Below the pieces are notes generated by a model. It saw only the letters and a list, made by a program, of their open reading frames with translations, ran no database searches and had not been told where the DNA came from. A stretch of DNA of 64,000 nt from Halobacillus massiliensis (GTDB taxonomy: Bacteria > Bacillota > Bacilli > Bacillales > Halobacillaceae): NCBI RefSeq assembly GCF_900166625.1, contig NZ_LT800499.1, positions 2,769,361 through 2,833,360 on the forward strand, given 5' to 3'. A program made the translations under genes and the position numbers. This document shows, one piece after another, positions 1-64,000 of the stretch (within the stretch, counting starts at the first letter, position 1; the number at the start of each line of letters is the position of its first letter).

Positions 1-1088
1 GTCTCTTGTGTGAATGTTTTTAATGCCTCTAAAAATAGCTGGTTTTCCTCTTCAAGACCGATGGTGATTCGAAGCATTGTCGGATACCCCATTAAGTGGC
101 CTGGCCGCACGATAATTCCTTTGCTTAACAGTCCTTCAAAAACTTCTTCCGCCGGCCTTTTAACATCTGCCATAATGAAGTTGGTTTGTGTAGGAAAATA
201 AGATAGACCTAGTTCATTAAATCCTTGAATCAGCTGCTTCCTCCCCTTTTTATTTTTCTTGATCGTATTCTGGAGAAATTCTTCATCTTCCAGTGAAGCA
301 GCAGCGGCTGCGACTGCCAATCTGTTAAGGTTAAATGGATCTTTTACTTTCATAAGTTCCTGTACGATAGCTGGAGCCATTATCCCATAGCCAATCCTTA
401 AACCGGCCAGGCCGTAAATTTTTGAAAATGTTCTTAGAATAATCATATTAGGATAATCATTCAGTAAAGGCAGTGTTTCAAGGTATTCATCACTATCTGC
501 ATATTCATAGTATGCTTCATCAATGATTAGCAGAATGTGGGAAGGGACCTCGTCAATAAACCGTGCAAGCTCAGCCTTCCTGACAATTGTTCCTGTAGGA
601 TTATTTGGATTACAGACAAACATCATTTTTGTTTTGTCTGTAATTGCTTTAAGCATGGCCGAGAGATTATGTGTACCATCCGTCATCTCAACTTCTACAG
701 GCTTGCCGCCTTCAATGAGAACATTCGTTTTATAACGCGGGAATGTAACACTAGCCATTACAGCCTCATCCCCTTCATTTATGTATGATCTGGTAAGAAG
801 TCGAATGATCTCGTCCGATCCATTTCCAAAAATAAGCTGATTTGTGTTTACTTTGAGACGCCTGGCCAGCTTAAAACCTAACGTCGGTGAAGTGATTTCA
901 GGATATCTTGTAAGCTCACGCATTTCCTCTTGTACGGCTTGATCAACATAAATAGAATAACCAAACGGATTCTCATTAGAAGCCATTTTAATAACACGAT
1001 TCAGTCCTTTTTCACGTCTTAATTCTTCAATGGGCTTGCCGGGCGAGTACATAGAGACTTTCTGCAGCTGAGGGCGGGGCGGAATCAT
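1..1088 (-). CDS. hisC: Histidinol-phosphate aminotransferase, 3' end cut by window
   Basis: Class I/II PLP-dependent aminotransferase that converts imidazole-acetol phosphate plus glutamate to L-histidinol phosphate in histidine synthesis; in Bacillus the family also serves Tyr/Phe transamination. Visible: N-terminal SNENPFG near residue 38, CNPNNPTG near 160, IIDEAYYEY near 190, and the PLP lysine in RTFSKIYGLAG (Lys about 223). About 362 residues are in the window, close to the usual 360, so only the last few codons are missing. The ATG at 1088 has AGGAGG seven bases upstream; an adjacent GTG is less well placed. It has a long leader of its own and no his or trp neighbour in view, so it appears to be a separate unit on this side. 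The enzyme family is confident; its exact pathway is inferred. Confidence 0.9.
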   Translation of the reverse strand, partial: MIPPRPQLQKVSMYSPGKPIEELRREKGLNRVIKMASNENPFGYSIYVDQAVQEEMRELTRYPEITSPTLGFKLARRLKVNTNQLIFGNGSDEIIRLLTRSYINEGDEAVMASVTFPRYKTNVLIEGGKPVEVEMTDGTHNLSAMLKAITDKTKMMFVCNPNNPTGTIVRKAELARFIDEVPSHILLIIDEAYYEYADSDEYLETLPLLNDYPNMIILRTFSKIYGLAGLRIGYGIMAPAIVQELMKVKDPFNLNRLAVAAAAASLEDEEFLQNTIKKNKKGRKQLIQGFNELGLSYFPTQTNFIMADVKRPAEEVFEGLLSKGIIVRPGHLMGYPTMLRITIGLEEENQLFLEALKTFTQE

Positions 1089-1470
1089 CACAAAACCTCC
1101 TCTAAAGTTAATGTAAAAATAAGGTACCAAAACCAGTTTAGAGTTATCTAAATTTTCTATCAAGAACGTTATTTAAAGTGCTGTTGCTTTCACGCACTAA
1201 ATGATGGGTAAATCCGTTAAAGTAATCCTTATACGACAGCGTCAGATTTTTTTCAATAGCTTGAGAGTATAAGAATTATACTAAATTCATATCTCAACCG
1301 TTTATTTCATGTGATTTTATAGAATCAGAAAAAGGCTGACGAGTTAATCCCGTCAGCCTTTTTCTGCACGCGTATAATTATTGTGAAAAACACTCAGCAT
1401 ACTGGTTCAAAAGTATAAATTTCCCTAGAAAGCAGAAGCTACCATTACTACTTACAAAGGAATGATTAAT
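1089..1470. other. Intergenic region between hisC and lipoprotein gene
   Basis: About 380 bases without a gene. It carries one strong bidirectional terminator-like hairpin at 1326-1366 and AT-rich sequence that should hold the divergent promoters. I looked for a T-box or histidine leader before hisC and saw no T-box consensus. Confidence 0.6.
1326..1366. terminator. Palindromic terminator-like hairpin
   Basis: A perfect 16-bp stem (1326-1341 with 1351-1366) has an A5 run in its left arm and a T5 run in its right arm, so it could terminate in either direction. No gene ends next to it: it sits between two divergent genes. It may therefore end a small RNA, or act within the hisC leader about 240 bases before the start. 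Confidence 0.6.
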
Positions 1471-1914
1471 TTGAAGAAACTGGCTTTTTTATTATTGATG
1501 ATTTTTCTAGCTGCTTGTAATAATAACAACAATGAAGAAGTTAACAATCCTCCAGAAAACGCTCCTGCTGAAAATGAAGATCAATTGGCCGGACAGACAG
1601 ATGAAAGCTTTAACTTTATAGCTTTTGAACTGGATGTGGAGTATCCGGATGATAAGTTAGTGGATGTAGAGTATGAAAATGAGAAGGAAGGAATGGATGC
1701 TAAATACTTTGATGAAATGAAGGATCTAGATTTAAGAAGTGATGAAGCATTAGAAAAGCTTTCTCCTTTGTTTGAGAGCTTCACTTTCGATCAAAATACT
1801 TCTGATAAAGAAGTGATCAAAGAAGTAAAGAAGGCATTTGAGGTTGAAGATAATTACGATAAATTTGAACTCGAAATTGAATTTGAAGATGGAACAGATA
1901 AAAAGTACAAATAA
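1471..1914 (+). CDS. YusW-like lipoprotein
   Basis: Small secreted lipoprotein. The N-terminus has a basic pair, a hydrophobic stretch and a lipobox ending LAAC, followed by an Asn-run linker and an acidic C-terminal domain of about 110 residues with FELDVEYPDD near its start, resembling the YusW family (function unknown). I place the start at TTG 1471, nine bases after AAAGGA, giving a signal peptide beginning M-K-K-L; an in-frame ATG at 1462 lies only one base from that Shine-Dalgarno sequence. A strong terminator overlaps the stop codon. It probably sits on the outer face of the membrane. The family call rests on sequence feel only. Confidence 0.75.
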   Translation: MKKLAFLLLMIFLAACNNNNNEEVNNPPENAPAENEDQLAGQTDESFNFIAFELDVEYPDDKLVDVEYENEKEGMDAKYFDEMKDLDLRSDEALEKLSPLFESFTFDQNTSDKEVIKEVKKAFEVEDNYDKFELEIEFEDGTDKKYK

Positions 1915-1950
1915 ACATGCGGGCTGCATTAACCCGCATGTTTCATTTTT
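1913..1950. terminator. Terminator of lipoprotein gene, shared with convergent small gene
   Basis: An 11-bp perfect stem (1913-1923 with 1933-1943) is followed by a T-rich run. It overlaps the stop codon of the lipoprotein gene and also lies just beyond the stop of the minus-strand 32-codon gene, so it can serve both. Confidence 0.8.
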
Positions 1951-2049
1951 TTATTCTGGATTTTTATATAAAATGGTAATCATAAGGATGATAACAGCAA
2001 CTACAACCGACAGAAAAATCATTCCAGGCACAGTAAATTCATAAATCAT
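1951..2049 (-). CDS. 32-aa single-pass membrane peptide
   Basis: A short open frame that encodes a Met-Ile-Tyr-Glu start, about 20 consecutive hydrophobic residues (one membrane helix) and a polar tail ending YKNPE. The ATG is preceded by GGAAGGGG at a seven-base spacing, which is strong support for translation. The gene converges on the lipoprotein gene and shares its terminator. No function can be assigned; single-helix peptides of this size in Bacillaceae are often sporulation or membrane-complex factors, but nothing here proves that. Confidence 0.6.
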   Translation of the reverse strand: MIYEFTVPGMIFLSVVVAVIILMITILYKNPE

Positions 2050-2245
2050 ATTTTATCCCCTTCCGTTCGTCCGGCTGTTCTCTACTCTTGAAACCATCTC
2101 ACGTTTTAAATTGCTTTATTTTTCAGAATTATCTACAATTTTACCTCATTTCCAAAAATATGTAAACCGAAGAAGGCTTGTCCTTCTAAAATACATACCT
2201 CATTCGATATCAATATTTACTACCGAAACGAGGCTTTCTTCCGTA

Positions 2246-2605
2246 TTATCGCCAGCGCAAAGCAATTCGCAGCTTACAACAGTCAACACCGCTAACCTGT
2301 GAGGAGAACTCCAGCCGCAGTCCATCAGGATTAAAATAAACATCTACTTTTGAACCCACGCCGATGGAATTGATTAATTGCTTAACTTCCTCACTATTTG
2401 ACTGTTCAGCCGCCTGCATAAGCTGTGCATCAAACGCTTGGGAAGAAGCTAAACGATCAAGCACAATACTGGCATCACTCATCAGTTTTTTCATTTGTCC
2501 AGCAGAACTTTGCAGCAGTTCCCCATCTGCCGGTCGATGGGGACGCTGCGGCCAATACATAGGATAATAATAGTTTGGATAGTAATAGTTATAATACACG
2601 ATCAT
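2246..2605 (-). CDS. Tyr-rich small protein, probable spore coat type
   Basis: A 119-residue protein. The N-terminus is strikingly Tyr/Pro-rich (residues 3-20 contain many tyrosines in [12 protein letters not shown]-like order), followed by a helical segment (about 30-80) and a C-terminal beta-like part with a Cys-Cys pair. It resembles small Bacillus inner spore coat proteins of the YuzC kind, from memory of that family and not from a search. GGAAGGG precedes the ATG. The upstream sequence CATATACTA fits the sigma-K -10 pattern CATANNNTA, which supports mother-cell expression. It reads divergently from prs. Confidence 0.6.
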
Positions 2606-2632
2606 ACTTCCCTTCCAGAAGAAGATTTAAAT

Positions 2633-2662
2633 TAGTATATGCCACTGGAAATGGTATTCGTG
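2633..2662 (-). promoter_or_regulatory. Candidate sigma-K promoter of Tyr-rich protein
   Basis: On the minus strand CATACTA-type -10 sequence CATATACTA (2633-2641) matches CATANNNTA. An AC-containing -35 lies about 17-18 bases upstream. It starts 28 bases before the gene's ATG. The match is to a degenerate consensus. Confidence 0.4.
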
Positions 2663-2775
2663 TTTGTCTGTTTTCCCTTACTTTTTTATCCCTTGACGTT
2701 CTTGTGTATCCCTTTAATCTTTGGGATAATGATATAGAAAAACGAAGAGCGTACATATACAAGGAGGAGCCAGAA

Positions 2776-3729
2776 ATGTCCAAAGATCCAGAGTCTAACT
2801 TAAAGATTTTTTCCTTAAGATCAAATCGAGCACTTGCTGAGGAAATAGCGGATAACGTGGGAATTGAGCTAGGTGAATGTTCTGTCACTGAATTTAGTGA
2901 TGGTGAACTGCAAATTAATATAGAAGAAAGCGTCCGCGGAGCTGATGTATTTGTTATTCAATCGACAAGCGAACCGGTCAATCAGCATATTATGGAGCTT
3001 CTCATTATGATTGACGCTTTAAAGCGTGCTTCGGCAGAATCCATAACTGTCGTCGTTCCTTATTATGGATACGCCCGGCAAGATCGGAAAGCCCAGCCCC
3101 GTGACCCGATTACAGCCAAGCTGGTCGCTGACTTAATCGAAAGAGCTGGAGCTACAAGACTAATGTCCATTGATATTCATGCTCCACAAGCCCAGGGATT
3201 CTTTAACATTCCTGTCGATATGCTTCTCGCCATGCCAATTATGACGGAATACTTTACAAAGAAGAAGCTGGAAAATGTAGTCGTCGTATCTCCAGATCAT
3301 GGCAGTGTGAAAATGGCCCGACAGATGGCGGACCATTTAAAAACACATATTGCTATTATTGATAAACGCGGCCCTCGTGGAGATATTAAAGGTGAAATAA
3401 ATATAGTAGGAGATATTAAAGGCAAAACGGCTATTCTTATGGACGATATTGTAGATACGGCTACCAGAATTACGAGCGGGACGAAAGCGCTGCTCGACCA
3501 TGGGGCTAAAGAAGTTTATGCCTGCAGCACACATCCTGTTCTCTCTGGACCAGCTGTTGATAAAATAAAAGAATCACCTGTAAAAGAATTGATTGTGACT
3601 AACAGCATTTCTCTTTCAAATGAGAAAAAGCTGGATAAAATTACTCAGCTTACAATTGCTCCGCTGATTGGTGAAGCGATCAAGCGTGTGTTTAATGAAA
3701 AACCTGTCAGCCCATTATTTGATAAATAA
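2776..3729 (+). CDS. prs: Ribose-phosphate pyrophosphokinase paralogue with altered R5P loop
   Basis: Prs makes PRPP from ribose-5-phosphate and ATP for nucleotide, His and Trp synthesis. The start at 2776 follows AAGGAGG and gives 317 residues, the normal length; the open frame extends 67 codons upstream but without signals. Conserved parts are visible: [12 protein letters not shown] (95-106), the catalytic lysine/arginine loop, [12 protein letters not shown] (132-143) and VSPDHGS (171-177). The ribose-5-phosphate loop, normally DDIIDTAGT, reads DDIVDTATR (223-231), so the conserved Gly-Thr are Thr-Arg. The following PRPP-binding region also departs from consensus (GSVKMAR for GGVTRAR). The usual neighbours glmU and spoVG are absent, so this is probably a second copy. 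It may be regulatory or have changed kinetics. Confidence 0.85.
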
Positions 3730-3732
3730 AAT

Positions 3733-3772
3733 AAAAAAAGGTGGACGCCATACTAAGCGTCCACCTTTTTTT
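3733..3772. terminator. Bidirectional terminator between prs and convergent gene
   Basis: A 16-bp stem with A7 in the left arm and T7 in the right arm (3733-3748 with 3757-3772) overlaps the stop of the minus-strand gene at 3771 and follows prs by three bases. It should end transcripts from both sides. Confidence 0.9.
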
Positions 3773-5048
3773 ATTTACGATCTACAGCACCAGCTGTTGC
3801 TTTTACAAGTTCTACTGTCTGATCAACAGTAGACTGTCGAAAGTCCTCAAACTCATCTGTCGTATATATCCCAGGTTCTTCAGGATAATGTTCCTGTGCA
3901 GCAACATGCAGATGTCCTCCTGGTATGTCATATGCCCCTAAGCCCAGCCTCACTCTGTTGGAGCGGTATTGGCTTTCATTTGATAAATAACTTCCGCCGC
4001 CTCCAGAACGGGCATAAGAGTCTTCTGATGGCCCATTTTCATGACATACATAGTCTCCATCGCGATATTGGGGAGCCTGCCACTCACATATCTCATTGTT
4101 TCTTACTACCGGCCATGGTCCGGTATTTGCAGCGGTCATTTCCTTCACCGGCAGCGTAGTTTCAATAAACTCAGGAAGCACATCAGGCATAGGCCAGTGC
4201 TCAGCTGTTGGGATGACATTCGCTCGCTCCTCAAGCTTATTATCAATACCTGTCTGCCAGCGTCCGGCATATCCTTCGATCGCCATCTTCCTTGGACCGC
4301 CCTGGCTGATGGTCATCATTAAATCAACCTGCTCTTTCGTAGCTTTTAAATAAGGACCAAACGTATCTTCTACAATACCTTCTTCAAAATCCTCCCATCT
4401 TACTGGGAAATTAGCGGCCTGAATAAAAGCTGGCCCGTCATTTGTCATCACTTTCTTTCCATCTAACTGCAGGGCTGCAGCCCCGGAAGGGTTGGATCTT
4501 CTAAATTCCTGTTCGAGGCGGTAAGGGTCAAAACCACTTACTAAAATACGCTTCCCCCCTTTACCTTTAGGGTAATCGATAGAGGTAATTCCCCTTGACG
4601 TATATTCCAGCTGCTTCATCAGCCTCTCTTTGTCCTTATCAGTAATATTAAATGTTGGCTCCCATTGTCTCAGGGCACTGGTCATATGTAACCTTGTCCA
4701 GTACAGCGGCCGATCATCATATCGATCCAGATCCCCTAAGTCTGTCCTCTCCCCTTGTGCACGTTGAACAGCTGTACTCCACAGCTTCTCTCCATGTTTA
4801 GTTATTAAGTTTTCCACCTGCTTTATGTTCTCAGCTTGACAAAGATCTTTCTTAAACTGATCCGCATATTGTGTAAACTGTGCCTCTTGCATGATCTGCT
4901 GAGGAATTGGCTTGCCATCTTCAATCCGCTGCTCTTCCGGTGTTAACGAAATACCCTCATTAAAACAGTTTTCTGCCGCAGCCACTTGTCCGCCTCCTGA
5001 CATAATTGCTAATGATAAAATGAAGCCCAAGATTATTCTCACATTCAT
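3771..5048 (-). CDS. Secreted pyroglutamyl-peptidase-like protein, Cys replaced by Ser
   Basis: A 425-residue protein with a signal peptide (hydrophobic residues 5-20, then AAAEN). The central and C-terminal part resembles peptidase family C15: ILVSGFDPYRLE near 168, NPSGAAALQLDG, FPVRWEDFEEG near 230, and a C-terminal block with YLSNESQYR followed 20 residues later by GGHLHVA. In pyrrolidone carboxyl peptidases the corresponding motif is YVCN with the nucleophilic Cys and a later catalytic His. Here the position is Ser356, with His381 retained. It is also twice the length of the cytoplasmic enzymes (about 215 residues) and exported. It may be a serine variant or an inactive binding protein. 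Peptidase ancestry is likely, activity uncertain. Confidence 0.7.
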   Translation of the reverse strand: MNVRIILGFILSLAIMSGGGQVAAAENCFNEGISLTPEEQRIEDGKPIPQQIMQEAQFTQYADQFKKDLCQAENIKQVENLITKHGEKLWSTAVQRAQGERTDLGDLDRYDDRPLYWTRLHMTSALRQWEPTFNITDKDKERLMKQLEYTSRGITSIDYPKGKGGKRILVSGFDPYRLEQEFRRSNPSGAAALQLDGKKVMTNDGPAFIQAANFPVRWEDFEEGIVEDTFGPYLKATKEQVDLMMTISQGGPRKMAIEGYAGRWQTGIDNKLEERANVIPTAEHWPMPDVLPEFIETTLPVKEMTAANTGPWPVVRNNEICEWQAPQYRDGDYVCHENGPSEDSYARSGGGGSYLSNESQYRSNRVRLGLGAYDIPGGHLHVAAQEHYPEEPGIYTTDEFEDFRQSTVDQTVELVKATAGAVDRK

Positions 5049-5265
5049 TAAATGCCCCTCCTTTGATGATTGGTTTAATTTTAAAAAAATAGCGGAAAGT
5101 TTTTCAAATTTTTTGAATTATTTACTGAAAATTAGTTAGTTTGTCGTGTATTCGAGGGATATATTTTAGTGTGAACGGCTTATGTTTTCAGTCACTATTG
5201 GTATAAAGCCAGCCAAACTAGCAAATATTGAGGAATAGAATAGATTGTCAAAGGAGTTTTCAAAG

Positions 5266-5466
5266 ATGAGCAATCCGTTGATCCAAAGACTTATCCTTGG
5301 ATTTGTTACCGGTACGATGATTTTCCTTGGTTTTCAAGCGGGACTGGCTATTACCAATAATAGTGGGGTGGGAAGTATATTAATTGCCGTCTTTTTCGGT
5401 ATTGTTACACGCACCATTGTTTCCTTTTTGATAAAAACCACAGTAGAAAAAAACGCTTCCCTTTAA
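5266..5466 (+). CDS. Small two-helix membrane protein
   Basis: A 66-residue protein with two predicted membrane helices (about residues 8-28 and 36-56) joined by a short polar turn, and a basic C-terminus. AAGGAG at 5251-5256 is nine bases from the ATG at 5266; an upstream in-frame TTG at 5245 lacks a ribosome site. It is monocistronic, followed at once by a terminator. I do not recognise the family and no function is proposed. Confidence 0.6.
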   Translation: MSNPLIQRLILGFVTGTMIFLGFQAGLAITNNSGVGSILIAVFFGIVTRTIVSFLIKTTVEKNASL

Positions 5467-5481
5467 GGAGAAGCGTTTTTT
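5451..5481 (+). terminator. Terminator of small membrane protein gene
   Basis: The 9-bp stem AAACGCTTC (5451-5459) pairs with 5470-5478 and runs into T6. It overlaps the stop codon. Confidence 0.85.
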
Positions 5482-5560
5482 AATGGAACTATTTTATTGA
5501 CGCGGTCCCCACTGGTAAGCAGTTTTATCTCCTGCTTATGTAAATAGAGAGAAGCTCTCT

Positions 5561-7765
5561 CTATTTTTGCTTTAATAATCTCATACTGTTGAGTATAACA
5601 ATTAAAGCAGCTCCCGTGTCGCTTAATATCGCCATCCATAATGTTAAAAACCCTGGAAATATGAGCAGCAGCGCTGCCGTTTTAGTTAATAAAGAAAACC
5701 AAATATTCTGCTTAATAATAGTTAATGCTTTCCGGCTCAAATTAATGGTATGGGGAAGCTTTTCTAAGTTATCCGCCATTAGTACAATATCCGCTGTTTC
5801 CATAGCCGTGTCAGTACCTGCCCCTCCCATGGCTATCCCGAGATCTGCCGTGGCAAGCGCCGGGGCATCATTAATACCGTCCCCAACCATAGCGGTCTTT
5901 TTACCTTCCTGCTGCAATTTTTTAACAGCGGAGACTTTATCTTCAGGTAGAAGTTCCGCAAAATAACGGTCTATCTCTGTCTGGCTGGCAATTTTCCTGG
6001 CGGTTCCTTCATTATCTCCTGTAAGCATAACGATTTCTTGCATACCGACACCTTTTAGCTTTTTAATCGCTTCTACGGAAATATCCCTAATCGTATCTGC
6101 TACACTAATAATGCCTGAAATTCTATCATCGCTTCCTACAACGACAACGGTGTGTCCGTTCTTTTGCAGAGAATCAATCTGTGCCTCTATACGGGGGAAA
6201 TCAGTATTCATCTCACGGAATAATTTAGGACTTCCTGCAAATTGCTCGACTCCATGAATGACAGCCTTCGCCCCTTTTCCAGCAATCGATTGAAAAAGTC
6301 TGCCTTCATCTGAACGTATCCCACGATCTTCTGCATACTCCGTTATTGCCCGGGCAATAGGATGAGTAGAATGCTCTTCTATAGTGCGAGCGATCTTTAA
6401 AGTCTCCTCAATGTCACCATCCACCGGGATAACGTGCGCCACTTTTGGTTTACCTTCTGTTAATGTTCCCGTTTTATCAAAAGCCACCGCTTGTATCAGT
6501 CCGGCTTTTTCTAAAAACGTGCCTCCTTTAATTAAGACCCCATTTCTCGCTGCATTCCCTATCGCCGATACAATGGCTACCGGTGTAGAAATGACGAGCG
6601 CACAAGGACAGGCCACTACAAGTAGTGCAAGCCCTTTATAAAACCATTCATTCCAGGATCCCATTCCCAGTAAAGGAGGACCTGCAATAATTAATAAGGC
6701 CAGCGCAAAAATAATAGGTGTATAAACTTTGGCAAAACGGTCAATGAAAGCCTCGGTCGGCGCTTTCCTCCCCTGTGCTTCTTCGACGAGATGAATAATT
6801 TTAGCAATCGTTGTATCCTCGACCAATTTAGTCACGGCAACTTCGATCGATCCTTGTTCATTGATAGTTCCAGCATATACCTTATCTCCTCTGCCTTTAT
6901 CTACAGGCAGAGACTCTCCGGTAATAGGAGCCTGATTTAAACTGGAAAAGCCCTCAATAACCTCCCCATCAAGCGGCACTTTTTCACCAGGTTTTATTAA
7001 AACTACATCATTTACTTTTACATCCTCTACAGGTCTACGAACCCATTCACTCCCTGATTTAACCGTGGCCTCTGATGGAGTCAGGTTAATTAAGCCGCGA
7101 ATCGATTCCCGGGTACGTTCAATCGATCGGCTTTGCAGCGCATTGCCAAGCGCAAACAGCCAGACAACTGTGGCTCCTTCAAACCACTCTCCAATAAGAG
7201 CAGCACCAAGAGCGGCTGAAACCATCAGCACATTCATATCAAGGGACCGGCTCTTCACAGCATAAAAGGCGCTTTTAGCAGGCTTATAACCGCCGAGCAC
7301 AATGACAGCTGCATAGAAGGAGGTTACGAGTGGCTGAGGCAGATTGGTAAAGGATAAGATAAATCCAATAGCTAGCAGGAGCCCTGAAATTAATGTAGCC
7401 CAGCCCTTTTCTTTTTGCTCAGCAGTCTGCGGTCGTCCCTTTTTAATTAAAGCTGCTTTAAACCCTGATCTTTCCACTTCTTTAATAACTTCCTCAGAAG
7501 TCATCGTATGGTCTATATACAATTTCCCCGTAGAAAAATTAACGCGTGCTTCCTTTACTTTAGAATTTTTAGATAAACGTTTTTCAATGGTAGCTGCACA
7601 TGATCCGCAATCCATTCCTGTAACGCTGAATGTCTGCATATGATCAGCAGGTGATTCAAGGAAAGGCTCATTTTTTTGTCGATTATCTGAACAGCTTTTT
7701 CCTTGGGTACTATTTTCATGGGAACAGCAGCTGCTATGTTCTGCTATTTCCGGATTCTGTTTCAT
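5561..7765 (-). CDS. cadA: Cd/Zn/Pb-exporting P1B-type ATPase
   Basis: Pumps divalent soft metals (Cd2+, Zn2+, Pb2+) out of the cell using ATP. The N-terminus has a His/Cys-rich tail (HSSCCSH, residues 10-16) and one HMA domain with GMDCGSC (Cys53, Cys56). The core has the P1B CPC motif in TM6 (ACPCALVIS), the phosphorylation motif DKTGTLT, a THP-type nucleotide-site motif (STHPIA), TGDN and [10 protein letters not shown]. The last helix contains LSDTGAALIV, with the Asp typical of the Zn/Cd subgroup rather than the copper pumps. At 734 residues it has normal length. It follows cadC by 18 bases in one operon and should be induced by metal release of CadC. Confidence 0.93.
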   Translation of the reverse strand: MKQNPEIAEHSSCCSHENSTQGKSCSDNRQKNEPFLESPADHMQTFSVTGMDCGSCAATIEKRLSKNSKVKEARVNFSTGKLYIDHTMTSEEVIKEVERSGFKAALIKKGRPQTAEQKEKGWATLISGLLLAIGFILSFTNLPQPLVTSFYAAVIVLGGYKPAKSAFYAVKSRSLDMNVLMVSAALGAALIGEWFEGATVVWLFALGNALQSRSIERTRESIRGLINLTPSEATVKSGSEWVRRPVEDVKVNDVVLIKPGEKVPLDGEVIEGFSSLNQAPITGESLPVDKGRGDKVYAGTINEQGSIEVAVTKLVEDTTIAKIIHLVEEAQGRKAPTEAFIDRFAKVYTPIIFALALLIIAGPPLLGMGSWNEWFYKGLALLVVACPCALVISTPVAIVSAIGNAARNGVLIKGGTFLEKAGLIQAVAFDKTGTLTEGKPKVAHVIPVDGDIEETLKIARTIEEHSTHPIARAITEYAEDRGIRSDEGRLFQSIAGKGAKAVIHGVEQFAGSPKLFREMNTDFPRIEAQIDSLQKNGHTVVVVGSDDRISGIISVADTIRDISVEAIKKLKGVGMQEIVMLTGDNEGTARKIASQTEIDRYFAELLPEDKVSAVKKLQQEGKKTAMVGDGINDAPALATADLGIAMGGAGTDTAMETADIVLMADNLEKLPHTINLSRKALTIIKQNIWFSLLTKTAALLLIFPGFLTLWMAILSDTGAALIVILNSMRLLKQK

Positions 7766-7783
7766 AAGAATTCCCCCGTTTTC

Positions 7784-8146
7784 CTACTCATTGGCATGAA
7801 CCATGGCGATAGAAACAAGCTGGCGTACGTGCTCATCCGCCAGTGAATAAAATACAAGTTTCCCCTCTTTACGATATTTTGCCAGCTTCATATTACGCAG
7901 CAGGCGTAAATGATGAGAAGCAGTAGCTGTAGTGGAACCGATAATATTTGCAACATCGCATACACATAATTCTGGTTCCAATGTTAAAGCATAGGCTATC
8001 TTAAGTCTGGTTGCATCAGACAAAGCTTTAAATATGAGTTCAACCCCGGCTACTTCCTCAACCTTAGGTTGTATTCGGCTGACCAATTTTTCATCATAAC
8101 AAAACGTTTCACAAGTGGGAGCCGTTTTTTCTATATCTTTGCTCAT
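7784..8146 (-). CDS. cadC: CadC-type metal-sensing ArsR repressor
   Basis: A winged-helix repressor of 120 residues that leaves its operator on binding Cd/Pb/Zn. The sensing cysteines of the alpha-3N site are present: CETFC at residues 12-16 and ELCVCD near 60. The recognition helix region TASHHLRLL and the dimer-interface helix with DEH...H near the C-terminus (the alpha-5 zinc site) are also visible. AAAGGGG precedes the ATG. It is the first gene of the cad operon, and two matching inverted repeats lie in its promoter, so it almost certainly represses itself and cadA. Confidence 0.93.
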   Translation of the reverse strand: MSKDIEKTAPTCETFCYDEKLVSRIQPKVEEVAGVELIFKALSDATRLKIAYALTLEPELCVCDVANIIGSTTATASHHLRLLRNMKLAKYRKEGKLVFYSLADEHVRQLVSIAMVHANE

Positions 8147-8160
8147 TATATTCCCCTTTC

Positions 8161-8247
8161 ATTCAAATAATCATTTGAATATTTGTTTATAGTGTATCCT
8201 TCTTATTAAATAACGTCAAAGCATTATATTCAAATTATCATTAGAAT
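8161..8247 (-). promoter_or_regulatory. cad promoter with two CadC-type operators
   Basis: On the minus strand -35 TTGACG (8214-8219) and -10 TACACT (8191-8196) are 17 bases apart. A perfect inverted repeat ATTCAAAT-N4-ATTTGAAT (8161-8180) lies just downstream of the -10, across the expected start of transcription, and closely resembles the known cad operator of plasmid pI258. A second copy with one mismatch (8228-8247) lies upstream of the -35. The two centres are 67 bp apart. Confidence 0.85.
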
Positions 8248-8261
8248 GTGTTATTAAAAAA

Positions 8262-8312
8262 TAAAAAAAAAGACTGCTCGGTCAGTCTTCACTGACTTTT
8301 GAGCAGTCCTTT
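8262..8312 (-). terminator. Terminator of catalase gene
   Basis: GACTGCTC (8272-8279) pairs with GAGCAGTC (8301-8308), and a second hairpin GTCAGT/ACTGAC (8281-8296) lies inside. On the minus strand the stem is followed by a T-rich run (A-rich on plus, 8254-8271). Confidence 0.75.
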
Positions 8313-8325
8313 TCTTCTTATTTAA

Positions 8326-9975
8326 TTAGTAAGGATCGGATTCATGGCTCTTCTTCACAGCTTCTTCGGCTGCCTCATTTTGAGCGAATGAACCTTGGCC
8401 ATATTTAGATTTAGATGCTTCACGTCCTGGAATCTCATTTTCCATATTCATTTCCTGCATCTCCGCTATTTTTGCTTCAATGCCTTCTTTTACACGGCGT
8501 CCATAATCTTCATCGGCTTGTGTAAAATGTTCAATCATAGCGTTTTGAATACGTTCATCACAACTTGCAAGCGCGTTGGAAAGATTATTAATTAATTCGT
8601 CCCGTTCCCAGTCTTCAAAGCTGCGGTACGTATCGCCTGCCTGCCCATAATTGTTCGTACGATCAATCGGCTCACTCTTAACGGCAGCATTGTAAGTTGG
8701 CTCATGAGGCGGTCTATCTGAACCGTCAGCTTCCTGAAAACCGCCTTTCATTGATGGCTCATAGTTAATATGAGGATTGTCCCCCGATTCCCTGGGATCG
8801 CGAGTATCCATCTGTCCGCGCTGCTGGTTTGTACGGATACCGGTTTTAGGGGCATTTACAGGAACTTTCAAATAGTTTGCCCCTACGCGGTAACGCTGGG
8901 TATCTGAGTAAGAGAACGTGCGCCCCTGGAGCATTTTATCATCTGAGAAATCCATTCCATCTACAAGTACTCCTGTACCAAAAGCAGCCTGTTCTATTTC
9001 CGCATGAAAGTCCTCTGGATTGCGGTCAAGAACCATTCGTCCTACCGGCAGCCAAGGAAACTTATCCTCCGGCCAAAGCTTCGTATCATCAAGCGGATCA
9101 AAATCAAGTTCAGGATGGTAGTCATCCTCCATGATTTGAACAAACAGCTCCCATTCAGGATATTCTTCACGTTCAATAGACTCAAAGAGATCCTGTGTAG
9201 CATGGCTTACATTTTTCGCTTGAACCATGTCAGCCTCTTCCTGTGTCAGGTTCCGGATCCCTTGTTTCGGTTCCCAGTGATATTTAACAAGCACGGCTTC
9301 ACCTTTATCATTGACCCACTTATAAGTGTTCACCCCTGAACCCTGCATATGACGGTAAGTTGCCGGAATACCCCATGGAGAGAACAGGAATGTAATCATA
9401 TGGGTCGCCTCAGGAGTGCGGGAGACGAAATCAAACATCCGTTCAGGATTCTTAACATTTGATGCCGGGTCTGCCTTAAAGGCGTGAATCATATCTGGAA
9501 ACTTCATAGCATCAAGAATAAAGAAGATTTTTAAATTATTCCCGACAAGATCCCAGTTTCCATCTTCTGTGTACATTTTAACCGCAAACCCACGGGGATC
9601 ACGATCGGTTTCAGGTGAATCTTTTGAACCAGCTACTGTGGAGAAACGCACCATTAATGGCGTTTTCTTACCTGCTCCTGAAAATACTTTAGCTCGAGTA
9701 TACTTCTCGACAGGCTCGTCCCCGACTTTTCCATATGTTTCAAAGTATCCAAATGCCCCGGAACCGCGTGCGTGTACTACACGTTCTGGAACTTCTTCCC
9801 TGTCAAAGTGGGAAATTTTTTCGATAAAATGATAATTCTCAAGTGTGGCGGGCCCTCGATTGCCTACTGTACGGATATTCTGGTTATCTGTAACAGGACG
9901 ACCCTGTCTTGTTGTCAGTGTCTCCCGTTCCATATCCTTATTCTTCGAGTTATTCTTATCCTTGTTATCTGCCAC
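8326..9975 (-). CDS. katX: Heme catalase, KatX-like
   Basis: Monofunctional catalase that dismutates H2O2. Catalytic His in [12 protein letters not shown] (near residue 67), Asn in VGNNLKIFF (near 145) and the proximal heme Tyr in [10 protein letters not shown] (near 350) are all present. It has 549 residues, with a charged N-terminal extension before the [10 protein letters not shown] motif and a long C-terminal tail rich in charged residues. This length matches the 547-residue KatX spore catalase of B. subtilis better than KatA (483), but paralogue assignment by eye is moderate. The start is GTG with GGGAGGG seven bases upstream. Monocistronic. Confidence 0.85.
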
Positions 9976-10163
9976 GATGAAACCCTCCCTGAATTTGTAT
10001 AATGATTAATTCTAATAAACCTAACACCTCCCACTTAATAACTATTCCCATTTTATAATTATTTTAATCTAAAATACAAAAGTTTTTCTAATAAATTATT
10101 CAGGTGGAGATTTCTGTTTTTATTTCAAGACTGGAGAGTTTCATAAATACGTGCAAAATAAGA

Positions 10164-10688
10164 TTAATCCTTTCTTAAAGATTCTTTCCATTCTAACCCT
10201 TTTTGCTCAATTTCTTTTATGTACGCATCTTTTCCTTCTATATAACTGTCGATATCAAAAGGATGCTTTTCAGCTAATCTTTGCTTTAGCTGACTGTATG
10301 TCAGCGCTTCTTCCGGATGTGCTCTCATATAATCTCGAAATGCTAAATGACGTGCCGCCTCCCGACTTCCACTCTCAAACACATGGATATGATGTGTACG
10401 GCTGTTCCCGCCTTTCTTAAAAAACCTGCGGCCGGCAATGCCATGTTCCCCTTTTGCTTCATATCCGAGCATCTGCATCTCCGAATTGTAACGATCCACT
10501 TTTCTAATATCATTCACTTCTACTAAAATGTCGATCACAGGCTTTGCATGGATGGATGGTATGGATGTGCTTCCAATATGATGAATACCGGCCATCTCTT
10601 TTCCGAAAATACTCTTCACCCTCACTGCTTCTGCATTAAACATCGCAGGCCAATGCAAAGAATAAGGAACTATTTTCACTTCTCTCAT
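10164..10688 (-). CDS. GrpB family (UPF0157) nucleotidyltransferase-fold protein
   Basis: A 174-residue protein with the GrpB signature: VKIVPYSLHWPAMF at the N-terminus, HHIGSTSIP (36-44), the metal-site-like PVIDILVEV (49-57), and RTHHIHVFE near 97. The fold belongs to the nucleotidyltransferase superfamily; family members often occur as stand-alone proteins or fused to CoaE or acetyltransferases, and the substrate is not established. AAGGAGG lies eight bases before ATG 10688; the open frame extends 13 codons further upstream without signals. Divergent from the MFS gene at 10783. Confidence 0.85.
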   Translation of the reverse strand: MREVKIVPYSLHWPAMFNAEAVRVKSIFGKEMAGIHHIGSTSIPSIHAKPVIDILVEVNDIRKVDRYNSEMQMLGYEAKGEHGIAGRRFFKKGGNSRTHHIHVFESGSREAARHLAFRDYMRAHPEEALTYSQLKQRLAEKHPFDIDSYIEGKDAYIKEIEQKGLEWKESLRKD

Positions 10689-10782
10689 CACGTATTCCTC
10701 CTTAAAAATTGAATAATAATTAAGCAATAATCAGACAGACCCTTTACTCGTCTCCTTTTATGATAAGTAGGAGGTGACTTAA

Positions 10783-12006
10783 ATGACAGGTTTAAATAAA
10801 AACATACGATATTACCTTTTGGCGGGAAGTGTCTCAAGATTCGGGGATGTACTATCAGGAATGGCATTTTTATTTTTAGCCTACGATATGACACAGTCGG
10901 CGCTGCATACGACAGTTATTGCTGCAGGTGAAACAATACCTTATCTTTTCAATGGGCTTATAGGAGGGGTCGCTGCTGATTGGCTTCCAAAGAAGAAATT
11001 GCTGCTGTTTTTGGATTTAGTAAGGATTCCTTTAATCTCATCAGTTGTAATCTTTTATCAATTAGAACTGTTAAATTTCATTTATTTGATGGTCATTAGC
11101 TTTTTGATTCACAGCATTGGCTGCTTTTTTAACCCTGCCCATCGTGCCATCCTCCCCTTAATTACTAAGGAATCAGAGCGCACGAAAGTAAACAGCTTAT
11201 ATGACAGCTTAACTAGAGGCGTTACTGTGCTCAGCCCTTTTTTATCCGTCTGGCTGCTCAACTCGTATGGGGTGATCCACTTCTTTACAATAGACGCTGT
11301 ATCTTACGCGGTCAGCGCCTTATCTATTTGGAGGATTCACTTTAAAAATTACAGCAATTATGCGGACAGGTCATTAAAGGCCATGTTTGGGGCTATTACT
11401 GAATTCCTGTCATGGGCAAAAAACCATACAATGATTAAACAGTTATTCTTTTTTACATTTCTTACTGTATTCTTTAACACATGGGTATGGGAGGTTGGCC
11501 TTCTGCTTGCCTTAAAAGAAATAACCGGCAGCAGCGAGGAAATATACAGCATCCTGCAAGGTGTATTTGGAGCTGCGGTCATTCTTACAAATCTTATGAT
11601 CCCTTATCTTATTAAGAAAATGTCATTAACCATTTATCTGGCAGGCTCATTAATTTGGGGCAGTGGAGTTGTTTATTATGGACTCACTTATAACGTTGTT
11701 CACTTTTTTATCGGTTGTGTGATCGTTGGCATTGGTCTTCCTATAGCAGGGCTGGCAAGAGTTTATCTTCTACAGACGCTTGTCCCAGAGAATAAAATGG
11801 GGAGAGCTTTTAGTACAAACGCCGTCTTGTTATACCTAGCAAACACTTTGTCTTTAGCTTTGTATGGCTCTCTGGCCATTTTTGTTCCTATTCAATTTTT
11901 AATAATATTCAGCGGAGTCATGATTGTGAGTTTAATAGGTATAGGTCTACGCACGGTAATTGCGGCGAAACTCGGTCGGTGTCTTTCGATAAACTTTTTT
12001 AAATAG
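10783..12006 (+). CDS. MFS transporter of the macrolide-efflux type
   Basis: A 407-residue 12-helix major facilitator with the layout of MefA-like permeases (MFS_3): SRFGDVLSGMAF in the first helix, GLIGGVAADWLPKK in the loop between TM2 and TM3, and FFNPAHRAILP near residue 113. Drug or solute efflux is likely; the substrate is unknown. AGGAGG is well placed before the ATG. Oddity: the last 20 codons (reading TVIAAKLGRCL and on) lie antisense within the conserved 3' end of the AraC gene, so the original 3' end was probably lost in a rearrangement and the frame now runs into its neighbour. No terminator is visible after the stop. Confidence 0.85.
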   Translation: MTGLNKNIRYYLLAGSVSRFGDVLSGMAFLFLAYDMTQSALHTTVIAAGETIPYLFNGLIGGVAADWLPKKKLLLFLDLVRIPLISSVVIFYQLELLNFIYLMVISFLIHSIGCFFNPAHRAILPLITKESERTKVNSLYDSLTRGVTVLSPFLSVWLLNSYGVIHFFTIDAVSYAVSALSIWRIHFKNYSNYADRSLKAMFGAITEFLSWAKNHTMIKQLFFFTFLTVFFNTWVWEVGLLLALKEITGSSEEIYSILQGVFGAAVILTNLMIPYLIKKMSLTIYLAGSLIWGSGVVYYGLTYNVVHFFIGCVIVGIGLPIAGLARVYLLQTLVPENKMGRAFSTNAVLLYLANTLSLALYGSLAIFVPIQFLIIFSGVMIVSLIGIGLRTVIAAKLGRCLSINFFK

Positions 12007-12711
12007 ATGGTTATAGGAATTAACACTTTTGAATCCATGCTGAAGAGCAATTGATAAGACTGTTTCTTGAGTCTGAATGAGTGCAGATTTACTTATAAAC
12101 AAGCGGTACAACTGGAGCCAGGAATATGGAGATAATCCAATTTCTTGCTTAAATAGATGAGAGAATTGATATTTATTAAACTGAGCGTGTTCTGCCATTT
12201 CATCTAATGTCCAATCTTTCTCGAAGTTTTCCTTAAGAACCTCCAGCAGACGAACAATACCAGCTTCGCTGCTCTGCCCTGGGAATTCTTTCAGATGAGA
12301 ACCTGCTCCGTACTGAAGAAGAATGGAGAGCTGGGTCAGACTGTTATCTAAAAAGAAAGCATTCATTTCTGGCTCAGAATTTTCATGTTCTATTAGAAAG
12401 TCGCGCACAAATAGCATCCACATTTGAATTTGCGGGTGTTTATAAGCAATCATAGAAAACTCCGGTTCTCTTTCGGAAAGTCCCATCTGTTGGGCGGCAC
12501 TTCTAATAAGCTCAGGATTAAGTTCGACAAGAAATTTCTCCTCGACGACGTTCAGCTGCTTATGCTTTTCTTCCGGGTTCATAATTAAAAAAGAACCTTT
12601 ATCAATGGAAAGATCTCCATACGAGGTTTGGTAATCATCGTTTCTCCACTCTCGTTCACCTAATTTATCCTTTCGTAAAAGAAGCAGTCCATTCTTATTG
12701 GTAACATTCAT
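11947..12711 (-). CDS. AraC family transcriptional regulator
   Basis: A 254-residue regulator with an N-terminal cupin-like sensing domain (contains MNPEEKHKQ near 44) and a C-terminal double helix-turn-helix: WTLDEMAEHAQFNKYQFSHLFKQ-like first HTH (about 165-190), then VLSIALQHGFKSVNSYNHLFKK and the family ending TPTEFRRNY. It is 22 bases downstream of dinB-like 12733-13281 on the same strand, so the two are probably cotranscribed. The ribosome site before the ATG is weak. Its 3' end overlaps the convergent MFS gene by 60 bases. The effector and targets are unknown. Confidence 0.88.
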   Translation of the reverse strand: MNVTNKNGLLLLRKDKLGEREWRNDDYQTSYGDLSIDKGSFLIMNPEEKHKQLNVVEEKFLVELNPELIRSAAQQMGLSEREPEFSMIAYKHPQIQMWMLFVRDFLIEHENSEPEMNAFFLDNSLTQLSILLQYGAGSHLKEFPGQSSEAGIVRLLEVLKENFEKDWTLDEMAEHAQFNKYQFSHLFKQEIGLSPYSWLQLYRLFISKSALIQTQETVLSIALQHGFKSVNSYNHLFKKVYRKTPTEFRRNYRA

Positions 12712-12732
12712 AGTATCAAACTTTCTTTTTTT

Positions 12733-13281
12733 TTACTTCTCAGCTGTATTAAAAGCTTCTAAATGCCGGCGGATGAGCCGAATTTGTCCGCGATGACTGA
12801 GTTCATCTTCAAAGACATGAAACCAGCGAAAATAATGGTTAGCCTGATCGTCTGGACCAAACGGAGAAATTTCATCCATCCATTTGTCGTCTTTTTGTTT
12901 AAAGCGCTCCAGTGTTTCTTTCCTGACGTTATTTAATTGATTTATGTAATGAGATAATTCAAAACCTTTCACTTCCTGATGTGCTTTCTCTCCGAGTGCA
13001 AGGCCTGATTCAAGTCGTTTAAACTCTTTTTCAGTAGGATCCCTGTCTTCAAAAGTCATAATTTGATAGACTTCTTCAACACTTGCTATGTGATTCAAGA
13101 GGCAGCCGATGGAGTTCCCTTTATTATCTATTCGATAGTCCAATTCCTCTGCTGTAAGGTTTTCTACTGCTTCCAGTGTCGTATTTCTTGTGTATTCCAT
13201 CATAGAAACAAGCCTGCCAATTACAGGAGTGTAGCCTTCCTTAACGTCCACTATAAACCTTTTGTTATCGTCAATATTCAC
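12733..13281 (-). CDS. DinB family metalloenzyme-fold protein
   Basis: A 182-residue four-helix-bundle DinB/YfiT-type protein. The three histidines expected to hold a metal are visible: NHIASVEE (His near 64), FRWFHVFEDELSHRGQI (His near 154 and 162). Many members are thiol transferases dependent on bacillithiol, but this has not been shown for most. Starts at GTG 13281 behind GGAGAGG, and is followed by the AraC gene; together they may form a small stress-response unit. Confidence 0.85.
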   Translation of the reverse strand: MNIDDNKRFIVDVKEGYTPVIGRLVSMMEYTRNTTLEAVENLTAEELDYRIDNKGNSIGCLLNHIASVEEVYQIMTFEDRDPTEKEFKRLESGLALGEKAHQEVKGFELSHYINQLNNVRKETLERFKQKDDKWMDEISPFGPDDQANHYFRWFHVFEDELSHRGQIRLIRRHLEAFNTAEK

Positions 13282-13390
13282 ATTACCTCTCCTTTCTTCT
13301 TTTTTAGTATACCAATATTTTCAATATACAGAAATATTAGATTCACACCTGCTTTTTATTTAGCATTAAAACTGTTCTTTTACTGTAGAA

Positions 13391-13431
13391 AGATAAAAGC
13401 ACCGGGAAAGTCTGTTGATTTCCACGGTGCT
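13391..13431 (-). terminator. Terminator of ABC exporter operon
   Basis: AGCACCGGGAAA (13398-13409) pairs with 13419-13431 with one mismatch. On the minus strand it runs into TTTTATCTTT. It lies 60 bases past the permease stop. Confidence 0.75.
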
Positions 13432-13489
13432 CCTATTTATCTCTAATCTTCATTTATAAAGCACGTTACTTCCCTGTTTTAATGAATAA

Positions 13490-14269
13490 TCACCCTCGTG
13501 AAACTGCCTTTTTAGCAGATACTGCAGCAAATGTAATGGTAATGGCGCAGGCGATGGCTATTGCGATGATACCCTGCATCAGCTCCCACCATTGCCAGCC
13601 ATCAATAAGGACCGTTCGCATACTTTCAAAAATATAGGTTGTTGGATTAATTGTTGCTGCGACCTTAAGCCACTGAGCTTCAATCAGTTCGTAAGGGACA
13701 AATGTGGTACTGAGAAAAATAAGCGGAAAGAAAATAAATGTTCCAGCTTGGGCAGCCTGAGCATTCTTCGTTCTTAAAGCAACCCCTGCTGAATACCCAG
13801 CAAAAGCAAGCCCCCAGCCAATCGTAATTAAAATAACGAATAAAATACCGCCTATCCCCGTTACCGATTCAAGGCCCATCAAATAGGCGATCGCTAAGAT
13901 GAACAATGTCTGAACAAACAGCTGCAGCATACCGGCGATGATCGGCCCGAGCACTATCGCCAGCCGTGAAGCTGGTGTAAGCAGCAGTCTTGAAAAAAAG
14001 CCGTTTTCTATATCTTTTACGATGGCCTGCCCGGCACCCCCGGCTCCGCCGATTGCTGCAGATACAATGGATACAGGAAGAATAAATGCCAGATAATTAG
14101 CCCCTTCAAAGTTAGGAAGCTGTGATATCCCGCTTAATCCCCCATCATATACAAGTAAGAAAAAAGCAGATATTAATAAGTTAGGTATGAAAGAAAATGG
14201 ATTTCGCAACGTAGTGATGATATTTCTTTTCGTAATAAGCCACGTATCTTTTATTAAACTATTGCCCAT
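13490..14269 (-). CDS. ABC-2 type exporter permease
   Basis: A 259-residue membrane protein with six predicted helices and the DrrB-like ABC-2 arrangement: N-terminal RNIITTLRNPFSFIPN, GGAGGAGQAIVKDIENGFFSRLLLTP-like coupling region near 80-105, and a FVPYELI motif near 190. It forms the membrane half of the transporter encoded with the upstream ATPase. I start it at ATG 14269 (GGTGAGG just upstream), 11 bases inside the ATPase gene; the longer frame to 14293 lacks a ribosome site. The overlap implies translational coupling. Likely substrates are drugs or lipids. Confidence 0.85.
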   Translation of the reverse strand: MGNSLIKDTWLITKRNIITTLRNPFSFIPNLLISAFFLLVYDGGLSGISQLPNFEGANYLAFILPVSIVSAAIGGAGGAGQAIVKDIENGFFSRLLLTPASRLAIVLGPIIAGMLQLFVQTLFILAIAYLMGLESVTGIGGILFVILITIGWGLAFAGYSAGVALRTKNAQAAQAGTFIFFPLIFLSTTFVPYELIEAQWLKVAATINPTTYIFESMRTVLIDGWQWWELMQGIIAIAIACAITITFAAVSAKKAVSRG

Positions 14270-15224
14270 TTTCCTCACCTTCCTCAGGTTCATTTGTTAT
14301 CTTAAGAAAAATATCGTCTAATGTGGGAGAGGACAAGTTGGTAGTGTCCAGCTCTATTTTATGTTCATCTAGAAGTCTTACAATTTGCAGCAGCTGCTTA
14401 TTTCCTTCATGTACATAAACGTTCAGCTTGCCGTTCTGCACAATTAAATCCACAGTTGATAAGTTTTCCTTAAGGACAGCTTCTGCTTCGTGTAAGTCTG
14501 CTTCTTTTGTGAATGTAAGTGTAATTAGATCATTCCCTATTTGAGACTTCAGCTGCTGCGGAGTCCCTGAAGCTACAATCAGTCCACGATTAATAATGCT
14601 GATTCTGTCAGCCAGTGAATCCGCTTCTTCTAAATATTGAGTCGTCAGGAATATGGTCGTTCCCACCTGTTTATTCAAACGCTCTAATTCCTTCCAGATC
14701 GCCATTCTATTTGTTGGATCAAGACCTGTCGTCGGTTCATCGAGAAACAAGATTTTAGGCTCATTGACTAAGGTTAAAGCAAGATCAAGCCTGCGTCTCA
14801 TGCCTCCTGAATAATTCCCAATTTTTCTGGAAGCATCCTCTGTTAACTGTACAATTTCAAGCAGCTCGTCAGCACGGTGTTTGGCACTCTGCTTCTGGTA
14901 GCCGAATATACGGGCCTGAAGTTCAAGCATTTCTCTTCCTGTTAAATCAGGATCCACTCCTGTTTCCTGGAGGGCCACTCCAATATGGCGTCTCACTTTT
15001 CCAGGATCTTTACTGACATTATAACCAGCTACAAAAGCTTCTCCTCCTGTGGGGTTGATCAAAGTTGTCAGCATTTGGACAACCGTTGATTTGCCAGCTC
15101 CATTAGGTCCGAGAAAAGCAAAGAACTCTCCCTCATTTACTGTGAAACTGACATCCTTCACTGCCTGTACATTGCCTTTCTTAAAGGTTTTAGCAAGATG
15201 GTTGACCTCAATGGATCCATGCAT
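14259..15224 (-). CDS. ABC transporter ATPase, DrrA type
   Basis: A 321-residue nucleotide-binding subunit: Walker A GPNGAGKST (39-47), Q-loop QETGVDPD, signature YSGGMRRRLDLA near 140, Walker B ILFLDEPTTGLDP near 163 and switch His replaced by TTQYLEEAD (Gln in the usual H position, as in many DrrA proteins). The C-terminal extension after residue 220 is the daunorubicin-resistance type domain. GGGAG precedes the ATG. It is cotranscribed with the permease and should energise efflux. Confidence 0.9.
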   Translation of the reverse strand: MHGSIEVNHLAKTFKKGNVQAVKDVSFTVNEGEFFAFLGPNGAGKSTVVQMLTTLINPTGGEAFVAGYNVSKDPGKVRRHIGVALQETGVDPDLTGREMLELQARIFGYQKQSAKHRADELLEIVQLTEDASRKIGNYSGGMRRRLDLALTLVNEPKILFLDEPTTGLDPTNRMAIWKELERLNKQVGTTIFLTTQYLEEADSLADRISIINRGLIVASGTPQQLKSQIGNDLITLTFTKEADLHEAEAVLKENLSTVDLIVQNGKLNVYVHEGNKQLLQIVRLLDEHKIELDTTNLSSPTLDDIFLKITNEPEEGEENGQ

Positions 15225-15365
15225 TAAAAATATCTCCCTTCATTTCCGGCACTAATGTCAGAAATCCTTTTCCTATAGAATACCCTATTTGCCCAGTTAA
15301 ATCACTTTCCAGATTTATAGAATATGCCTTGTGGAGATTCCATTAAAACAGCCGTCATAATCACG

Positions 15366-15866
15366 CTAGATATTTTTATAATACATTCTGTATAATCGCT
15401 TATATTTCTGCTGGATAACCTTAAGAAATTCAAGCAGCAGCTTATATTTTTCCACATTGAGCTTTAGATCTTTTGTCCACTTTTCTTCAAGCTCCAGCAG
15501 TTCAAGCTGATGCCATACGTCGAGATCGTCCTGTTCAAGCAGGTGAAGTTGTTCATGGATCTTTTTTCGTATTTCTTTAATAACATCATCCCAATACTCG
15601 GGATCATTAACGACATATACATTGCCATCAGAAGTAAACTCTCCGTCCAGGTAAAACAAGGTCTGAGGAACGATGTAAAAGCTTTTATCTAATTTCTCTA
15701 CATATCTAAGACTATAGCTGAATAGCTGATTATATAATTCAACCAGTTTCTTTTCATTTATTGATCTTTCCAGCTGATTCTTCTGCTGGAAAGCTTCTTT
15801 TATATATAGGGACAAGTAGGTAAAGATAGTTGTAATGACAGGAATCACGATTATATACCAATCCAT
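15366..15866 (-). CDS. Membrane-anchored hypothetical protein, charged helical domain
   Basis: A 166-residue protein with one N-terminal membrane helix (residues 3-22, WYIIVIPVITTIF region) followed by a long charged, probably coiled-coil cytoplasmic domain rich in Leu, Glu and Lys. GGGGAG is six bases before ATG 15866; ten further codons upstream lack a ribosome site. Single gene, flanked by non-coding DNA. No family recognised. Confidence 0.65.
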   Translation of the reverse strand: MDWYIIVIPVITTIFTYLSLYIKEAFQQKNQLERSINEKKLVELYNQLFSYSLRYVEKLDKSFYIVPQTLFYLDGEFTSDGNVYVVNDPEYWDDVIKEIRKKIHEQLHLLEQDDLDVWHQLELLELEEKWTKDLKLNVEKYKLLLEFLKVIQQKYKRLYRMYYKNI

Positions 15867-16017
15867 TAAAGTCTCCCCTCTCATACAGCTGCTCATGTCG
15901 ATATATATGCTTCGGCTTTTTATGGCAGAAGATAATTGAGACTGCTTAACTAATTAGAAGTAATAATTTTCTCCTGTACTTTAGAATGAAACGATTTATA
16001 CATAAGTTCTAAAAACC

Positions 16018-16051
16018 CATAAAAAAACCTGAGCAGGAAAGCTCAGGTTTT
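16018..16051 (-). terminator. Terminator of yitT-like gene
   Basis: AACCTGAGC pairs with GCTCAGGTT (16026-16034 with 16041-16049). The minus strand runs into T7. Confidence 0.85.
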
Positions 16052-16054
16052 ACT

Positions 16055-16645
16055 TTAAACAGGTGTTAAAGACAGCTTGGAAGTGAACATGACTGTGGCT
16101 GAAGCCACGCTGATAATCGTTACTATAGAGAGCAACAATGTCTGAGTTGAAAACAAATAACCTCCTAATAAAATAACAGCTAAATCAATAAGAAGGATGA
16201 CATAACCCACATTAATTTTTAACAGGTTGGCGATCATTTGAGCCAGAAGATCTGTTCCGCCAGTGCTCGTCTGGTGACGTAACATATAGCCGATTCCGCT
16301 CCCTACTAGTACTCCGCCTATCATTGAACAAAAAACGGGTGGTATATCAAGATGAAAAGCACGTATCCCACTAAAAAAATCAATTAAAAAAGAAGACATG
16401 AGCAGTCCATGGAGACTGTTATAAAAATATGGCCTGAAATAGAACCATGCAACCACAAAAATCGGAATACTAATACATATGATTGTAATCCCCACCTTAA
16501 TATGCCAGAGATAATTGACAATCAGGCCGAGACCGATCACACCACCATCTAATACCCTGTCAGGAATTAAAAACATATTAATTCCCACCGCAAGCAAAAT
16601 ACTTCCTATTATTATAGCCGCTGTTTTTCTAATAATCCGATTCAT
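16055..16645 (-). CDS. YitT family membrane protein, short form
   Basis: A 196-residue integral membrane protein with five or six helices and typical YitT/DUF161 sequence: GINMFLIPDRVLDGGVIGLGL near 22 and GYMLRHQTSTGGTDLLAQ near 120. Most Bacillus members (YitT, YpjC, YqfU) are about 280-290 residues, with a C-terminal cytoplasmic DUF2179 domain. That domain is missing here, and the protein ends right after the last helix, with a terminator adjoining, so this is a natural short form rather than a window effect. Function in the family is not established. Confidence 0.8.
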   Translation of the reverse strand: MNRIIRKTAAIIIGSILLAVGINMFLIPDRVLDGGVIGLGLIVNYLWHIKVGITIICISIPIFVVAWFYFRPYFYNSLHGLLMSSFLIDFFSGIRAFHLDIPPVFCSMIGGVLVGSGIGYMLRHQTSTGGTDLLAQMIANLLKINVGYVILLIDLAVILLGGYLFSTQTLLLSIVTIISVASATVMFTSKLSLTPV

Positions 16646-16864
16646 AGGTTTTATCCCCTCAAGCGAATAACAGTTTATGATTCAATATATGAAGGCATGT
16701 CCTCCAAAAGAATGAAATTAGAGACTCTTTCGTTTAAACCAATTCATCTACCGTTTCACGCAAACCATATAGAGCATCATTACACGCTTGAAAGATATTC
16801 ATGAGTGAATTCTTAAAGGGTTGGATATCCTTATAACTAATACGTTTTTCAAGGAGGAACAAAC

Positions 16865-17728
16865 ATGTCAAGCCAGAAAAAAGAAATACAGCCAAAACAG
16901 CACCAGAATCGTCAGCCTGGTTTTGAACACGAAATGAATCCTCTGCCCATTTATGAGGATCCAAACTATAAAGGAAGCGGCAAACTTACCGGCAAGACTG
17001 CAGTAATAACAGGCGGAGACAGTGGAATTGGACGTGCCGTTAGTCTTTACTTTGCAAAAGAAGGAGCCGACATTGCCATTTTGTACTTAGATGAACACGA
17101 TGATGCCAATATGACTCGATCATTAGTCGAAAAAGAAGGAAAACGTTGCAGACTATTCAGTGGAAACATTGGAAATGCTGGATTTTGTGAAGATTCGGTG
17201 AAACAGATTGTGGAGGAATTTAAAGGAATTGATATTTTAGTAAACAATGCTGCGATTCAATATCCGCAGGAGGATTTTATGAATATTACGAATGAACAGC
17301 TTGAAGAAACGTTCCGTGTAAACATTTTTTCTTATTTTTACATGGCAAAAGCTGTCCTTCCGTATTTGAAGCAAGGAAGTACTATTATAAACACTTCTTC
17401 CATCACGGCTTACGCAGGGAATGAGCAGCTGATCGACTATTCCTCGACTAAAGGAGCGATCACGACATTTACTCGCTCTCTGGCAAAATCATTAGTAAGT
17501 AAAGGGATACGTGTAAATGGAGTTGCACCCGGACCTGTATGGACACCGTTAATTCCAGCAAGCTTTGATGCTAAAAAGACAGCGGAGTTCGGTTCTGATA
17601 ATCCAACAAAGAGACCTGGACAGCCAAAAGAATTAGCACCGGCCTACGTGTATTTAGCTTCCAGTGATTCAAGCTACGTCACGGGACAGATGATCCACGT
17701 AAACGGTGGTGTAATAATAAATGGATAA
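16865..17728 (+). CDS. SDR family oxidoreductase (YhdF/YhxC-like)
   Basis: A 287-residue short-chain dehydrogenase: hydrophilic Gln/Lys-rich N-terminal tail of about 40 residues, cofactor motif [10 protein letters not shown] (50-59), NNAAIQ near 128, and the catalytic Ser of NTSSITAY with YSSTKGA (Tyr-x-x-x-Lys) near 192. The tail plus YEDPNYKGSGKL is characteristic of the general-stress SDRs YhdF/YhxC of B. subtilis. The substrate is unknown. AAGGAGG precedes the ATG. A paralogue with a much longer tail lies at 45199-46428. Confidence 0.88.
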   Translation: MSSQKKEIQPKQHQNRQPGFEHEMNPLPIYEDPNYKGSGKLTGKTAVITGGDSGIGRAVSLYFAKEGADIAILYLDEHDDANMTRSLVEKEGKRCRLFSGNIGNAGFCEDSVKQIVEEFKGIDILVNNAAIQYPQEDFMNITNEQLEETFRVNIFSYFYMAKAVLPYLKQGSTIINTSSITAYAGNEQLIDYSSTKGAITTFTRSLAKSLVSKGIRVNGVAPGPVWTPLIPASFDAKKTAEFGSDNPTKRPGQPKELAPAYVYLASSDSSYVTGQMIHVNGGVIING

Positions 17729-17729
17729 A

Positions 17730-17764
17730 AAAAGCAGGCTGTCACTGGGACAGCCTGCTTTTTA
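17730..17764. terminator. Bidirectional terminator
   Basis: AAGCAGGCTGTC (17732-17743) pairs perfectly with 17749-17760, with A-run before and T-run after. It separates the convergent SDR and DD-carboxypeptidase genes. Confidence 0.9.
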
Positions 17765-18877
17765 ATTGATTAATTTAGTAATAGAAGTTTGCCAGTAATA
17801 GAACAGGTCAAATATCCAATGGTTGGGAGAAGTTGTGGATTCCGCTTGCAAAGAAACTTGAGTTTCCGGTTCTTCTTTTTTTTCCAGCTGAAAAGAAGTG
17901 AGAAGCTTGTCTTCACTGTGTATCTCCAGTCGTCCATCCCCCGTTACTTTCTCTTCAATGGCTTGATCCTTTGGCTTGGCGTAATGAAGTTCTTCTGGGG
18001 TGATAAATTCATTTCCATCGGCCTTGTAAACTTTATTATCTGGGATAGAATTAGTCTCATAGTGATCAAATGCATAATCAAGCAGTTTGCTGGTTTCCTG
18101 ATAGGCCACATTTTGTGACTCACTTTTAAGAGTAATGACAATTACTTTTAGACCGTCTCTCTCAGCTGAAGTAGATAACGTCGTTCCTGATTGACTAACA
18201 AATCCTGTCTTCCCCCCCGTTACGTCCTCATTACTCGGGTCGATAAGCAGTTTATGGTGAGAAATGATAGTAGTCTCCCATCCTTCACCTTTCCAGTCTA
18301 ACTTTTTCATACCGAAATACTTGGAGAATGTAGGGTTTTTCAAAGCGTATTTAGTGAGAGCAGCCAGGTCTTTGGCCGTCGTCTGGTGTTTTGGATGATA
18401 TAGGCCGTGCGGGTTTTCAAAGTGGGTATTTCTTAAGCCGACTTCTTCTTTTAAATATTTATTTAGTTCTTCAGAGAATGCCTTCCCATTTCCGCTCATG
18501 TGTTCAGCAATGGCTAACCCGGCATCGTTTCCTGAATTAACTAAAAGGCCTTTTACTAATTTATCAAGAGTAACTACTTCCCCAGGTTCCAAGTAAACTC
18601 TTGTACCGTCTACTTCTCTTGCTTTCTCGCTAACCGTCACCTTATCCTGCAAATCAGCTTTCTCAATGGCGTAGATGGCCGTTGCCATTTTAGTGAGACT
18701 GGCAGGATACATCTTTTGATCAGCATTTTTCTCAAAGAGAATTTCTCCTGATTCTTCATCGATAACAATAGCTGATTCTGTTAAAAGGCTGATATCACCG
18801 CTTCCAGGAGCAAAAGCCGAGGTAACAGCAGGGATACAAAAGAAAGTTATTGCGAAAATAATAAACACTTTTTTCAT
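17762..18877 (-). CDS. D-alanyl-D-alanine carboxypeptidase (peptidase S11, DacF-like)
   Basis: A penicillin-binding protein that trims the terminal D-Ala of peptidoglycan stem peptides. Signal peptide (1-22), then SLTK (Ser-x-x-Lys, near 60-63), SGN near 115 and KTG near 214: all three active-site motifs are intact. After the catalytic domain comes a beta domain and a C-terminal amphipathic helix (last 20 residues) that should anchor it to the membrane. At 371 residues it fits DacF/DacB sporulation paralogues. The usual dacF-spoIIA context is absent, so the paralogue identity is uncertain. It shares a terminator with the SDR. Confidence 0.88.
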   Translation of the reverse strand: MKKVFIIFAITFFCIPAVTSAFAPGSGDISLLTESAIVIDEESGEILFEKNADQKMYPASLTKMATAIYAIEKADLQDKVTVSEKAREVDGTRVYLEPGEVVTLDKLVKGLLVNSGNDAGLAIAEHMSGNGKAFSEELNKYLKEEVGLRNTHFENPHGLYHPKHQTTAKDLAALTKYALKNPTFSKYFGMKKLDWKGEGWETTIISHHKLLIDPSNEDVTGGKTGFVSQSGTTLSTSAERDGLKVIVITLKSESQNVAYQETSKLLDYAFDHYETNSIPDNKVYKADGNEFITPEELHYAKPKDQAIEEKVTGDGRLEIHSEDKLLTSFQLEKKEEPETQVSLQAESTTSPNHWIFDLFYYWQTSITKLIN

Positions 18878-19234
18878 CTTTTTACCTCTAACTATTTGAA
18901 TTTATCACCGTTTTTCTCTTACCTAATGTAAGATTTTTCGTAAAATTACCTATTGACTATCTTATAAAAAATTTGTCGAAAATTGTTGTTAATGATTAAA
19001 ATTTAATATATTTGACACATACATTTTTTTCTAATCGTCAAGATTAATAGATTTTATTGAAAGTATTGGATGAATTGTCTGGATGCTGGTAAAAATACTT
19101 CAATGATTTAAACTAGTGAGGAAGGAAAAAAGATAAATATGGTTAAGAGAAAGAAAAAGACGGTTTTGTTTATTGGGGTAAGAGAAAAGATGCCTGGAAA
19201 TGACTCGTTTTCCGTGGGAGTTTGTCCCTTCCAG

Positions 19235-19449
19235 GAGCCTCGTTATTGCTTCGTTTTTTCTCAATGGTGAAAGAGAAAGAGTTGTTCCGTTTATCAAGGA
19301 CGGAGAAACACGGCTTGAAAATAGCTCGCTTTCCACGGGGAGCCTGTCATTGCTTCATTTAGTTCTCAATGATGAAAGAGAAAGAGCTGTTCCGTTTATC
19401 AAGGACGGAGAAACGCGGCTGGGAAATAGCTCGCTTTCCGCGGGGAGCC
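19235..19449 (+). repeat. Tandem direct repeat, two copies of 105 bp
   Basis: Copy 1 is 19235-19339 and copy 2 is 19340-19444, both beginning GAGCC and sharing blocks such as TGAAAGAGAAAGAG, TTCCGTTTATCAAGGACGGA and AATAGCTCGCTTTCC; a third GAGCC starts at 19445. About a dozen differences separate the copies. A further degenerate relative lies at 19192-19240. The duplication extends the left arm of palindromic element A. Confidence 0.85.
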
Positions 19450-19524
19450 GGTGAGCTAGCTCGTTGCACTCGCGGATCTCACCATGGCTCTATCTCCCTG
19501 CAGGAGTCTCGCCATTTCCCAGCC
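19417..19524 (+). repeat. Palindromic intergenic element A (108 bp)
   Basis: The ends GGCTGGGAAAT (19417-19427) and ATTTCCCAGCC (19514-19524) are perfect inverted repeats, with further internal pairing (GGTGAGC near 19450 with GATCTCACC near 19475). The G+C-rich, highly structured body looks like a dispersed intergenic repeat of Bacillaceae genomes rather than coding DNA. It may fold as RNA. Confidence 0.7.
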
Positions 19525-19630
19525 TCTTTTATTATTGGTGGTATAAACGGAACACTGTAGTTTCAGTAACCGCTCTTAAGGAAATAGGCTCTTCTTCCCC
19601 AATATTCCGTTACTCCTAATAAAAGTAAAG

Positions 19631-19745
19631 GGCCGGGGGAAACGGCGACACTCCTATGGGAGGATAGAACAGTGTGAGATCCCAAAGCTTTAGCCTGAGG
19701 GAACTCACCGTTCGCCCATGGAAAGCAAGTTTCCCCTGCCCCGGC
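19631..19745 (-). repeat. Palindromic intergenic element B, inverted relative of A
   Basis: The ends GGCCGGGGGAAAC and the reverse-related GTTTCCCCTGCCCCGGC bound 115 bp. Read on the minus strand it aligns with element A in order: GCTTTCC, GGTGAG, GATCTCAC, CTATCCTCCC and AGGAGT-TCGCC. It contains CTCC-TAT-GGGAG. Two members facing each other in opposite orientation flank 19525-19630. Confidence 0.65.
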
Positions 19746-19831
19746 TCTCTTTATTCAGACAAACGGAATTGCATTCTCATAGGCATCTACATCGCAGCAT
19801 TACCCTGCCTCGTCGACTATATTTTTAAAAG

Positions 19832-19878
19832 AAAAACAGCCCCGGGGATATTAGTTCTTTATACCCCCGGGGCTGTTT
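19832..19878 (-). terminator. Terminator of csoR-copA-copZ operon
   Basis: A 14-bp G+C-rich stem (19834-19847 with 19865-19878) lies 12 bases beyond the copZ stop and is followed on the minus strand by TTTTCTTTT. Confidence 0.85.
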
Positions 19879-19890
19879 ATTTAATCCATA

Positions 19891-20094
19891 TTATGAAACA
19901 ACATCGTATCCTTGTTCTTCAATGGCATCCTTCATATCATCTTTACTTACATTGTCTTCGGATTCTACGTCGACTTTGCCTGTTTGCAAATCAACTTTTA
20001 CCTCCTCTACTCCTTCTATTTCCTGCAGGGCACCTTTTACTGCTTTTTCGCAGTGTCCGCAAGTCATTCCTTCTACCATTAATGTTGTCTGCAT
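19891..20094 (-). CDS. copZ: Copper chaperone CopZ
   Basis: A 67-residue HMA-fold protein with the Cu(I) site GMTCGHCEKAV (Cys12, Cys15). It carries Cu(I) in the cytoplasm and hands it to CopA. It is the third gene of the csoR-copA-copZ operon, 20 bases after copA, and its acidic surface (many Asp/Glu) is normal for a chaperone docking on the pump's domains. Confidence 0.95.
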   Translation of the reverse strand: MQTTLMVEGMTCGHCEKAVKGALQEIEGVEEVKVDLQTGKVDVESEDNVSKDDMKDAIEEQGYDVVS

Positions 20095-20114
20095 GATTCT
20101 CCATCCTTTCTACC

Positions 20115-22520
20115 TTATATTTTTGCTCTTTTTAAACGAAGCGAATTGCTTACTACGCTTACTGAACTAAAAGCCATCGCTGCACCTGCCACCCAAGGTG
20201 CTAATAATCCAATAGCAGCTACCGGTATACCGGCCGTATTATAAGCAAGAGCCCAAAACAGGTTCTGCCGAATATTTTTCATCGTCGCGCGGCTTAAGTG
20301 AATAGATTTACTTAAATTTTCAAGGTCACCGCCGATCAGTGTTACATCAGCGGTTTCAATAGCGACATCAGAACCCGTGCCAATCGCTATGCCAATATCA
20401 GCGGTCGCCAGGGACGGAGCATCATTAATTCCGTCACCTACCATAGCTACTTTTTTCCCTTGAAGCTGAAGTTCTTTTACTTTTTCGGCTTTTTCTTCAG
20501 GCAGTACTCCGGCAAAAACTCCATCAATACCTACCTGCTTAGCGATTGCTCTGGCGGTTCGTTCATTATCGCCTGTGACCATATAAACCTCTAATCCAAG
20601 CTGCTTTAAATCGGAAATGGCTTGTTTAGACGTTTCCTTTACCGTATCGGCTACTGCTACATAGCCTTTGATTTCATCATCCACTGCTATGAGCATTGCT
20701 GTTTTACCATTATTCTCAAGGGCTGAAAGAGCATTTTCGTATTTTTCATAGGATAAATTTTCTCGCTCCATAAGCATGCGAGTTCCTACATAAATCTTCT
20801 CCCCCTCCACGACCGCATAAATTCCGTATCCTGGTATCGCTTCAAAATGAGAGGCTTCCTTCTCTTCTATTTTGTGTTTTTGACCATAAACGAGAATGGC
20901 TTCAGCAAGAGGGTGTTCAGAAGCTTTTTCGGCAGCCGCTAAAGCTTGCAGAAGTTTCCTTTCATCATAATCAATCGAAACTAAATCCGTAACTTCCGGT
21001 TTTCCTTTAGTAACGGTACCCGTTTTATCTAATAAGATTGTTGTCAAATCTTGAGTACCTTCTAAATATTCTCCTCCTTTAAAGAGGATTCCCTGCTCAG
21101 CCCCTTTTCCTGTTCCCACCATAATAGATGTCGGTGTAGCAAGCCCTAAAGCACAGGGACAGGCGATGACCAGTACGGCAATGGCCGCTTCTAAAGCTGC
21201 CGGCCATTCACCTGGTAAAACAAAGAAGAACCATACGGCAAAGGTGAGAATAGCAATACCAACAACAATCGGGACGAAAATACCGGAGATTATATCTGCG
21301 GTACGCTGTATCGGCGCTTTCGAGCCTTGAGCTTCCTCCACTATTTTTACAATTCCAGCAAGAGCGGTGTCTTTTCCTACCCGCTCTGCTTTCATTTGCA
21401 GGGTACCATTTTTATTAATGGTAGCACCAATCAAAGGATCTCCCTCTTTTTTCTCTATAGGAATGGATTCACCTGTAATCATTGATTCGTCAACAGAAGA
21501 AATGCCACGGATAATACTTCCATCAACCGGGATTTTTTCTCCAGGCTTAACGATAATAATGTCTTCAACCTGAACTTGATCTACAGGAATCTTTTCTTCT
21601 TTTCCTTCACGAATTACAGTGGCTTCCTTTGCTTGTAAATTCAATAGTTTTGTTAGAGCTGCCGTTGTTCGTCCCTTAGCGAGAGATTCAAACAATTTAC
21701 CAACTAAAATTAAGGTAATAAGAACAGCACTTGTTTCAAAGTAGAGTTCCGCCATCCTATCATGGTTTATCTGCCAGCGAATGGCTTCCACAACACTGTA
21801 AAAATAAGCCGCCGATGTACCTAATGCTACGAGCACATCCATATTGGCACTTTTATTCCGTAACGCCCGGTAAGCTCCTGTATAAAAGCGCGCCCCAATA
21901 TAAAACTGAACAGGAGTAGCCAGCAGAAACTGAAACCATGGATTCATTAAAATAGAGGGGACAGGCAAGCCAACATCCCATGGCAAATGAGCAATCATCG
22001 TATAAAGCAATGGAAAAGATAAGATAGCAGAAATCCATAACTGCCGCTTACGTTTCTTAATTTCTTCCTCTTTATATTCCTTCTGTTCCGCTCGTTCTTG
22101 CTTGACCACTGCGTCATAACCAAGTTTTTTTACTTTCTCAATAATCATGTCTATAGACACAATATCAGGTTCATAGTCCACAGTACCTGCCTCTGTCGCT
22201 AAATTGACGGCGGCATTTTCTACTCCGTCCATTTTATTTAAAACTTTTTGGATTCTCGTTGAACAAGCAGAACACGTCATACCGTGTATATCAAGTTCTA
22301 CTCTTTCTTTTTGAACACCATATCCAAGTTTTTCAATTTTTTCTGTGATCTGACGGGGGTTCACTTGCTGATCATCATAAGTAACGGAAGCACTTTCCAT
22401 AGACAGATTTACATTAGCCTGGACGCCTTCCATTTTGTTGAGCACCTTTTCAATCCTTGTTGAACAAGCGGAACATGTCATTCCTGTAATACCTAAACGC
22501 ATACTCTTTTGTCCGCTCAT
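20115..22520 (-). CDS. copA: Cu(I)-exporting P1B-type ATPase CopA
   Basis: An 801-residue copper pump. Two N-terminal HMA domains each have CSAC (Cys16/19 and Cys83/86). The membrane part shows the P1B-1 set: [11 protein letters not shown] in TM6, YN in [10 protein letters not shown] and MAFSS in the last helices, which mark Cu(I) specificity. [28 protein letters not shown] and [11 protein letters not shown] complete the ATPase core. AAGGAGG is eight bases before the ATG. It lies 13 bases after csoR and is the central gene of the operon. Confidence 0.96.
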
Positions 22521-22533
22521 TACATAGGCCTCC

Positions 22534-22851
22534 TTACTTAGAGAATTGCTGAATCACTTTCATCAGCTCATCAATCGCCTCTTCGCCATCGCCATTCTTC
22601 ACCGCACTTGCGACACAATGATGGGTATGACGCTCCATTAAATTAAACCCTACTTTATTTAATGCCTTATTAATCGCTGAAATTTGGATAAGAATATCGA
22701 CACAGTAACGGTCCTCTTCCACCATTTTTTGAATGCCTCTTACTTGTCCTTCAATCCTCTTCAAACGATTCATTACAGCTTCTTTTTCTTTATTCGTTCT
22801 AGGAGTAACAGGTTTTTTTCCACTGTTTTCTGGTAAAAACTCATCGTTCAT
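22534..22851 (-). CDS. csoR: Copper-sensing repressor CsoR
   Basis: A 105-residue all-helical repressor. The Cu(I) ligands are the Cys of DRYCVDIL and the His/Cys of [10 protein letters not shown], matching the Cys-His-Cys set of Cso[17 protein letters not shown] is the family DNA-binding surface. I start it at ATG 22851, nine bases from AGGAGG; an ATG six bases earlier is too close, and the frame extends further without signals. It should repress the operon until Cu(I) binds. Confidence 0.94.
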
Positions 22852-22875
22852 TTGCATTTTCCTCCTCTTATTTCC

Positions 22876-22905
22876 AATATACCCCTCACAGGTATGTACA
22901 GTCAA
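22876..22905 (-). promoter_or_regulatory. cop promoter with CsoR box
   Basis: On the minus strand -35 TTGACT (22900-22905) and -10 TATATT (22876-22881) are separated by 18 bases. The spacer holds the pseudo-palindrome ATACC-N7-GGTAT (22879-22895) with a CCCC tract, like the CsoR box before B. subtilis copZA. Repressor binding would cover the promoter. Confidence 0.8.
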
Positions 22906-23297
22906 TAAATTTGTTTAAACATTTTTTCATAATTTCCGCATTAAGGTAACAGAGCATTTCACTATCAACACTAGTAGCTATATAACCCTATTCATACAGT
23001 AACCTTAAAAAATTTTATCTATTCTTTTGATTTAAATTACCTTACTTATTGAGCACTCGTATACCCTTCACCTGTATCATTCTATACCTAAACACTTAAA
23101 GTGCTGACATCCAGAATACACCCTTACTATCATTTTCTCATACTTTCCACCTAAATATAAATTGAATAGATTCATTCATCAGGTTTAATAGGCTGGAAAG
23201 CACTTTTTCTAATAAAATAGGAGGCTGTCTTAGCAGATTTCGTTTTTATTCATAGAATATAGAGTATCGCTACTTGCATACAGAAGGAGGGAAATAT
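22906..23297. other. Intergenic, no gene seen
   Basis: About 390 AT-rich bases. Apart from the promoters at each end (CATAGAATA at 23251-23259 fits a sigma-K -10) I see no coding frame or clear structure. Confidence 0.6.
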
Positions 23298-23567
23298 ATG
23301 GGGTGCAGAAGAAGCAATAATGTAGGCGGTGCTTCAAAAAACCGCAGACGCATTGCCGGTGTTTCTGATAAAGGCAGCTGTAACAATGTTGCAGGAGTTT
23401 CTGATAACAATTTCAAAGTACCTGTCAAGTCGTATATTGATGGAGAAGATTTCTGCCGTGCAGTAAACCGTTGTTTAAATAATGATGTCATGGGGGCCAG
23501 TGAAAATAATAATAACAGCCGCCGCCATCATAAAAAACGCGGAAGCATGTGGGATTCTTGGTTTTAA
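23298..23567 (+). CDS. Asn/Ser/Arg-rich small protein with degenerate repeats
   Basis: An 89-residue protein starting at ATG 23298 behind AAGGAGG. It contains a loosely repeated motif N-N/D-V-x-G-A/V-S-D/K, seen as NNVGGAS, RIAGVSDK, NNVAGVSDN and NDVMGASEN, with four cysteines and a basic tail (RRHHKKR). The composition and the possible sigma-K -10 upstream suggest a spore coat or crust component, but I do not recognise a family. A terminator follows. Confidence 0.6.
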   Translation: MGCRRSNNVGGASKNRRRIAGVSDKGSCNNVAGVSDNNFKVPVKSYIDGEDFCRAVNRCLNNDVMGASENNNNSRRHHKKRGSMWDSWF

Positions 23568-23610
23568 ATAAATAAACGATTTACCAATTACAGCTAAGGA
23601 TGGATGATGT

Positions 23611-23645
23611 GTTAGATTCCGCATATCGCGGAGTCTGACATTTTT
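23611..23645 (+). terminator. Terminator of Asn-rich protein gene
   Basis: GTTAGATTCCGC (23611-23622) pairs with GCGGAGTCTGAC (23628-23639), allowing one G-U, followed by T5CTTTC. Confidence 0.8.
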
Positions 23646-23755
23646 CTTTCTATTAAAAGCATTTGAAAAAAAAAAAGATAGACGACGTCCATTATTCATT
23701 GTGTTAACTCCCTGTGAGGTCTATAATAGATTCATTTAAAGAGAGGAGTTTTAGA

Positions 23756-24190
23756 ATGGATACAGGAATAATAGAGCTGGCTGCCAGAGAAGAATGGAAA
23801 GAAGCTTATCCCGTTATGAAGCAGCTTCGGCCCCAGCACAGCGAAGAAGCGTATGTAGAGCTCGTAGAAGAAGCACAAAAGAAGCAAGACTATAAGATGT
23901 TTGCCCTTTATCAGAAAGAAAAAATTGTATCCGTTATTGGTTTTATGCCGCAAATCACCCTTTACTATGGAAAATTCATCTGGGTTTGCGATTTAGTCAC
24001 GGATTCTAATGTTAGATCCAGTGGCTGTGGTAAGGAACTGCTGACCTATGTACATAATTGGGCCGTTTCAAATGGCTATAATTCTATTGCCCTATCTTCG
24101 GGTCTACAGCGTGAAGAGGCTCATCGATTTTATGAAAAGAAATTGGATTATCAAAAAGTGAGCTATGTTTTTAAAAAGGATTTGACATAA
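23756..24190 (+). CDS. GNAT family N-acetyltransferase
   Basis: A 144-residue acetyltransferase: the central strand and acetyl-CoA loop read WVCDLVTDSNVRSSGCGKELL, where the Q/R-x-x-G-x-G/A motif is RSSGCGK, followed by NSIALSSGLQREEAHRFYEK, a typical C-terminal GNAT block. The substrate is unknown. GAGAGGAG precedes ATG 23756; 14 more codons upstream have no ribosome site. Monocistronic with a terminator that also serves the symporter gene. Confidence 0.85.
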   Translation: MDTGIIELAAREEWKEAYPVMKQLRPQHSEEAYVELVEEAQKKQDYKMFALYQKEKIVSVIGFMPQITLYYGKFIWVCDLVTDSNVRSSGCGKELLTYVHNWAVSNGYNSIALSSGLQREEAHRFYEKKLDYQKVSYVFKKDLT

Positions 24191-24233
24191 AAAAGAAGCG
24201 GTTTCCCTGCATAGAAGGGAAACCGCTTCTTTT
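24189..24233. terminator. Bidirectional terminator
   Basis: AAAAGAAGCGGTTTCCC (24191-24207) pairs perfectly with 24217-24233. It separates convergent GNAT and symporter genes. Confidence 0.9.
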
Positions 24234-24237
24234 ACAT

Positions 24238-25683
24238 TCAACCGGATTTCTTCAGCTCATCATACATCGCATTTTCCCTTTCACGCTTAGACAATAAAGT
24301 AACGGTCAGTAGAACTACAATGGAAACAGGCAGCCCTAGGAAAACAGGATGGAGACCAAATGGATGGCCGGCAATCTGCCAGAATACAGCTACAATAAGT
24401 CCTGTCCACATAGCTGCAAGTCCTGCTGTTTTAGTTGTCCTTCTCCAGAATAATCCGAACATCACAGGTGCCAGCAATCCAGATACGAGCATAGCTGTTC
24501 CAGTGATCCATAAAGTAACAAGCTGCGGGATATAGAGAGCCAGCAGCAAAGCTATGATCGAAACACCGATTACTGATCTCCTGCTGTATGTTAACATTTT
24601 CTTATCATCAAAGCTTTTCATTCTAGGCTTTACTACATCATTTACAACGGATGAGGAAGCGGCAAGGAAAAATGAATCGGCACAGGAAATGACAGTGGCT
24701 AATAAAGCAATAAGCATTATAATCACTAAAGGAAAAGGTAAAACAAGACCAATGATTTCATAATAAATCAATGCAGGGTCAATGCCCGTCATATTTAAAC
24801 CATAACGAGCTAATACTCCTATTAGAACGGTGGCTGCTGCGGTTAAAAACCCTAAGACAATCGCCGCCCAGAAACCGGTTATGGCTGTTTTTATGTTTTT
24901 AGCAGCCCAAAACCGCTGCCATAAATCCTGTCTTACAAACTGGTAGGCTCCGATCGTCAGCATGTACACCCAAAATTCAGAAGGACTGATATTAAAAATA
25001 CTTAACATATTCCCAGCTTCTGCTCCTCTGGCACGTTCAGCAAAAGCTCCCCAGTCACCAACCATAAGCAGGATTACAATTAATAAAAAGAATACCCCAG
25101 CTGTTTGAATCGTTCCATGTATGGCATCCTGGACCATAACGGATTTAAGACCCCCGTAATAGGTCTTCAACGTTAAAAGTACCCAGCTTATTATAATTCC
25201 TATCGTCATATCTAATCCTATGGTCAGTTTCAAGATCGTAGCGATTGCGACAAACTGCATACCGGTAATAGCACAGTAAGCGCAGAGTATGCTGATGACA
25301 GTAGGGATCCTTGCACCTTCTCCAAAGCGAAGCGCCGTGAAGTCACCTAAAGTAACCATATTGTATTTTTCGCCAAGCAGTCTAATCCGCTTTAATAAAA
25401 AGGCAGCAATAACAATGGAGGTTAAGGTAAAACCGATCGCCAGCCACTGCTGCCCCATGCCGGCGTTATAACCATTTGTCATATAACCGAGCAATATGGA
25501 TCCTCCAATAGCTGTACCTACAAATGTTAAGATGAGAGGCATCAGTTTAGTAGAACGGCCGGCTACATTATAATCTTCATATGTTTTAATATTTCTATTA
25601 ATAAAGAGAGAAAGCCCAAATAAGAATACAAAATAAATAGCAATAATAGATATAAGAATAACCTCTTGCTGGCTGCTAAACAT
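24238..25683 (-). CDS. Sodium:solute symporter (SSS family)
   Basis: A 481-residue transporter with about 13 helices. SSS features: AGRSTKLMPLILTFVGTAIGG after TM1, GYMTNGYNAG, and TVISCADSFFLAASSSVVND near 335 in the sodium-site region. The family moves sugars, amino acids, proline or carboxylates with Na+. Its ATG overlaps the amidohydrolase stop codon (TAATG), so the two are translationally coupled and the substrate is probably related to what the hydrolase acts on. Confidence 0.9.
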   Translation of the reverse strand: MFSSQQEVILISIIAIYFVFLFGLSLFINRNIKTYEDYNVAGRSTKLMPLILTFVGTAIGGSILLGYMTNGYNAGMGQQWLAIGFTLTSIVIAAFLLKRIRLLGEKYNMVTLGDFTALRFGEGARIPTVISILCAYCAITGMQFVAIATILKLTIGLDMTIGIIISWVLLTLKTYYGGLKSVMVQDAIHGTIQTAGVFFLLIVILLMVGDWGAFAERARGAEAGNMLSIFNISPSEFWVYMLTIGAYQFVRQDLWQRFWAAKNIKTAITGFWAAIVLGFLTAAATVLIGVLARYGLNMTGIDPALIYYEIIGLVLPFPLVIIMLIALLATVISCADSFFLAASSSVVNDVVKPRMKSFDDKKMLTYSRRSVIGVSIIALLLALYIPQLVTLWITGTAMLVSGLLAPVMFGLFWRRTTKTAGLAAMWTGLIVAVFWQIAGHPFGLHPVFLGLPVSIVVLLTVTLLSKRERENAMYDELKKSG

Positions 25684-27308
25684 TAAATCACCCTTTCCGA
25701 TGGTTGAGTACTATAAATTAACTTTCCGTCCGCATATACGGCTTTTGTTCGAATCGATAATAATTCTTCTGGTTCTATCTCTAATGGATTTTCATAAATT
25801 ACGATAAGATCGGCTTTAGCTCCTTTTTTTAAAACACCAAGTTGTTCTTCTTCAAAGGAACTGTAGGCAGCATCTGTTGTGTAGGACTTTAAAGCTTCCC
25901 ATACGCTGATTCGTTCTTCTTCATCGACCACTTGTCCACTCGATGTTTTCCTCGTGACAAGACTGTAAATCCCTCTCCACGGATTTGCATCACATACTGG
26001 TAAATCAGAGTTAGCTGGAGCCGTTATGCCGAGCTGTTTCATCGATTGATGAGGAAAGGCCCCTTTCATCCTTTTCTTTCCTAATTTGTCTATATAGTTG
26101 TCTCCGATGTCGTACAGAAAACCTAAAGAGGATCCAGCGATTAAACCCAAATTCTTCATCATCTTCAAGTGTTCCCTTGAAGGAAAAATACAGTGCTCTA
26201 CTCTGTTGCGCATATCGTTTATCTTCTCCGTACGACTGATCTCTTCAAATGAATGAAGGGCAGTTTCAATCGCTCGATCACCAATAGCGTGGACTGCAAT
26301 ACGAAGCCCGGACTTGATGCCTTTTTTCATAAGAGGCATAATTTCTTCGACTGTGTTATAAAGAATTCCTGTTTCCTCTGTTCCTATGTAAGGAGTCGAA
26401 AATGCAGCCGTTTTTCCTCCAACACTTCCATCGAGCATAAACTTTAAGCCTTGAATTTTTAACTTATCATTTCCAAAACCGCTTCTTATCCCGACTTTTA
26501 ATACTTCCTCCAATGAACCTGTAAACCCATTTTGATCTACAGCCCATAACCAAGGTCTGATTCTTACACTCAATTCGTTTTCATTTAGTAACCATTGATA
26601 AAGCTGTAAGTCATCAGTTTGTGTCGACATATCATGGACAGTCGTAATCCCCCACGAAGCAAACTTCTTCTGAGCCCGTCTCATACCTTCCGCCATTTCC
26701 TGAAGACTATATTTTGGTGCGGCAATTAACCCTTGAGCTTTTTCCTGTAATAATCCTGTTAATCTTCCTTCTGAATCTCGTTCGATATGTCCGCCTTGAG
26801 GATTTGGTGTTTCTTCCGTTACTCCGCTTAATTCCAGTGCCCTGGTATTAGCAACAGCCATGTGGGCACATGTCCTTTTTAAAACTACAGGATGGTTGGG
26901 GGCTGCTTCATCTAAGTCCCAGCGGGTAGGGTTACGTTTTTCTTTTAATTTGCTGTCATCCCATCCCCATCCAATAATCCACTGATCTTCTTCCGTTTGG
27001 TCAGCACTTTCTCTCACTTTACTTAAGATTTCCTTTAAAGAAGACGCTGCTTCTGGCTTACAGTCTATTTCTAACAAAGTCTGCGCGTAGATCGCGGGGT
27101 GTATATGGCTTTCTATAAACCCAGGCATTAAAGTACTCCCCTCTAAATCAATAACCTCTGTATCAGCCCCTTGATAAAAAAGGGCTTCTTGTTCATTGCC
27201 TACATAGATGATCTCTCCCTGTTTCACGGCAGCTGCATTAGCTAAAGGAGAACCATCATCCATTGTAAGCAAGTTTCCATTGTAAAAAATCATATCCGCC
27301 CAGTTCAT
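25683..27308 (-). CDS. Amidohydrolase family protein (YtcJ-like)
   Basis: A 541-residue metal-dependent hydrolase of the amidohydrolase_3 group. Metal-binding motif FIESHIHP near 67-74, LMLDGSVGG-type block near 290, HAIGDRAIE near 340 and the C-terminal KKGAKADLIVIYENP typical of the family. Relatives act on exocyclic amides, formamides or ring amides; the substrate is not predictable. Start ATG 27308 has GGAGG eight bases upstream. A 72-codon in-frame extension exists but covers the leader hairpin. Cotranscribed with the symporter and preceded by a terminator-bearing leader. Confidence 0.85.
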   Translation of the reverse strand: MNWADMIFYNGNLLTMDDGSPLANAAAVKQGEIIYVGNEQEALFYQGADTEVIDLEGSTLMPGFIESHIHPAIYAQTLLEIDCKPEAASSLKEILSKVRESADQTEEDQWIIGWGWDDSKLKEKRNPTRWDLDEAAPNHPVVLKRTCAHMAVANTRALELSGVTEETPNPQGGHIERDSEGRLTGLLQEKAQGLIAAPKYSLQEMAEGMRRAQKKFASWGITTVHDMSTQTDDLQLYQWLLNENELSVRIRPWLWAVDQNGFTGSLEEVLKVGIRSGFGNDKLKIQGLKFMLDGSVGGKTAAFSTPYIGTEETGILYNTVEEIMPLMKKGIKSGLRIAVHAIGDRAIETALHSFEEISRTEKINDMRNRVEHCIFPSREHLKMMKNLGLIAGSSLGFLYDIGDNYIDKLGKKRMKGAFPHQSMKQLGITAPANSDLPVCDANPWRGIYSLVTRKTSSGQVVDEEERISVWEALKSYTTDAAYSSFEEEQLGVLKKGAKADLIVIYENPLEIEPEELLSIRTKAVYADGKLIYSTQPSERVI

Positions 27309-27421
27309 GTCTATAACCTCCTGGAAATTAAATAGATACATTTGAAGTAAGCAGGAAAAAGGGTATGGTTGTAAAGTCAAATGGAAATAACCAGTTCTAT
27401 AAGATCCCTCCTTTTTTATAT

Positions 27422-27610
27422 AAAAAAACCAGCCTGATACGCAGCAGAAATAAGAGTATAATTCGTTATACTTTTCTTCATGCGCATCGGCTGGTCTTAT
27501 TTCTAATGCCATGCCCTGCTTCAACTGAGCAGAGTCAATTAGAATATACAGCTATTCTGCAAAAATTATTAAATTTTCTTAATTTTATCAATATTTTGTC
27601 TGATAATCAA
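27422..27610 (-). promoter_or_regulatory. Promoter and terminator-type leader of amidohydrolase-symporter operon
   Basis: On the minus strand -35 TTGATT (27605-27610) and -10 TAAAAT (27582-27587) are exactly 17 bases apart. The transcript would begin near 27575 and pass a small hairpin (CTGCT/AGCAG, 27516-27532). A long hairpin then follows (27428-27495, ends ACCAGCC/GGCTGGT), running into U7 about 115 bases before the start codon. This is an intrinsic terminator in a 5' leader, the layout of a riboswitch or attenuator. I cannot match it to a known class. Confidence 0.6.
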
Positions 27611-27626
27611 ACTTCGATTTAATTGA

Positions 27627-27656
27627 AAGAAAAAGCATCCAGCGTAGGATGCTTTT
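27627..27656 (-). terminator. Terminator of 73-aa protein gene
   Basis: AAAAGCATCC (27631-27640) pairs with GGATGCTTTT (27647-27656). It overlaps the stop codon of the gene at 27656. Confidence 0.8.
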
Positions 27657-27877
27657 CATGGCATATAGGTTTTTGCGCTGCTGCTGACCCTGCCTGACTT
27701 CTTCTCACTGGCTTCAACTGAAACGACGTCATCCTTTGAAAAAGCGACTCCGCCTTCATTAAATTTACCGCTTCCCTCATATAATTCTTCAATGATTGAA
27801 TCAACACTTTCTCTCTCAAGATTCAGCTTTACGACATGACCATTTGCCAGGGACACACTTACTGTTAATTCTTTCAC
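27656..27877 (-). CDS. Small hypothetical protein, 73 aa
   Basis: Starts at GTG 27877 with AAGGAGG eight bases upstream. Alternating hydrophobic residues in the first half (KELTVSVSLANGHVVKLNL) suggest a beta-rich fold, followed by an acidic helix and a Ser/Lys-rich tail ending TYMP. It is monocistronic with a clean terminator, so probably real. No family recognised. Confidence 0.6.
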   Translation of the reverse strand: MKELTVSVSLANGHVVKLNLERESVDSIIEELYEGSGKFNEGGVAFSKDDVVSVEASEKKSGRVSSSAKTYMP

Positions 27878-28593
27878 AAAAAACACCTCCTTCGACTACT
27901 TTCAACAGGTAGATTTATTTTCCTTCCACTTAAATCATTACCCTATAAATCAGGTAGTTAATTAAGTCCATTAACCTAGATACTGCTTGGACCTTCTACG
28001 ATGTGATTGAGACTTCAGGCCTCCAATGTTAAGAAGCGTACAGTCTCTTGTTCTTCCACAAGAAGACATGCACACCGTATACCCTTCAGGAAGTGTCCTA
28101 AAGAAAAAAGCACCTCAAAGCGGGAAGCTTAGTTTTCTCTAGATTTCTATCGGCTTTTTGCCGTCTAATGATCACCATTATGGAAATACAAGTGGTGGTT
28201 TCCTTCCTCAGAATTATAATTTTGAAAGAAGTCTTACAATTGGTCAACTTTCGTTCACTAGGTTACAATTTAGGCTATTGATTTTACCGTAATCACTAAG
28301 TCAAAAATAATAAAATTTTATCCCATTTTTGACTCAAAAGTTTTCTTGATCTTATTACGATAAAACTCCTTAACTAGAATTCTCACACCCAAGACATTCT
28401 ACAGATTATCCATACATTTTTCTCTTTCATACTTTTCTCTTAGCATATTTTTTTAGTATATGTCGAGAGAATAGATCTTTGTATAGATGCCCCTTACTAA
28501 ATATAGTTATTAATGTTTAATTTATCCAATTTAAGTTTTTATGTGTTACAAAACGGGGATTTTATCTATGAAAACCATTAAGGAGGAATGAAA
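27878..28593. other. Long intergenic region, no gene seen
   Basis: About 700 AT-rich bases. I find only weak hairpins (TCTTGT/ACAAGA near 28058-28073; ACCATT-GTGGT near 28170-28200) and no sustained reading frame. It may hold decayed sequence or an unrecognised RNA. Confidence 0.5.
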
Positions 28594-29046
28594 TTGTCCA
28601 TCGAACTAAAAGAAAGGTTAAATTCTTCTAGTCAGGAAAATTTGCGTCAGGCTGCTGTCTTGGAATTCACGGAAGAAATCTTTGAGTCAGACAACTTTTG
28701 CTCTTTAGAGATACTGACTCCAGACGAACAGCAACTGTATATCGTGAACCGAAACGACCGGACATTGACGATTTTGGCAATTTCAAAAGATATGGCTGTT
28801 ACTAAGGAAACTCTATTTACTCAAAGAATCATTTCCCTGAAAGAATGGTTTGTGGATTACAGCATGTCAGACAATACACCTCCTAGAAAATTAGAAATTG
28901 TGCTCATGGGCGGAAGGAAGTTACTGATTGAGCCAGGTCTATCGAGTTCTCAAGAGGGAAATTATAAAAAACCTGAATTCTGTGACCAGGTGAATCAAGA
29001 CTTCGAAAACCTTATTGCCGCTCTAAAGAATACGGTCATATTATAA
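28594..29046 (+). CDS. Hypothetical cytoplasmic protein, 150 aa
   Basis: A soluble mixed alpha/beta protein of about 150 residues. TTG 28594 is seven bases after AGGAGG; the ATG at 28588 is one base from it and unlikely. No signal peptide or membrane helix. Central block EWFVDYSMSDNTPPRKLEI and a C-terminal acidic helix. A strong terminator follows. I do not recognise the family. Confidence 0.6.
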   Translation: MSIELKERLNSSSQENLRQAAVLEFTEEIFESDNFCSLEILTPDEQQLYIVNRNDRTLTILAISKDMAVTKETLFTQRIISLKEWFVDYSMSDNTPPRKLEIVLMGGRKLLIEPGLSSSQEGNYKKPEFCDQVNQDFENLIAALKNTVIL

Positions 29047-29078
29047 GTTAAGCGCCTTTTAAGCGGAAATGTTATTGT

Positions 29079-29122
29079 AAGCACGTCTTTCCTTGGAGAT
29101 CCGAGGAAAGGCGTGCTTTTTT
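29079..29122 (+). terminator. Terminator of hypothetical gene
   Basis: AAGCACGTCTTTCCTTGG pairs with CCGAGGAAAGGCGTGCTT (29101-29118) with G-U pairs, followed by T6. Confidence 0.85.
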
Positions 29123-29644
29123 ATTGTTTAGAATGCAATAGATGAAAAAAATGAGGATTGGAAAATTACGGGCCAAAAGAATTTAAATATTTCAGCAACA
29201 ATCGATAAAAATTAAAGAAATGACGAGGCCTCTCCTTGGATGAGAAACCGCGCGATTCCGGCACTTTGTATGGATGATTCCGATTGGGCTCAAACCAACG
29301 ACCTCCACCCTGTCAAATGAATGTCTAAGTAAGAACGTTTCCGAAAACCTTTTAATGAATACTGTGATAGCAGTTTTTATGAGAAGTCGATAGGAAAAAA
29401 CCGGCTCACTTATTATGAATATTAAAGAGTTTGGTCCACAAATGGTCCACTTCCGTCCACTAACTAAAAAGATTATAAGCTACAGCTTACTAGGCAGTTG
29501 GAGTCAAAATGATACTCACCAATATAATATTTAAAAAGTCTGTTGAGAGTTTAAAATGAAGAATGCCTGGTTCAAGATATTCAAGAAGAGAATAAGGACC
29601 AGGCATTTTTATTATGATTTAATAAATTGAATTTCATAATTTCC
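29123..29644. other. Intergenic region with tRNA remnant
   Basis: About 520 bases without a gene. The tRNA-Val fragment at 29271-29316 is the only recognisable content; the rest is AT-rich, apart from a G+C-rich patch at 29225-29310. Confidence 0.6.
29271..29316 (-). pseudogene. 3' half of a tRNA-Val(GAC), decayed
   Basis: The minus strand reads TTGACAGGGTGGAGGTC (anticodon loop with GAC, half stem and variable loop). It continues GTTGGTTTGAGCCCAAT (T arm), CGGAATC (acceptor strand) and a CCA after an extra base. This is the 3' half of tRNA-Val. The invariant T-loop C is T (TTTGAGC for TTCGAGC), and no 5' half adjoins, so it is not functional. Such 3' fragments usually mark the end of an integrated element. 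Confidence 0.7.
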
Positions 29645-29682
29645 TAAAAAAAATAGGAAACCCTTGCAGCCCAAGGATTTCT
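29645..29682 (-). terminator. Terminator of formate dehydrogenase operon
   Basis: AGGAAACCCTTG (29655-29666) pairs imperfectly with CCAAGGATTTCT (29671-29682), and the minus strand runs into T8. Confidence 0.75.
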
Positions 29683-29704
29683 AATGAATTGGAACATTAT
29701 AAAT

Positions 29705-29917
29705 TTATTCTTGTATAGGTTCATATCCACACGCCCGAATGGCTTGTGTAAAGTCGACCAAAGACCCGGCTTCTTCATTATAAGAAATGGTCAATTTATT
29801 CAAATCGTCACTTACACCAGCTTTTCGTATCCCCCATACTTCGTTGACGGCTCCCTTTACTTTCTCCGCATCCGATGCATCTGTCATCCCTTCAATATGG
29901 AATGTGACTTCCTTCAA
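29705..29917 (-). CDS. HMA-fold protein lacking the metal-binding cysteines
   Basis: A 70-residue protein with the length and pattern of a copper-chaperone domain: FHIEGMTDASDAEKVKGAV, where metal chaperones have GMTCxxC. Here both cysteines are Asp, so the canonical CxxC site is absent; a single Cys remains near the C-terminus (RACGYEP). It starts at TTG behind AAGGTG and is the last gene of the formate dehydrogenase operon, 14 bases after DUF1641. It may be a structural or regulatory partner rather than a metal carrier. Confidence 0.7.
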   Translation of the reverse strand: MKEVTFHIEGMTDASDAEKVKGAVNEVWGIRKAGVSDDLNKLTISYNEEAGSLVDFTQAIRACGYEPIQE

Positions 29918-29931
29918 TTCATCACCTTCTC

Positions 29932-30414
29932 CTAATCGTTTTTCAACCCATGGCCCATGCCTTTCAAGAAATGCACCATTGCCGTGAGGGATCGATTGAC
30001 TTCAGGGTCTCTCATCGATTTGACAAGCCCCCACATTCCTAACTTCTCGTCCTCTGGAAGATTTTCTGTCATTCCTTTAAGACCTTCGCTTGCTCCGTTC
30101 AATATGCGATCAAGTTGTTTAGGATCGACCTTTGTAATAAAGTTGAAGGCACCGATTCCACTTTTCACTAAATCATGGACAGTAGGTTTATCAAGCTCTT
30201 CCATTGCTAAAATTCCAAGCTCATGCCGTGTTTTCAACATTCCTTTTGCAATATCAAGGAGTCCAAATTTTCTAAGCTCTTCAATGATTTCTACCATCAA
30301 GAGAATAGATTCTTTGTTTTGGGCTAATTGATTAAGAATAAGATTTAAGTCTTCCTGCTGCTTTTTTTCAGGAGTTACAAAAGTTTTATCAATTTGCTTG
30401 ATCGCTTTCGCCAT
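29932..30414 (-). CDS. DUF1641 protein (YrhD/YjgD-like)
   Basis: A 160-residue helical protein: long amphipathic helices, then a conserved central GILAMEELDKPTVHDLVKSG and LPEDEKLGMWGLVKSMRDPEVN. B. subtilis has the same arrangement, with yjgD and yrhD next to the formate dehydrogenase-like yjgC and yrhE. Its start lies 26 bases inside the 3' end of the dehydrogenase gene, so expression is tightly coupled. It is probably an accessory subunit; the biochemical role is not known. Confidence 0.85.
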   Translation of the reverse strand: MAKAIKQIDKTFVTPEKKQQEDLNLILNQLAQNKESILLMVEIIEELRKFGLLDIAKGMLKTRHELGILAMEELDKPTVHDLVKSGIGAFNFITKVDPKQLDRILNGASEGLKGMTENLPEDEKLGMWGLVKSMRDPEVNRSLTAMVHFLKGMGHGLKND

Positions 30415-33382
30415 GTTCTACTCCCTTTCTCTTGATGAATTCAGGTATGGAGGTAAAATCTTTGCGTGCCCATTTACGTTCCACCCCCACACCTTTTTGT
30501 GGTTGAGGATTACCAAAACGGTGATTGACGTCAGGAATTGGGGATGGCCCACTTGGCTCGATCACTTCCATCTTGACATTCATTTCTTTGTAATTAGGGG
30601 TGTGGGTGACTTTGTCATGATAACTACTCGTCAATAGATTGACAGCACTTTTTTCGACCATCGTATGCATAGGAAAATACAATTCATTTCCCTTGACCTG
30701 GTCTGTAACCCATACCCTTACTTCTGCTTCACCATAAGGCGACTTTAGCCGAACAAGGGCACCTGTTTTAATGCCTCGTTTCCTTCCCAGCTCCTCTGAT
30801 ACCTCGAGCCATGGCTCAGGAACTTTATGAGTAATTCCATCTGAACGATAGGTCATATTACCTTCATGGAAATGTTCCAATATACGTCCATTGTTCAGAT
30901 GGAGATCGTATTCCTCACCAGGCTCAAATGGCGGAGTCCATTCCACTGGGAATAATCGTGCCTTTCCATCTTCGAAACCGAATTTTTCCTCGAAAAGCAA
31001 GGGAGTGTCTGTCCCGTCTTTATCAACAGGCCACAACTGACTGTTCCAACCATCGAGACGTTCATAACTGACACCAGAAAAGATCGGAGCTAGTTTCGCG
31101 GCTTCTGCCATGATTTCTCCAGGATGTTCGTAGTTCCAATCTGCACCTAGTGTATTTGCGAATTCCTGAAAAATCTGCCAGTCTGGTTTGCTTTCCCCAA
31201 GGGGTTCAAATACTTTGTGAAAACGTTGAATTCTTCTTTCCGTATTTGTAAAGGTACCATCCTTCTCTAGACTTGGAGCTGCAGGTAAAACGACATCAGC
31301 GAACTGGGCAGTCTTCGAGAAAAAGATATCCTGGACCACAAAGAAATCTAGTTTTTCAAAAGCTTTGTTAACATAATTTAGATTGGAATCCACTATTCCC
31401 ATTTCTTCACCGAAAAGATACATAGCTTTCACTTTCCCATCATGAATCGCCTCGACTACCTCATGGTTGTTGTAACCAGGCTCCTTTGGTAAAGTAGTTC
31501 CCCAGGCTTTTTCATATTTAGCACGGATTCGATCATCCTCAATGGATTCATAACCAGGGAACCATTCGGGCATGGTACCGAAATCACTGGCTCCTTGAAC
31601 ATTATTATGGCCGCGCAGAGGATATGCGCCTGTTCCGGGTTTTCCATAATTCCCTGTTACAAGGAGTAAGTTCGATATAGCTGTACTCGTATCAGTACCG
31701 CCTATATGTTGAGTTACACCCATAGCCCAAAGAGCACACATGCTTTTTGCTTCATGAATGATTGTTGCTACTTTTATTAAGAGCTCTTTGCTCAGACCTG
31801 TTTTTTCTTCGGCATACTCCAATGTATAAAGTTCCAAGGAGTCCACGAATCCTTGGAAATGATTGACCCGTTGGTCGATAAATGCTTTGTCATGCCAGTC
31901 TTGGTCAATGATATATTTTGCAATAGCATTCAACCATACTAAGTCAGTCCCAGGTTTCGGACTTATGAATAAATCTGCACGTTTAGCCAGTTCGTTTTCC
32001 CGCAAATCAAAGACGATTAATTTTTGATTAAAAAGCTTATTCGCCCGTTTTACTCTTGTTGCTAAAACAGGGTGGGACTCTGCAGGGTTAGCTCCGACTA
32101 CTAACACCAGATCTGAACTTTCGATATCCCCGATCGTTCCAGAATCCCCTCCTATGCCAACTGTCCGCATTAATCCCGTTGAAGCAGGGGTTTGGCAATA
32201 GCGCGAACAATTGTCTATATTGTTCGTGCCAAAAACACTACGCGCCAACTTTTGAAATAAAAAGTTCTCCTCATTCGAACATTTCGATGATGAGATAAAT
32301 CCAATAGCATCGTTTCCATTCGTCTCTTTAATGTCTGTCATTTTAGAAGCCATCAATGAGAGAGCCTCTTCCCAGGACGCCTCGACGAATTTATCACCTT
32401 TACGAATCAAAGGGGTAGTCAACCTTTCTTCACTATTAACAAAATCCCAGCCGAATTTACCTTTTACACATGTAGAGATTCCATTGGCAGGAGCAGCAGG
32501 ATCAGGCTGGATTTTTAATATTTCCCGATCCTTTGTCCATACTTCAAAACTGCAGCCAACTCCGCAATAAGTGCATACGGTCTTCGTCCTATCTATACGA
32601 TCCTTGCGCATGGTTGCTTCAATATTTGAAATCGTTAATATTTCCCGATACCCCGGTTCAACTTCTTTTGTCAAATTGATCATAGGTTCGAGCACATCAT
32701 TCGGAATGCCTGTCATGTAACCAGCTTTTCCAAGCATTGATTTTTCCATCAAGGCATTACATGGACATACAGAAACACAATGCCCACAAGAAACACAAGA
32801 TGACTGATCGATTGGCACATCGTCATCCCATATCACTCGAGGCTGCTTCCGTTCCCAATCAATGGTCAAAACTTCACTGACTTGAAGATCTTGGCAAGCT
32901 TCTACACATAGTCCGCAAAGAATACACTGATCAGGTTCATATCGATAGAAAGGATGAGAATGATCTGCAGGATAAGGTTTCTCTCTAAACACGTAATCCT
33001 GGTGCTCGATCTCTAAATATTCAGCCGCATTATGAACTTCACAGTTACCATTATTGTTATCACACACCGTACAGTAGAGTTCATGATTTTCAAGAATACG
33101 TGACATCGCCTCGTGTTGGGATTGTTGAACTTTTTCCGAATGGGTTTTTACAATCATCCCATCCTCCACTATAGTTGCACACGCCCTTTTCAATTCACCA
33201 TCAATTTCTATAAAACATGTATCACACGTTTGGATGACACCAATACCCAGGTCGGGTTGGGTTGAACAAATGCCAGGAACATAGACACCGTATTTTCTAA
33301 CCGCTTCAAACACTGTCTGTGCAGGGTTAACCATATATTCCTTTTCATTAATGTTTATCGTCAATTTCTTATCTATGGGCAA
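30389..33382 (-). CDS. Formate dehydrogenase alpha subunit, NuoG-like fusion (YjgC/YrhE type)
   Basis: A 997-residue molybdo/tungsto-bis-MGD oxidoreductase. Order: N-terminal 2Fe-2S domain (CSTQ...CDTC...C), His/Cys cluster (CTVCDNNNGNC), two 4Fe-4S ferredoxin clusters (CILCGLCVEAC, CVSCGHCVSVC), then the 4Fe-4S motif of the catalytic domain (CTYCGVGCSFEV). The active-site Cys is in SRYCQTPAS; classic formate dehydrogenases have Cys/Sec-His here, but this one has Cys-Gln, as I remember for YjgC-type proteins. The C-terminus is the molydopterin-binding domain. It starts at TTG. Formate oxidation is the usual annotation; the physiological substrate of this subgroup is not firmly proved. Confidence 0.9.
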   Translation of the reverse strand: MPIDKKLTININEKEYMVNPAQTVFEAVRKYGVYVPGICSTQPDLGIGVIQTCDTCFIEIDGELKRACATIVEDGMIVKTHSEKVQQSQHEAMSRILENHELYCTVCDNNNGNCEVHNAAEYLEIEHQDYVFREKPYPADHSHPFYRYEPDQCILCGLCVEACQDLQVSEVLTIDWERKQPRVIWDDDVPIDQSSCVSCGHCVSVCPCNALMEKSMLGKAGYMTGIPNDVLEPMINLTKEVEPGYREILTISNIEATMRKDRIDRTKTVCTYCGVGCSFEVWTKDREILKIQPDPAAPANGISTCVKGKFGWDFVNSEERLTTPLIRKGDKFVEASWEEALSLMASKMTDIKETNGNDAIGFISSSKCSNEENFLFQKLARSVFGTNNIDNCSRYCQTPASTGLMRTVGIGGDSGTIGDIESSDLVLVVGANPAESHPVLATRVKRANKLFNQKLIVFDLRENELAKRADLFISPKPGTDLVWLNAIAKYIIDQDWHDKAFIDQRVNHFQGFVDSLELYTLEYAEEKTGLSKELLIKVATIIHEAKSMCALWAMGVTQHIGGTDTSTAISNLLLVTGNYGKPGTGAYPLRGHNNVQGASDFGTMPEWFPGYESIEDDRIRAKYEKAWGTTLPKEPGYNNHEVVEAIHDGKVKAMYLFGEEMGIVDSNLNYVNKAFEKLDFFVVQDIFFSKTAQFADVVLPAAPSLEKDGTFTNTERRIQRFHKVFEPLGESKPDWQIFQEFANTLGADWNYEHPGEIMAEAAKLAPIFSGVSYERLDGWNSQLWPVDKDGTDTPLLFEEKFGFEDGKARLFPVEWTPPFEPGEEYDLHLNNGRILEHFHEGNMTYRSDGITHKVPEPWLEVSEELGRKRGIKTGALVRLKSPYGEAEVRVWVTDQVKGNELYFPMHTMVEKSAVNLLTSSYHDKVTHTPNYKEMNVKMEVIEPSGPSPIPDVNHRFGNPQPQKGVGVERKWARKDFTSIPEFIKRKGVEHGESDQAN

Positions 33383-33889
33383 AACACGACACCGCCTTAA
33401 AAAATGTTAGCTTATGTTTTGTCTTTATTGGTGGATTTATACAAATTAAAAATGTATGCGGTTCAGCTTCTAGCTTACTTTTTTTGTACTAATCTTCATG
33501 GAATGTATTTATTACAACGACGTTTAAAAGAAGAGCTTCAGCAATTGCCCCATTCCTAGAATTATATAATTCTCAATCTAAGAAATATAAAACGGATACA
33601 ATATTAAGCGAGACGTCTCTAAGAGGAAATACTGATTGCGCAATAATAAAATTCTGAAAAAGTTGGTTTCGTTCTGATTCTGTTAAAGCTCCCTTTACTT
33701 GAAAGTTACAGGGGATTATTGCAAATTACAGTGATAAACGCTGTATTAATTTGAGAGCTATTTTTCGTAAGAATCTAATTGCTAAACAAATTTGTTGCTA
33801 TATGAAAAACCATACAAATAAAAAGCACCCCAACTACGGAAGAAGGATATAATCGATTAAAATAACTTTTATGAAACCTTTATGAATAA
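33383..33889. other. Intergenic, no gene seen
   Basis: About 500 AT-rich bases that should contain the promoter of the formate dehydrogenase operon. No coding frame or strong hairpin is apparent. Confidence 0.55.
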
Positions 33890-34361
33890 TTAGGTATTGT
33901 GTTTACGAAACTTGTATGTTTTGACTAACTTATAGAACAAATAAGTAACGTAATAAGGTATCAGATATGAAATAAAAGTAAAAAAGATATTCCACCCATT
34001 ACCATATATGACCCTTCCATACAGGAGGAGCAATAGCTCCAAAAATGTTGTTCCAAATGAAAAAAGAAGAATCCAATACCATGTTTTTTTATACTCCTTA
34101 ATAAAAAATATCATATAACTTGAAAAAACTGGATATAAACCTAAAATAAACGGAAGTGTTGAAAGAGATTTTATATCAAATACCGGCAACAATACCCAAA
34201 ATCAAAACTCATTTCCTAAGATATTTATAGTAAAAGATAGAAGTACAACAAAAGGTGTGATAATTTGTACAATGTTTCTTTCTCGCTTATATAACCAAAT
34301 ACAAAATAGCCAAGGCATAATAAAACCACTTATTAGATTTACAACTATTTTAATCACCCTT
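33890..34361 (-). pseudogene. CBO0543-like membrane protein gene with in-frame stop
   Basis: The minus-strand frame reads ISGFIMPWLFCIWLYKRE, then NILGNEF, a TGA (34202-34204), then FWVLLPVFDIKSLSTLP and a further 95 residues with three helices, ending KFRKHNT. Both parts join in one frame and together resemble the small multi-helix CBO0543 family. The stop therefore interrupts a once-complete gene of about 155 codons. Downstream translation could restart at a TTG (34192) but no good ribosome site is seen. The 5' limit is uncertain. Confidence 0.6.
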
Positions 34362-34862
34362 ATATATGATGTACTTATAATTGATGGTCAATAGTATGGC
34401 CCAAACAGAGTCGAGCCAGACCTTAGTGTGTCTTTAACTTTGGCGCCCGTAATATATGATTAATTTAGTTCCATTATCCATCAGGTTTTCTTTTTTTGTT
34501 CTACATCATAAATGTCTTCATCATCCAATAATTTTCCCACATATCATAAGTCTCTTCCCAATCTCTTTGTTTTTCGTGCCAATTCATCCGTATTTTACAT
34601 TTTACAGTCGTATTTATTCGTTAAATTCATTTAGAATTAAATAAACACCTTCAATTATTCAGTATGCCATTCAGCTAAATTATCGAATCATATCTGTGGC
34701 AATATTCATCTAGAATTTAACTAATTGGTTCAAGGAATTGATTTAAAACAGGTTTACAATTAAAGTCAGCACCTATGGTTTTCTGCTTTGGATGTGTAAT
34801 GAATGATTTTTCTTAAGTTTGGAACAATACCCTTTGATTAAATCAATAAGGAGGGGACCAAA
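34362..34862. other. Intergenic, no gene seen
   Basis: About 500 AT-rich bases before the spore cluster. It should hold the cluster's promoter; I could not find a convincing sigma-K or sigma-G pair. Confidence 0.5.
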
Positions 34863-35108
34863 ATGGATATTCGAAAATTAGCGGATCACGAGTCCTTGGA
34901 TCTACATGAAGTTATTAATTTTAAGACCCTGTGTTTAGCAAAATCAAAACTTATGCAAGGAGTGGTTTTTGATCAGGAATTGAGAGCATTAATGCAAAAG
35001 GATGTTGAACAATCTATTCAAGCGCTTGGAGAATTACAGGCAATCTATAACCGAGCACCTTTTGAAGCTCCTATTCCTCAAAGCCGACCAACACCAATAA
35101 TAAATTGA
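34863..35108 (+). CDS. yraG: YraG-like spore coat protein
   Basis: An 81-residue protein with the CotF-like small-subunit pattern: LDLHEVINFKTLCLAKSKLMQG, then a helix with LMQKDVEQSIQALGELQ and a Pro-rich tail. AGGAGGGG precedes the ATG. It opens a five-gene cluster whose order and lengths (81, 122, 378, about 64, 101) match B. subtilis yraG-yraF-adhB-yraE-yraD (80, 122, 378, 65, 99). This gene resembles YraE below; the two are paralogues. It is expected in the developing spore. Confidence 0.8.
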   Translation: MDIRKLADHESLDLHEVINFKTLCLAKSKLMQGVVFDQELRALMQKDVEQSIQALGELQAIYNRAPFEAPIPQSRPTPIIN

Positions 35109-35124
35109 AAGGAAGTAAAATTCA

Positions 35125-35493
35125 TTGAATAATGACTATTTAGACCCTATAAACTCATTACATGTACCTGAGCTAGCTGACACCACATTTGCCATGGATT
35201 TCCTCCTACGTGCCAAAGAAGGTGTGCGAAATACCGCTGTTGCATTAACCGAATCTGCATCCCCTGAAGTTAGAGAACTGTTACGAAACCAGTTAATGCA
35301 AGGTATTGCCATGCACCAAGAAATTACAGAACTTATGATTGACAAAAAATGGTTCCATCCAAATGAACTAAGTGAACAGTATAAACTAGATCAACTTTCT
35401 GCCAATAACACATTGATGATGGGTAAAATGAATCTATTTCCTGTTAATAACAATAGAAAAGGTATGTTTGATCGGACACCTGATGAACACTAA
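35125..35493 (+). CDS. yraF: YraF-like spore coat protein, CotF family
   Basis: A 122-residue helical protein with the CotF signature: [24 protein letters not shown]-like first helix pair, [23 protein letters not shown] and a Trp-Phe-His-Pro turn (KKWFHPNE). Starts at TTG 35125, nine bases after AAAGGAAG. It is the larger partner of the small protein before it, and a paralogue of YraD below. Confidence 0.82.
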
Positions 35494-35511
35494 CACTGGA
35501 GGCTGTATAGC

Positions 35512-36648
35512 ATGAAGGCAGTAACGTATCAAGGTATTAAAAATGTTGTAGTCAAAGAAGTTCCAGATCCAAAGATTGAAAAACCAGATGACATGATTAT
35601 TAAAGTAACGAGTACAGCTATATGTGGATCAGATTTACATTTAATTCATGGCATGATTCCTAACCTGCAAGAAAACTATGTTATTGGCCATGAACCAATG
35701 GGGATCGTCGAAGAAGTTGGTCCAGATGTAACTACGCTAAAAAAAGGAGATCGAGTCATTATTCCTTTTAATATAGCCTGCGGTGAATGCTCTTACTGTA
35801 AGAACCATTTGGAAAGCCAATGTGATAATTCTAATGATAATGGTGATATGGGTGCCTATTTCGGATATTCGGGTACGACGGGTGGCTATCCAGGTGGGCA
35901 AGCTGAATATTTAAGAGTACCGTTTGCCAACTTTACTCATTTCAAAATTCCTGAGACTTGTGAAGAACCGGATGAAAAATTAACCGTTATTGCTGATGCG
36001 ATGACTACTGGTTTTTGGAGTGTTGACAATGCAGGCGTAAAGGATGGAGATACAGTTATTGTTTTGGGGTGTGGTCCGGTTGGTCTTTTTGCTCAGAAAT
36101 TCTGTTGGCTAAAAGGAGCAAAACGTGTGATTGCCGTAGATTATGTAAACTATCGATTGCAACACGCCAAACGTACCAACAAAGTTGAAATTGTAAATTT
36201 CGAACACTTTGAAAATGTTGGAATGCATTTGAAAGAGATGACGAAGGGCGGAGCGGACGTTGTCATTGATGCAGTTGGTATGGACGGTAAAATGACTGAT
36301 CTAGAGTTCCTCGCGAGTGGAATGAAGCTACAAGGCGGAGCATTCGGTGCGTTTATCATGGCTTCTCAAGCAGTGCGTAAAGGCGGGACAATCCAAGTTA
36401 CAGGCGTTTACGGTGGCAAATATAATGGATTCCCAATGGGAGATATTATGAACCGTAACGTTAATATTCGCTCTGGACAAGCACCTGTAATTCACTATAT
36501 GCCATATATGTTTGAATTAGTTTCGACCGGAAAAATTGATCCAGGAGACGTTGTTAGTCATGTACTTCCACTTAGTGAAGCAAAGCGTGGCTATGAGATT
36601 TTTGATACAAAAATGGATGATTGTATTAAAGTCGTGTTGAAACCTTGA
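35512..36648 (+). CDS. adhB: Zinc-dependent alcohol dehydrogenase AdhB
   Basis: A 378-residue medium-chain dehydrogenase, identical in length to B. subtilis AdhB. Catalytic zinc residues are in ICGSDLH (Cys38) and GHEPMG (His/Glu near 62-64); the structural zinc site is CGECSYCKNHLESQC (four Cys, near 93-107); GCGPVGL is the NAD-binding turn. The insertion after the Cys loop groups it with formaldehyde dehydrogenase-like enzymes. It sits between two pairs of CotF-like genes, so it probably acts in or on the spore. Substrate unknown. Confidence 0.88.
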   Translation: MKAVTYQGIKNVVVKEVPDPKIEKPDDMIIKVTSTAICGSDLHLIHGMIPNLQENYVIGHEPMGIVEEVGPDVTTLKKGDRVIIPFNIACGECSYCKNHLESQCDNSNDNGDMGAYFGYSGTTGGYPGGQAEYLRVPFANFTHFKIPETCEEPDEKLTVIADAMTTGFWSVDNAGVKDGDTVIVLGCGPVGLFAQKFCWLKGAKRVIAVDYVNYRLQHAKRTNKVEIVNFEHFENVGMHLKEMTKGGADVVIDAVGMDGKMTDLEFLASGMKLQGGAFGAFIMASQAVRKGGTIQVTGVYGGKYNGFPMGDIMNRNVNIRSGQAPVIHYMPYMFELVSTGKIDPGDVVSHVLPLSEAKRGYEIFDTKMDDCIKVVLKP

Positions 36649-36665
36649 GGAAGGAGGTAAAAAAA

Positions 36666-36860
36666 ATGAACTACGCCTTACATGAAGTTCTTGAGGTCCA
36701 TGAAATGGCTGCATTTAAGACCAATTGTTTGACTAAATCCAAAACGATGAAAGGGTTAGTTACAGATCAGCAATTAAAAGATATTATGCAGCAAGACATT
36801 GATGCATCTACGAAACAATTACAAGAATACGCTTCTATCCTTTCCAACGCTCAGCAGTAA
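36666..36860 (+). CDS. yraE: YraE-like spore coat protein
   Basis: A 64-residue paralogue of the first gene in the cluster: HEVLEVHEMAAFKTNCLTKSKTMKGLV, then DIMQQDIDASTKQLQEY. AAGGAGG lies eight bases before ATG 36666 and overlaps the end of adhB; a frame extension of seven codons is unlikely to be used. Cotranscribed with adhB and yraD. Confidence 0.8.
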   Translation: MNYALHEVLEVHEMAAFKTNCLTKSKTMKGLVTDQQLKDIMQQDIDASTKQLQEYASILSNAQQ

Positions 36861-36872
36861 AATAGGAGATGA

Positions 36873-37178
36873 ATGAACATGAAACCAATCATTGAAAAAT
36901 TAACAGGCATGAATGCCCTATCGGATCAAGTGGTTGCAATGGATTTATTGATTGCAGCTAAAAGTGGAGCTAGAAACTATGCCATGGCCGTTACGGAAGC
37001 AGGAACGCCGGAAATTAAAGAAATGCTCACTCGCCATTTAATAGAAGCTCTTGATATGCATGAACAAATTTCTGCTTATATGGAAGAAAAAGGATGGTGC
37101 CATGCTTGGGATACAAACGAACAAATTAATTTAGATTTAAATAATATCAATACAGCATTGAACTTACCCACTCAATAA
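36873..37178 (+). CDS. yraD: YraD-like spore coat protein, CotF family
   Basis: A 101-residue helical protein: VVAMDLLIAAKSGARNYAMAVTEAGTPEIKEML and EKGWCHAWD match the CotF pattern seen in YraF above. Last gene of the spore cluster; a terminator follows. A second ATG two codons later is about as well placed relative to AGGAG. Confidence 0.82.
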   Translation: MNMKPIIEKLTGMNALSDQVVAMDLLIAAKSGARNYAMAVTEAGTPEIKEMLTRHLIEALDMHEQISAYMEEKGWCHAWDTNEQINLDLNNINTALNLPTQ

Positions 37179-37227
37179 AAATAATAGTTAACCAACCAAA
37201 ACTGTTTCTCATAAACCATTTATATTT

Positions 37228-37260
37228 AAAAGAGGGAAATGTACAATTTCCCTCTTTTTT
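37228..37260 (+). terminator. Terminator of yraG-yraD cluster
   Basis: AAAAGAGGGAAAT (37228-37240) pairs perfectly with ATTTCCCTCTTTT (37246-37258), four-base loop, T6 tail. Confidence 0.9.
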
Positions 37261-37395
37261 GCATTTGCCATTTTCTTTTACAATTATGAATTCAATGATT
37301 TCTTTTAGCATAAGAACTAAATTAAGCAAATTACAACCTATTGGTAAAAGGCTTACCCGTTCATATTTTACAAAAAATTGAACCAATTAATTTTA

Positions 37396-38493
37396 TTATG
37401 AAAAGGTAGGAGCAGGAAATTCATCAATTTTCATACGAAGTAAACTATAAGGTTTTTGTCGCAGGTCTTTTCCATAATGAAATCTTGCCTGCCGATGTAA
37501 TTGGTTCACAATAACATACAAATATTGGTCCGGACCAATTGAAAAAGTATCCGGCCACAAAATTCTCGGGTCATGTGCAATTGTTTCCATTATGCCATTC
37601 GGCAATATCTTACGGATACTGTTATTTTCATAATCTCCAGCATAAACGGTTCCTTTTGCATCTGTTATCATTCCATCAGAAGCCCCTTTTTCTCCCCAAT
37701 ACTCCACCTGATATAGTAAATCCATGTCCGATATCGTTCTGTCTCTTAGGGCTTCTGTTGAAATCGAGAACAGATGACGACTGGTAAGTGGGCAGAAAAA
37801 TAAATTTTCTCCATCGGGAGAAATCGCTACACCATCAGATGCCAATCTAAAAGGAGATGTTGAGCCATCTTTGTTTCGGTTCATCAAAATTTCACCTTCT
37901 ACTTTCGGTAAAATATAAGGATCGGGAGAAGTTGAATTTGCTCCATTTAATCGTCTAAATGCGATTCCATTTTCTAAATCTACAACGATAATAGCTCCTG
38001 GTCCTTTGGAAGATGAATCGGTTATATATGCATAACCCGCATTTCCAACACGAAAATCAAATCGGACATCATTCAGGTAAGTAGTGGGGAGGACAACATC
38101 TTCTGTGAAGGTATATACTCTTCTAATTGTATTGGTTTTTAAATCAACAGCGACTAATTTTGCCCCACCTTTTATGGGTTCAGAAAAATTGGGTGCCGCT
38201 GTATCTAATACCCAAAGTGTTCCCCTGCCATCGGTAACTACACTTTGGACACTGATGAAAGACATTGTGATATTCCCTGGGTCAATCAAATTGGTTTCGT
38301 AACTAGGATAAGGTCGCAATTGATCCCCAACAATTTCGGCAACCGTAAATTTTACATCGTCGCCCCATTTTGGAAAGCAAATGAAAATACGACCGTTTTC
38401 TGACACACTAACACCTGTAGGCATTGCCCCATTAAATGCATAAATCAGTTCTAACTTACCGAAATATTTCTCCATAGGTAACATTGGTTCCAT
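37396..38493 (-). CDS. Major royal jelly protein (MRJP/Yellow) family protein
   Basis: A 365-residue beta-propeller-type protein: PTGVSVSENGRIFICFPKWGDD near 26, LWVLDTAAPNF near 93, GYAYITDSSSKGPGAIIVVDL near 155, GVAISPDGENLFFCPLTSRHL near 220 and a C-terminal YVIVNQLHR. These are the repeated Yellow/MRJP blocks. No signal peptide is visible, so it is probably cytoplasmic. Bacterial members may act as lactonase-like enzymes, but function is unproved. ATG 38493 follows GGTGAGGTGG. Confidence 0.85.
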   Translation of the reverse strand: MEPMLPMEKYFGKLELIYAFNGAMPTGVSVSENGRIFICFPKWGDDVKFTVAEIVGDQLRPYPSYETNLIDPGNITMSFISVQSVVTDGRGTLWVLDTAAPNFSEPIKGGAKLVAVDLKTNTIRRVYTFTEDVVLPTTYLNDVRFDFRVGNAGYAYITDSSSKGPGAIIVVDLENGIAFRRLNGANSTSPDPYILPKVEGEILMNRNKDGSTSPFRLASDGVAISPDGENLFFCPLTSRHLFSISTEALRDRTISDMDLLYQVEYWGEKGASDGMITDAKGTVYAGDYENNSIRKILPNGIMETIAHDPRILWPDTFSIGPDQYLYVIVNQLHRQARFHYGKDLRQKPYSLLRMKIDEFPAPTFS

Positions 38494-39285
38494 AATATCC
38501 ACCTCACCAATTTCGTACTGGATATCACTATATATGATTAGAATTTTTTCTAGTGCCTGGTTCTTACGGTGTATTCATACTAAACGAGAAAAATGGAATA
38601 AAACAACCATGATAGTGAATCGAAGGAACGAACGTATCAAGCACATTACCATTTTTATTTGACTGTTTTTACTAAAACGTCAGGAGAATGTATTTTATCA
38701 CTAACCTCCTCTAGGGAATTAATAAGTAAGCTAGCCCCGTCGATTAATATCTGGAAAGGCAATACCGTTAGCTTTGGTTAATATTAGTTTGTCATAAACC
38801 ACCAACATACAACTGAAAATCGTTAATAATAAGACTCTTTGAAAAATATATTACTAAACTACTCTTAGCATAATAAGTGATAGCCAATGTACAGTTATTG
38901 CCCCCGATTGCTTAATAAGAGGATTGAGGTGCCGCCCATACCCTTTTTGACAAGAATAGCTATCAATAGAAAATGAAATCCCTTATATACTAGACTTACC
39001 AGCTAACCAAGATACTTTTTTGATAAATAATACATGGATGGACATGAGTATTCTTCAGTTAAAATCCAGTAATTGAATTAAGCTGATTGTAAAGAACTTA
39101 AAAGGACTCCAATCATCGCTAATCCCGCAATAGTCCCGATTAAAACGGTTGGCACTCAGAAGTTCTATGAACTTATGAGCGTCCTCTTCCATATTCCGTT
39201 CATACCTCTGCTTGCGGACCAAAAAACCCTGAACTTTTTATGGGCTTGAGTCGACTCTTTGCGTTCTGAGCGCAAGATGGATGGA
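38494..39285. other. Intergenic region with duplicated, decayed segment
   Basis: About 790 bases without an intact gene. The right half contains the partial benE-linked duplication at 38931-39154. The left half (38640-38830) shows short broken reading frames on the minus strand that may be gene remnants. Confidence 0.6.
38931..39154 (-). pseudogene. Partial copy of benE gene and its 3' flank
   Basis: 38931-39078 matches 52731-52873 (downstream of benE) with small gaps. Directly after it 39080-39154 matches 53113-53187 (inside benE) with three or so mismatches over 75 bases. The intervening 240 bases present in the intact copy are missing here. Same orientation as the intact copy, so these are direct repeats about 13.8 kb apart. 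Confidence 0.75.
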
Positions 39286-40377
39286 TCAATTTTTGATATC
39301 TGTTAGTGGTTGGATTTTAAGGTCATAATCGACTTTGACCACCATCTGCTCCCATTTGTCTAACCATTCTTTTTCATCAAGAGGTTTTGAGAAAGGTCTC
39401 AAGGTATACTTTCCGAATTGTATAGGGTCAGCTTTAGTCTCTTGAAGCTTTTTTAAAAACTCGGTAGTCTGTTTTTCCAAATATGATTCAACTTCCGCCT
39501 CGAATCTTGAAAGGTCCTCCCGGTTGAGCAATTTTTGTTCCCGGCCAATCTCATCAAGCCGACCGTTCAATTGGACATTGAGCTTCAGTTCAGAATATGT
39601 TTGATCTATATTCACTTGGACATTTGCTTTCACATGGCCCAGAACAAAAGATAAGTCACGGATCGGAAAATACTTTAAAAAGTGATCATTGGTGATAAGC
39701 TGGTAAATTTGCTCTTCCGTGTTGTTCGTGGTTTCGATCAATTTGTCATTTTTAAAAATGCCAGTACCTTGATATTTGAAATCTTCACCACTCGCTTCAA
39801 ATACAGGCAATACTGGAGAATGCGCTGGAGAATGAAGATCTTTCATAAATTCATGCAAATTTACAACGGTTAACTTTCCTTGATTGTCGTAATGCTTGAA
39901 CATCCGATAGAGATAATAATCCAGGTTTTCTTGTACTCCCAGTTGACTGTTAATGTACTCATCAAAATCCCCTCTTACAATGACTAGATACACACGTTTA
40001 GAAATATCAGGATCTGTCGAAATCGTTTCAATCAATGGCCTGATCCCTTCTGTTGCAATTTCATCACTGATCAACAGCATCCGGAGTTGTCCAACTTTCA
40101 ATTCTCTATAATATTTTAAATTGAAACCCTGAAGACCTTCTTTTAACAAGTCGACTTGAACAGTCAAAAGGCGTTTCTTTTCTTGTACAAGGGGAGGTAT
40201 TACAGTGCTCATTCTGAAGTTCTCCCCCTCATTCTCCCCCTCCCCTTTCTGAATCGACCAAAAAGTCACGGGTGCAATTTCTTCAATCAGATTTTTTTCT
40301 ACAATAGGCGAACAACCAGATAAAACGAACATATAAACAAAAATAACGAAAATTATTCGGGTATGTTTATGTTTCAT
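39286..40377 (-). CDS. Ger(x)C family germinant receptor lipoprotein
   Basis: The C-subunit of a GerA-type spore germinant receptor, on the outer face of the inner spore membrane. Signal peptide and lipobox LSGC near residue 20, then a typical GerAC body with IEEIAPVTFWSIQKGE and TSGTGIFKNDKL-like VFEASGEDFKYQGTGIF near 195. About 363 residues, normal. ATG 40377 lies one base beyond the B-subunit stop, with AAAGGGG ten bases upstream. Last gene of the three-gene receptor operon. Confidence 0.9.
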   Translation of the reverse strand: MKHKHTRIIFVIFVYMFVLSGCSPIVEKNLIEEIAPVTFWSIQKGEGENEGENFRMSTVIPPLVQEKKRLLTVQVDLLKEGLQGFNLKYYRELKVGQLRMLLISDEIATEGIRPLIETISTDPDISKRVYLVIVRGDFDEYINSQLGVQENLDYYLYRMFKHYDNQGKLTVVNLHEFMKDLHSPAHSPVLPVFEASGEDFKYQGTGIFKNDKLIETTNNTEEQIYQLITNDHFLKYFPIRDLSFVLGHVKANVQVNIDQTYSELKLNVQLNGRLDEIGREQKLLNREDLSRFEAEVESYLEKQTTEFLKKLQETKADPIQFGKYTLRPFSKPLDEKEWLDKWEQMVVKVDYDLKIQPLTDIKN

Positions 40378-40378
40378 A

Positions 40379-41494
40379 CTAGCCACGCCCCTTTCGCTTT
40401 AAAGAGATGAACAGAAGTAATGGTACTAGTAAGTAAGTGAGTGCTCCTGCCCATATCTCCAGCTCTAACAAAATATTTTGGTTAGTTGCCTTTTTCCACA
40501 ACAATTCATTATTTATGAATAAACAAATGAATAAGATACCATAGCAAATGGCGAGCCCTGATTTAGTCGTTTGATCTTCCGATTTTTTCAGAGTAATACG
40601 AGCCGCACCATAAAAAATCAACATAAAGAGTGATATGGCGAATACAAAGTTAATTAAATAAACAGAGATTAAAATCATATCAATTCTTTCAAAAACTGGA
40701 GATTCCAGGTAACGCATCATTTCCATCATTGGGAATCTGCTTTCTTCTAGATAATGTGCTCCGAAAAAGAACAAAGATGCAATAAACAGAAACACATATT
40801 CAAAAATGGTAAATGCGTTTCCAATTGTCATGTATGAAAATATTTTTTTTCTCGTATTGAACCAAGGTGCAAGTAAAACCAAATATTCAGGCCCTGATAA
40901 GGCTGAACAAATAAATAGAACACCTTTCCATGATTTCATCGTCCATTCATAAGGTATTAACGGAAACAGATCTTGTATAGTATTAGAAGGTAGAAAGAGG
41001 AAGTTGAATAATAACAAAAACATCCACGATGTACATAAAAAAGCAATGACGACGAATCGTATCGTAGTGGTCATTCCATGTGAACTAACGTACCAGCAAA
41101 TAATCAAAATGAATAAAATCATCCAATTCGTATTCAAGGAAGGAAAGATGAAATATTGAGTTACTTCTATATATCCGAGAGTTATTACTGTTATTTTTAA
41201 TAATATAAATCCCAATCCTATGAAAGCTAGTAACCGTATCGATCGCTCACCAAAAAGTTCTACAAATCCTTCGTATCCTTTAGATGCATAGATGGAAGTG
41301 AACCATTTCGATAACATGAAAATACTGATTTGTGATAGTAATCCTACGAGGATGATAACCCAAATCCTATAGGGATATATAAGAAAAACGGGCATGATGA
41401 TCACAAAATATAACATTTGCATTCTGTTCACCATCAAAGTGACATAAACACCGTTCAATGAAGAGGTTTTCTCAAACAATGAAAATACACTCAA
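40379..41494 (-). CDS. GerAB-type germinant receptor permease
   Basis: A 371-residue protein with ten membrane helices belonging to the APC-like spore germination permeases (GerAB). In known receptors this subunit binds the germinant. It starts at TTG 41494 with AAGGAG eight bases upstream and lies four bases after the A-subunit gene. The ligand cannot be predicted. Confidence 0.9.
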   Translation of the reverse strand: MSVFSLFEKTSSLNGVYVTLMVNRMQMLYFVIIMPVFLIYPYRIWVIILVGLLSQISIFMLSKWFTSIYASKGYEGFVELFGERSIRLLAFIGLGFILLKITVITLGYIEVTQYFIFPSLNTNWMILFILIICWYVSSHGMTTTIRFVVIAFLCTSWMFLLLFNFLFLPSNTIQDLFPLIPYEWTMKSWKGVLFICSALSGPEYLVLLAPWFNTRKKIFSYMTIGNAFTIFEYVFLFIASLFFFGAHYLEESRFPMMEMMRYLESPVFERIDMILISVYLINFVFAISLFMLIFYGAARITLKKSEDQTTKSGLAICYGILFICLFINNELLWKKATNQNILLELEIWAGALTYLLVPLLLFISLKRKGRG

Positions 41495-41498
41495 GATA

Positions 41499-42980
41499 TC
41501 ATCTCCTTCGTTTATAACGCCACTTCTGCAATGGATGGAGAGCCTCCGGTCTTGTTTTCATCCAATGCAAGGGACCACGGATAAATAGATCGAGCCAATC
41601 TTTTCCATAAAAAGGAGTAACAGGTGCAAAATATGGTTGTCTTAAGGAAGTAAGTACATTCAAATGGACAAAAAGTAAAATAATACCCATGAAAATACCC
41701 ATTACTCCAAGATAAGAAGCAAGGACCAATATTATAAACTGAATCAATGCGTTCGCTTTGGTCATCAAGTAATTTGGCACTAAAAATGATGCGATAGCAG
41801 AAATACCAACAATAACGATCAAAACTTGACTGGCGAACCCTGCTTCTACACTAGCTTGTCCTACCACGATACCACCGATCACACCTAGCATTTGACCAGA
41901 TTTGGTAGGCATTCGTAGACTTGCTTCTTTTATGACTTCAAGTGTCAGCAACATAAGAAGCGCTTCCCAAAATGGAGTTAGTGGCAATTGAGTTCTCGTA
42001 TCCACAAGAACGAATAGAATTTGTAAGGGAATCATCTGATAATGATGTGTCGCTAAAGCAACATATATTGGAATCATCAGCAAGGAGAGCATGAAACTAA
42101 AATATCTTAACATCCGCAGGAAGCTAGCCACGACCCAGCGATTAATATAATCCTCAGGTGATTGAAACAAATGGAAAAAGCTGATCGGGGCATTTAGGGC
42201 AAAAGGTGTATTATCCACGAGAATGGTAACTTTTCCAACGCCCAATGAGTGAGCACACACATCAGGACGGTCAGTCTGTTGAAACTGTGGAAACAAACTG
42301 TGTTTATGGTCTTCCATAAACGCTGCTAATTGGGAGGAGTCAAGAATCTGATCATAGTCGATACTCTCGATTTTCTCCCTAGCAATAGAAATGTGATCCG
42401 GATTCGTCAAACCCTCAATATACATTAGAATAACCTTTGTTTCAGTTTGTGATCCTACCGTGAATTTCTCTGATTTTAAGGAAGTTAGTGGCAGCCTTCT
42501 ACGGATCAATGTAATATTCTGGTCTAAGTTTTCAGTGAAACTGTCTTTGGCTCCATAAAGAATTGTTTCTGTTTCAGACGTTTCTATCCCACGTCCCGTT
42601 GAATCTTTAAGACTGACAGCATACACTTGGTTTTCAATGGTGTCCAAGAGTAGGATTGCTCCCAACATCAATACATTTTCAGCCTCTTTCAACGTTGAAA
42701 TATCTGTAACTTTAGAGACAGAAATACAATCTGAAATCTTTTTATAATTACAGTGCCGTAAAGGTTCAATTACAGCTTCATTTAATCTTTCTTTATCAAT
42801 CAATGTTTCTATGTATATCAATACAAATGACTTATGGTTATGGGTTTGATGTTCGATTATTTTAGCGTCTTCCATATTGTCTACGCGTTCACGGAGAACC
42901 TCTAGTGTGACAGGGGTATTGTGGCTATTTTCCGTTTGATTTCCTCCCCCTGTACTCTTCCTCTTCTTAAACATAAACAT
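41499..42980 (-). CDS. GerAA-type germinant receptor subunit
   Basis: About 493 residues: a soluble N-terminal domain of roughly 240 residues, then five or so helices. Family blocks: LRERVDNMEDAKII, the conserved IRRRLPLTSLKSEKF, FALNAPISFFHLFQSPEDYI, PLTPFWEALLMLLTLEVIKEASLRMP and GIVVGQASVEAGF. A-subunits assemble into the receptor's ion channel. AGGAG lies four bases before ATG 42980 and ten before the ATG two codons later; either may be used. First gene of the ger operon. Confidence 0.9.
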   Translation of the reverse strand: MFMFKKRKSTGGGNQTENSHNTPVTLEVLRERVDNMEDAKIIEHQTHNHKSFVLIYIETLIDKERLNEAVIEPLRHCNYKKISDCISVSKVTDISTLKEAENVLMLGAILLLDTIENQVYAVSLKDSTGRGIETSETETILYGAKDSFTENLDQNITLIRRRLPLTSLKSEKFTVGSQTETKVILMYIEGLTNPDHISIAREKIESIDYDQILDSSQLAAFMEDHKHSLFPQFQQTDRPDVCAHSLGVGKVTILVDNTPFALNAPISFFHLFQSPEDYINRWVVASFLRMLRYFSFMLSLLMIPIYVALATHHYQMIPLQILFVLVDTRTQLPLTPFWEALLMLLTLEVIKEASLRMPTKSGQMLGVIGGIVVGQASVEAGFASQVLIVIVGISAIASFLVPNYLMTKANALIQFIILVLASYLGVMGIFMGIILLFVHLNVLTSLRQPYFAPVTPFYGKDWLDLFIRGPLHWMKTRPEALHPLQKWRYKRRR

Positions 42981-43200
42981 CAATCTCCTAATAAGATAAT
43001 GTATATACACCTTCCTTATTGTGTTCAGTTTCAGACAATTTATACTAACAGAAAATGACATAGACCCAGAAAACCACCAAGTGCTCTTAGCGGTTTATCG
43101 TACTTTTCCTTTTTTCCAGACCCTGGCAGGACCAGGGTAATTATGATGACTAGCAATCCAGTTACAAAATAAAATGACACAGAGTGTGAATTCTGTGCCA

Positions 43201-43668
43201 TTAGGGTTTGGTTACTATTAAAATAATCTTATAAATGATAAACCCGATCACTAAACCAGGAACTAAAAAGAGCATAGGTAAAAAAATCGGTCCAATTAAA
43301 AAGCCAAAAATCTTTATTTTAACAGAATAAATTAATCCAACGGTTACAAAAAAAGCTCCGAATAAAAAAGGAAGGTAAGAAATAGAAGTTGTTTCACCTT
43401 CTGCATCACGGTAGGCATCCCACATTGTAAACATATATAGACAAGGATAAAACATAAGCCATTGATAATCAGGTGTTTCAATAGCTGTGTTTATTTCCCC
43501 CAAAAAAGAGTACATAATAGTTAAATTAAAATTACTTTGAACGTTTACTATAATCTCTAAAAGGAGAAAGACTGTTCCCTTCACAATCTTTCCATTTAAG
43601 ATCTGACCGAATCCAGGTAATGCTATACTCCATAATAAAGCCTCATGTTTTTTAGGCTTTCTACCCAT
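43201..43668 (-). CDS. Small multi-helix membrane protein, TM2-like
   Basis: A 155-residue protein with four predicted helices. The N-terminus (KKHEALLWSIALPGFGQILNGKIVKG) resembles the TM2-domain start, followed by WLMFYPCLYMFTMWDAYRDA. Similar proteins are common in spore-formers; function unknown. It follows the DUF3231 gene by five bases and is probably cotranscribed with it. Confidence 0.75.
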   Translation of the reverse strand: MGRKPKKHEALLWSIALPGFGQILNGKIVKGTVFLLLEIIVNVQSNFNLTIMYSFLGEINTAIETPDYQWLMFYPCLYMFTMWDAYRDAEGETTSISYLPFLFGAFFVTVGLIYSVKIKIFGFLIGPIFLPMLFLVPGLVIGFIIYKIILIVTKP

Positions 43669-43673
43669 ATCAT

Positions 43674-44762
43674 CTAAGACCCTTCATTTCTTGTGCTTCC
43701 ATCAGACTTTTTAGATAATTTTTTACGGTCAGCAGCAGTAGGTAGTTCCTCCAACCACCCATGATTTATCATCATATTCATTCCTTGTTTAGCATATTTA
43801 CCAATTCCTGCTGCCAACTTAGTAAACTTAAAGTGTAAGTCATGTCTCAAGATTTCTGAAATAGCTGAACCGTAATTTTTTATCCCAATTGCATTAGATA
43901 AAACCGTATGATACATTAACAGCTTATCTGAAAATGGCGAAGATGTAGAATCTGTGACATGAGTATCCATCAATTTAGGAGTTGGGAGATCCTCATTCAT
44001 AAGCAATTCTCCTAATTCCTTTATTTGTCCTTCTGCTAATGAAGATCCTTCTCGAAAATACTTTTTCAAGTTATCAGAAGATGCAACCTGGCTAAATGCG
44101 GTCATTAATGCTTTTCCTAATGTGTTTGTATTTATGTTAACCTGTAAATGTTTAATTTCTAATGCAGTAACAGGTCTTTGTTTCCCAGCAATTAAAGAAA
44201 TAAAAGATTTACTTTCAACAAAATCAACTTTTTTAGGATATGGAATGTGTGGCGGTGATATATCCATTCCTTTAGATAGTAGTAAATAAATTCCGTATTT
44301 ATATGTTTTTATTGTGTCTTGAATACACATATCAAAATAATCAACTAAATCATACCTTGATGCATTAGATAGAGAGTCACCATATTTTGACAACCCTACT
44401 CTTGACATTTCTATTATATAAAACACCATAAACAAGTCACTAAAAAGTCGCGGTGCTCCGTTACGAACATCTTGTTCACCAAAACCAACGGGAACAGGAA
44501 TATTTTCCTTCGTATAAATTTCTTTAATTAAATTAAGGTGTTTTTTTGAAATATCTGATGCAAATACTATAAAATCCCTGATTTCATCATCTTCTACCAC
44601 TTGAAGATAATGTTTAAATACACAGTGAAATAAAGAATCTCCGAGATAATTATTAAACAAATCACCAATTTCTGATGCAGTTAATTTTTTATGTTGTTGA
44701 TGTTCTTTTACATGTGCCATAACTTTTTTTTCTATTTGAGATGATATTTTATTTGCATCCAT
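43674..44762 (-). CDS. DUF3231 family protein, two-repeat
   Basis: A 362-residue helical protein made of two related halves of about 170 residues (first: LTASEIGDLFNNYLGDSLFHCVFKHY; second: VTALEIKHLQVNINTNTLGKALMTAFSQ). The ferritin-like helix pattern and a C-terminal Lys/Ser tail fit DUF3231, found almost only in spore-forming bacteria. GGAGGG lies eight bases before ATG 44762. Function unknown, possibly spore associated. Confidence 0.82.
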   Translation of the reverse strand: MDANKISSQIEKKVMAHVKEHQQHKKLTASEIGDLFNNYLGDSLFHCVFKHYLQVVEDDEIRDFIVFASDISKKHLNLIKEIYTKENIPVPVGFGEQDVRNGAPRLFSDLFMVFYIIEMSRVGLSKYGDSLSNASRYDLVDYFDMCIQDTIKTYKYGIYLLLSKGMDISPPHIPYPKKVDFVESKSFISLIAGKQRPVTALEIKHLQVNINTNTLGKALMTAFSQVASSDNLKKYFREGSSLAEGQIKELGELLMNEDLPTPKLMDTHVTDSTSSPFSDKLLMYHTVLSNAIGIKNYGSAISEILRHDLHFKFTKLAAGIGKYAKQGMNMMINHGWLEELPTAADRKKLSKKSDGSTRNEGS

Positions 44763-44913
44763 CAAAGATTCCCTCCATAAACTAAGCTATATTGTTAGTA
44801 TTAACTAAGGAATTCAAATTATAATTTAAATGCATATAATTTCTCATTTCAATATACTAAGCCGTTTTAAGTATCCCACCCTGTATCCCCCGGCTCCTAT
44901 TTAAGAATAAAAG

Positions 44914-44952
44914 AAAGCCTCTCAAAAGTTTATGAACTCTTGAGAGGCTTTT
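44914..44952. terminator. Bidirectional terminator
   Basis: AAAGCCTCTCAA (44914-44925) pairs with 44940-44951. A-run and T-run flank the stem. Confidence 0.75.
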
Positions 44953-45123
44953 ACATTTAGTAAACGATTTTAAAACCAAGTCATAATCCCACCATTCTGC
45001 CTATTCACTCGCTTCTAAAAAACAATATCAGACCATATAGAAATATTAATAACAAGGTTTTTCTTAAAAAGTAAATTGATTAAAACACAAATATACATCA
45101 ATAAAATACCAAACTCTATGTAA

Positions 45124-45174
45124 GAGGATGCTTCAAAAGGTTTTCCTCAACCTTTTAAGCACCTCCTCTTTTTC
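45124..45174. terminator. Terminator hairpin beyond the SDR gene
   Basis: Long interrupted stem with AAAAGGTT/AACCTTTT core around TTCCTC. T-run on the plus strand; it lies 25 bases past the stop of the minus-strand SDR gene. Confidence 0.6.
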
Positions 45175-45198
45175 AGTTTATCCCATTTAACCTCCTGA

Positions 45199-46428
45199 TT
45201 ATGAATGAGTAGATTCCCCACCGTCTACATGAAGCACTTGGCCCGTAACGAAACGAGAATCATCAGAAGCTAAATACACATATGTTGGGGCAAGTTCAAA
45301 TGGATGGGCTACCCGTTGCATCGGGTTAGAGGCACCATATACAGCAACCTGATCTGATGAGAAGCTAGCAGCGATAAGAGGTGTCCATATCCGTCCAGGT
45401 GCTACAGCATTAACCCGAATCCCTTTATCTACCACATTATTCGCCAAAGCACGCGTGAATCCCACGTTAGCCCCTTTTGTTGCCGTGTAATCAATCATTT
45501 GTTTTTCTCCAACATAAGTTACTACAGAAGAAGTTTGTATGATTGAACTTCCTGGTTTCATGTAAGGAAGTGCTGCTCTGGTTGTATAGAAGTGGGAATA
45601 GATATTCACCTTAAATGTATCATCGAATTGCTGGTCCGTAATGTCCATCAGGTTCTTTTGCTGGAACTGGATTCCTACATGGTTACAGAGGACATCAAGA
45701 CGGCCAAACGTCTTGATGGTTTGCTCTACGATTGCGATACACTGCCGTTTATCCCGCAAGTCACCTGGCATTAGCAAACATCGCTGACCGAGTTGTTCCA
45801 CCCTCGCTCTGGTTCGGTTTGCATCATCATGTTCATTTAAGTAAGCGATGGCTACGTCGGCTCCTTCTTTGGCAAATGCAATTGCGACCGCCGCCCCAAT
45901 TCCGCTATCACCCCCTGTAATAAGCGCGACTTTTCCTTTTAATTTTCCGCTGCCTCTATAATTTGGGTTTTCAATGATCGGCCGGGGCACCATTAACCCT
46001 TCGACACCTGGATGAAAGAGCTGACGCTGTTCGGGTAAATTCAACGGAATTTCCTCATACTTGGTTATTTTTCCATAGTTAGGGTACATCGGGTATGGGT
46101 GTTCCACTTTGTTTGCATCAAACTCTTGTTGCAACTGTTGGATCTGCTGCAACTTCATTTGATTCTTCGGACCCATTACATGATTATTTTGATATTGACC
46201 CGTCACGTTGCTCCCTGGATACCGATTCATTTGTGACATGTGATATTGAGGCGATTGAGCCATTTGAGGCATCTGGTAATACGGCATCTGATTCACTTGT
46301 TGGATATAATTCATTTGCGAGTGTTGCATTTCCGACATATGGTGGATGGAATCCATTTGATCCGCAGAATCCATATCTTGCATTTGATCCATCTGTGGAA
46401 TTTGGCGATCTTTCTTTTCTTGACTCAT
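45199..46428 (-). CDS. SDR oxidoreductase with Met/Gln-rich N-terminal domain
   Basis: A 409-residue protein. Residues 1 to about 115 are extremely rich in Met and Gln (repeated [20 protein letters not shown]), low complexity and probably disordered. Residues about 155-409 are an SDR domain: [10 protein letters not shown], catalytic TSSVVTYVG and YTATKGA (Tyr-x-x-x-Lys). The usual NNAG reads CNHVG. It is a paralogue of 16865-17728, whose tail is short. AGGAGG lies six bases before ATG 46428. A sigma-K-like promoter upstream points to mother-cell expression and spore-coat location. Confidence 0.85.
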
Positions 46429-46443
46429 GGCAAACCTCCTGAT

Positions 46444-46487
46444 AGTAAACGTTCTGTTTACTGTATGATGGGCAGAAAAGTGAAGTG
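46444..46487 (-). promoter_or_regulatory. Candidate sigma-K promoter and inverted repeat of SDR gene
   Basis: On the minus strand CATACAGTA (46459-46467) fits the sigma-K -10 CATANNNTA, and CAC (46485-46487) is 17 bases upstream, as the AC -35 requires. A perfect inverted repeat AGTAAAC-N5-GTTTACT (46444-46462) overlaps the -10 and start point, and may be an operator. Confidence 0.5.
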
Positions 46488-46609
46488 CCTGTTTCCATTC
46501 CAACCATTTGAGGTACACTTGTCCTATCTAGGAAATAAAGACTTGCTCCCCATTAATGGGCTTTGAATAAAGTAAAAAGTAAGATAAAATATCAAGGAGG
46601 TTGCTTTTT

Positions 46610-46774
46610 TTGCGATTCGAATTTAATCCGGAAGTAAAATTATTACTGGTAAACTATTCCGAGGAAAAAGTAAGGATGGATTATATCAATCATTCCTGGC
46701 CAATGTCAGAAATAGGATGGAGACCGCCTTTCTATACAAACCCTCGTTATGGTTTTAATCACCCTATCATTTAG
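46610..46774 (+). CDS. Hypothetical 54-aa protein
   Basis: Short frame starting at TTG 46610, nine bases after AAGGAGG. Sequence begins M-R-F-E-F-N-P-E and ends with Pro/Tyr/Trp-rich RPPFYTNPRYGF. A terminator (46829-46866) follows. It is divergent from the Met/Gln-rich SDR. The strong ribosome site is the main support; no family recognised. Confidence 0.5.
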   Translation: MRFEFNPEVKLLLVNYSEEKVRMDYINHSWPMSEIGWRPPFYTNPRYGFNHPII

Positions 46775-47074
46775 CAAGTTTATATTTTTAGACATTAAAA
46801 AAAAGATTCACAAGCTAACGTCAATGAGCCTGTATTATGGAGTAATCTCTAATACAGGTATTTTTGATTTCAGATAAATTAATGGCGATTTGTTTGCAAA
46901 TGGTCCTGATTACATGTTAATGGGATGTAGAGGAGTGATCTACTTTCCAGAAATGAATCTAACTGGTTCTCCTCATAAAGGAATGGCAGTTAATTTATTG
47001 GTACTGCTGGAATCGAATAAAATGGATAGTTTCACGAAGCTTTCTCATCCCTGGCGAAAAGGGGGACTACCCGA
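46775..47074. other. Intergenic with terminator
   Basis: About 300 bases. Holds the terminator at 46829-46866; an open frame at 46890-47123 has no ribosome site and overlaps the spo0E-like gene. Confidence 0.5.
46829..46866 (+). terminator. Terminator of 54-aa protein gene
   Basis: CCTGTATTA (46829-46837) pairs with TAATACAGG (46850-46858), then TATTTTTG. Confidence 0.75.
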
Positions 47075-47248
47075 TTACTTTCCCTTACGAATATATTCAT
47101 TTATTAGTTCATCAAGTATTTGACTGGTTTCCAATGTTTCCTTATGCGTTAACCCCAGCTTTCCCCCAAGGATCAGGAGACGTTTTCTTCTGTATTCTAT
47201 CTCTTGTAGGAGACTCTGCTTGTATGTAATTGCGTTTATTCGTTTCAT
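47075..47248 (-). CDS. Spo0E-like aspartyl-phosphate phosphatase
   Basis: A 57-residue protein of two helices with the Spo0E family signature: GLTHKETLETSQILDELINEY, where S-Q-x-L-D is the catalytic motif of phosphatases that remove the phosphate from Spo0A~P and so delay sporulation. AAAGGA is seven bases before ATG 47248. The frame is short but motif and length match Spo0E, YisI and YnzD. It is monocistronic. Confidence 0.85.
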   Translation of the reverse strand: MKRINAITYKQSLLQEIEYRRKRLLILGGKLGLTHKETLETSQILDELINEYIRKGK

Positions 47249-47461
47249 TATCTAGTCCTTTCTATGATATTTCACGGCATTCCTCCTGTTCTCACGCGTA
47301 CAAAGCCTATAATAGAGGCTTTTAATCTTGAGACTATACTATAACTTTACAAATTACTTGTCTAATAGACTTCAGTCAGCATTTCACTAGTTTCAACCAA
47401 AACTATAATCATTTCAGCCAACAAGTTGGTATGTTGAATCAACTTTTTCAAAGATCGTAAG
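47249..47461. other. Intergenic, no gene seen
   Basis: About 210 bases, AT-rich, no coding potential seen. Likely contains the promoter of the spo0E-like gene. Confidence 0.5.
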
Positions 47462-47488
47462 AAAAAACTCGACAAAATATGCCGAGTT
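47462..47488 (-). terminator. Terminator of PAS-LytTR regulator
   Basis: Minus strand AACTCG-N11-CGAGTT followed by T-run (A6 on plus at 47462-47467). Confidence 0.7.
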
Positions 47489-47490
47489 CT

Positions 47491-48240
47491 TCAATGGGAT
47501 TTATAGGTTTTTAGCCGTTGTACGGAATCCTTGGATATCTTTACCGATTTATCATAATCGTAAAAGTGTCCGCAGTATTTCTGGTTTTTCTGTTCTATGA
47601 CTTCTAAATAATCTATATTCAAAATGTACGACTTATGGCATCTAAAAAAACTATCATCTAATTGCTGATTTAAACTGGTTAAAGATTCATATGTCTCCGC
47701 ATGTTTTTTATAGGAATAGATGACAGACTTTCTGTTTACTCTCTCAATAAAAACAATTTCTGCCAATGGAATGAAAATAAATTTACTGTTCTCTTTTATA
47801 ACCAGTTTTTTTCTTTCAGATTTAAGGCTTTGCTTCATTTGATTTATTTCAGGGAGTTGCTGCATAACACTATATTGTTTTGCTTCTATTGTTGATAGCG
47901 CAGTAACATCAATGCACGATCCCACCACCTCCACTACTTCCCCATTCTTAAAAACCGGTCTTAAACATGCGAAATAATGAATACCCTTATTCTCACTTTC
48001 ATAGTGGACTGTTTCACCTTTCCAGGCTTTACAGTAATATTCTTTTTTGAAGTTTGCTATGTCATATGGTAAGAATTCATCGAGGTTTTTACCCAAAATA
48101 TCAGTTTGCTTAAAACCAAGATTATAGAGTAGCTGTCCTTCAACCTCGGTATGGATGAACTCATTCTGCTTTCTTGTGAATTTATAAACCATCCCCGTAT
48201 GCCGAAGGTCTACTTGTTTTACATACCGATAATCCTTCAT
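47491..48240 (-). CDS. PAS-LytTR transcriptional regulator
   Basis: A 249-residue protein. N-terminal PAS-like sensor (LLYNLGFKQTDILGKNLDEFLP and HYFACLRPVFKNGEVVEVVGSCIDVT near 90-115), a helical linker, then a C-terminal LytTR DNA-binding domain (FIPLAEIVFIERVNRKSVIYS, FFRCHKSYILNIDYLEVI). The sensor replaces the usual REC domain, so it probably senses a ligand directly and needs no kinase. GAGGAG is six bases before ATG 48240; the 26-codon upstream extension lacks signals. Confidence 0.82.
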   Translation of the reverse strand: MKDYRYVKQVDLRHTGMVYKFTRKQNEFIHTEVEGQLLYNLGFKQTDILGKNLDEFLPYDIANFKKEYYCKAWKGETVHYESENKGIHYFACLRPVFKNGEVVEVVGSCIDVTALSTIEAKQYSVMQQLPEINQMKQSLKSERKKLVIKENSKFIFIPLAEIVFIERVNRKSVIYSYKKHAETYESLTSLNQQLDDSFFRCHKSYILNIDYLEVIEQKNQKYCGHFYDYDKSVKISKDSVQRLKTYKSH

Positions 48241-48507
48241 TCCGTTCTCCTCGCTAACCTTTATATGTGTAATCATTGGTACAAAGTTCAAACCTTCCAA
48301 ACGGAAAATAATTTTCACATTATTCTGTATTATACCATATAAAAAACCTTGGATAGATTTATTTAAGGCAGGAGAATTTTAAACTATAAAATACAATTTC
48401 GCAGATAAGGAAACCTGTCTATACATTACTTTTAATTCTTTATAGATTAAATATCCTAAATGGAAATTTACTGGGAATCTTTCAAAATTAGAGGTGAAAT
48501 CAATGAC

Positions 48508-48750
48508 CTATTGTTCAGCCTGCTGTCCCGAAAGCGATCTTGTCTCTGACAGCTTTTGTGGAAACTTTACAGTAAGAATATCTTTTAAAGCCATCTCCAA
48601 AGCCAAAGCGTTATCCTGCAATTGCTGCTCATCTAGTTGCAGTTTTTCTTCTCTCTCTTGTTCTTTAAAAATTTCTTGAACCATTTCTACATGTTCCGGA
48701 AGTATCAATGATGTCCATTTAATTGTCCCTCGATCATTTGGATTCTCCAT
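48508..48750 (-). CDS. YolD-like protein
   Basis: An 80-residue protein with the YolD signature DRGTIKWTSLILPEHVEM near 6-23, followed by a Glu/Gln-rich helix. YolD proteins are usually encoded with the Y-family DNA polymerase UvrX or with prophages. Its ATG overlaps the stop of the WYL gene (TAATG). The polymerase gene is missing here. Confidence 0.82.
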   Translation of the reverse strand: MENPNDRGTIKWTSLILPEHVEMVQEIFKEQEREEKLQLDEQQLQDNALALEMALKDILTVKFPQKLSETRSLSGQQAEQ

Positions 48751-48971
48751 TATGCTTCTTTCCTTTCACGAGGTTTATATGGATAAATGGAAAGAATACT
48801 ATCTTTCCTAAATGAACGTACTTTCTTTTTTGTATAACAGTATCCAAGGATATGTTCTTCTTCATTCTTCACTGTTCTAATTACTCGGTATGATAGCTCT
48901 CCTTGTGAATCCATATAAATCATTTCAAGCTTTATTTTTTCTTCACTAGCTTTGATTAACAAATTTTCCAT
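48750..48971 (-). CDS. Small WYL-like domain protein
   Basis: A 73-residue protein: IKLEMIYMDSQGELSYRVIRTVK...HILGYCYTKKKVRSFRKDSILSIYPYKP. This matches the beta-barrel WYL domain in miniature; WYL domains bind nucleic acids or nucleotides and regulate DNA-damage and defence genes. GAGGTG is seven bases before ATG 48971. It is the first gene of a two-gene unit with yolD, behind a LexA box. Confidence 0.75.
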   Translation of the reverse strand: MENLLIKASEEKIKLEMIYMDSQGELSYRVIRTVKNEEEHILGYCYTKKKVRSFRKDSILSIYPYKPRERKEA

Positions 48972-48988
48972 GATTATCACCTCGTTCA

Positions 48989-49033
48989 CGAACGTTTGTT
49001 CTGATTATATTCATCCCGAGTCTTTTTAATCAA
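48989..49033 (-). promoter_or_regulatory. SOS promoter with LexA box
   Basis: -35 TTGATT (49028-49033 on plus as AATCAA) and -10 TATAAT (49004-49009 on plus) are 18 bases apart on the minus strand. The Bacillus LexA box pattern CGAAC-N4-GTTC is seen as CGAACGTTTGTTCT (48989-49002), directly after the -10, where repressor would block transcription of the WYL-yolD unit. Confidence 0.75.
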
Positions 49034-49097
49034 TAAAAGATTCCGTTAGTTACGGTGCACATTACTGAAGAAAGCTTTTTCAGAGGGTTACATTTAG

Positions 49098-49602
49098 GTT
49101 TTCGAGGCAATTATTTTTGAGATCTTAGGAGCGGTGTTGGCGCTGACTACTAAACCGGTGTATTTATTTTATTCCTTGATGCAGCAAGTAAACATGAAAC
49201 CGAAGTATGTGTATAGCTTTATGGCGGCAATCAGGCTGATTCCATTGATGATTGAAGAGATGAAGACCCTTCATCACGCTTTGAAGGTCCGGGGAGTTCA
49301 GAAAAAATGGGGTGAGAGGTTTTTATCATAAACTAAAGTCTTATTCGATTCCTCTTCTTTCCAATAGTATAAGAGGAGCTTATCGAATTGCAGTTGCTAT
49401 GGAAACAAAACCTTTTTCTAAACATACCCGTCGGACGTTCTTCTATAAATTAGGGTTTTCTAAGTTTGATGTTATGTTTTTGCTTTATTTAGCCGTTACC
49501 ATTTGCACTTTCCGTACTTATCAATCATTGATGTTCGTTATGAGGGATAATGTTGGGGAGCTATATTCATCTAGAATTTTAAAGAAAAATACAAATCCAT
49601 GA
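49098..49602 (+). pseudogene. EcfT-type transporter gene, truncated and frameshifted
   Basis: The first frame (49098-49331) reads LTTKPVYLFYSLMQQVNMKPKYVYSFMAA...LHHALKVRGVQKKWG. The second frame, beginning near 49312, continues VRGFYHKLKSYSIPLLSNSIRGAYRIAVAMETK and then KLGFSKFD. Together they are the C-terminal half of the membrane T-component of an energy-coupling-factor vitamin importer (YkoC/CbiQ-like). One extra G in the GGGG run at about 49309 explains the frame change. The N-terminal helices are missing, as are the partner ATPase and S genes. Confidence 0.7.
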
Positions 49603-49673
49603 CTTGTTTTCACTCAGCTATGGAAACCTAAGAGTAAGACGCTGAGGTTTCTTCGGAGTGAAAGGAGCAGATG

Positions 49674-50648
49674 ATGAAGGAATTATTGGGATTATTAAAA
49701 CAAGGCAATAAGCCTGCCTTAATGGCATGTATCATGAATGCCGTTATAGCTATCATAAAAGCGATTGCTTTTTTTATAACAGGCAATGTGGCGATGTTTG
49801 CTGAGACGATGCACAGTATTGGTGATACAGCTAACCAGTTTTTCGTATTTATTGGATCCGCTTTAAGTAAAAAATCCCCAACGAACCGATTTCCTAATGG
49901 CTTTGCGAGGCTTGTAAACTTAGTTTTGCTTGGGGCCGTGATCATTGTGGGAATATTAGCGTATGAAACCATTAGAGAAGGCATTCATCACATTACGGAG
50001 CCTCCTGCAGCTGGTTCGTGGTTTTGGTTGAATATCGCTGTTTTAGGAATCGCAGCCATATTGGAAGCTATTGTTTTGAATAAAGCCATGAAGCAAGTAT
50101 TGGTTGATATTGGAAAAGAACAAGTAAAAGGCATTAATGTGGTGATGGTAAGTCTTAAGAATATAAAGGGAGCTAAGCCTGCCACAAAGCTCGTCTTTTT
50201 AGAGGATATGGTAGCGACACTCGGGGCAATAATCGCTATCGTATCTATTGTGATTGCAACCTATACAACGTTTCATGCAGCGGAGGGGTATGCTTCTATC
50301 CTCATTGGTCTCATGCTTTTTTATGTGGTCGCACGTATATTTCTCGACAATGCCGCTGGTGTTCTAGGAGTGGCGGATGAACAAATGGAAGAGAAGATTG
50401 GTAAGTTTGTTTTTGAGGAAAAACATGTGAAAGATATTCAAAAGCTGATGGTCATGAAAGAAGGGGAGGAGCTGCACGTGGAGCTTAAGGTCGAATTTGA
50501 TCCGGATATGTCCATAGCAAAGGCTTCTGATGTCCTAGAAGGGATAGAAAGAAAGATTTTAAATGAGCGTGGAGTTACTGAAGTGATCATTGAATCTGAT
50601 AAGGATGATGAAATTCTAAGCTGGCAAGGAACGGAAGAAGAAAATTAA
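49674..50648 (+). CDS. Cation diffusion facilitator (CDF) family transporter
   Basis: A 324-residue membrane protein with the CDF layout: metal-site residues in TM2 (AETMHSIGDTANQ) and TM5 (LVFLEDMVATLG), six helices, and a C-terminal cytoplasmic domain (GEELHVELKVEFDPDMS). The residues at the TM2/TM5 site differ from the classic DHHD of zinc transporters (Glu/His/Asp in TM2 and Glu/Asp in TM5), so the metal may be other than zinc. Start: second ATG 49674, six bases from AAAGGAG. Terminator follows. Confidence 0.85.
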   Translation: MKELLGLLKQGNKPALMACIMNAVIAIIKAIAFFITGNVAMFAETMHSIGDTANQFFVFIGSALSKKSPTNRFPNGFARLVNLVLLGAVIIVGILAYETIREGIHHITEPPAAGSWFWLNIAVLGIAAILEAIVLNKAMKQVLVDIGKEQVKGINVVMVSLKNIKGAKPATKLVFLEDMVATLGAIIAIVSIVIATYTTFHAAEGYASILIGLMLFYVVARIFLDNAAGVLGVADEQMEEKIGKFVFEEKHVKDIQKLMVMKEGEELHVELKVEFDPDMSIAKASDVLEGIERKILNERGVTEVIIESDKDDEILSWQGTEEEN

Positions 50649-50660
50649 GTATGATTGTCC

Positions 50661-50704
50661 CAAAGCCACTCCTTTCTTGTTCGAAACAGGAAAGGAGAGC
50701 CTTT
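50661..50704 (+). terminator. Terminator of CDF gene
   Basis: CTCCTTTC pairs with GGAAAGGAG (50668-50696 region) with a 12-base loop, ends in CCTTTTG. Confidence 0.7.
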
Positions 50705-50819
50705 TGACTAGGATAGTATCCTCCTTAAACATAGGAAAAATTCGTATTTTTCTAATATCATTGGATAGTTCAAGCTGCCTTTGGGGAACGTAATAAAAAT
50801 TTTAAAGGGTGAGCGGACC

Positions 50820-51488
50820 ATGGTATTGATTATTAAAATCTTATCCCTATACTTAATCGCCATCGTTATAATGAGATTAATGGGGAAGTCCACTATTATT
50901 CAAATGACTCCTTACGATTTGGTTGCGATCATTATCATTGGAACCGTCGTGTCTGAACCATTAATTAGTACGGAATATCTGCCAACCATTTATGCTTTAG
51001 GAATCTTAGTCAGCTTACACATAGTGTTTGGTAAACTAACGCTTTGGCAATGGGGGAACGGGTTCTTCTTAGGGAAACCTACTATCTTAGTTAAAAATGG
51101 TGAGATTGTAGAGGATAATATTGAAAGATCAAGGTTATCTATCGCCCAGCTGCTCTCGATTCTAAGAAGTAAAGGTTACCCTAAAATAAGCGATGTTGAA
51201 TATGCCATGCTGGAGCCTATCGGTGAAGTAAGTGTAATACCTAAACCAGGTAACTCTCCTGTGACCGTAGAGCACATGGATATTTGCATCGATGATGAAG
51301 GTTTGCCTATTGCCGTTATTATTGATGGAAAAATCCAGCATAAAAACTTGGTGCTGTTGGGAAAGTCTAAAGAATGGCTGCTCGACCACCTCGACCAACA
51401 TGATTTGCAAGATAAAGATATCATTTATGCTTATGTGAGTGAGAAGACAAAGCGGTTAAAAATTAATAAAAGGAAAAAGAAAAAATGA
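50820..51488 (+). CDS. YetF/DUF421 family membrane protein
   Basis: A 222-residue protein with three N-terminal helices and a C-terminal cytoplasmic domain: RLMGKSTIIQMTPYDLVAIIIIGTVVSEP is the family's hallmark, followed by FFLGKPTILVKNGEI and LSIAQLLSILRSKGY. YetF and YdfR-like proteins are spore- or membrane-associated in Bacillus; function unclear. ATG 50820 preceded by GGTGA; the 13-codon upstream extension is discounted. The C-terminus is very basic (KRKKKKK). Confidence 0.85.
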   Translation: MVLIIKILSLYLIAIVIMRLMGKSTIIQMTPYDLVAIIIIGTVVSEPLISTEYLPTIYALGILVSLHIVFGKLTLWQWGNGFFLGKPTILVKNGEIVEDNIERSRLSIAQLLSILRSKGYPKISDVEYAMLEPIGEVSVIPKPGNSPVTVEHMDICIDDEGLPIAVIIDGKIQHKNLVLLGKSKEWLLDHLDQHDLQDKDIIYAYVSEKTKRLKINKRKKKK

Positions 51489-51512
51489 AACCTCTTTTCA
51501 TTTTGAATAAAT

Positions 51513-51535
51513 AACCCAGAAAATTGGGTTTTTAT
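51513..51535 (+). terminator. Terminator of yetF-like gene
   Basis: Short stem AACCCA/TTGGGTT followed by T5, 25 bases after the stop. Confidence 0.6.
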
Positions 51536-51631
51536 TAAATAGGACTAATTCTATAACGGTGGTGTAGCGATGGAAAAAGATAAGTACGATATCTGACATT
51601 ACGACGCATGTACATAATCCTTATGAAATCG

Positions 51632-52291
51632 TTAAGGACTTATTAAAGAATCTGTTTTGTATTGACCAGCTCTCTTCTTATAGACCTTTGATATCGTATT
51701 TAGGCAAAACGCTGGAAGCTTTTTCGGAAAAAACCACCGTGAATAATAGCGGTCAAACGCCTGCTTCAAATCCTTCCACTGCGTGCAATTTTTCGTTTGC
51801 TTATAACGAGCCACGTCTATTACCTTCATCGTGTCGTCCTTCGTTAAAAGTAAATTGTGCAGGTGAATGTCTGATGGGTTTAAGTCGTTTTCACGTGCAA
51901 ATGCAATCGCCTTATCCACTTCAACGATGTGTCGGCGACGAATGCGCCTTCCTTCTAGCATGCATTGAAAGAGTGTCTTTCCATCTATATAATCCATCAC
52001 AAAATAATTAGTTCCGACCTCGTAAAGCGTTGGAAAATAGGAGCTTCCGGCAAGCCTGTCATAAATCTCTGCTTCTAGCTTGGCAAGATGCTCAAAAGGT
52101 GGATAAAACACTTTAATCGCCTTCTGCACATGCGGAAGCTTAAATACATAGGCACTTCTTCCACTGCCGATGAGGCGCAACCGCTCATCATAGGTTTTAA
52201 GTTCAATTTTTCTCTTGCAGACCAAAAACTTTACACTATCAGCAAGGTCTTTGTATTCTTGAGTTGAATCCACAAAACCGATCTCTTTCAT
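51632..52291 (-). CDS. Protein-kinase-like protein (YrzF type)
   Basis: A 219-residue small kinase fold. Glycine loop RLIGSGRSAYVFK near 40, Lys in KAIKVFYPPFE, and a catalytic loop SDIHLHNLLLTKDDTMKVIDVARY near 140-165. There HRD is replaced by SDIHLHN (catalytic Asp then His-Asn), and DFG by DVA. Such proteins (B. subtilis YrzF) are short Hanks-type kinases of unknown target. Starts at ATG 52291 after AGGTGG. It lies 10 bases after a 41-codon basic protein gene. Confidence 0.75.
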   Translation of the reverse strand: MKEIGFVDSTQEYKDLADSVKFLVCKRKIELKTYDERLRLIGSGRSAYVFKLPHVQKAIKVFYPPFEHLAKLEAEIYDRLAGSSYFPTLYEVGTNYFVMDYIDGKTLFQCMLEGRRIRRRHIVEVDKAIAFARENDLNPSDIHLHNLLLTKDDTMKVIDVARYKQTKNCTQWKDLKQAFDRYYSRWFFPKKLPAFCLNTISKVYKKRAGQYKTDSLISP

Positions 52292-52301
52292 TCCTTTCCA
52301 C

Positions 52302-52427
52302 CTACCTCTTTTTCTGACCCTTTCGCTTTGCAATTTCCTTTTGAATGACTGGCCACACATGTTTCTGAGCCTTTTGCAAACCTTTCTTCACAGCCTTATT
52401 CTTTAATAATTTTAATATCTTGGACAT
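52302..52427 (-). CDS. Basic 41-aa protein
   Basis: A very basic peptide (about 16 Lys/Arg of 41) beginning MSKILKLLKNKAVKKG and ending KRKGQKKR. GGGAGGG is seven bases before ATG 52427. It lies 10 bases upstream of the kinase-like gene on the same strand, so a small operon is likely. Possible role as a kinase-associated or nucleic-acid-binding peptide; that is inference. Confidence 0.6.
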   Translation of the reverse strand: MSKILKLLKNKAVKKGLQKAQKHVWPVIQKEIAKRKGQKKR

Positions 52428-52912
52428 ATGAGCACCCTCCCATGTTTTCCAAAAGAAAAAGAGACATCAACCAACCGGCAATCCGAAAAAAAATAAAAAG
52501 AGACCTTTGCCCGCACAATGCATGGCAAAGGTCTCGCTAACAACAGTTATGTTGCCAACAATGCCGAGGACTTTTGTCCTGTAATGACGACAGTTGCTGA
52601 ACAGCTACTCCCCTTTGGGATGTGGTTATGAAGTTCTTCCACTTACTATAAGATCTTAACCTTTCACCGTCAATAGTATTTTTTGGAAGAAGATGTGTTA
52701 ATTTAAGCTTAATTTGGGATATCGCCATCATGCCGCATACCTTTTGACAAGTAGCTCTCAATACAAAATGAAATCCCTTATATACAAGTCTTTTAGCTAA
52801 CAAAGACACTTTTTTGATAAGTAACACATGAATGGACATGAGGGTTATCCAGTCAAAATCCGGTCATTTAAACCGTTGCTTTTAAAACGTTTAGTTATAG
52901 ACCTCTACACTT
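52428..52912. other. Intergenic region downstream of benE
   Basis: About 480 bases holding a terminator at 52484-52535. The right part (52731-52873) is the intact copy of the duplicated flank seen at 38931-39078. No convincing gene: a 100-codon frame here has no ribosome site. Confidence 0.6.
52484..52535 (-). terminator. Terminator at 3' end of catabolic operon
   Basis: GAGACCTTTGCC (52500-52511) pairs perfectly with GGCAAAGGTCTC (52524-52535), and the minus strand continues with T-rich sequence. It is the first strong terminator after benE, 380 bases downstream. Confidence 0.75.
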
Positions 52913-54151
52913 TTAAGCAGTTTCTACTTGAGTGCCTGTACGTTTTCCACTGTCTTGTTTAACTGCATCAAAATCTTTCTTTTCTATAATTAAGGACACT
53001 AGAACACCGCCGACTAAAGCCCAGAATGGCGAACTGATGTCAAAGAAACTTACCCCAGACATACCTATTACAAGAGCAAAGAAGGAACCTATTTGAAACC
53101 TTGGATTAGAAAAAGCTGATTGTAAAGAACTTAAAAGAACTCCAATCATCGCTAATCCCGCAACAGTCCCGATTAAAACGGATGGCATAGCAGTGACAAA
53201 TGGTACAGCAACTCCTGCTAATAATCCAAATGTTGCAAAAAGCACACCATTCACCACAACAGAAGCATAGCGACTTTCCTTATCTTTTCCTGCTTCTTCA
53301 GAGGCACAAATAGCTGTCATTGGACCTGCAACATTGGCATTGTGTCCTCCGAAGAAGGAAGTAATTATTCCGCCGATACCACTGTAGATGGTCATAGCAT
53401 TAATCGGCGGCTTATAGTTCTGGGCAATCAATACCCCTGACGCTTGTGCATTCTCTGCACCTATTACCAGTAAGGCTAAGGGAATGGAAATCGAAAGGAT
53501 GGCATCAAGGCTGAATGAAGGTACTACAATACCAGGTACAATAAAGCTTGGTTCCATAGCGCCCAGTTGAAACTGGTTCATTGAACCTGCCAGAAGTACT
53601 GCGACCAAAAATGCTGTTAATATCGGAGGAACATGGGCAATAAATTTTGATGAAAGTAAATATACAAGGATGGCCGCTCCAGCGATCAAGGGAGCTTCTT
53701 CTACGGATGTAATCATGCCTGTTCCAAATTTGATCATTGCTCCTACTATCATTGCCATAACAATAGGAAGGGGGAGCCAATTCATAATCTTTCCTATTAA
53801 TCCACTTATACCTAAGACAAACACAATGAACCCCGATACAAGATAGGCTCCAGCTGCTTCATTCAAGGAGAAATGGGTTAGTGCGCCTGCTACAAGTACG
53901 GCGCCGGGAATAGAATATGCACCAGCAATTGGCTGCTTATATTTCAAAGATAGAATAATCCCAAGTAAACCACCGAAAAAATAGATGGCAAACAACCAAG
54001 AAATCATTTCACCTTGCGATAATCCTCCATTTTGAGCTCCACCTATAACAATTAAAGCTGGTCCCGTGCAACCAAAGATTGCTGCAAGTGTCCCGGCACT
54101 AAAGGTATTCACATTCAGATGCTTAAGTAGGTTGTTCTGTTTATTCTTCAA
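52913..54151 (-). CDS. BenE family permease
   Basis: A 412-residue transporter with about 12 helices. BenE blocks: FGCTGPALIVIGGAQNGGLSQGEMISWLFAIYF, YSIPGAVLVAGAL, LPLPIVMAMIVGAMIKFG and FFGGHNANVAGPMTAICASEEAG. BenE moves benzoate with H+ in proteobacteria. Here it ends an operon with CoA ligase and molybdenum hydroxylase genes, so I infer uptake of the acid that the pathway degrades. Starts at TTG behind AAGGTGG. A broken partial copy lies 14 kb away. Confidence 0.88.
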   Translation of the reverse strand: MKNKQNNLLKHLNVNTFSAGTLAAIFGCTGPALIVIGGAQNGGLSQGEMISWLFAIYFFGGLLGIILSLKYKQPIAGAYSIPGAVLVAGALTHFSLNEAAGAYLVSGFIVFVLGISGLIGKIMNWLPLPIVMAMIVGAMIKFGTGMITSVEEAPLIAGAAILVYLLSSKFIAHVPPILTAFLVAVLLAGSMNQFQLGAMEPSFIVPGIVVPSFSLDAILSISIPLALLVIGAENAQASGVLIAQNYKPPINAMTIYSGIGGIITSFFGGHNANVAGPMTAICASEEAGKDKESRYASVVVNGVLFATFGLLAGVAVPFVTAMPSVLIGTVAGLAMIGVLLSSLQSAFSNPRFQIGSFFALVIGMSGVSFFDISSPFWALVGGVLVSLIIEKKDFDAVKQDSGKRTGTQVETA

Positions 54152-54235
54152 CAGCCACTACCACCTTTTTGGAAATTCAGAGTTTATCTATTTTAATAGA
54201 CTGGCTCCTATAAGGGATGCCCTTGCAGGCCACCC

Positions 54236-55024
54236 TTATCTTCCTATAAATTGCGGCTTTCTTTTTTCCACGAAAGCCTCTACGCCTTCTTTAAAATCTT
54301 CAGTTCCCCTTAGCATTCCATATGCTCGACCTTCAATTTGCAACCCTGTACTTAACGGACCTTCTTCTGCAGCATTTAATACTTCTTTACATACACGTTG
54401 AGCCAATGGTGAGAAGCGAGTAAGGTCCTTAGCCACACTTGCTACCTCTACTTCTAATCGACTCTTTTCTACTACTTGAGTGAGCAACCCCCATTGATAA
54501 GCTTCATGAGCAGGAATTCTTCTGGCTCGCATAATCATGTCTTTCGCTCTAGTCAATCCAACAGCCCGTGCTACCCGTTGAGTACCACCGCTTCCCGGTA
54601 TCATCCCTAAATTCATTTCAGGCAATGCTAACAACGTATCCTCTGCAGCAATCCGAAAATCACAAGCCATAGCGATTTCAAAACCTACCCCGAATGTATA
54701 TCCCTGCAATTGAGCAATTACCGGTTTCGAAGAACGTTCAGGAGCTGCTACATTCTCCGCCAAGTGGGATAATTCTTCCGGATGAGCTTCCATAAACTGC
54801 GGAATGCTCCCCCCAGCACTAAAAGCTTGATCACCTTCTCCTTTAATAACGATTACCTGTACATTTTCATCTGTATTTAAATCATCGAAAATTCCAGAAA
54901 ATTGAGATCGTGCGATCATGCTGATATAGTTCATTTTTTCTGGTCGATCAAAAACAATAGTCGCAATTTTGTCCTCCCTGTTTTTTTCTACTCGAATGTG
55001 ATCATATCTTGTATTCATTGTCAT
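54236..55024 (-). CDS. Enoyl-CoA hydratase/isomerase family protein
   Basis: A 262-residue crotonase-fold enzyme. Oxyanion-hole residues in FSAGGSIPQF near 68 and the next GYTFGVGFEIAMACD near 108 (Glu in position 1 of the catalytic pair), with the second Glu in ALPEMNLGMIPGSGG near 133. Both catalytic glutamates of the hydratase branch are present. In 2-furoate catabolism a protein of this family (HmfE) cleaves the CoA thioester after ring hydroxylation. The order in the operon, after ligase and hydroxylase, fits that step. Confidence 0.85.
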   Translation of the reverse strand: MTMNTRYDHIRVEKNREDKIATIVFDRPEKMNYISMIARSQFSGIFDDLNTDENVQVIVIKGEGDQAFSAGGSIPQFMEAHPEELSHLAENVAAPERSSKPVIAQLQGYTFGVGFEIAMACDFRIAAEDTLLALPEMNLGMIPGSGGTQRVARAVGLTRAKDMIMRARRIPAHEAYQWGLLTQVVEKSRLEVEVASVAKDLTRFSPLAQRVCKEVLNAAEEGPLSTGLQIEGRAYGMLRGTEDFKEGVEAFVEKRKPQFIGR

Positions 55025-55048
55025 ATTTATTTTCTCCCTTCTATTTTC

Positions 55049-56605
55049 TTAATGGACTACCTGTTCATCGTTAAATAATTCAAATTCCCCTTCACGTAAT
55101 TTTCTGCGAAGGATCTTTCCTACTGGACTTTTTGGTATTTCTTTAATGAAAATATAGTTTCTAGGACGCTTAAAATTAGATAACTTCGGATTGTTTTTAC
55201 AGTATTCATCCAACCCCTGAATAGTAAGTGATGAATCAGAAGGTACTACATAAGCCGTTACGATCTGGCCCCAACGATTATCCTCTTCTCCGACGATAGC
55301 AACTTCTGAAACTTTAGGGTTTTTCGTTAACACATCCTCCACTTCTAACGGGTGAATATTTTCTCCACCCGAGATGATCATATCGTCTACTCTACCTACT
55401 ACGTGCAAATCTCCATCTGCATCTATATAACCTAGATCACCAGTAAAATACCAGCCATCACGAATCGATTTTTTTGTAGCATCCGGTCGATTCCAATACC
55501 CTTTAAAAGCTTCACTGGAATCTAGGTTCGCAATAATTTCACCGACCTCTTCCTTGTTCACTATATCCGTGTTACTGGCCCCCCCATTGGGGTCAGCAGT
55601 CACTATACGTATATTTTGATGGAACCCAGGTTTACCAGCGCAACCAGGTTTTTCTCTTACATTTGGATTAATTGTGAATGTGTATACTTCCGTGCTTCCA
55701 TAATGATTAACGAAAACCTCAGGTTTAAAGTATTTTACACATTTTTCTGTCAGGGCAGTTGTCATAGACGCCCCAGCATATCCTAATTTCTTTAAAGAAG
55801 CCAGATCGTATTTCTCAAAATGAGGATGGTTCAACATATCATGGTACAGGGTTGGAACTAGATATAAACATGTAAGCTGTTCCTCACTTAACAATTTGAG
55901 CGCATCTTTAGCATCAAAATCGGGAAGTATCACATACTTACCATTGACAAAGGCGATTGATAAGAGCGACCTCATCCCCATCGTGTGATAAAGAGGCATC
56001 GTTCCAAGAGTGCTTTCACCTACGGTATAATGGTTTTGTATAATGTGAGCGGTAGCAGACGCATATTCATTTTTATTACTTCTCGGAACTCCCTTCGGCT
56101 TGCCGGTCGTTCCTGAGGTATAGAGCATAAGGGCTATGTCATCGTCCTGAATGGTTGGTTGTTCGTAGCTACCTGGACTTCTTTCTACTAACTCCTTGAA
56201 ATAAATATCTGCCCCTTCTACGTCATGTACGCCTATCAAAATAGGCCGTTCTTTAAAGTCTGCATTCAGGACAGCTTCCTGACTGACATCTTCATAGACG
56301 ATTGCGGACGCTTCTGCATCGTTCACGCAATACTCTACTTCCTTGTCCGATAATCGAAAGTTAATAGGAGTATAAATAGCACCAAGCTTCTGCAAAGCCC
56401 AATAGGTAAGCACATTTTCCAAATGGTTTTTTAATATAACGATTACCCGGTCTTGTTGCTTGACCCCTACCCGTTGCAAAGAGGCAGCCACTTGAGACAC
56501 CTTAGAATCCAACTGAGAATAGGTCAAGCGAATATCACCTTGGACTACCGCTGTCTTATTCGGGTGCCTTTCTACTGCAAACTCTAGTAACTTTGCAATA
56601 TTCAT
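55049..56605 (-). CDS. Acyl-CoA synthetase (AMP-forming)
   Basis: A 518-residue ANL ligase that activates a carboxylic acid as its CoA ester. LMLYTSGTTGKPKGVP (P-loop near 160), HYGSTEVYTF near 296, GWYFTGDLGYID near 395, RVDDMIISGGENIHP and PKSPVGKILRRKLR (catalytic Lys near the end) are all present. ATGA overlaps the stop of the 2Fe-2S subunit gene, with AAAGGAG eight bases upstream. Homologous position to the 2-furoyl-CoA synthetase HmfD. The pocket cannot be read by eye, so the acid is inferred from context. Confidence 0.88.
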   Translation of the reverse strand: MNIAKLLEFAVERHPNKTAVVQGDIRLTYSQLDSKVSQVAASLQRVGVKQQDRVIVILKNHLENVLTYWALQKLGAIYTPINFRLSDKEVEYCVNDAEASAIVYEDVSQEAVLNADFKERPILIGVHDVEGADIYFKELVERSPGSYEQPTIQDDDIALMLYTSGTTGKPKGVPRSNKNEYASATAHIIQNHYTVGESTLGTMPLYHTMGMRSLLSIAFVNGKYVILPDFDAKDALKLLSEEQLTCLYLVPTLYHDMLNHPHFEKYDLASLKKLGYAGASMTTALTEKCVKYFKPEVFVNHYGSTEVYTFTINPNVREKPGCAGKPGFHQNIRIVTADPNGGASNTDIVNKEEVGEIIANLDSSEAFKGYWNRPDATKKSIRDGWYFTGDLGYIDADGDLHVVGRVDDMIISGGENIHPLEVEDVLTKNPKVSEVAIVGEEDNRWGQIVTAYVVPSDSSLTIQGLDEYCKNNPKLSNFKRPRNYIFIKEIPKSPVGKILRRKLREGEFELFNDEQVVH

Positions 56606-57102
56606 GTGTTCAACTCCTTTACGGACTTTTTGTTTTCTTCCATAGTCTTCTCTACAGCTTTTACTATGCCATCGTAGCCTGTACACCTGCATAAATGACC
56701 TGACAGCATCTCTTTAATTTCCTGACTGTCTGCTTCAGGTTTTTTTTCGATAAAGTCAGTGGCTGCCATGAGTATCCCTGATGTGCAAAAACCACATTGT
56801 AATCCGTGATTTTCCTTGAAGTTTTTCTGCAGAGTCGTTAATTCGCCGGTATGTGCGAGTCCTTCTACCGTACGTATATTCCTGCCATCTGACTGTACCG
56901 CGAAAATTAAGCAACTTCTAACTGCAGCATCATCTAATACAATCGTGCAAGCTCCACACACCCCATGTTCGCAGCCTACATGCGTACCAGTTAGTCCGCA
57001 TACCTCTCTCAAAAAGTCACTTAAGAGCATTCTAGGTTCCACCATTTCCTGATATCTAGTGCCATTGATAGTGACCTCAATTTCTTGCACCGCCAAATTC
57101 AT
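56602..57102 (-). CDS. Molybdenum hydroxylase 2Fe-2S subunit (CoxS type)
   Basis: A 166-residue electron-transfer subunit with two 2Fe-2S clusters: CEHGVCGACTIVLD plus SCLIFA for the plant-type cluster, and CGFCTSGILM with HLCRCTGYDGI for the second. Carries electrons from the Mo centre to FAD. The ATG overlaps the FAD subunit stop by one base (TGATG). Homologue of HmfC if the furoate reading is right. Confidence 0.93.
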   Translation of the reverse strand: MNLAVQEIEVTINGTRYQEMVEPRMLLSDFLREVCGLTGTHVGCEHGVCGACTIVLDDAAVRSCLIFAVQSDGRNIRTVEGLAHTGELTTLQKNFKENHGLQCGFCTSGILMAATDFIEKKPEADSQEIKEMLSGHLCRCTGYDGIVKAVEKTMEENKKSVKELNT

Positions 57103-57971
57103 CACCCTCTCGCTCTTTCGTATGCCTGACGTAATGTACGTGAAGTCAGCACTTTAGCTAGATGCCGTCGATACTCTTCAGAGGCATGGAGGTCTGATTC
57201 GGGTTCCACACTCTCCCCTACTATTTCTGCTAGTTGTTCGATTAGTCCATCCGTCAACTGCTCTCCGCAGAGCACTGTTTGGGCGTCTTCTATTAGAAAA
57301 GGAATAGCTTCTACACCACCCAGAGCTAAACGGATATTTCCGATTCTGCCCTCCTCGTCAACGGCCATCTGACACGAAGCAGCCACCAACGCAAAATCCC
57401 CATGTCGACGGGCAATCTCCATAAATGAATGGCCTGTTTTCCCTTCCCAGACAGGAATATGGATTTCAGTTAGTATCTCCGTCGGCATTAAATCAGTAGT
57501 AAGGTAGGTAAGAAAAAAGTCTTCGGCATCAACGACTCGTTCTTCATCTTCTGAAGAAATCTTCACTTTCCCACCAAGTGTCATCAGCACAAGTGGGAGC
57601 TCTGCACTCGGGTCAGCATGGACGATACTCCCACCAATCGTGCCTCGATTCCTTGTTTGTAGATGTCCAATAAGTGGGACTGCTTCTTTTAGTAAAGGAA
57701 TGTTCTGCCCTACTACATCAGAAGCCTCTACCTGGCTTTGTCGTGTCATAGCGCCTATTTTGACTAAAAAGTCTTTACACTCAATGAAGTCAAGGTCAGT
57801 TAATCCGTTGATATCGATTAGACACTCAGGGGTTGCCAGGCGCATATTCATTATTGGTACGAGACTTTGTCCACCAGCTATTATCTTTCCTTCAAATCCA
57901 GCTTCATCTAAAAGTCTTAGTGCATCAGGAAGGTTATCTGGCCGGTGATACTCGAACTTGGCTGGTTTCAT
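57102..57971 (-). CDS. Molybdenum hydroxylase FAD subunit (CoxM type)
   Basis: A 289-residue FAD-binding subunit. FEYHRPDNLPDALRLL at the start, the FAD motif IAGGQSLVPIMNMRLA near 32 and TRNRGTIGGSIVHADPSAELP near 105 are characteristic of CoxM/XdhB. It lacks the extra 4Fe-4S insertion of 4-hydroxybenzoyl-CoA reductases, so an oxidising hydroxylase is favoured over a reductase. ATG 57971 has AAAGGAGG seven bases upstream. Homologue of HmfB under the furoate reading. Confidence 0.93.
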   Translation of the reverse strand: MKPAKFEYHRPDNLPDALRLLDEAGFEGKIIAGGQSLVPIMNMRLATPECLIDINGLTDLDFIECKDFLVKIGAMTRQSQVEASDVVGQNIPLLKEAVPLIGHLQTRNRGTIGGSIVHADPSAELPLVLMTLGGKVKISSEDEERVVDAEDFFLTYLTTDLMPTEILTEIHIPVWEGKTGHSFMEIARRHGDFALVAASCQMAVDEEGRIGNIRLALGGVEAIPFLIEDAQTVLCGEQLTDGLIEQLAEIVGESVEPESDLHASEEYRRHLAKVLTSRTLRQAYERARG

Positions 57972-57990
57972 CACTCAACCTCCTTTCCAT

Positions 57991-58449
57991 TCAAGTATGC
58001 TGCTTTGTGTTTTCCAGCTCTTTTTTAAATTTCTTAAAGAAGTCCTGAATAATCATTTTTGCAACACCACCGAGCATCCGCTGACCTATCATGGCGACTT
58101 TCCCACCAACTTCTGCATCGTAAGTATACTTAAGTGTAGTTTCGGTCTCATCCTCGGCTACTAGGTCTATGTTACCCACGGCTTCTACTGTCCCAGGACC
58201 TCCTTCCCCTTTTACGATCAATTTGTAGTGCTTAGGCTTGTCTAAATCTGCCAGCTCTATAGTGGAGGAATATCTCCCTTTAACTGCAGCAATACCCATT
58301 GCCAGCTCTGCTTCATATTTATTTTCTTCAATCTGTTCCAGCTTTTCACAACCCATAATGCATTTCTCAAGTACATTTGGATCCATTAATACTTCCCATG
58401 ATCTTTCAATCCCAGCATTCAAACTCAATTTTCCTTTTCCTTCCATCAT
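57991..58449 (-). CDS. CoxG-like SRPBCC protein
   Basis: A 152-residue SRPBCC-fold protein: EGKGKLSLNAGIERSWEVLMDPNVLEKCIMGCEKLEQ at the start, DAEVGGKVAMIGQRMLGGVAKMII near the end. CoxG in carbon monoxide oxidisers anchors the enzyme to the membrane and similar proteins accompany many Mo hydroxylases. The ATGA overlap with the large subunit gene shows coupled translation. No catalytic role proposed. Confidence 0.88.
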   Translation of the reverse strand: MMEGKGKLSLNAGIERSWEVLMDPNVLEKCIMGCEKLEQIEENKYEAELAMGIAAVKGRYSSTIELADLDKPKHYKLIVKGEGGPGTVEAVGNIDLVAEDETETTLKYTYDAEVGGKVAMIGQRMLGGVAKMIIQDFFKKFKKELENTKQHT

Positions 58450-60878
58450 GCATTCACCTCTTTTTGTTTTTGATAAATATCTGACTCTGCTAAAAGACTC
58501 CATATATAATTTGGACTTAAAGGAAGCGTGTCAATTTCAATAATATAAGGAGACAATGCGTCACTAACCGCATTGGCAACAGCTACAGGAGCACTCATCG
58601 TATTGCCTTCCCCAAGCCCTTTGGCTCCAAGGGGAGTGAGCGGTGAAGGAGTCTCCATGTGCTTTATCGTTACTTTTGGCATTTCCGGGGCAGTCGGGCA
58701 AAGGTAATCCATAAAAGATCCTGTTAAAAATTGCCCTTTTGCGTCATAGGCTAATTCTTCATACAAGGCGCCACCCAGCCCATGAGCAAGACCGCCGTAT
58801 ATTTGTCCATCTACAATTTTAGGGTTTAATAATTTCCCTGCATCATGGATGGTCACATAATCGATAATCTCTACATTTGCTGTTTCCGGGTCAATTTCTA
58901 CCGTTACCAGGTCGGAGACAAATCCATAGGTCACTGAAGAATTGATTAAATCCTGTTCATCAGGCGGTTCAGTGTTTTTAGCTGTATAATAATAAGTTTC
59001 ATAGATACCTGGTTCCATTCCTTCTGGCAGAGCCAGAGGATTCCAATGTGCTGTACCGACAGCACGCTTTAATGAATATTTCTGTTCCGGATTGTCTTTG
59101 ACAAATATACTTCCTTCTTTTAATTCCAATTCACTAGCTTCCACCTGCAGCTGATGGGCCGCTATTTTAAAAAGTTTAGATTTCACCTTGTGGGCTGCAT
59201 AAAATACTGCACTGGATCCTAGGGATGCGAATCTACTGGAATAACTTCCTGATGCAATCGACCAGGCGCTGGTTGAAGTGTCTAATTCCGCCACTACATT
59301 GACTTTATCCATCGGAACACCCAGTACATCAGCTATTATTTGGGCTGCCACTGTTTCATGACCTTGACCGGATGGAGTAGTGCTGATTCTCACATTGACG
59401 CTGCCCGTCGGATCCATAGATACGGTTGCCGCTTCGGCACACCCGGATTTAGGGAGGGAAGAAGCTCTTTCCTCGGGAGTTAAAGCCACCGTAATGTATC
59501 CCATGTTTGAACCTGAAGGCTCCACGATGTTCGCAAGTCCTACACCGAAAATTTTCCCTTTCTTTCTTGCCTCTTGCTGCTTTCTTCTAAACTCTGTATA
59601 GTTGCCAGTTTCAATCGCGAGTTCAAATCCCTTTTCATAATCTCCGCTATCATACATACCTCCGGAAGCAGTCTTATAAGGAAACTGATGCTTCTTGATT
59701 ATGTTTTCTCTAATGACATCTGCTGGGTCCATATCAAGTTCATTTGCAACTCGCTGCATCAGCCTTTCTAATGGAAAATAAAGCTCTTGACCGCCATATC
59801 CTCTTATAAGTCCGGTCGGCAACTTATTAGTCATGGTTGCAATTGCTTCAATATGGAGATTAGGAATATCATAAGCTCCAGTAGAATTAGCATGCGTCCT
59901 ATATAAACAAGCAGGCTCAGGCGCTCGTATATATGCGCCAACATTGTCTATCATTTTCATCCTTAGGCCTGTTACCTTGCCGCTTTTCTGTACCGCAGCC
60001 TCTATATAAGTAACTCGGTCTGTTCCGCTGGAGCTTGCTGATAAATGCTCTTGCCGATCTTCAATCCACTTTACTGGACAACCAGCAATACGACTGGCGA
60101 TGGCTAACAGAACCATGTATGGAAATGCCCCTGCTTTTATCCCATAGCTCCCCCCGATATCTTTAGGGACTACAATTCTTAGTTTGTTACCAGGGATACC
60201 TAATGCTTGTGCCATTACCGCCTGAATAACAAATGGCCCGTGAAAATTGGCATGTATGGTGTAACGGTCTTCGCTATTTTCATAGCTTGCCAGGATTCCA
60301 TATGTCTCTACAGGTGTTGCAGAGTATTTGGGGAAATTGTATTTATGCTTGATTATATGGTCAGCTTGCTCGAACGCCTGATTGACCTCCCCGTAATCGA
60401 AAGTCCGATGATTTGCTATGTTGGAACCCACATTTTCATGGAGTAACGGGGCATCAGGTTCCAAGGACTTTTCGATGTCGACAATCGGCTTGCGTCCTTC
60501 GTATTTCACTTTTATTTTCTCCATCGCATCTTCAGCAATGTATCGATTTTTAGCTAATACTACTGCTACAGGCTCTCCAACATAACGAACCTTTTCCACA
60601 GCAACCGGGTAATATTTCACGGGAGCGCTTACACCAACACTAAAAGGTTTCATATACTGTTTGATTTGCTCACCCGTGATGACTGCTTTCACACCCGTTA
60701 CCTTTTCAGCTTCTGACGTGTCGATTGAAATAATATCCGCATGAGGATATGTACTTCTCAAAATAGCAGCCTGAGCTGTATTGGGTGGTGTTCCAATATC
60801 ATCCATGTACTTTCCCTGACCGGTTAATAAGCGATCATCTTCTACTCGATTGACAGGAGCACCTATTGATTGAGTCAT
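58446..60878 (-). CDS. Molybdenum hydroxylase large (catalytic) subunit
   Basis: An 810-residue Mo-MCD (cytosine dinucleotide) subunit of the xanthine dehydrogenase/CO dehydrogenase family. VNRVEDDRLLTGQGKYMDD opens the protein; GGSYGIKAGAFP near 250, PTGLIRGYGGQE near 355, PSGQGHETVAAQ near 500 and the catalytic Glu in PLGAKGLGEGNTM near 755. The loop is IRGYGGQE, unlike the AYxCSFR of true CO dehydrogenase and the AYRGAGR of form II. AGGAGG is seven bases before ATG 60878, and the start overlaps the MocA stop. Likely hydroxylates a CoA-bound aromatic ring (HmfA-like). Substrate inferred. Confidence 0.9.
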   Translation of the reverse strand: MTQSIGAPVNRVEDDRLLTGQGKYMDDIGTPPNTAQAAILRSTYPHADIISIDTSEAEKVTGVKAVITGEQIKQYMKPFSVGVSAPVKYYPVAVEKVRYVGEPVAVVLAKNRYIAEDAMEKIKVKYEGRKPIVDIEKSLEPDAPLLHENVGSNIANHRTFDYGEVNQAFEQADHIIKHKYNFPKYSATPVETYGILASYENSEDRYTIHANFHGPFVIQAVMAQALGIPGNKLRIVVPKDIGGSYGIKAGAFPYMVLLAIASRIAGCPVKWIEDRQEHLSASSSGTDRVTYIEAAVQKSGKVTGLRMKMIDNVGAYIRAPEPACLYRTHANSTGAYDIPNLHIEAIATMTNKLPTGLIRGYGGQELYFPLERLMQRVANELDMDPADVIRENIIKKHQFPYKTASGGMYDSGDYEKGFELAIETGNYTEFRRKQQEARKKGKIFGVGLANIVEPSGSNMGYITVALTPEERASSLPKSGCAEAATVSMDPTGSVNVRISTTPSGQGHETVAAQIIADVLGVPMDKVNVVAELDTSTSAWSIASGSYSSRFASLGSSAVFYAAHKVKSKLFKIAAHQLQVEASELELKEGSIFVKDNPEQKYSLKRAVGTAHWNPLALPEGMEPGIYETYYYTAKNTEPPDEQDLINSSVTYGFVSDLVTVEIDPETANVEIIDYVTIHDAGKLLNPKIVDGQIYGGLAHGLGGALYEELAYDAKGQFLTGSFMDYLCPTAPEMPKVTIKHMETPSPLTPLGAKGLGEGNTMSAPVAVANAVSDALSPYIIEIDTLPLSPNYIWSLLAESDIYQKQKEVNA

Positions 60879-61522
60879 GAACAAACCTCCTCACTCAACA
60901 CTTTTTCATAATCACCTTTTGTATCGATATCAAAAAGGTGATTTGTACTCATCTCTACTAACTCAACTTGCTGATTATATTTTTTAATAACTGATCTTCC
61001 ACCTTCATCGCCGGACACGCTGAATAATTCACCAAATAGCTCTCTATGGAACAACACTGGGTGTCCCCTGACACCAAAAGAAGTTGATTGATAGATGGAA
61101 GAGTTCCTCGTCTTTTTATATCTTTCAATTACTTTATTTATTTCGCGTTCTGTTATATAAGGTTGATCCCCAAGGAGGAATAAAGCAGCCTCTGCATGTT
61201 CGGGCAGTGTTGTCAATCCTGCTTGTACGGAAGTTGATAACCCTCTATTCGCTCTGCTGTTCAAGATCACTTTACGAACACCAGGGATTCTTGCTTCATT
61301 GACCAGACCCGCCACATCCGGGTTTACTACTACTACTACTTCATCCAGAGTGGAGTTGATTGCCTGCTCAATGACTGAACGAACCAATGTCTTTCCCCTG
61401 AAAGGTAGAAGCATCTTCGGAGCGTCCATACGAGAAGACAAACCTGCAGCTAAAACAATTCCCCAGACTTCCCTTTTTTTCAGGTTGTCAATGATGCTTC
61501 CTCCTCTCTTTTTTGCTCCCAT
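60875..61522 (-). CDS. Molybdenum cofactor cytidylyltransferase (MocA type)
   Basis: A 215-residue nucleotidyltransferase that adds CMP to molybdopterin, giving the MCD cofactor needed by the large subunit. GIVLAAGLSSRMDAPKMLLPFRGK (near 21-44) is the NTP-binding start, followed by LFLLGDQPYITERE near 112 and FGVRGHPVLFHRELF near 150. ATG 61522 has AAAGGGG eight bases upstream and lies 43 bases inside the XdhC gene. Confidence 0.9.
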   Translation of the reverse strand: MGAKKRGGSIIDNLKKREVWGIVLAAGLSSRMDAPKMLLPFRGKTLVRSVIEQAINSTLDEVVVVVNPDVAGLVNEARIPGVRKVILNSRANRGLSTSVQAGLTTLPEHAEAALFLLGDQPYITEREINKVIERYKKTRNSSIYQSTSFGVRGHPVLFHRELFGELFSVSGDEGGRSVIKKYNQQVELVEMSTNHLFDIDTKGDYEKVLSEEVCS

Positions 61523-62592
61523 ATATAAGGCCCCTTTGTCATCTTAAGTGAGATACCATTACCTCCGCGATGAACATTGATCATCTCAGTAACAATGCTA
61601 CAGGAAATTTCTTCCGGAGTTTTTGCCCCAATATCAAGCCCTATAGGACTATAAAAATTAATCAGTTCTTGTTGTGAAATGCCTTTGGCATTGGATATTC
61701 CTTCGAGTAGCTGGTAGGTACGTTTCCTTGGACCCAAGATCCCGATATAACCTGTTTTTGCTCTCAACAGCTCATTCAATATTTGCTGGTCTTGTTCAAA
61801 ATGGTGGGTCATTATGACGATGAACGAGTACTCGTTCAATGTTATTTCAGGAAAGGTCCCTCTTTCGTTCAAGAATAGGTCATCCGCATCAGGAAAATGT
61901 GCGTCACTAACAAACGCTGGACGATGATCAATGACAGAAACTCGCCAATTCAATCGTTTCACTCCATCAACAAGCGGCACAGCGTCAGGTCCTGCCCCAA
62001 ACACAATGACATGAGGAGGAGGGGTAACGAAATCGAAAAAGACCTCTAACTCCTCACCCTTATAAAGACCTGTTTCATTATGCTTTAAACGTTTACTGTA
62101 CTCATCCCTAATTCGCTCATCATTTATCTCATTAAGGCTTTCGTCTTCCTCAATGATTATTCGTTTTTTCTTAGTTGATACAGAATATTCTGAGGAAATA
62201 ATGGTAAGCAGGCATATTGAATTATTTAACGCTCGAGATAAACCCTCTTCCATTTCGATAGATGAAGAGCACATAGGGTAAAACGGTTCTAGATATAATT
62301 CAATCGAACCGTTACAGCCAATCCCTAATCCCCATAAATCATCTCCTCCATCTCTGAAATCATAAAATACTTTCTTAGATTTTCCAGTCTCCATAACGTG
62401 TTTGGCGTATTCACCTAGGTCTCCTTCCACACAACCTCCGCTTACAAGTCCAGTTACAATACCATCTTCACTAATAAAACATTTTGCTCCAGCTTTTTGA
62501 TAAGTAGATCCTTCAGTTCGAATGATAGTACCCAAAACCCCTATCTTCATTAGGGAACGACATCGTTTCATTTCTTTATAAATCGGAAGCAT
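61480..62592 (-). CDS. XdhC/CoxI family Mo-cofactor maturation protein
   Basis: A 370-residue protein that in relatives binds the molybdenum cofactor, promotes its sulfuration and hands it to the apo-enzyme. N-terminal XdhC_CoxI block IRTEGSTYQKAGAKCFISEDG and GLVSGGCVEGDL near 50, then HVIVFGAGPDAVPLV (NAD-like Rossmann motif) near 195, DHRPAFVSDAHFPDA, and GYIGILGPRKRTYQLL near 290. Overlaps MocA, so the two maturation genes are translated together. Confidence 0.9.
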   Translation of the reverse strand: MLPIYKEMKRCRSLMKIGVLGTIIRTEGSTYQKAGAKCFISEDGIVTGLVSGGCVEGDLGEYAKHVMETGKSKKVFYDFRDGGDDLWGLGIGCNGSIELYLEPFYPMCSSSIEMEEGLSRALNNSICLLTIISSEYSVSTKKKRIIIEEDESLNEINDERIRDEYSKRLKHNETGLYKGEELEVFFDFVTPPPHVIVFGAGPDAVPLVDGVKRLNWRVSVIDHRPAFVSDAHFPDADDLFLNERGTFPEITLNEYSFIVIMTHHFEQDQQILNELLRAKTGYIGILGPRKRTYQLLEGISNAKGISQQELINFYSPIGLDIGAKTPEEISCSIVTEMINVHRGGNGISLKMTKGPYIWEQKREEEASLTT

Positions 62593-62605
62593 ATGCTATC
62601 TCCCT

Positions 62606-63382
62606 TCAAGCTTTAATAGTTCGTGATTCATTTTTCCAATAGAATTGATCACGGTATTCACTAGGTGTGACCCCCACATGCTTTTTAAATGTTGTGGCAA
62701 AATATCCTGCAGTCGTAAATCCCGTATTATTAGCAATAACTTCTATTGGAAGGGATGACAGCCGGAGCGTTGTCTTTGCTTTTTGCATTCTGACAAAAGC
62801 TAGATATTCGACAAAACTTTTCCCCGTCTCATCTTTAAACATCCTACTAAAATAAGAGGGACTCAAATATACCTGATTGGAAACATTTTTTAATGTAAGT
62901 GATTCGCTATAACGCTCCTGAATAATATGAATAGCACTCTCAATAGGTTTACTTAAATCAGATACAATCCCACCTTTCCCTCTGTTCATGAAATTGTTTA
63001 TCTGCTTACTCAGCTCGGGAGTCAATACCCGTTCAAAGGTTTCGACTAAATTATCTTTAGAAAGCGTTTTCAGTAAATAAGCGGAAAATCCTGCATTGAT
63101 AGCATCCTGTACGAGACTAAACATTTTTAAGTGAGTCACTACAACCACCGGTAAATCTGGATACATTTCCAAAGCAGTTCGTCCCAATTTAATACCATCC
63201 ATGTCCGGCAAAGATAAATCAACAACCATACAACTAGGCTTATTTTGTTTTAATAGAAACAAAGCGCGATCAGCCGTACTTGATTCATAGACAGAAAGAA
63301 AGTTATACTTACTGGCTTGAATAATCTGACAGAACTCTTGCCGACTCTGTTTATCATTATCCACAAGCAACACTTCAGCCAA
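62606..63382 (-). CDS. Response regulator with REC and AraC-type DNA-binding domains
   Basis: A 258-residue YesN-like regulator. REC domain with phosphoacceptor Asp in VVDLSLPDMDG (near 55), Thr in VVVVTHLKMF and Lys in LLKTLSKD; the acidic pocket is DND rather than the usual DD pair near residue 8. C-terminal HTH_18: LSPSYFSRMFKDETGKSF and YFATTFKKHVGVTPSEYR. Starts at TTG 63382 behind AGGAGG. It opens the operon 13 bases before xdhC-like. No histidine kinase is in the window, so it may be orphaned, respond to another kinase or lie next to one outside. Confidence 0.9.
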   Translation of the reverse strand: MAEVLLVDNDKQSRQEFCQIIQASKYNFLSVYESSTADRALFLLKQNKPSCMVVDLSLPDMDGIKLGRTALEMYPDLPVVVVTHLKMFSLVQDAINAGFSAYLLKTLSKDNLVETFERVLTPELSKQINNFMNRGKGGIVSDLSKPIESAIHIIQERYSESLTLKNVSNQVYLSPSYFSRMFKDETGKSFVEYLAFVRMQKAKTTLRLSSLPIEVIANNTGFTTAGYFATTFKKHVGVTPSEYRDQFYWKNESRTIKA

Positions 63383-63430
63383 ATTGAGTTCCTCCTCACT
63401 TAAAAAGTCTAACGAAGATTTTCTAGCTGT

Positions 63431-63535
63431 TGTTTTAAAATTTTGTAATTAACTTTTTATATTTTTGTCTTATTAGAATTTTCTGATTATAAACTAGCAT
63501 ATAAGAGATCTTTATGACTCTGTTTTAAAATTTTG
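63431..63535. repeat. Two 15-bp direct repeats upstream of regulator gene
   Basis: TGTTTTAAAATTTTG occurs at 63431-63445 and again at 63521-63535, 90 bases apart, 50-150 bases upstream of the operon's first start codon. The spacing and identity would suit a binding site for the REC-AraC protein, but AT-rich sequence makes chance matches possible. Confidence 0.35.
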
Positions 63536-63756
63536 CTTTTACCTGTTTAATATATTTCTCTAAATGAAACCCCTGACCTTTTAATATTTCATAAAAATTA
63601 AATCGGTATAAGAGGGAGTAGGGAGAAGAACAATATTTACGCTTACTAGACGCGATTGTAAGTGAACTCAAGCTGTGCTTAGAGTTTTTAGGCCTTACCT
63701 CAATATATTTGCGTCATAAAAACCCTTTAGTTAGTACGAGCACTAAGGGAGATAAC

Positions 63757-63795
63757 TAAAAAAAATAGGAAATCCCCAAGTTGGGATTTCCTATT
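63757..63795 (-). terminator. Terminator of a minus-strand transcript entering from the right
   Basis: AATAGGAAATCCC (63764-63776) pairs perfectly with GGGATTTCCTATT (63783-63795); the minus strand runs into T7. The gene it ends lies mostly or wholly beyond 64000. Confidence 0.75.
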
Positions 63796-64000
63796 CTACA
63801 CTTCTAATCAGGTATTGGCCTATTGGTAATTGTTCCTTGATGAAAATACAACTGCCAACTTCACTTCTAGCGTTTCCAACTAGAACTCCGAAGCGTATTG
63901 CGATTTTTAGTATTGTTATGGATAAAATAAGTGGTTAACACGACATCAGGTCCGTCATCTTCAATGGGAATCCATGTGGTGTTACATTAAAATGTCTTAC

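Follow-up and report, generated by a model that had tools for sequence, protein, structure and literature searches.

A putative furoate-catabolic operon of the hmfABCDE type in Halobacillus massiliensis

Gene content and organization of the locus

The window analysed here, a continuous stretch of 64,000 nucleotides from Halobacillus massiliensis, harbours ten open reading frames that were confirmed at positions 52913-63382, all on the minus strand. Pfam and NCBIfam profiles identify a BenE permease, a crotonase, an AMP-binding ligase, 2Fe-2S and FAD subunits, CoxG, a molybdenum (Mo) subunit, an NTP transferase, XdhC and a receiver-AraC protein, in agreement with the identities that a first-pass annotation had given to all ten. 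In transcription order, the genes are separated by 13, -43, -4, -1, 16, -4, -4, 24 and 84 bases; eight of the nine adjacent pairs overlap or lie no more than 24 bases apart, and only the BenE gene stands apart. Because of these measured gaps, the ‘ATGA/TGATG’ couplings that had been described for ten same-strand genes are considered real, the positions of the reading frames also agreeing with that description.

The core genes run A-B-C-D-E on a single strand, coxG lying between the first two; the corresponding order (large, FAD and FeS subunits, ligase, crotonase) is common to the window, Cupriavidus, Paraburkholderia, Dinoroseobacter, Paracoccus and Azospirillum. No structured RNAs or tRNAs were reported in the window, and a promoter scan returned 30 sites against 28.4 expected, so that no promoter was assigned from it. 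The operon looks to have been recently transferred, a reading based on its DNA identity of 93-95%, as compared with 79-81% around rpoB.

The molybdenum hydroxylase

The Mo-binding large subunit (810 residues, 58446..60878, minus strand) is HmfA-like (2-furoyl-CoA dehydrogenase) on the basis of its placement in a tree of 51 rows (from 56, after the removal of two partial, one over-long and two second-copy rows), where it lies inside a single clade of 29 rows that includes proteobacterial and haloarchaeal loci (SH-aLRT 100); one CoxL and one XdhA fall outside this clade, and the tree was flagged for long branches (outgroup). Twenty-five bacterial rows of hmf type share 35 invariant positions that the 10 outgroups lack, in a comparison that omitted the Priestia row, and Glu757 in a ‘GxGE’ motif is conserved. 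Against five HmfA-type proteins the large subunit scores 781-815 BLAST bits, a scale that differs from the phmmer bits given below.

The FAD-binding subunit (HmfB-like; 290 residues, 57102..57974, minus strand; PF00941, PF03450) contains four scattered cysteines (51, 66, 201 and 236); because of this length and cysteine pattern an HcrB-type 4Fe-4S insertion is considered absent, as had been noted at first pass. The 2x[2Fe-2S] subunit (HmfC-like) is encoded at 56602..57105 on the minus strand (PF00111, PF01799). Neither small subunit could be used as a family marker, as the identity ranges fail to discriminate hmf loci from outgroups: 37-43% to proteobacterial hmf loci and 34-42% to outgroups for the FAD subunit, and 52-59% and 41-56%, respectively, for the FeS subunit.

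CoxG (57991..58446, minus strand; PF06240) is 30-38% identical to residues about 820-990 of all five proteobacterial HmfA proteins measured; judged by this similarity, the separate gene corresponds to the C-terminal domain that is fused to HmfA in proteobacteria. That domain is absent from the large subunit in the window, and the fusion was not taken as a requirement for hmf assignment.

Two further genes encode putative cofactor functions: a maturation factor of the XdhC/CoxI family (61480..62592, minus strand; PF02625, PF13478) and a MocA-like nucleotidyltransferase (60875..61522, minus strand; TIGR03310), MocA being the closest NTP transferase. Both names are given at the family level only because the scores lie under the curated cut-offs (191 bits against 350 for XdhC with NF045664, and 171 against 186 for MocA with TIGR03310); the MocA-like protein is probably a molybdopterin cytidylyltransferase. 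The listed mocA start at 61522 creates a 43-base overlap with xdhC, and the true start may lie downstream. A mocA match was not found in the 11 proteobacterial and haloarchaeal loci compared, and the gene does look particular to the Bacillota among these loci.

Ligase, crotonase and permease

The acyl-CoA ligase (55049..56605, minus strand) is HmfD-like (2-furoyl-CoA synthetase) by tree and identity. Its start is given as 56692 in the list of reading frames, and the overlap-coupled ATG at 56605 is the likely true start. In a tree of 37 rows (two duplicates having been removed from 39), 31 rows comprising this protein and hmf-locus ligases group together (SH-aLRT 98), while the six rows outside, most of them long-branched, are E. 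coli CaiC, a partial MenE and four others. The ligase is 46-49% identical to eight proteobacterial hmf-locus ligases.

The crotonase-family protein (54236..55024, minus strand) is HmfE-like (2-oxoglutaryl-CoA hydrolase) by identity and motif: it is 49-52% identical to eight proteobacterial hmf-locus crotonases, and two glutamates (117 and 136) together with the motif ‘FGVG[FL]E’ are found in 27 of 27 crotonase rows, the motif occurring in none of five others. In a tree from which five of 37 rows were removed beforehand (four duplicates, one over-long) it groups with hmf-locus crotonases, with a support of 89 and very long outgroup branches. The relative L035 fell below the 70% coverage filter.

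The BenE-family permease (52913..54151, minus strand; TIGR00843, above cut-off) is likely a 2-furoate/H+ importer. Among the 25 plasmid matches listed, of 91 records, the nine best (49-59% identity) each have an hmf-type large subunit no more than 5 kb away; the remaining 16 reach at most 43%, and only two of those records are among the listed hmf records.

Regulator and candidate operator

The regulator (258 residues, 62606..63382, minus strand) combines a receiver domain with an AraC-type helix-turn-helix (PF00072, PF12833); it starts with TTG, preceded by GAGGAGG, and is likely the activator of the operon. The receiver aspartate is conserved in all 18 aligned Bacillota homologues; no histidine kinase for it was found among the neighbouring proteins scanned (sets of 10 and 4). 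An exact CAAAATTTTAAAACA occurs twice ahead of the regulator, 63 and 153 bases from its start (63431..63535, minus strand), and is a candidate operator. With up to two mismatches CAAAATTTTAAAACA precedes the regulator in nine of 17 relatives, as compared with a chance level of 0.27 on average and 2 at most (200 first-order Markov resamplings).

Relationship to known hmf systems

One of the closest known systems is the locus on pHTA426 of Geobacillus kaustophilus HTA426, which displays the same order as the window from regulator, XdhC, MocA, large subunit and CoxG through FAD subunit, FeS subunit, ligase and crotonase, and whose large subunit is 66% identical. That locus adds an HmfF-type UbiD, GkR2loxII, an MFS transporter and a second ligase, and its stretch contains no BenE match. 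G. kaustophilus is reportedly listed already among carriers of hmf-like genes, in Koopman 2010 or Wierckx 2011.

The name hmf is applied here to proteobacterial loci on the basis of gene order, neighbours and description rather than of HMF14 reference sequences. As described in PMC6678421, hmfABCDE of Cupriavidus basilensis HMF14 has the same five core functions as the window, which in contrast has a separate CoxG, mocA, BenE and a receiver-AraC regulator and no hmfFGH alongside. According to the same source, Pseudomonas pseudoalcaligenes (Ectopseudomonas oleovorans) CECT 5344, which uses furoic acid, carries hmfABCDE, benE, araC and a maturation-factor gene, all shared in kind with the window, and is described there as having no hmfH or hmfFG homologue; neither a receiver domain nor mocA is mentioned in that description (PMC6678421). 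The Paracoccus yeei pTT13-3 locus likewise has a helix-turn-helix regulator, hmfABCDE, BenE and XdhC; it differs in an HmfA-CoxG fusion, in a stretch with no mocA match and in the position of xdhC at the downstream end.

The proposal of the first-pass annotation that BenE and a different regulator are Gram-positive replacements is therefore overstated. BenE occurs in CECT 5344 and P. yeei, and the Pseudomonas hmf locus, as described in PMC6678421, already has both BenE and an AraC regulator, so that this combination is not new. The receiver half is another matter: against the 11 proteobacterial and haloarchaeal loci, the best matches of the regulator start at residue 89 or later, and this half does look particular to the Bacillota among the loci compared.

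A furan link through relatives

The UbiD protein beside the G. kaustophilus locus has its best match in 6h6v/6h6x (560 bits, the next family reaching 219), as does that beside the P. largidicola locus (430 versus 218 bits); these structures are named HmfF in PMC10176493. HmfF-type UbiD, a furandicarboxylate decarboxylase, is present at an identity of at least 63% in 10 of the 16 genomes searched. Neither HmfF nor another furan-specific gene was matched in the window's own genome, so that the substrate is argued from relatives, and the strain is expected to grow on 2-furoate, though not on furandicarboxylate through the HmfF route.

Full-length BenE is present in all six genomes without HmfF, directly after the crotonase, versus two of the ten with it, anywhere in the stretch (28/8008 = 0.0035, one-sided, computed by hand, ignoring relatedness, from a count made without a coverage filter). 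Among the HmfF carriers, the stretch gave no BenE match for seven, a Peribacillus locus has a BenE fragment after the crotonase (query residues 4-116, 45%), and in two Domibacillus loci a second crotonase copy is followed by two BenE genes (66% and 41%).

Proposed function and alternatives

Taken together, the clades of the large subunit, ligase and crotonase and the kept gene order support the 2-furoate degradation reading of the first-pass annotation: the locus is very probably an hmfABCDE-type furoate-catabolic operon and, as such, is a Gram-positive member of an already known pathway. As to substrate, reactions, transport and regulation, we infer that BenE would bring in 2-furoate, which the ligase (HmfD) would convert to 2-furoyl-CoA, and that the three-subunit Mo enzyme would place a water-derived oxygen on C5 to give 5-hydroxy-2-furoyl-CoA. 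This product would tautomerise to a lactone, opened spontaneously or by the crotonase (HmfE), which would then release 2-oxoglutarate from 2-oxoglutaryl-CoA. A dedicated lactone hydrolase is not present in the operon; a candidate, ‘hyd’, is described for GO16 (PMC12064950). XdhC and MocA would complete the Mo cofactor, CoxG would help or anchor the dehydrogenase, and the REC-AraC protein would turn the operon on.

That the large subunit might instead belong to a CO dehydrogenase, a xanthine/purine or nicotinate hydroxylase, or a 4-hydroxybenzoyl-CoA reductase is suggested by its closest solved relative, CO dehydrogenase (480 phmmer bits, against 432 for quinoline oxidoreductase, 257 for 4-hydroxybenzoyl-CoA reductase and 155 for nicotinate dehydrogenase), and by the presence of CoxG, XdhC and MocA beside other Mo hydroxylases (CoxG with XdhC in loci L050 and L075). 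This is nevertheless highly improbable. The curated cut-offs for CO dehydrogenase, xanthine dehydrogenase and HcrA are unreached (547 of 950, 521 of 991, 410 of 780 and 389 of 995 bits, the last three being those of the CO dehydrogenase profile TIGR02416, the xanthine dehydrogenase profile NF043082 and the HcrABC profile TIGR03194; a further xanthine dehydrogenase profile, NF007426, gives 398 of 916), and the cysteine loop of CO dehydrogenase is missing, ‘AYRCSFR’ in Afipia CoxL aligning to ‘PTGLIRGYGG’ in the window. Together with the length of the FAD subunit and the fully supported clade, these data reject the CO dehydrogenase, xanthine/purine and hydroxybenzoyl-CoA reductase identities; nicotinate dehydrogenase is rejected by score only. 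The grouping of large subunit and ligase with nicotinate, purine or hydroxybenzoate enzymes, named at first pass as what would refute the furoate reading, was not observed: the large-subunit tree, whose outgroups included a CoxL and an XdhA, and the ligase tree place the two proteins with those of hmf loci; HcrA and nicotinate enzymes were compared by score.

The same chemistry (a CoA thioester and C5 hydroxylation) acting on pyrrole-2-carboxylate or thiophene-2-carboxylate is unlikely. It would suit a genome without HmfF, and the distribution of BenE might mark a switch of substrate along with transporter; however, large subunits from HmfF-bearing loci are interspersed in the tree with those from loci lacking it, and they are 74-98% identical to that of the window, and CECT 5344, described as a furoate grower with benE and without hmfFG (PMC6678421), indicates that a BenE layout fits furoate. 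Benzoate or another six-ring aromatic acid is scarcely credible as the substrate, despite the family name of BenE and the best solved match of the ligase (4-chlorobenzoyl-CoA ligase, 274 bits), since the operon has no ring-cleaving or ring-reducing gene and the nine best plasmid matches of BenE among those listed all neighbour hmf-type large subunits.

Broader implications

For furoate catabolism, the comparison extends the enzyme family through the Bacillota into the haloarchaea. In plant-sugar hydrolysates, furans act as important inhibitors. A Gram-positive furoate operon that holds its transporter, its regulator and the cofactor factors in a single 10.5-kb block, and whose host presumably tolerates salt, would make a usable part.

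The role of the GkR2loxII-type subfamily of R2lox proteins has been left open (PMC10867098). It is possible, though this is put forward tentatively, that the operon is the central part of a furan-acid pathway of the Bacillota that also has an upper branch of its own, where GkR2loxII oxidises the furan side chain, and that the strain in the window is a reduced, furoate-only version. GkR2loxII would then hydroxylate or oxidise compounds such as 5-methyl-2-furoate or 5-hydroxymethyl-2-furoate en route to furandicarboxylate and furoate, and the subfamily would gain a physiological substrate.

As a separate observation, the GkR2loxII-type Mn/Fe oxidase and HmfF tend, with some exceptions, to occur together among the Bacillota that carry hmf genes; the oxidase is found in half or more of the surveyed carriers, mostly beside HmfF. 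This co-occurrence links it to furan metabolism and makes its open function directly testable.

Relationship to the furoate pathway

The operon is filed here as a member of the known hmf furoate pathway, with small structural differences. Within the genome collection, 34 loci match its HmfA-like large subunit, 15 of them (L002-L016, Bacillota throughout) at 74-98% and 19 at 34-38%; among plasmids, 975 records match, and the best 60 of these include 42 at 47-77% identity, the next standing at 38%. Among the matches listed, the plasmid set at 47-77% covers Cupriavidus, Paraburkholderia, Dinoroseobacter, Paracoccus, Azospirillum, Rhizobiaceae and haloarchaea. A 51-row large-subunit tree, for which the program flagged long outgroup branches, places all 29 higher-identity rows in one clade (SH-aLRT 100) that excludes Afipia carboxidovorans CoxL and E. 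coli XdhA; within it, 18 Bacillota rows group together (98), as do 8 proteobacterial rows (100), with both groups joined at 94 and three haloarchaeal rows falling outside them. HcrA and nicotinate dehydrogenase were compared with the large subunit by scores, outside the tree. The alignment contains 35 positions that are invariant in 25 bacterial hmf-type large subunits and absent in 10 outgroups.

The GxGE Glu of Mo hydroxylases (Glu757) is retained in the large subunit, and both Glu residues (117 and 136) in the crotonase. In the pathway as outlined in passages of two papers (PMC6678421, PMC12064950), 2-furoyl-CoA is formed by HmfD and then oxidised by HmfABC, with HmfE as the proposed 2-oxoglutaryl-CoA hydrolase; a passage of the latter also names a candidate lactone hydrolase (‘hyd’) in strain GO16. 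Since no dedicated lactone hydrolase is found among the operon’s ten genes, the lactone would open either spontaneously or through the crotonase. Of the neighbours scanned, a single protein is a lactonase-like candidate: it is encoded at window 37396-38502, more than 14 kb from the operon, and matches MRJP, with SMP-30/gluconolactonase-like families below the cut-off.

Association with HmfF and BenE

Furoate is proposed as the substrate on the evidence of related loci. Furandicarboxylate is converted to 2-furoic acid by HmfF/HmfG (excerpt of PMC6644310), and structures 6H6V/6H6X are the HmfF of Pelotomaculum thermopropionicum (excerpt of PMC10176493). Among solved structures, the UbiD encoded at the Geobacillus kaustophilus locus matches 6h6v at 560 bits and the runner-up family at 219; for the UbiD of P. 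largidicola, the same HmfF structures reach 430 bits and the next family 218. An HmfF-type UbiD (at least 63%) occurs in 10 of 16 genomes searched (that of the window and those of L002-L016), in one of the ten as two pieces; no match was found in the window’s own genome. In each of the six genomes that lack HmfF, the crotonase is followed by a full-length BenE gene; such a gene is present in the stretch of two of the ten that carry HmfF. A precedent for this layout is Pseudomonas pseudoalcaligenes CECT 5344, which uses furoic acid and, in the portion of PMC6678421 concerned, has benE and an AraC regulator with no hmfFG homologue. Among the best 25 of 91 plasmid matches to BenE, the top nine (49-59%) each lie within 5 kb of an hmf-type large subunit, and the remainder reach at most 43%.

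In Fictibacillus terranigra (G004; L063/L069), the match to the HmfF-type gene is split into two pieces that differ in reading frame; either the gene is broken in the strain or the assembly is in error. In Peribacillus cavernae, a BenE-like fragment (L016:16782-17120; query residues 4-116, 45%) between the crotonase and an MFS transporter is perhaps a relic of transporter replacement.

A GkR2loxII-type oxidase outside the window

On plasmid pHTA426 of G. kaustophilus HTA426, the gene for the Mn/Fe oxidase GkR2loxII (GKP26; L036:4471-5349) has HmfF on one side and the hmf operon on the other. Members of its subfamily are found in exactly the 10 of 16 genomes that hold HmfF, and by coordinates the two genes are at most about 1.5 kb apart in nine and on separate contigs in one. 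Among 397 genomes of the order, the oxidase is found in eight (E up to 1e-80), the large subunit in 15 and HmfF in nine; all eight oxidase genomes also carry the large subunit and HmfF, and the ninth HmfF genome has neither oxidase nor large subunit (Fisher p 4.5e-13 for oxidase with large subunit and 6e-16 with HmfF, relatedness being ignored). This co-occurrence may give a physiological setting to an enzyme whose function is open. A strict link to hmf is disfavoured, because among 348 genomes of the class (partly the same genomes), 14 hold the oxidase (E up to 1e-60), 13 the large subunit and nine both, leaving five oxidase genomes that lack a large subunit (identity 51-52% in three of them and 61-62% in two). 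PMC10867098 describes alkane oxidation by GkR2loxI (30% identical) and leaves the role of GKP26 open, so a role of alkane or lipid type is possible as well. No paper combining R2lox and furan appeared among the matches listed.

Gene order and operon layout

In proteobacterial loci the order is large, FAD, FeS, ligase and crotonase; in 12 of 17 Bacillota loci it is regulator, XdhC, MocA, large, CoxG, FAD, FeS, ligase and crotonase. L013 keeps the Bacillota order, complete except for a MocA match, and the remaining four (L010, L011, L015 and L040) have rearranged or truncated layouts. The separate CoxG matches residues ~820-990 of proteobacterial HmfA (983-1016 aa) in all five measured (30-38%, E 9e-16 to 9e-29), so this small gene, placed between hmfA and hmfB, corresponds to an HmfA domain in proteobacteria. 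In the Bacillota loci L010 and L015, the operon has a crotonase gene on either side, the two copies being nearly identical, which suggests duplication and rearrangement; the upstream copy lies behind CoxG and ligase genes and, in L015, is followed by two BenE genes.

The operon occupies window positions 52913-63382 on the minus strand (ORF calls and family profiles), and the profile-search assignments agree with the family names that the first-pass annotation gave its ten ORFs. Eight of nine neighbouring gene pairs overlap or lie at most 24 bases apart, and the BenE gene stands 84 bases from the rest. A terminator-like hairpin of 15 pairs (63797-63762, a consensus match only) separates the operon from a sugar-type upstream operon (LacI-like regulator, periplasmic binding protein, xylose-isomerase-like and Gfo/Idh-type proteins). 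This locus is the single match to the large subunit in the 4.3-Mb genome, where moaA scores over the cut-off elsewhere. The receiver Asp is retained in all 18 regulators aligned. Before the regulator gene lies an exact 15-base direct repeat, CAAAATTTTAAAACA (window 63431-63535), found with up to two mismatches in nine of 17 relatives, which are not independent, versus 0.27 expected. A 75-base stretch (window 39080-39154), in which the scans reported neither a tRNA nor an Rfam family, matches L014 (Halobacillus sp. Marseille-P3879; 96%) and L012 (87%) near the downstream end of their operons.

Probable recent transfer and haloarchaeal relatives

The module has probably moved recently. Homology to Thalassobacillus devorans spans 52955-63589 at 93.0% DNA identity, with short pieces only beyond it, and Halobacillus sp. 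Marseille-P3879 is 95.0% identical across the operon and 92.6% across the upstream operon; the corresponding values for rpoB stretches are 79% (main piece) and 81%. The large subunit was found at high identity in two of 11 genus genomes searched.

Among the literature matches listed, with primary hmf papers outside the search, there was no account of hmf genes in Bacillaceae, Firmicutes or haloarchaea; one such primary paper reportedly includes G. kaustophilus in its list of carriers. Three haloarchaeal plasmids (L044, L045 and L046) encode an hmf-type large subunit, BenE, two AMP ligases, a PaaI-type thioesterase and a DUF6282 protein, with no crotonase match in the stretch searched, and possibly represent an archaeal furoate pathway in which other enzymes hydrolyse the lactone and the thioester.
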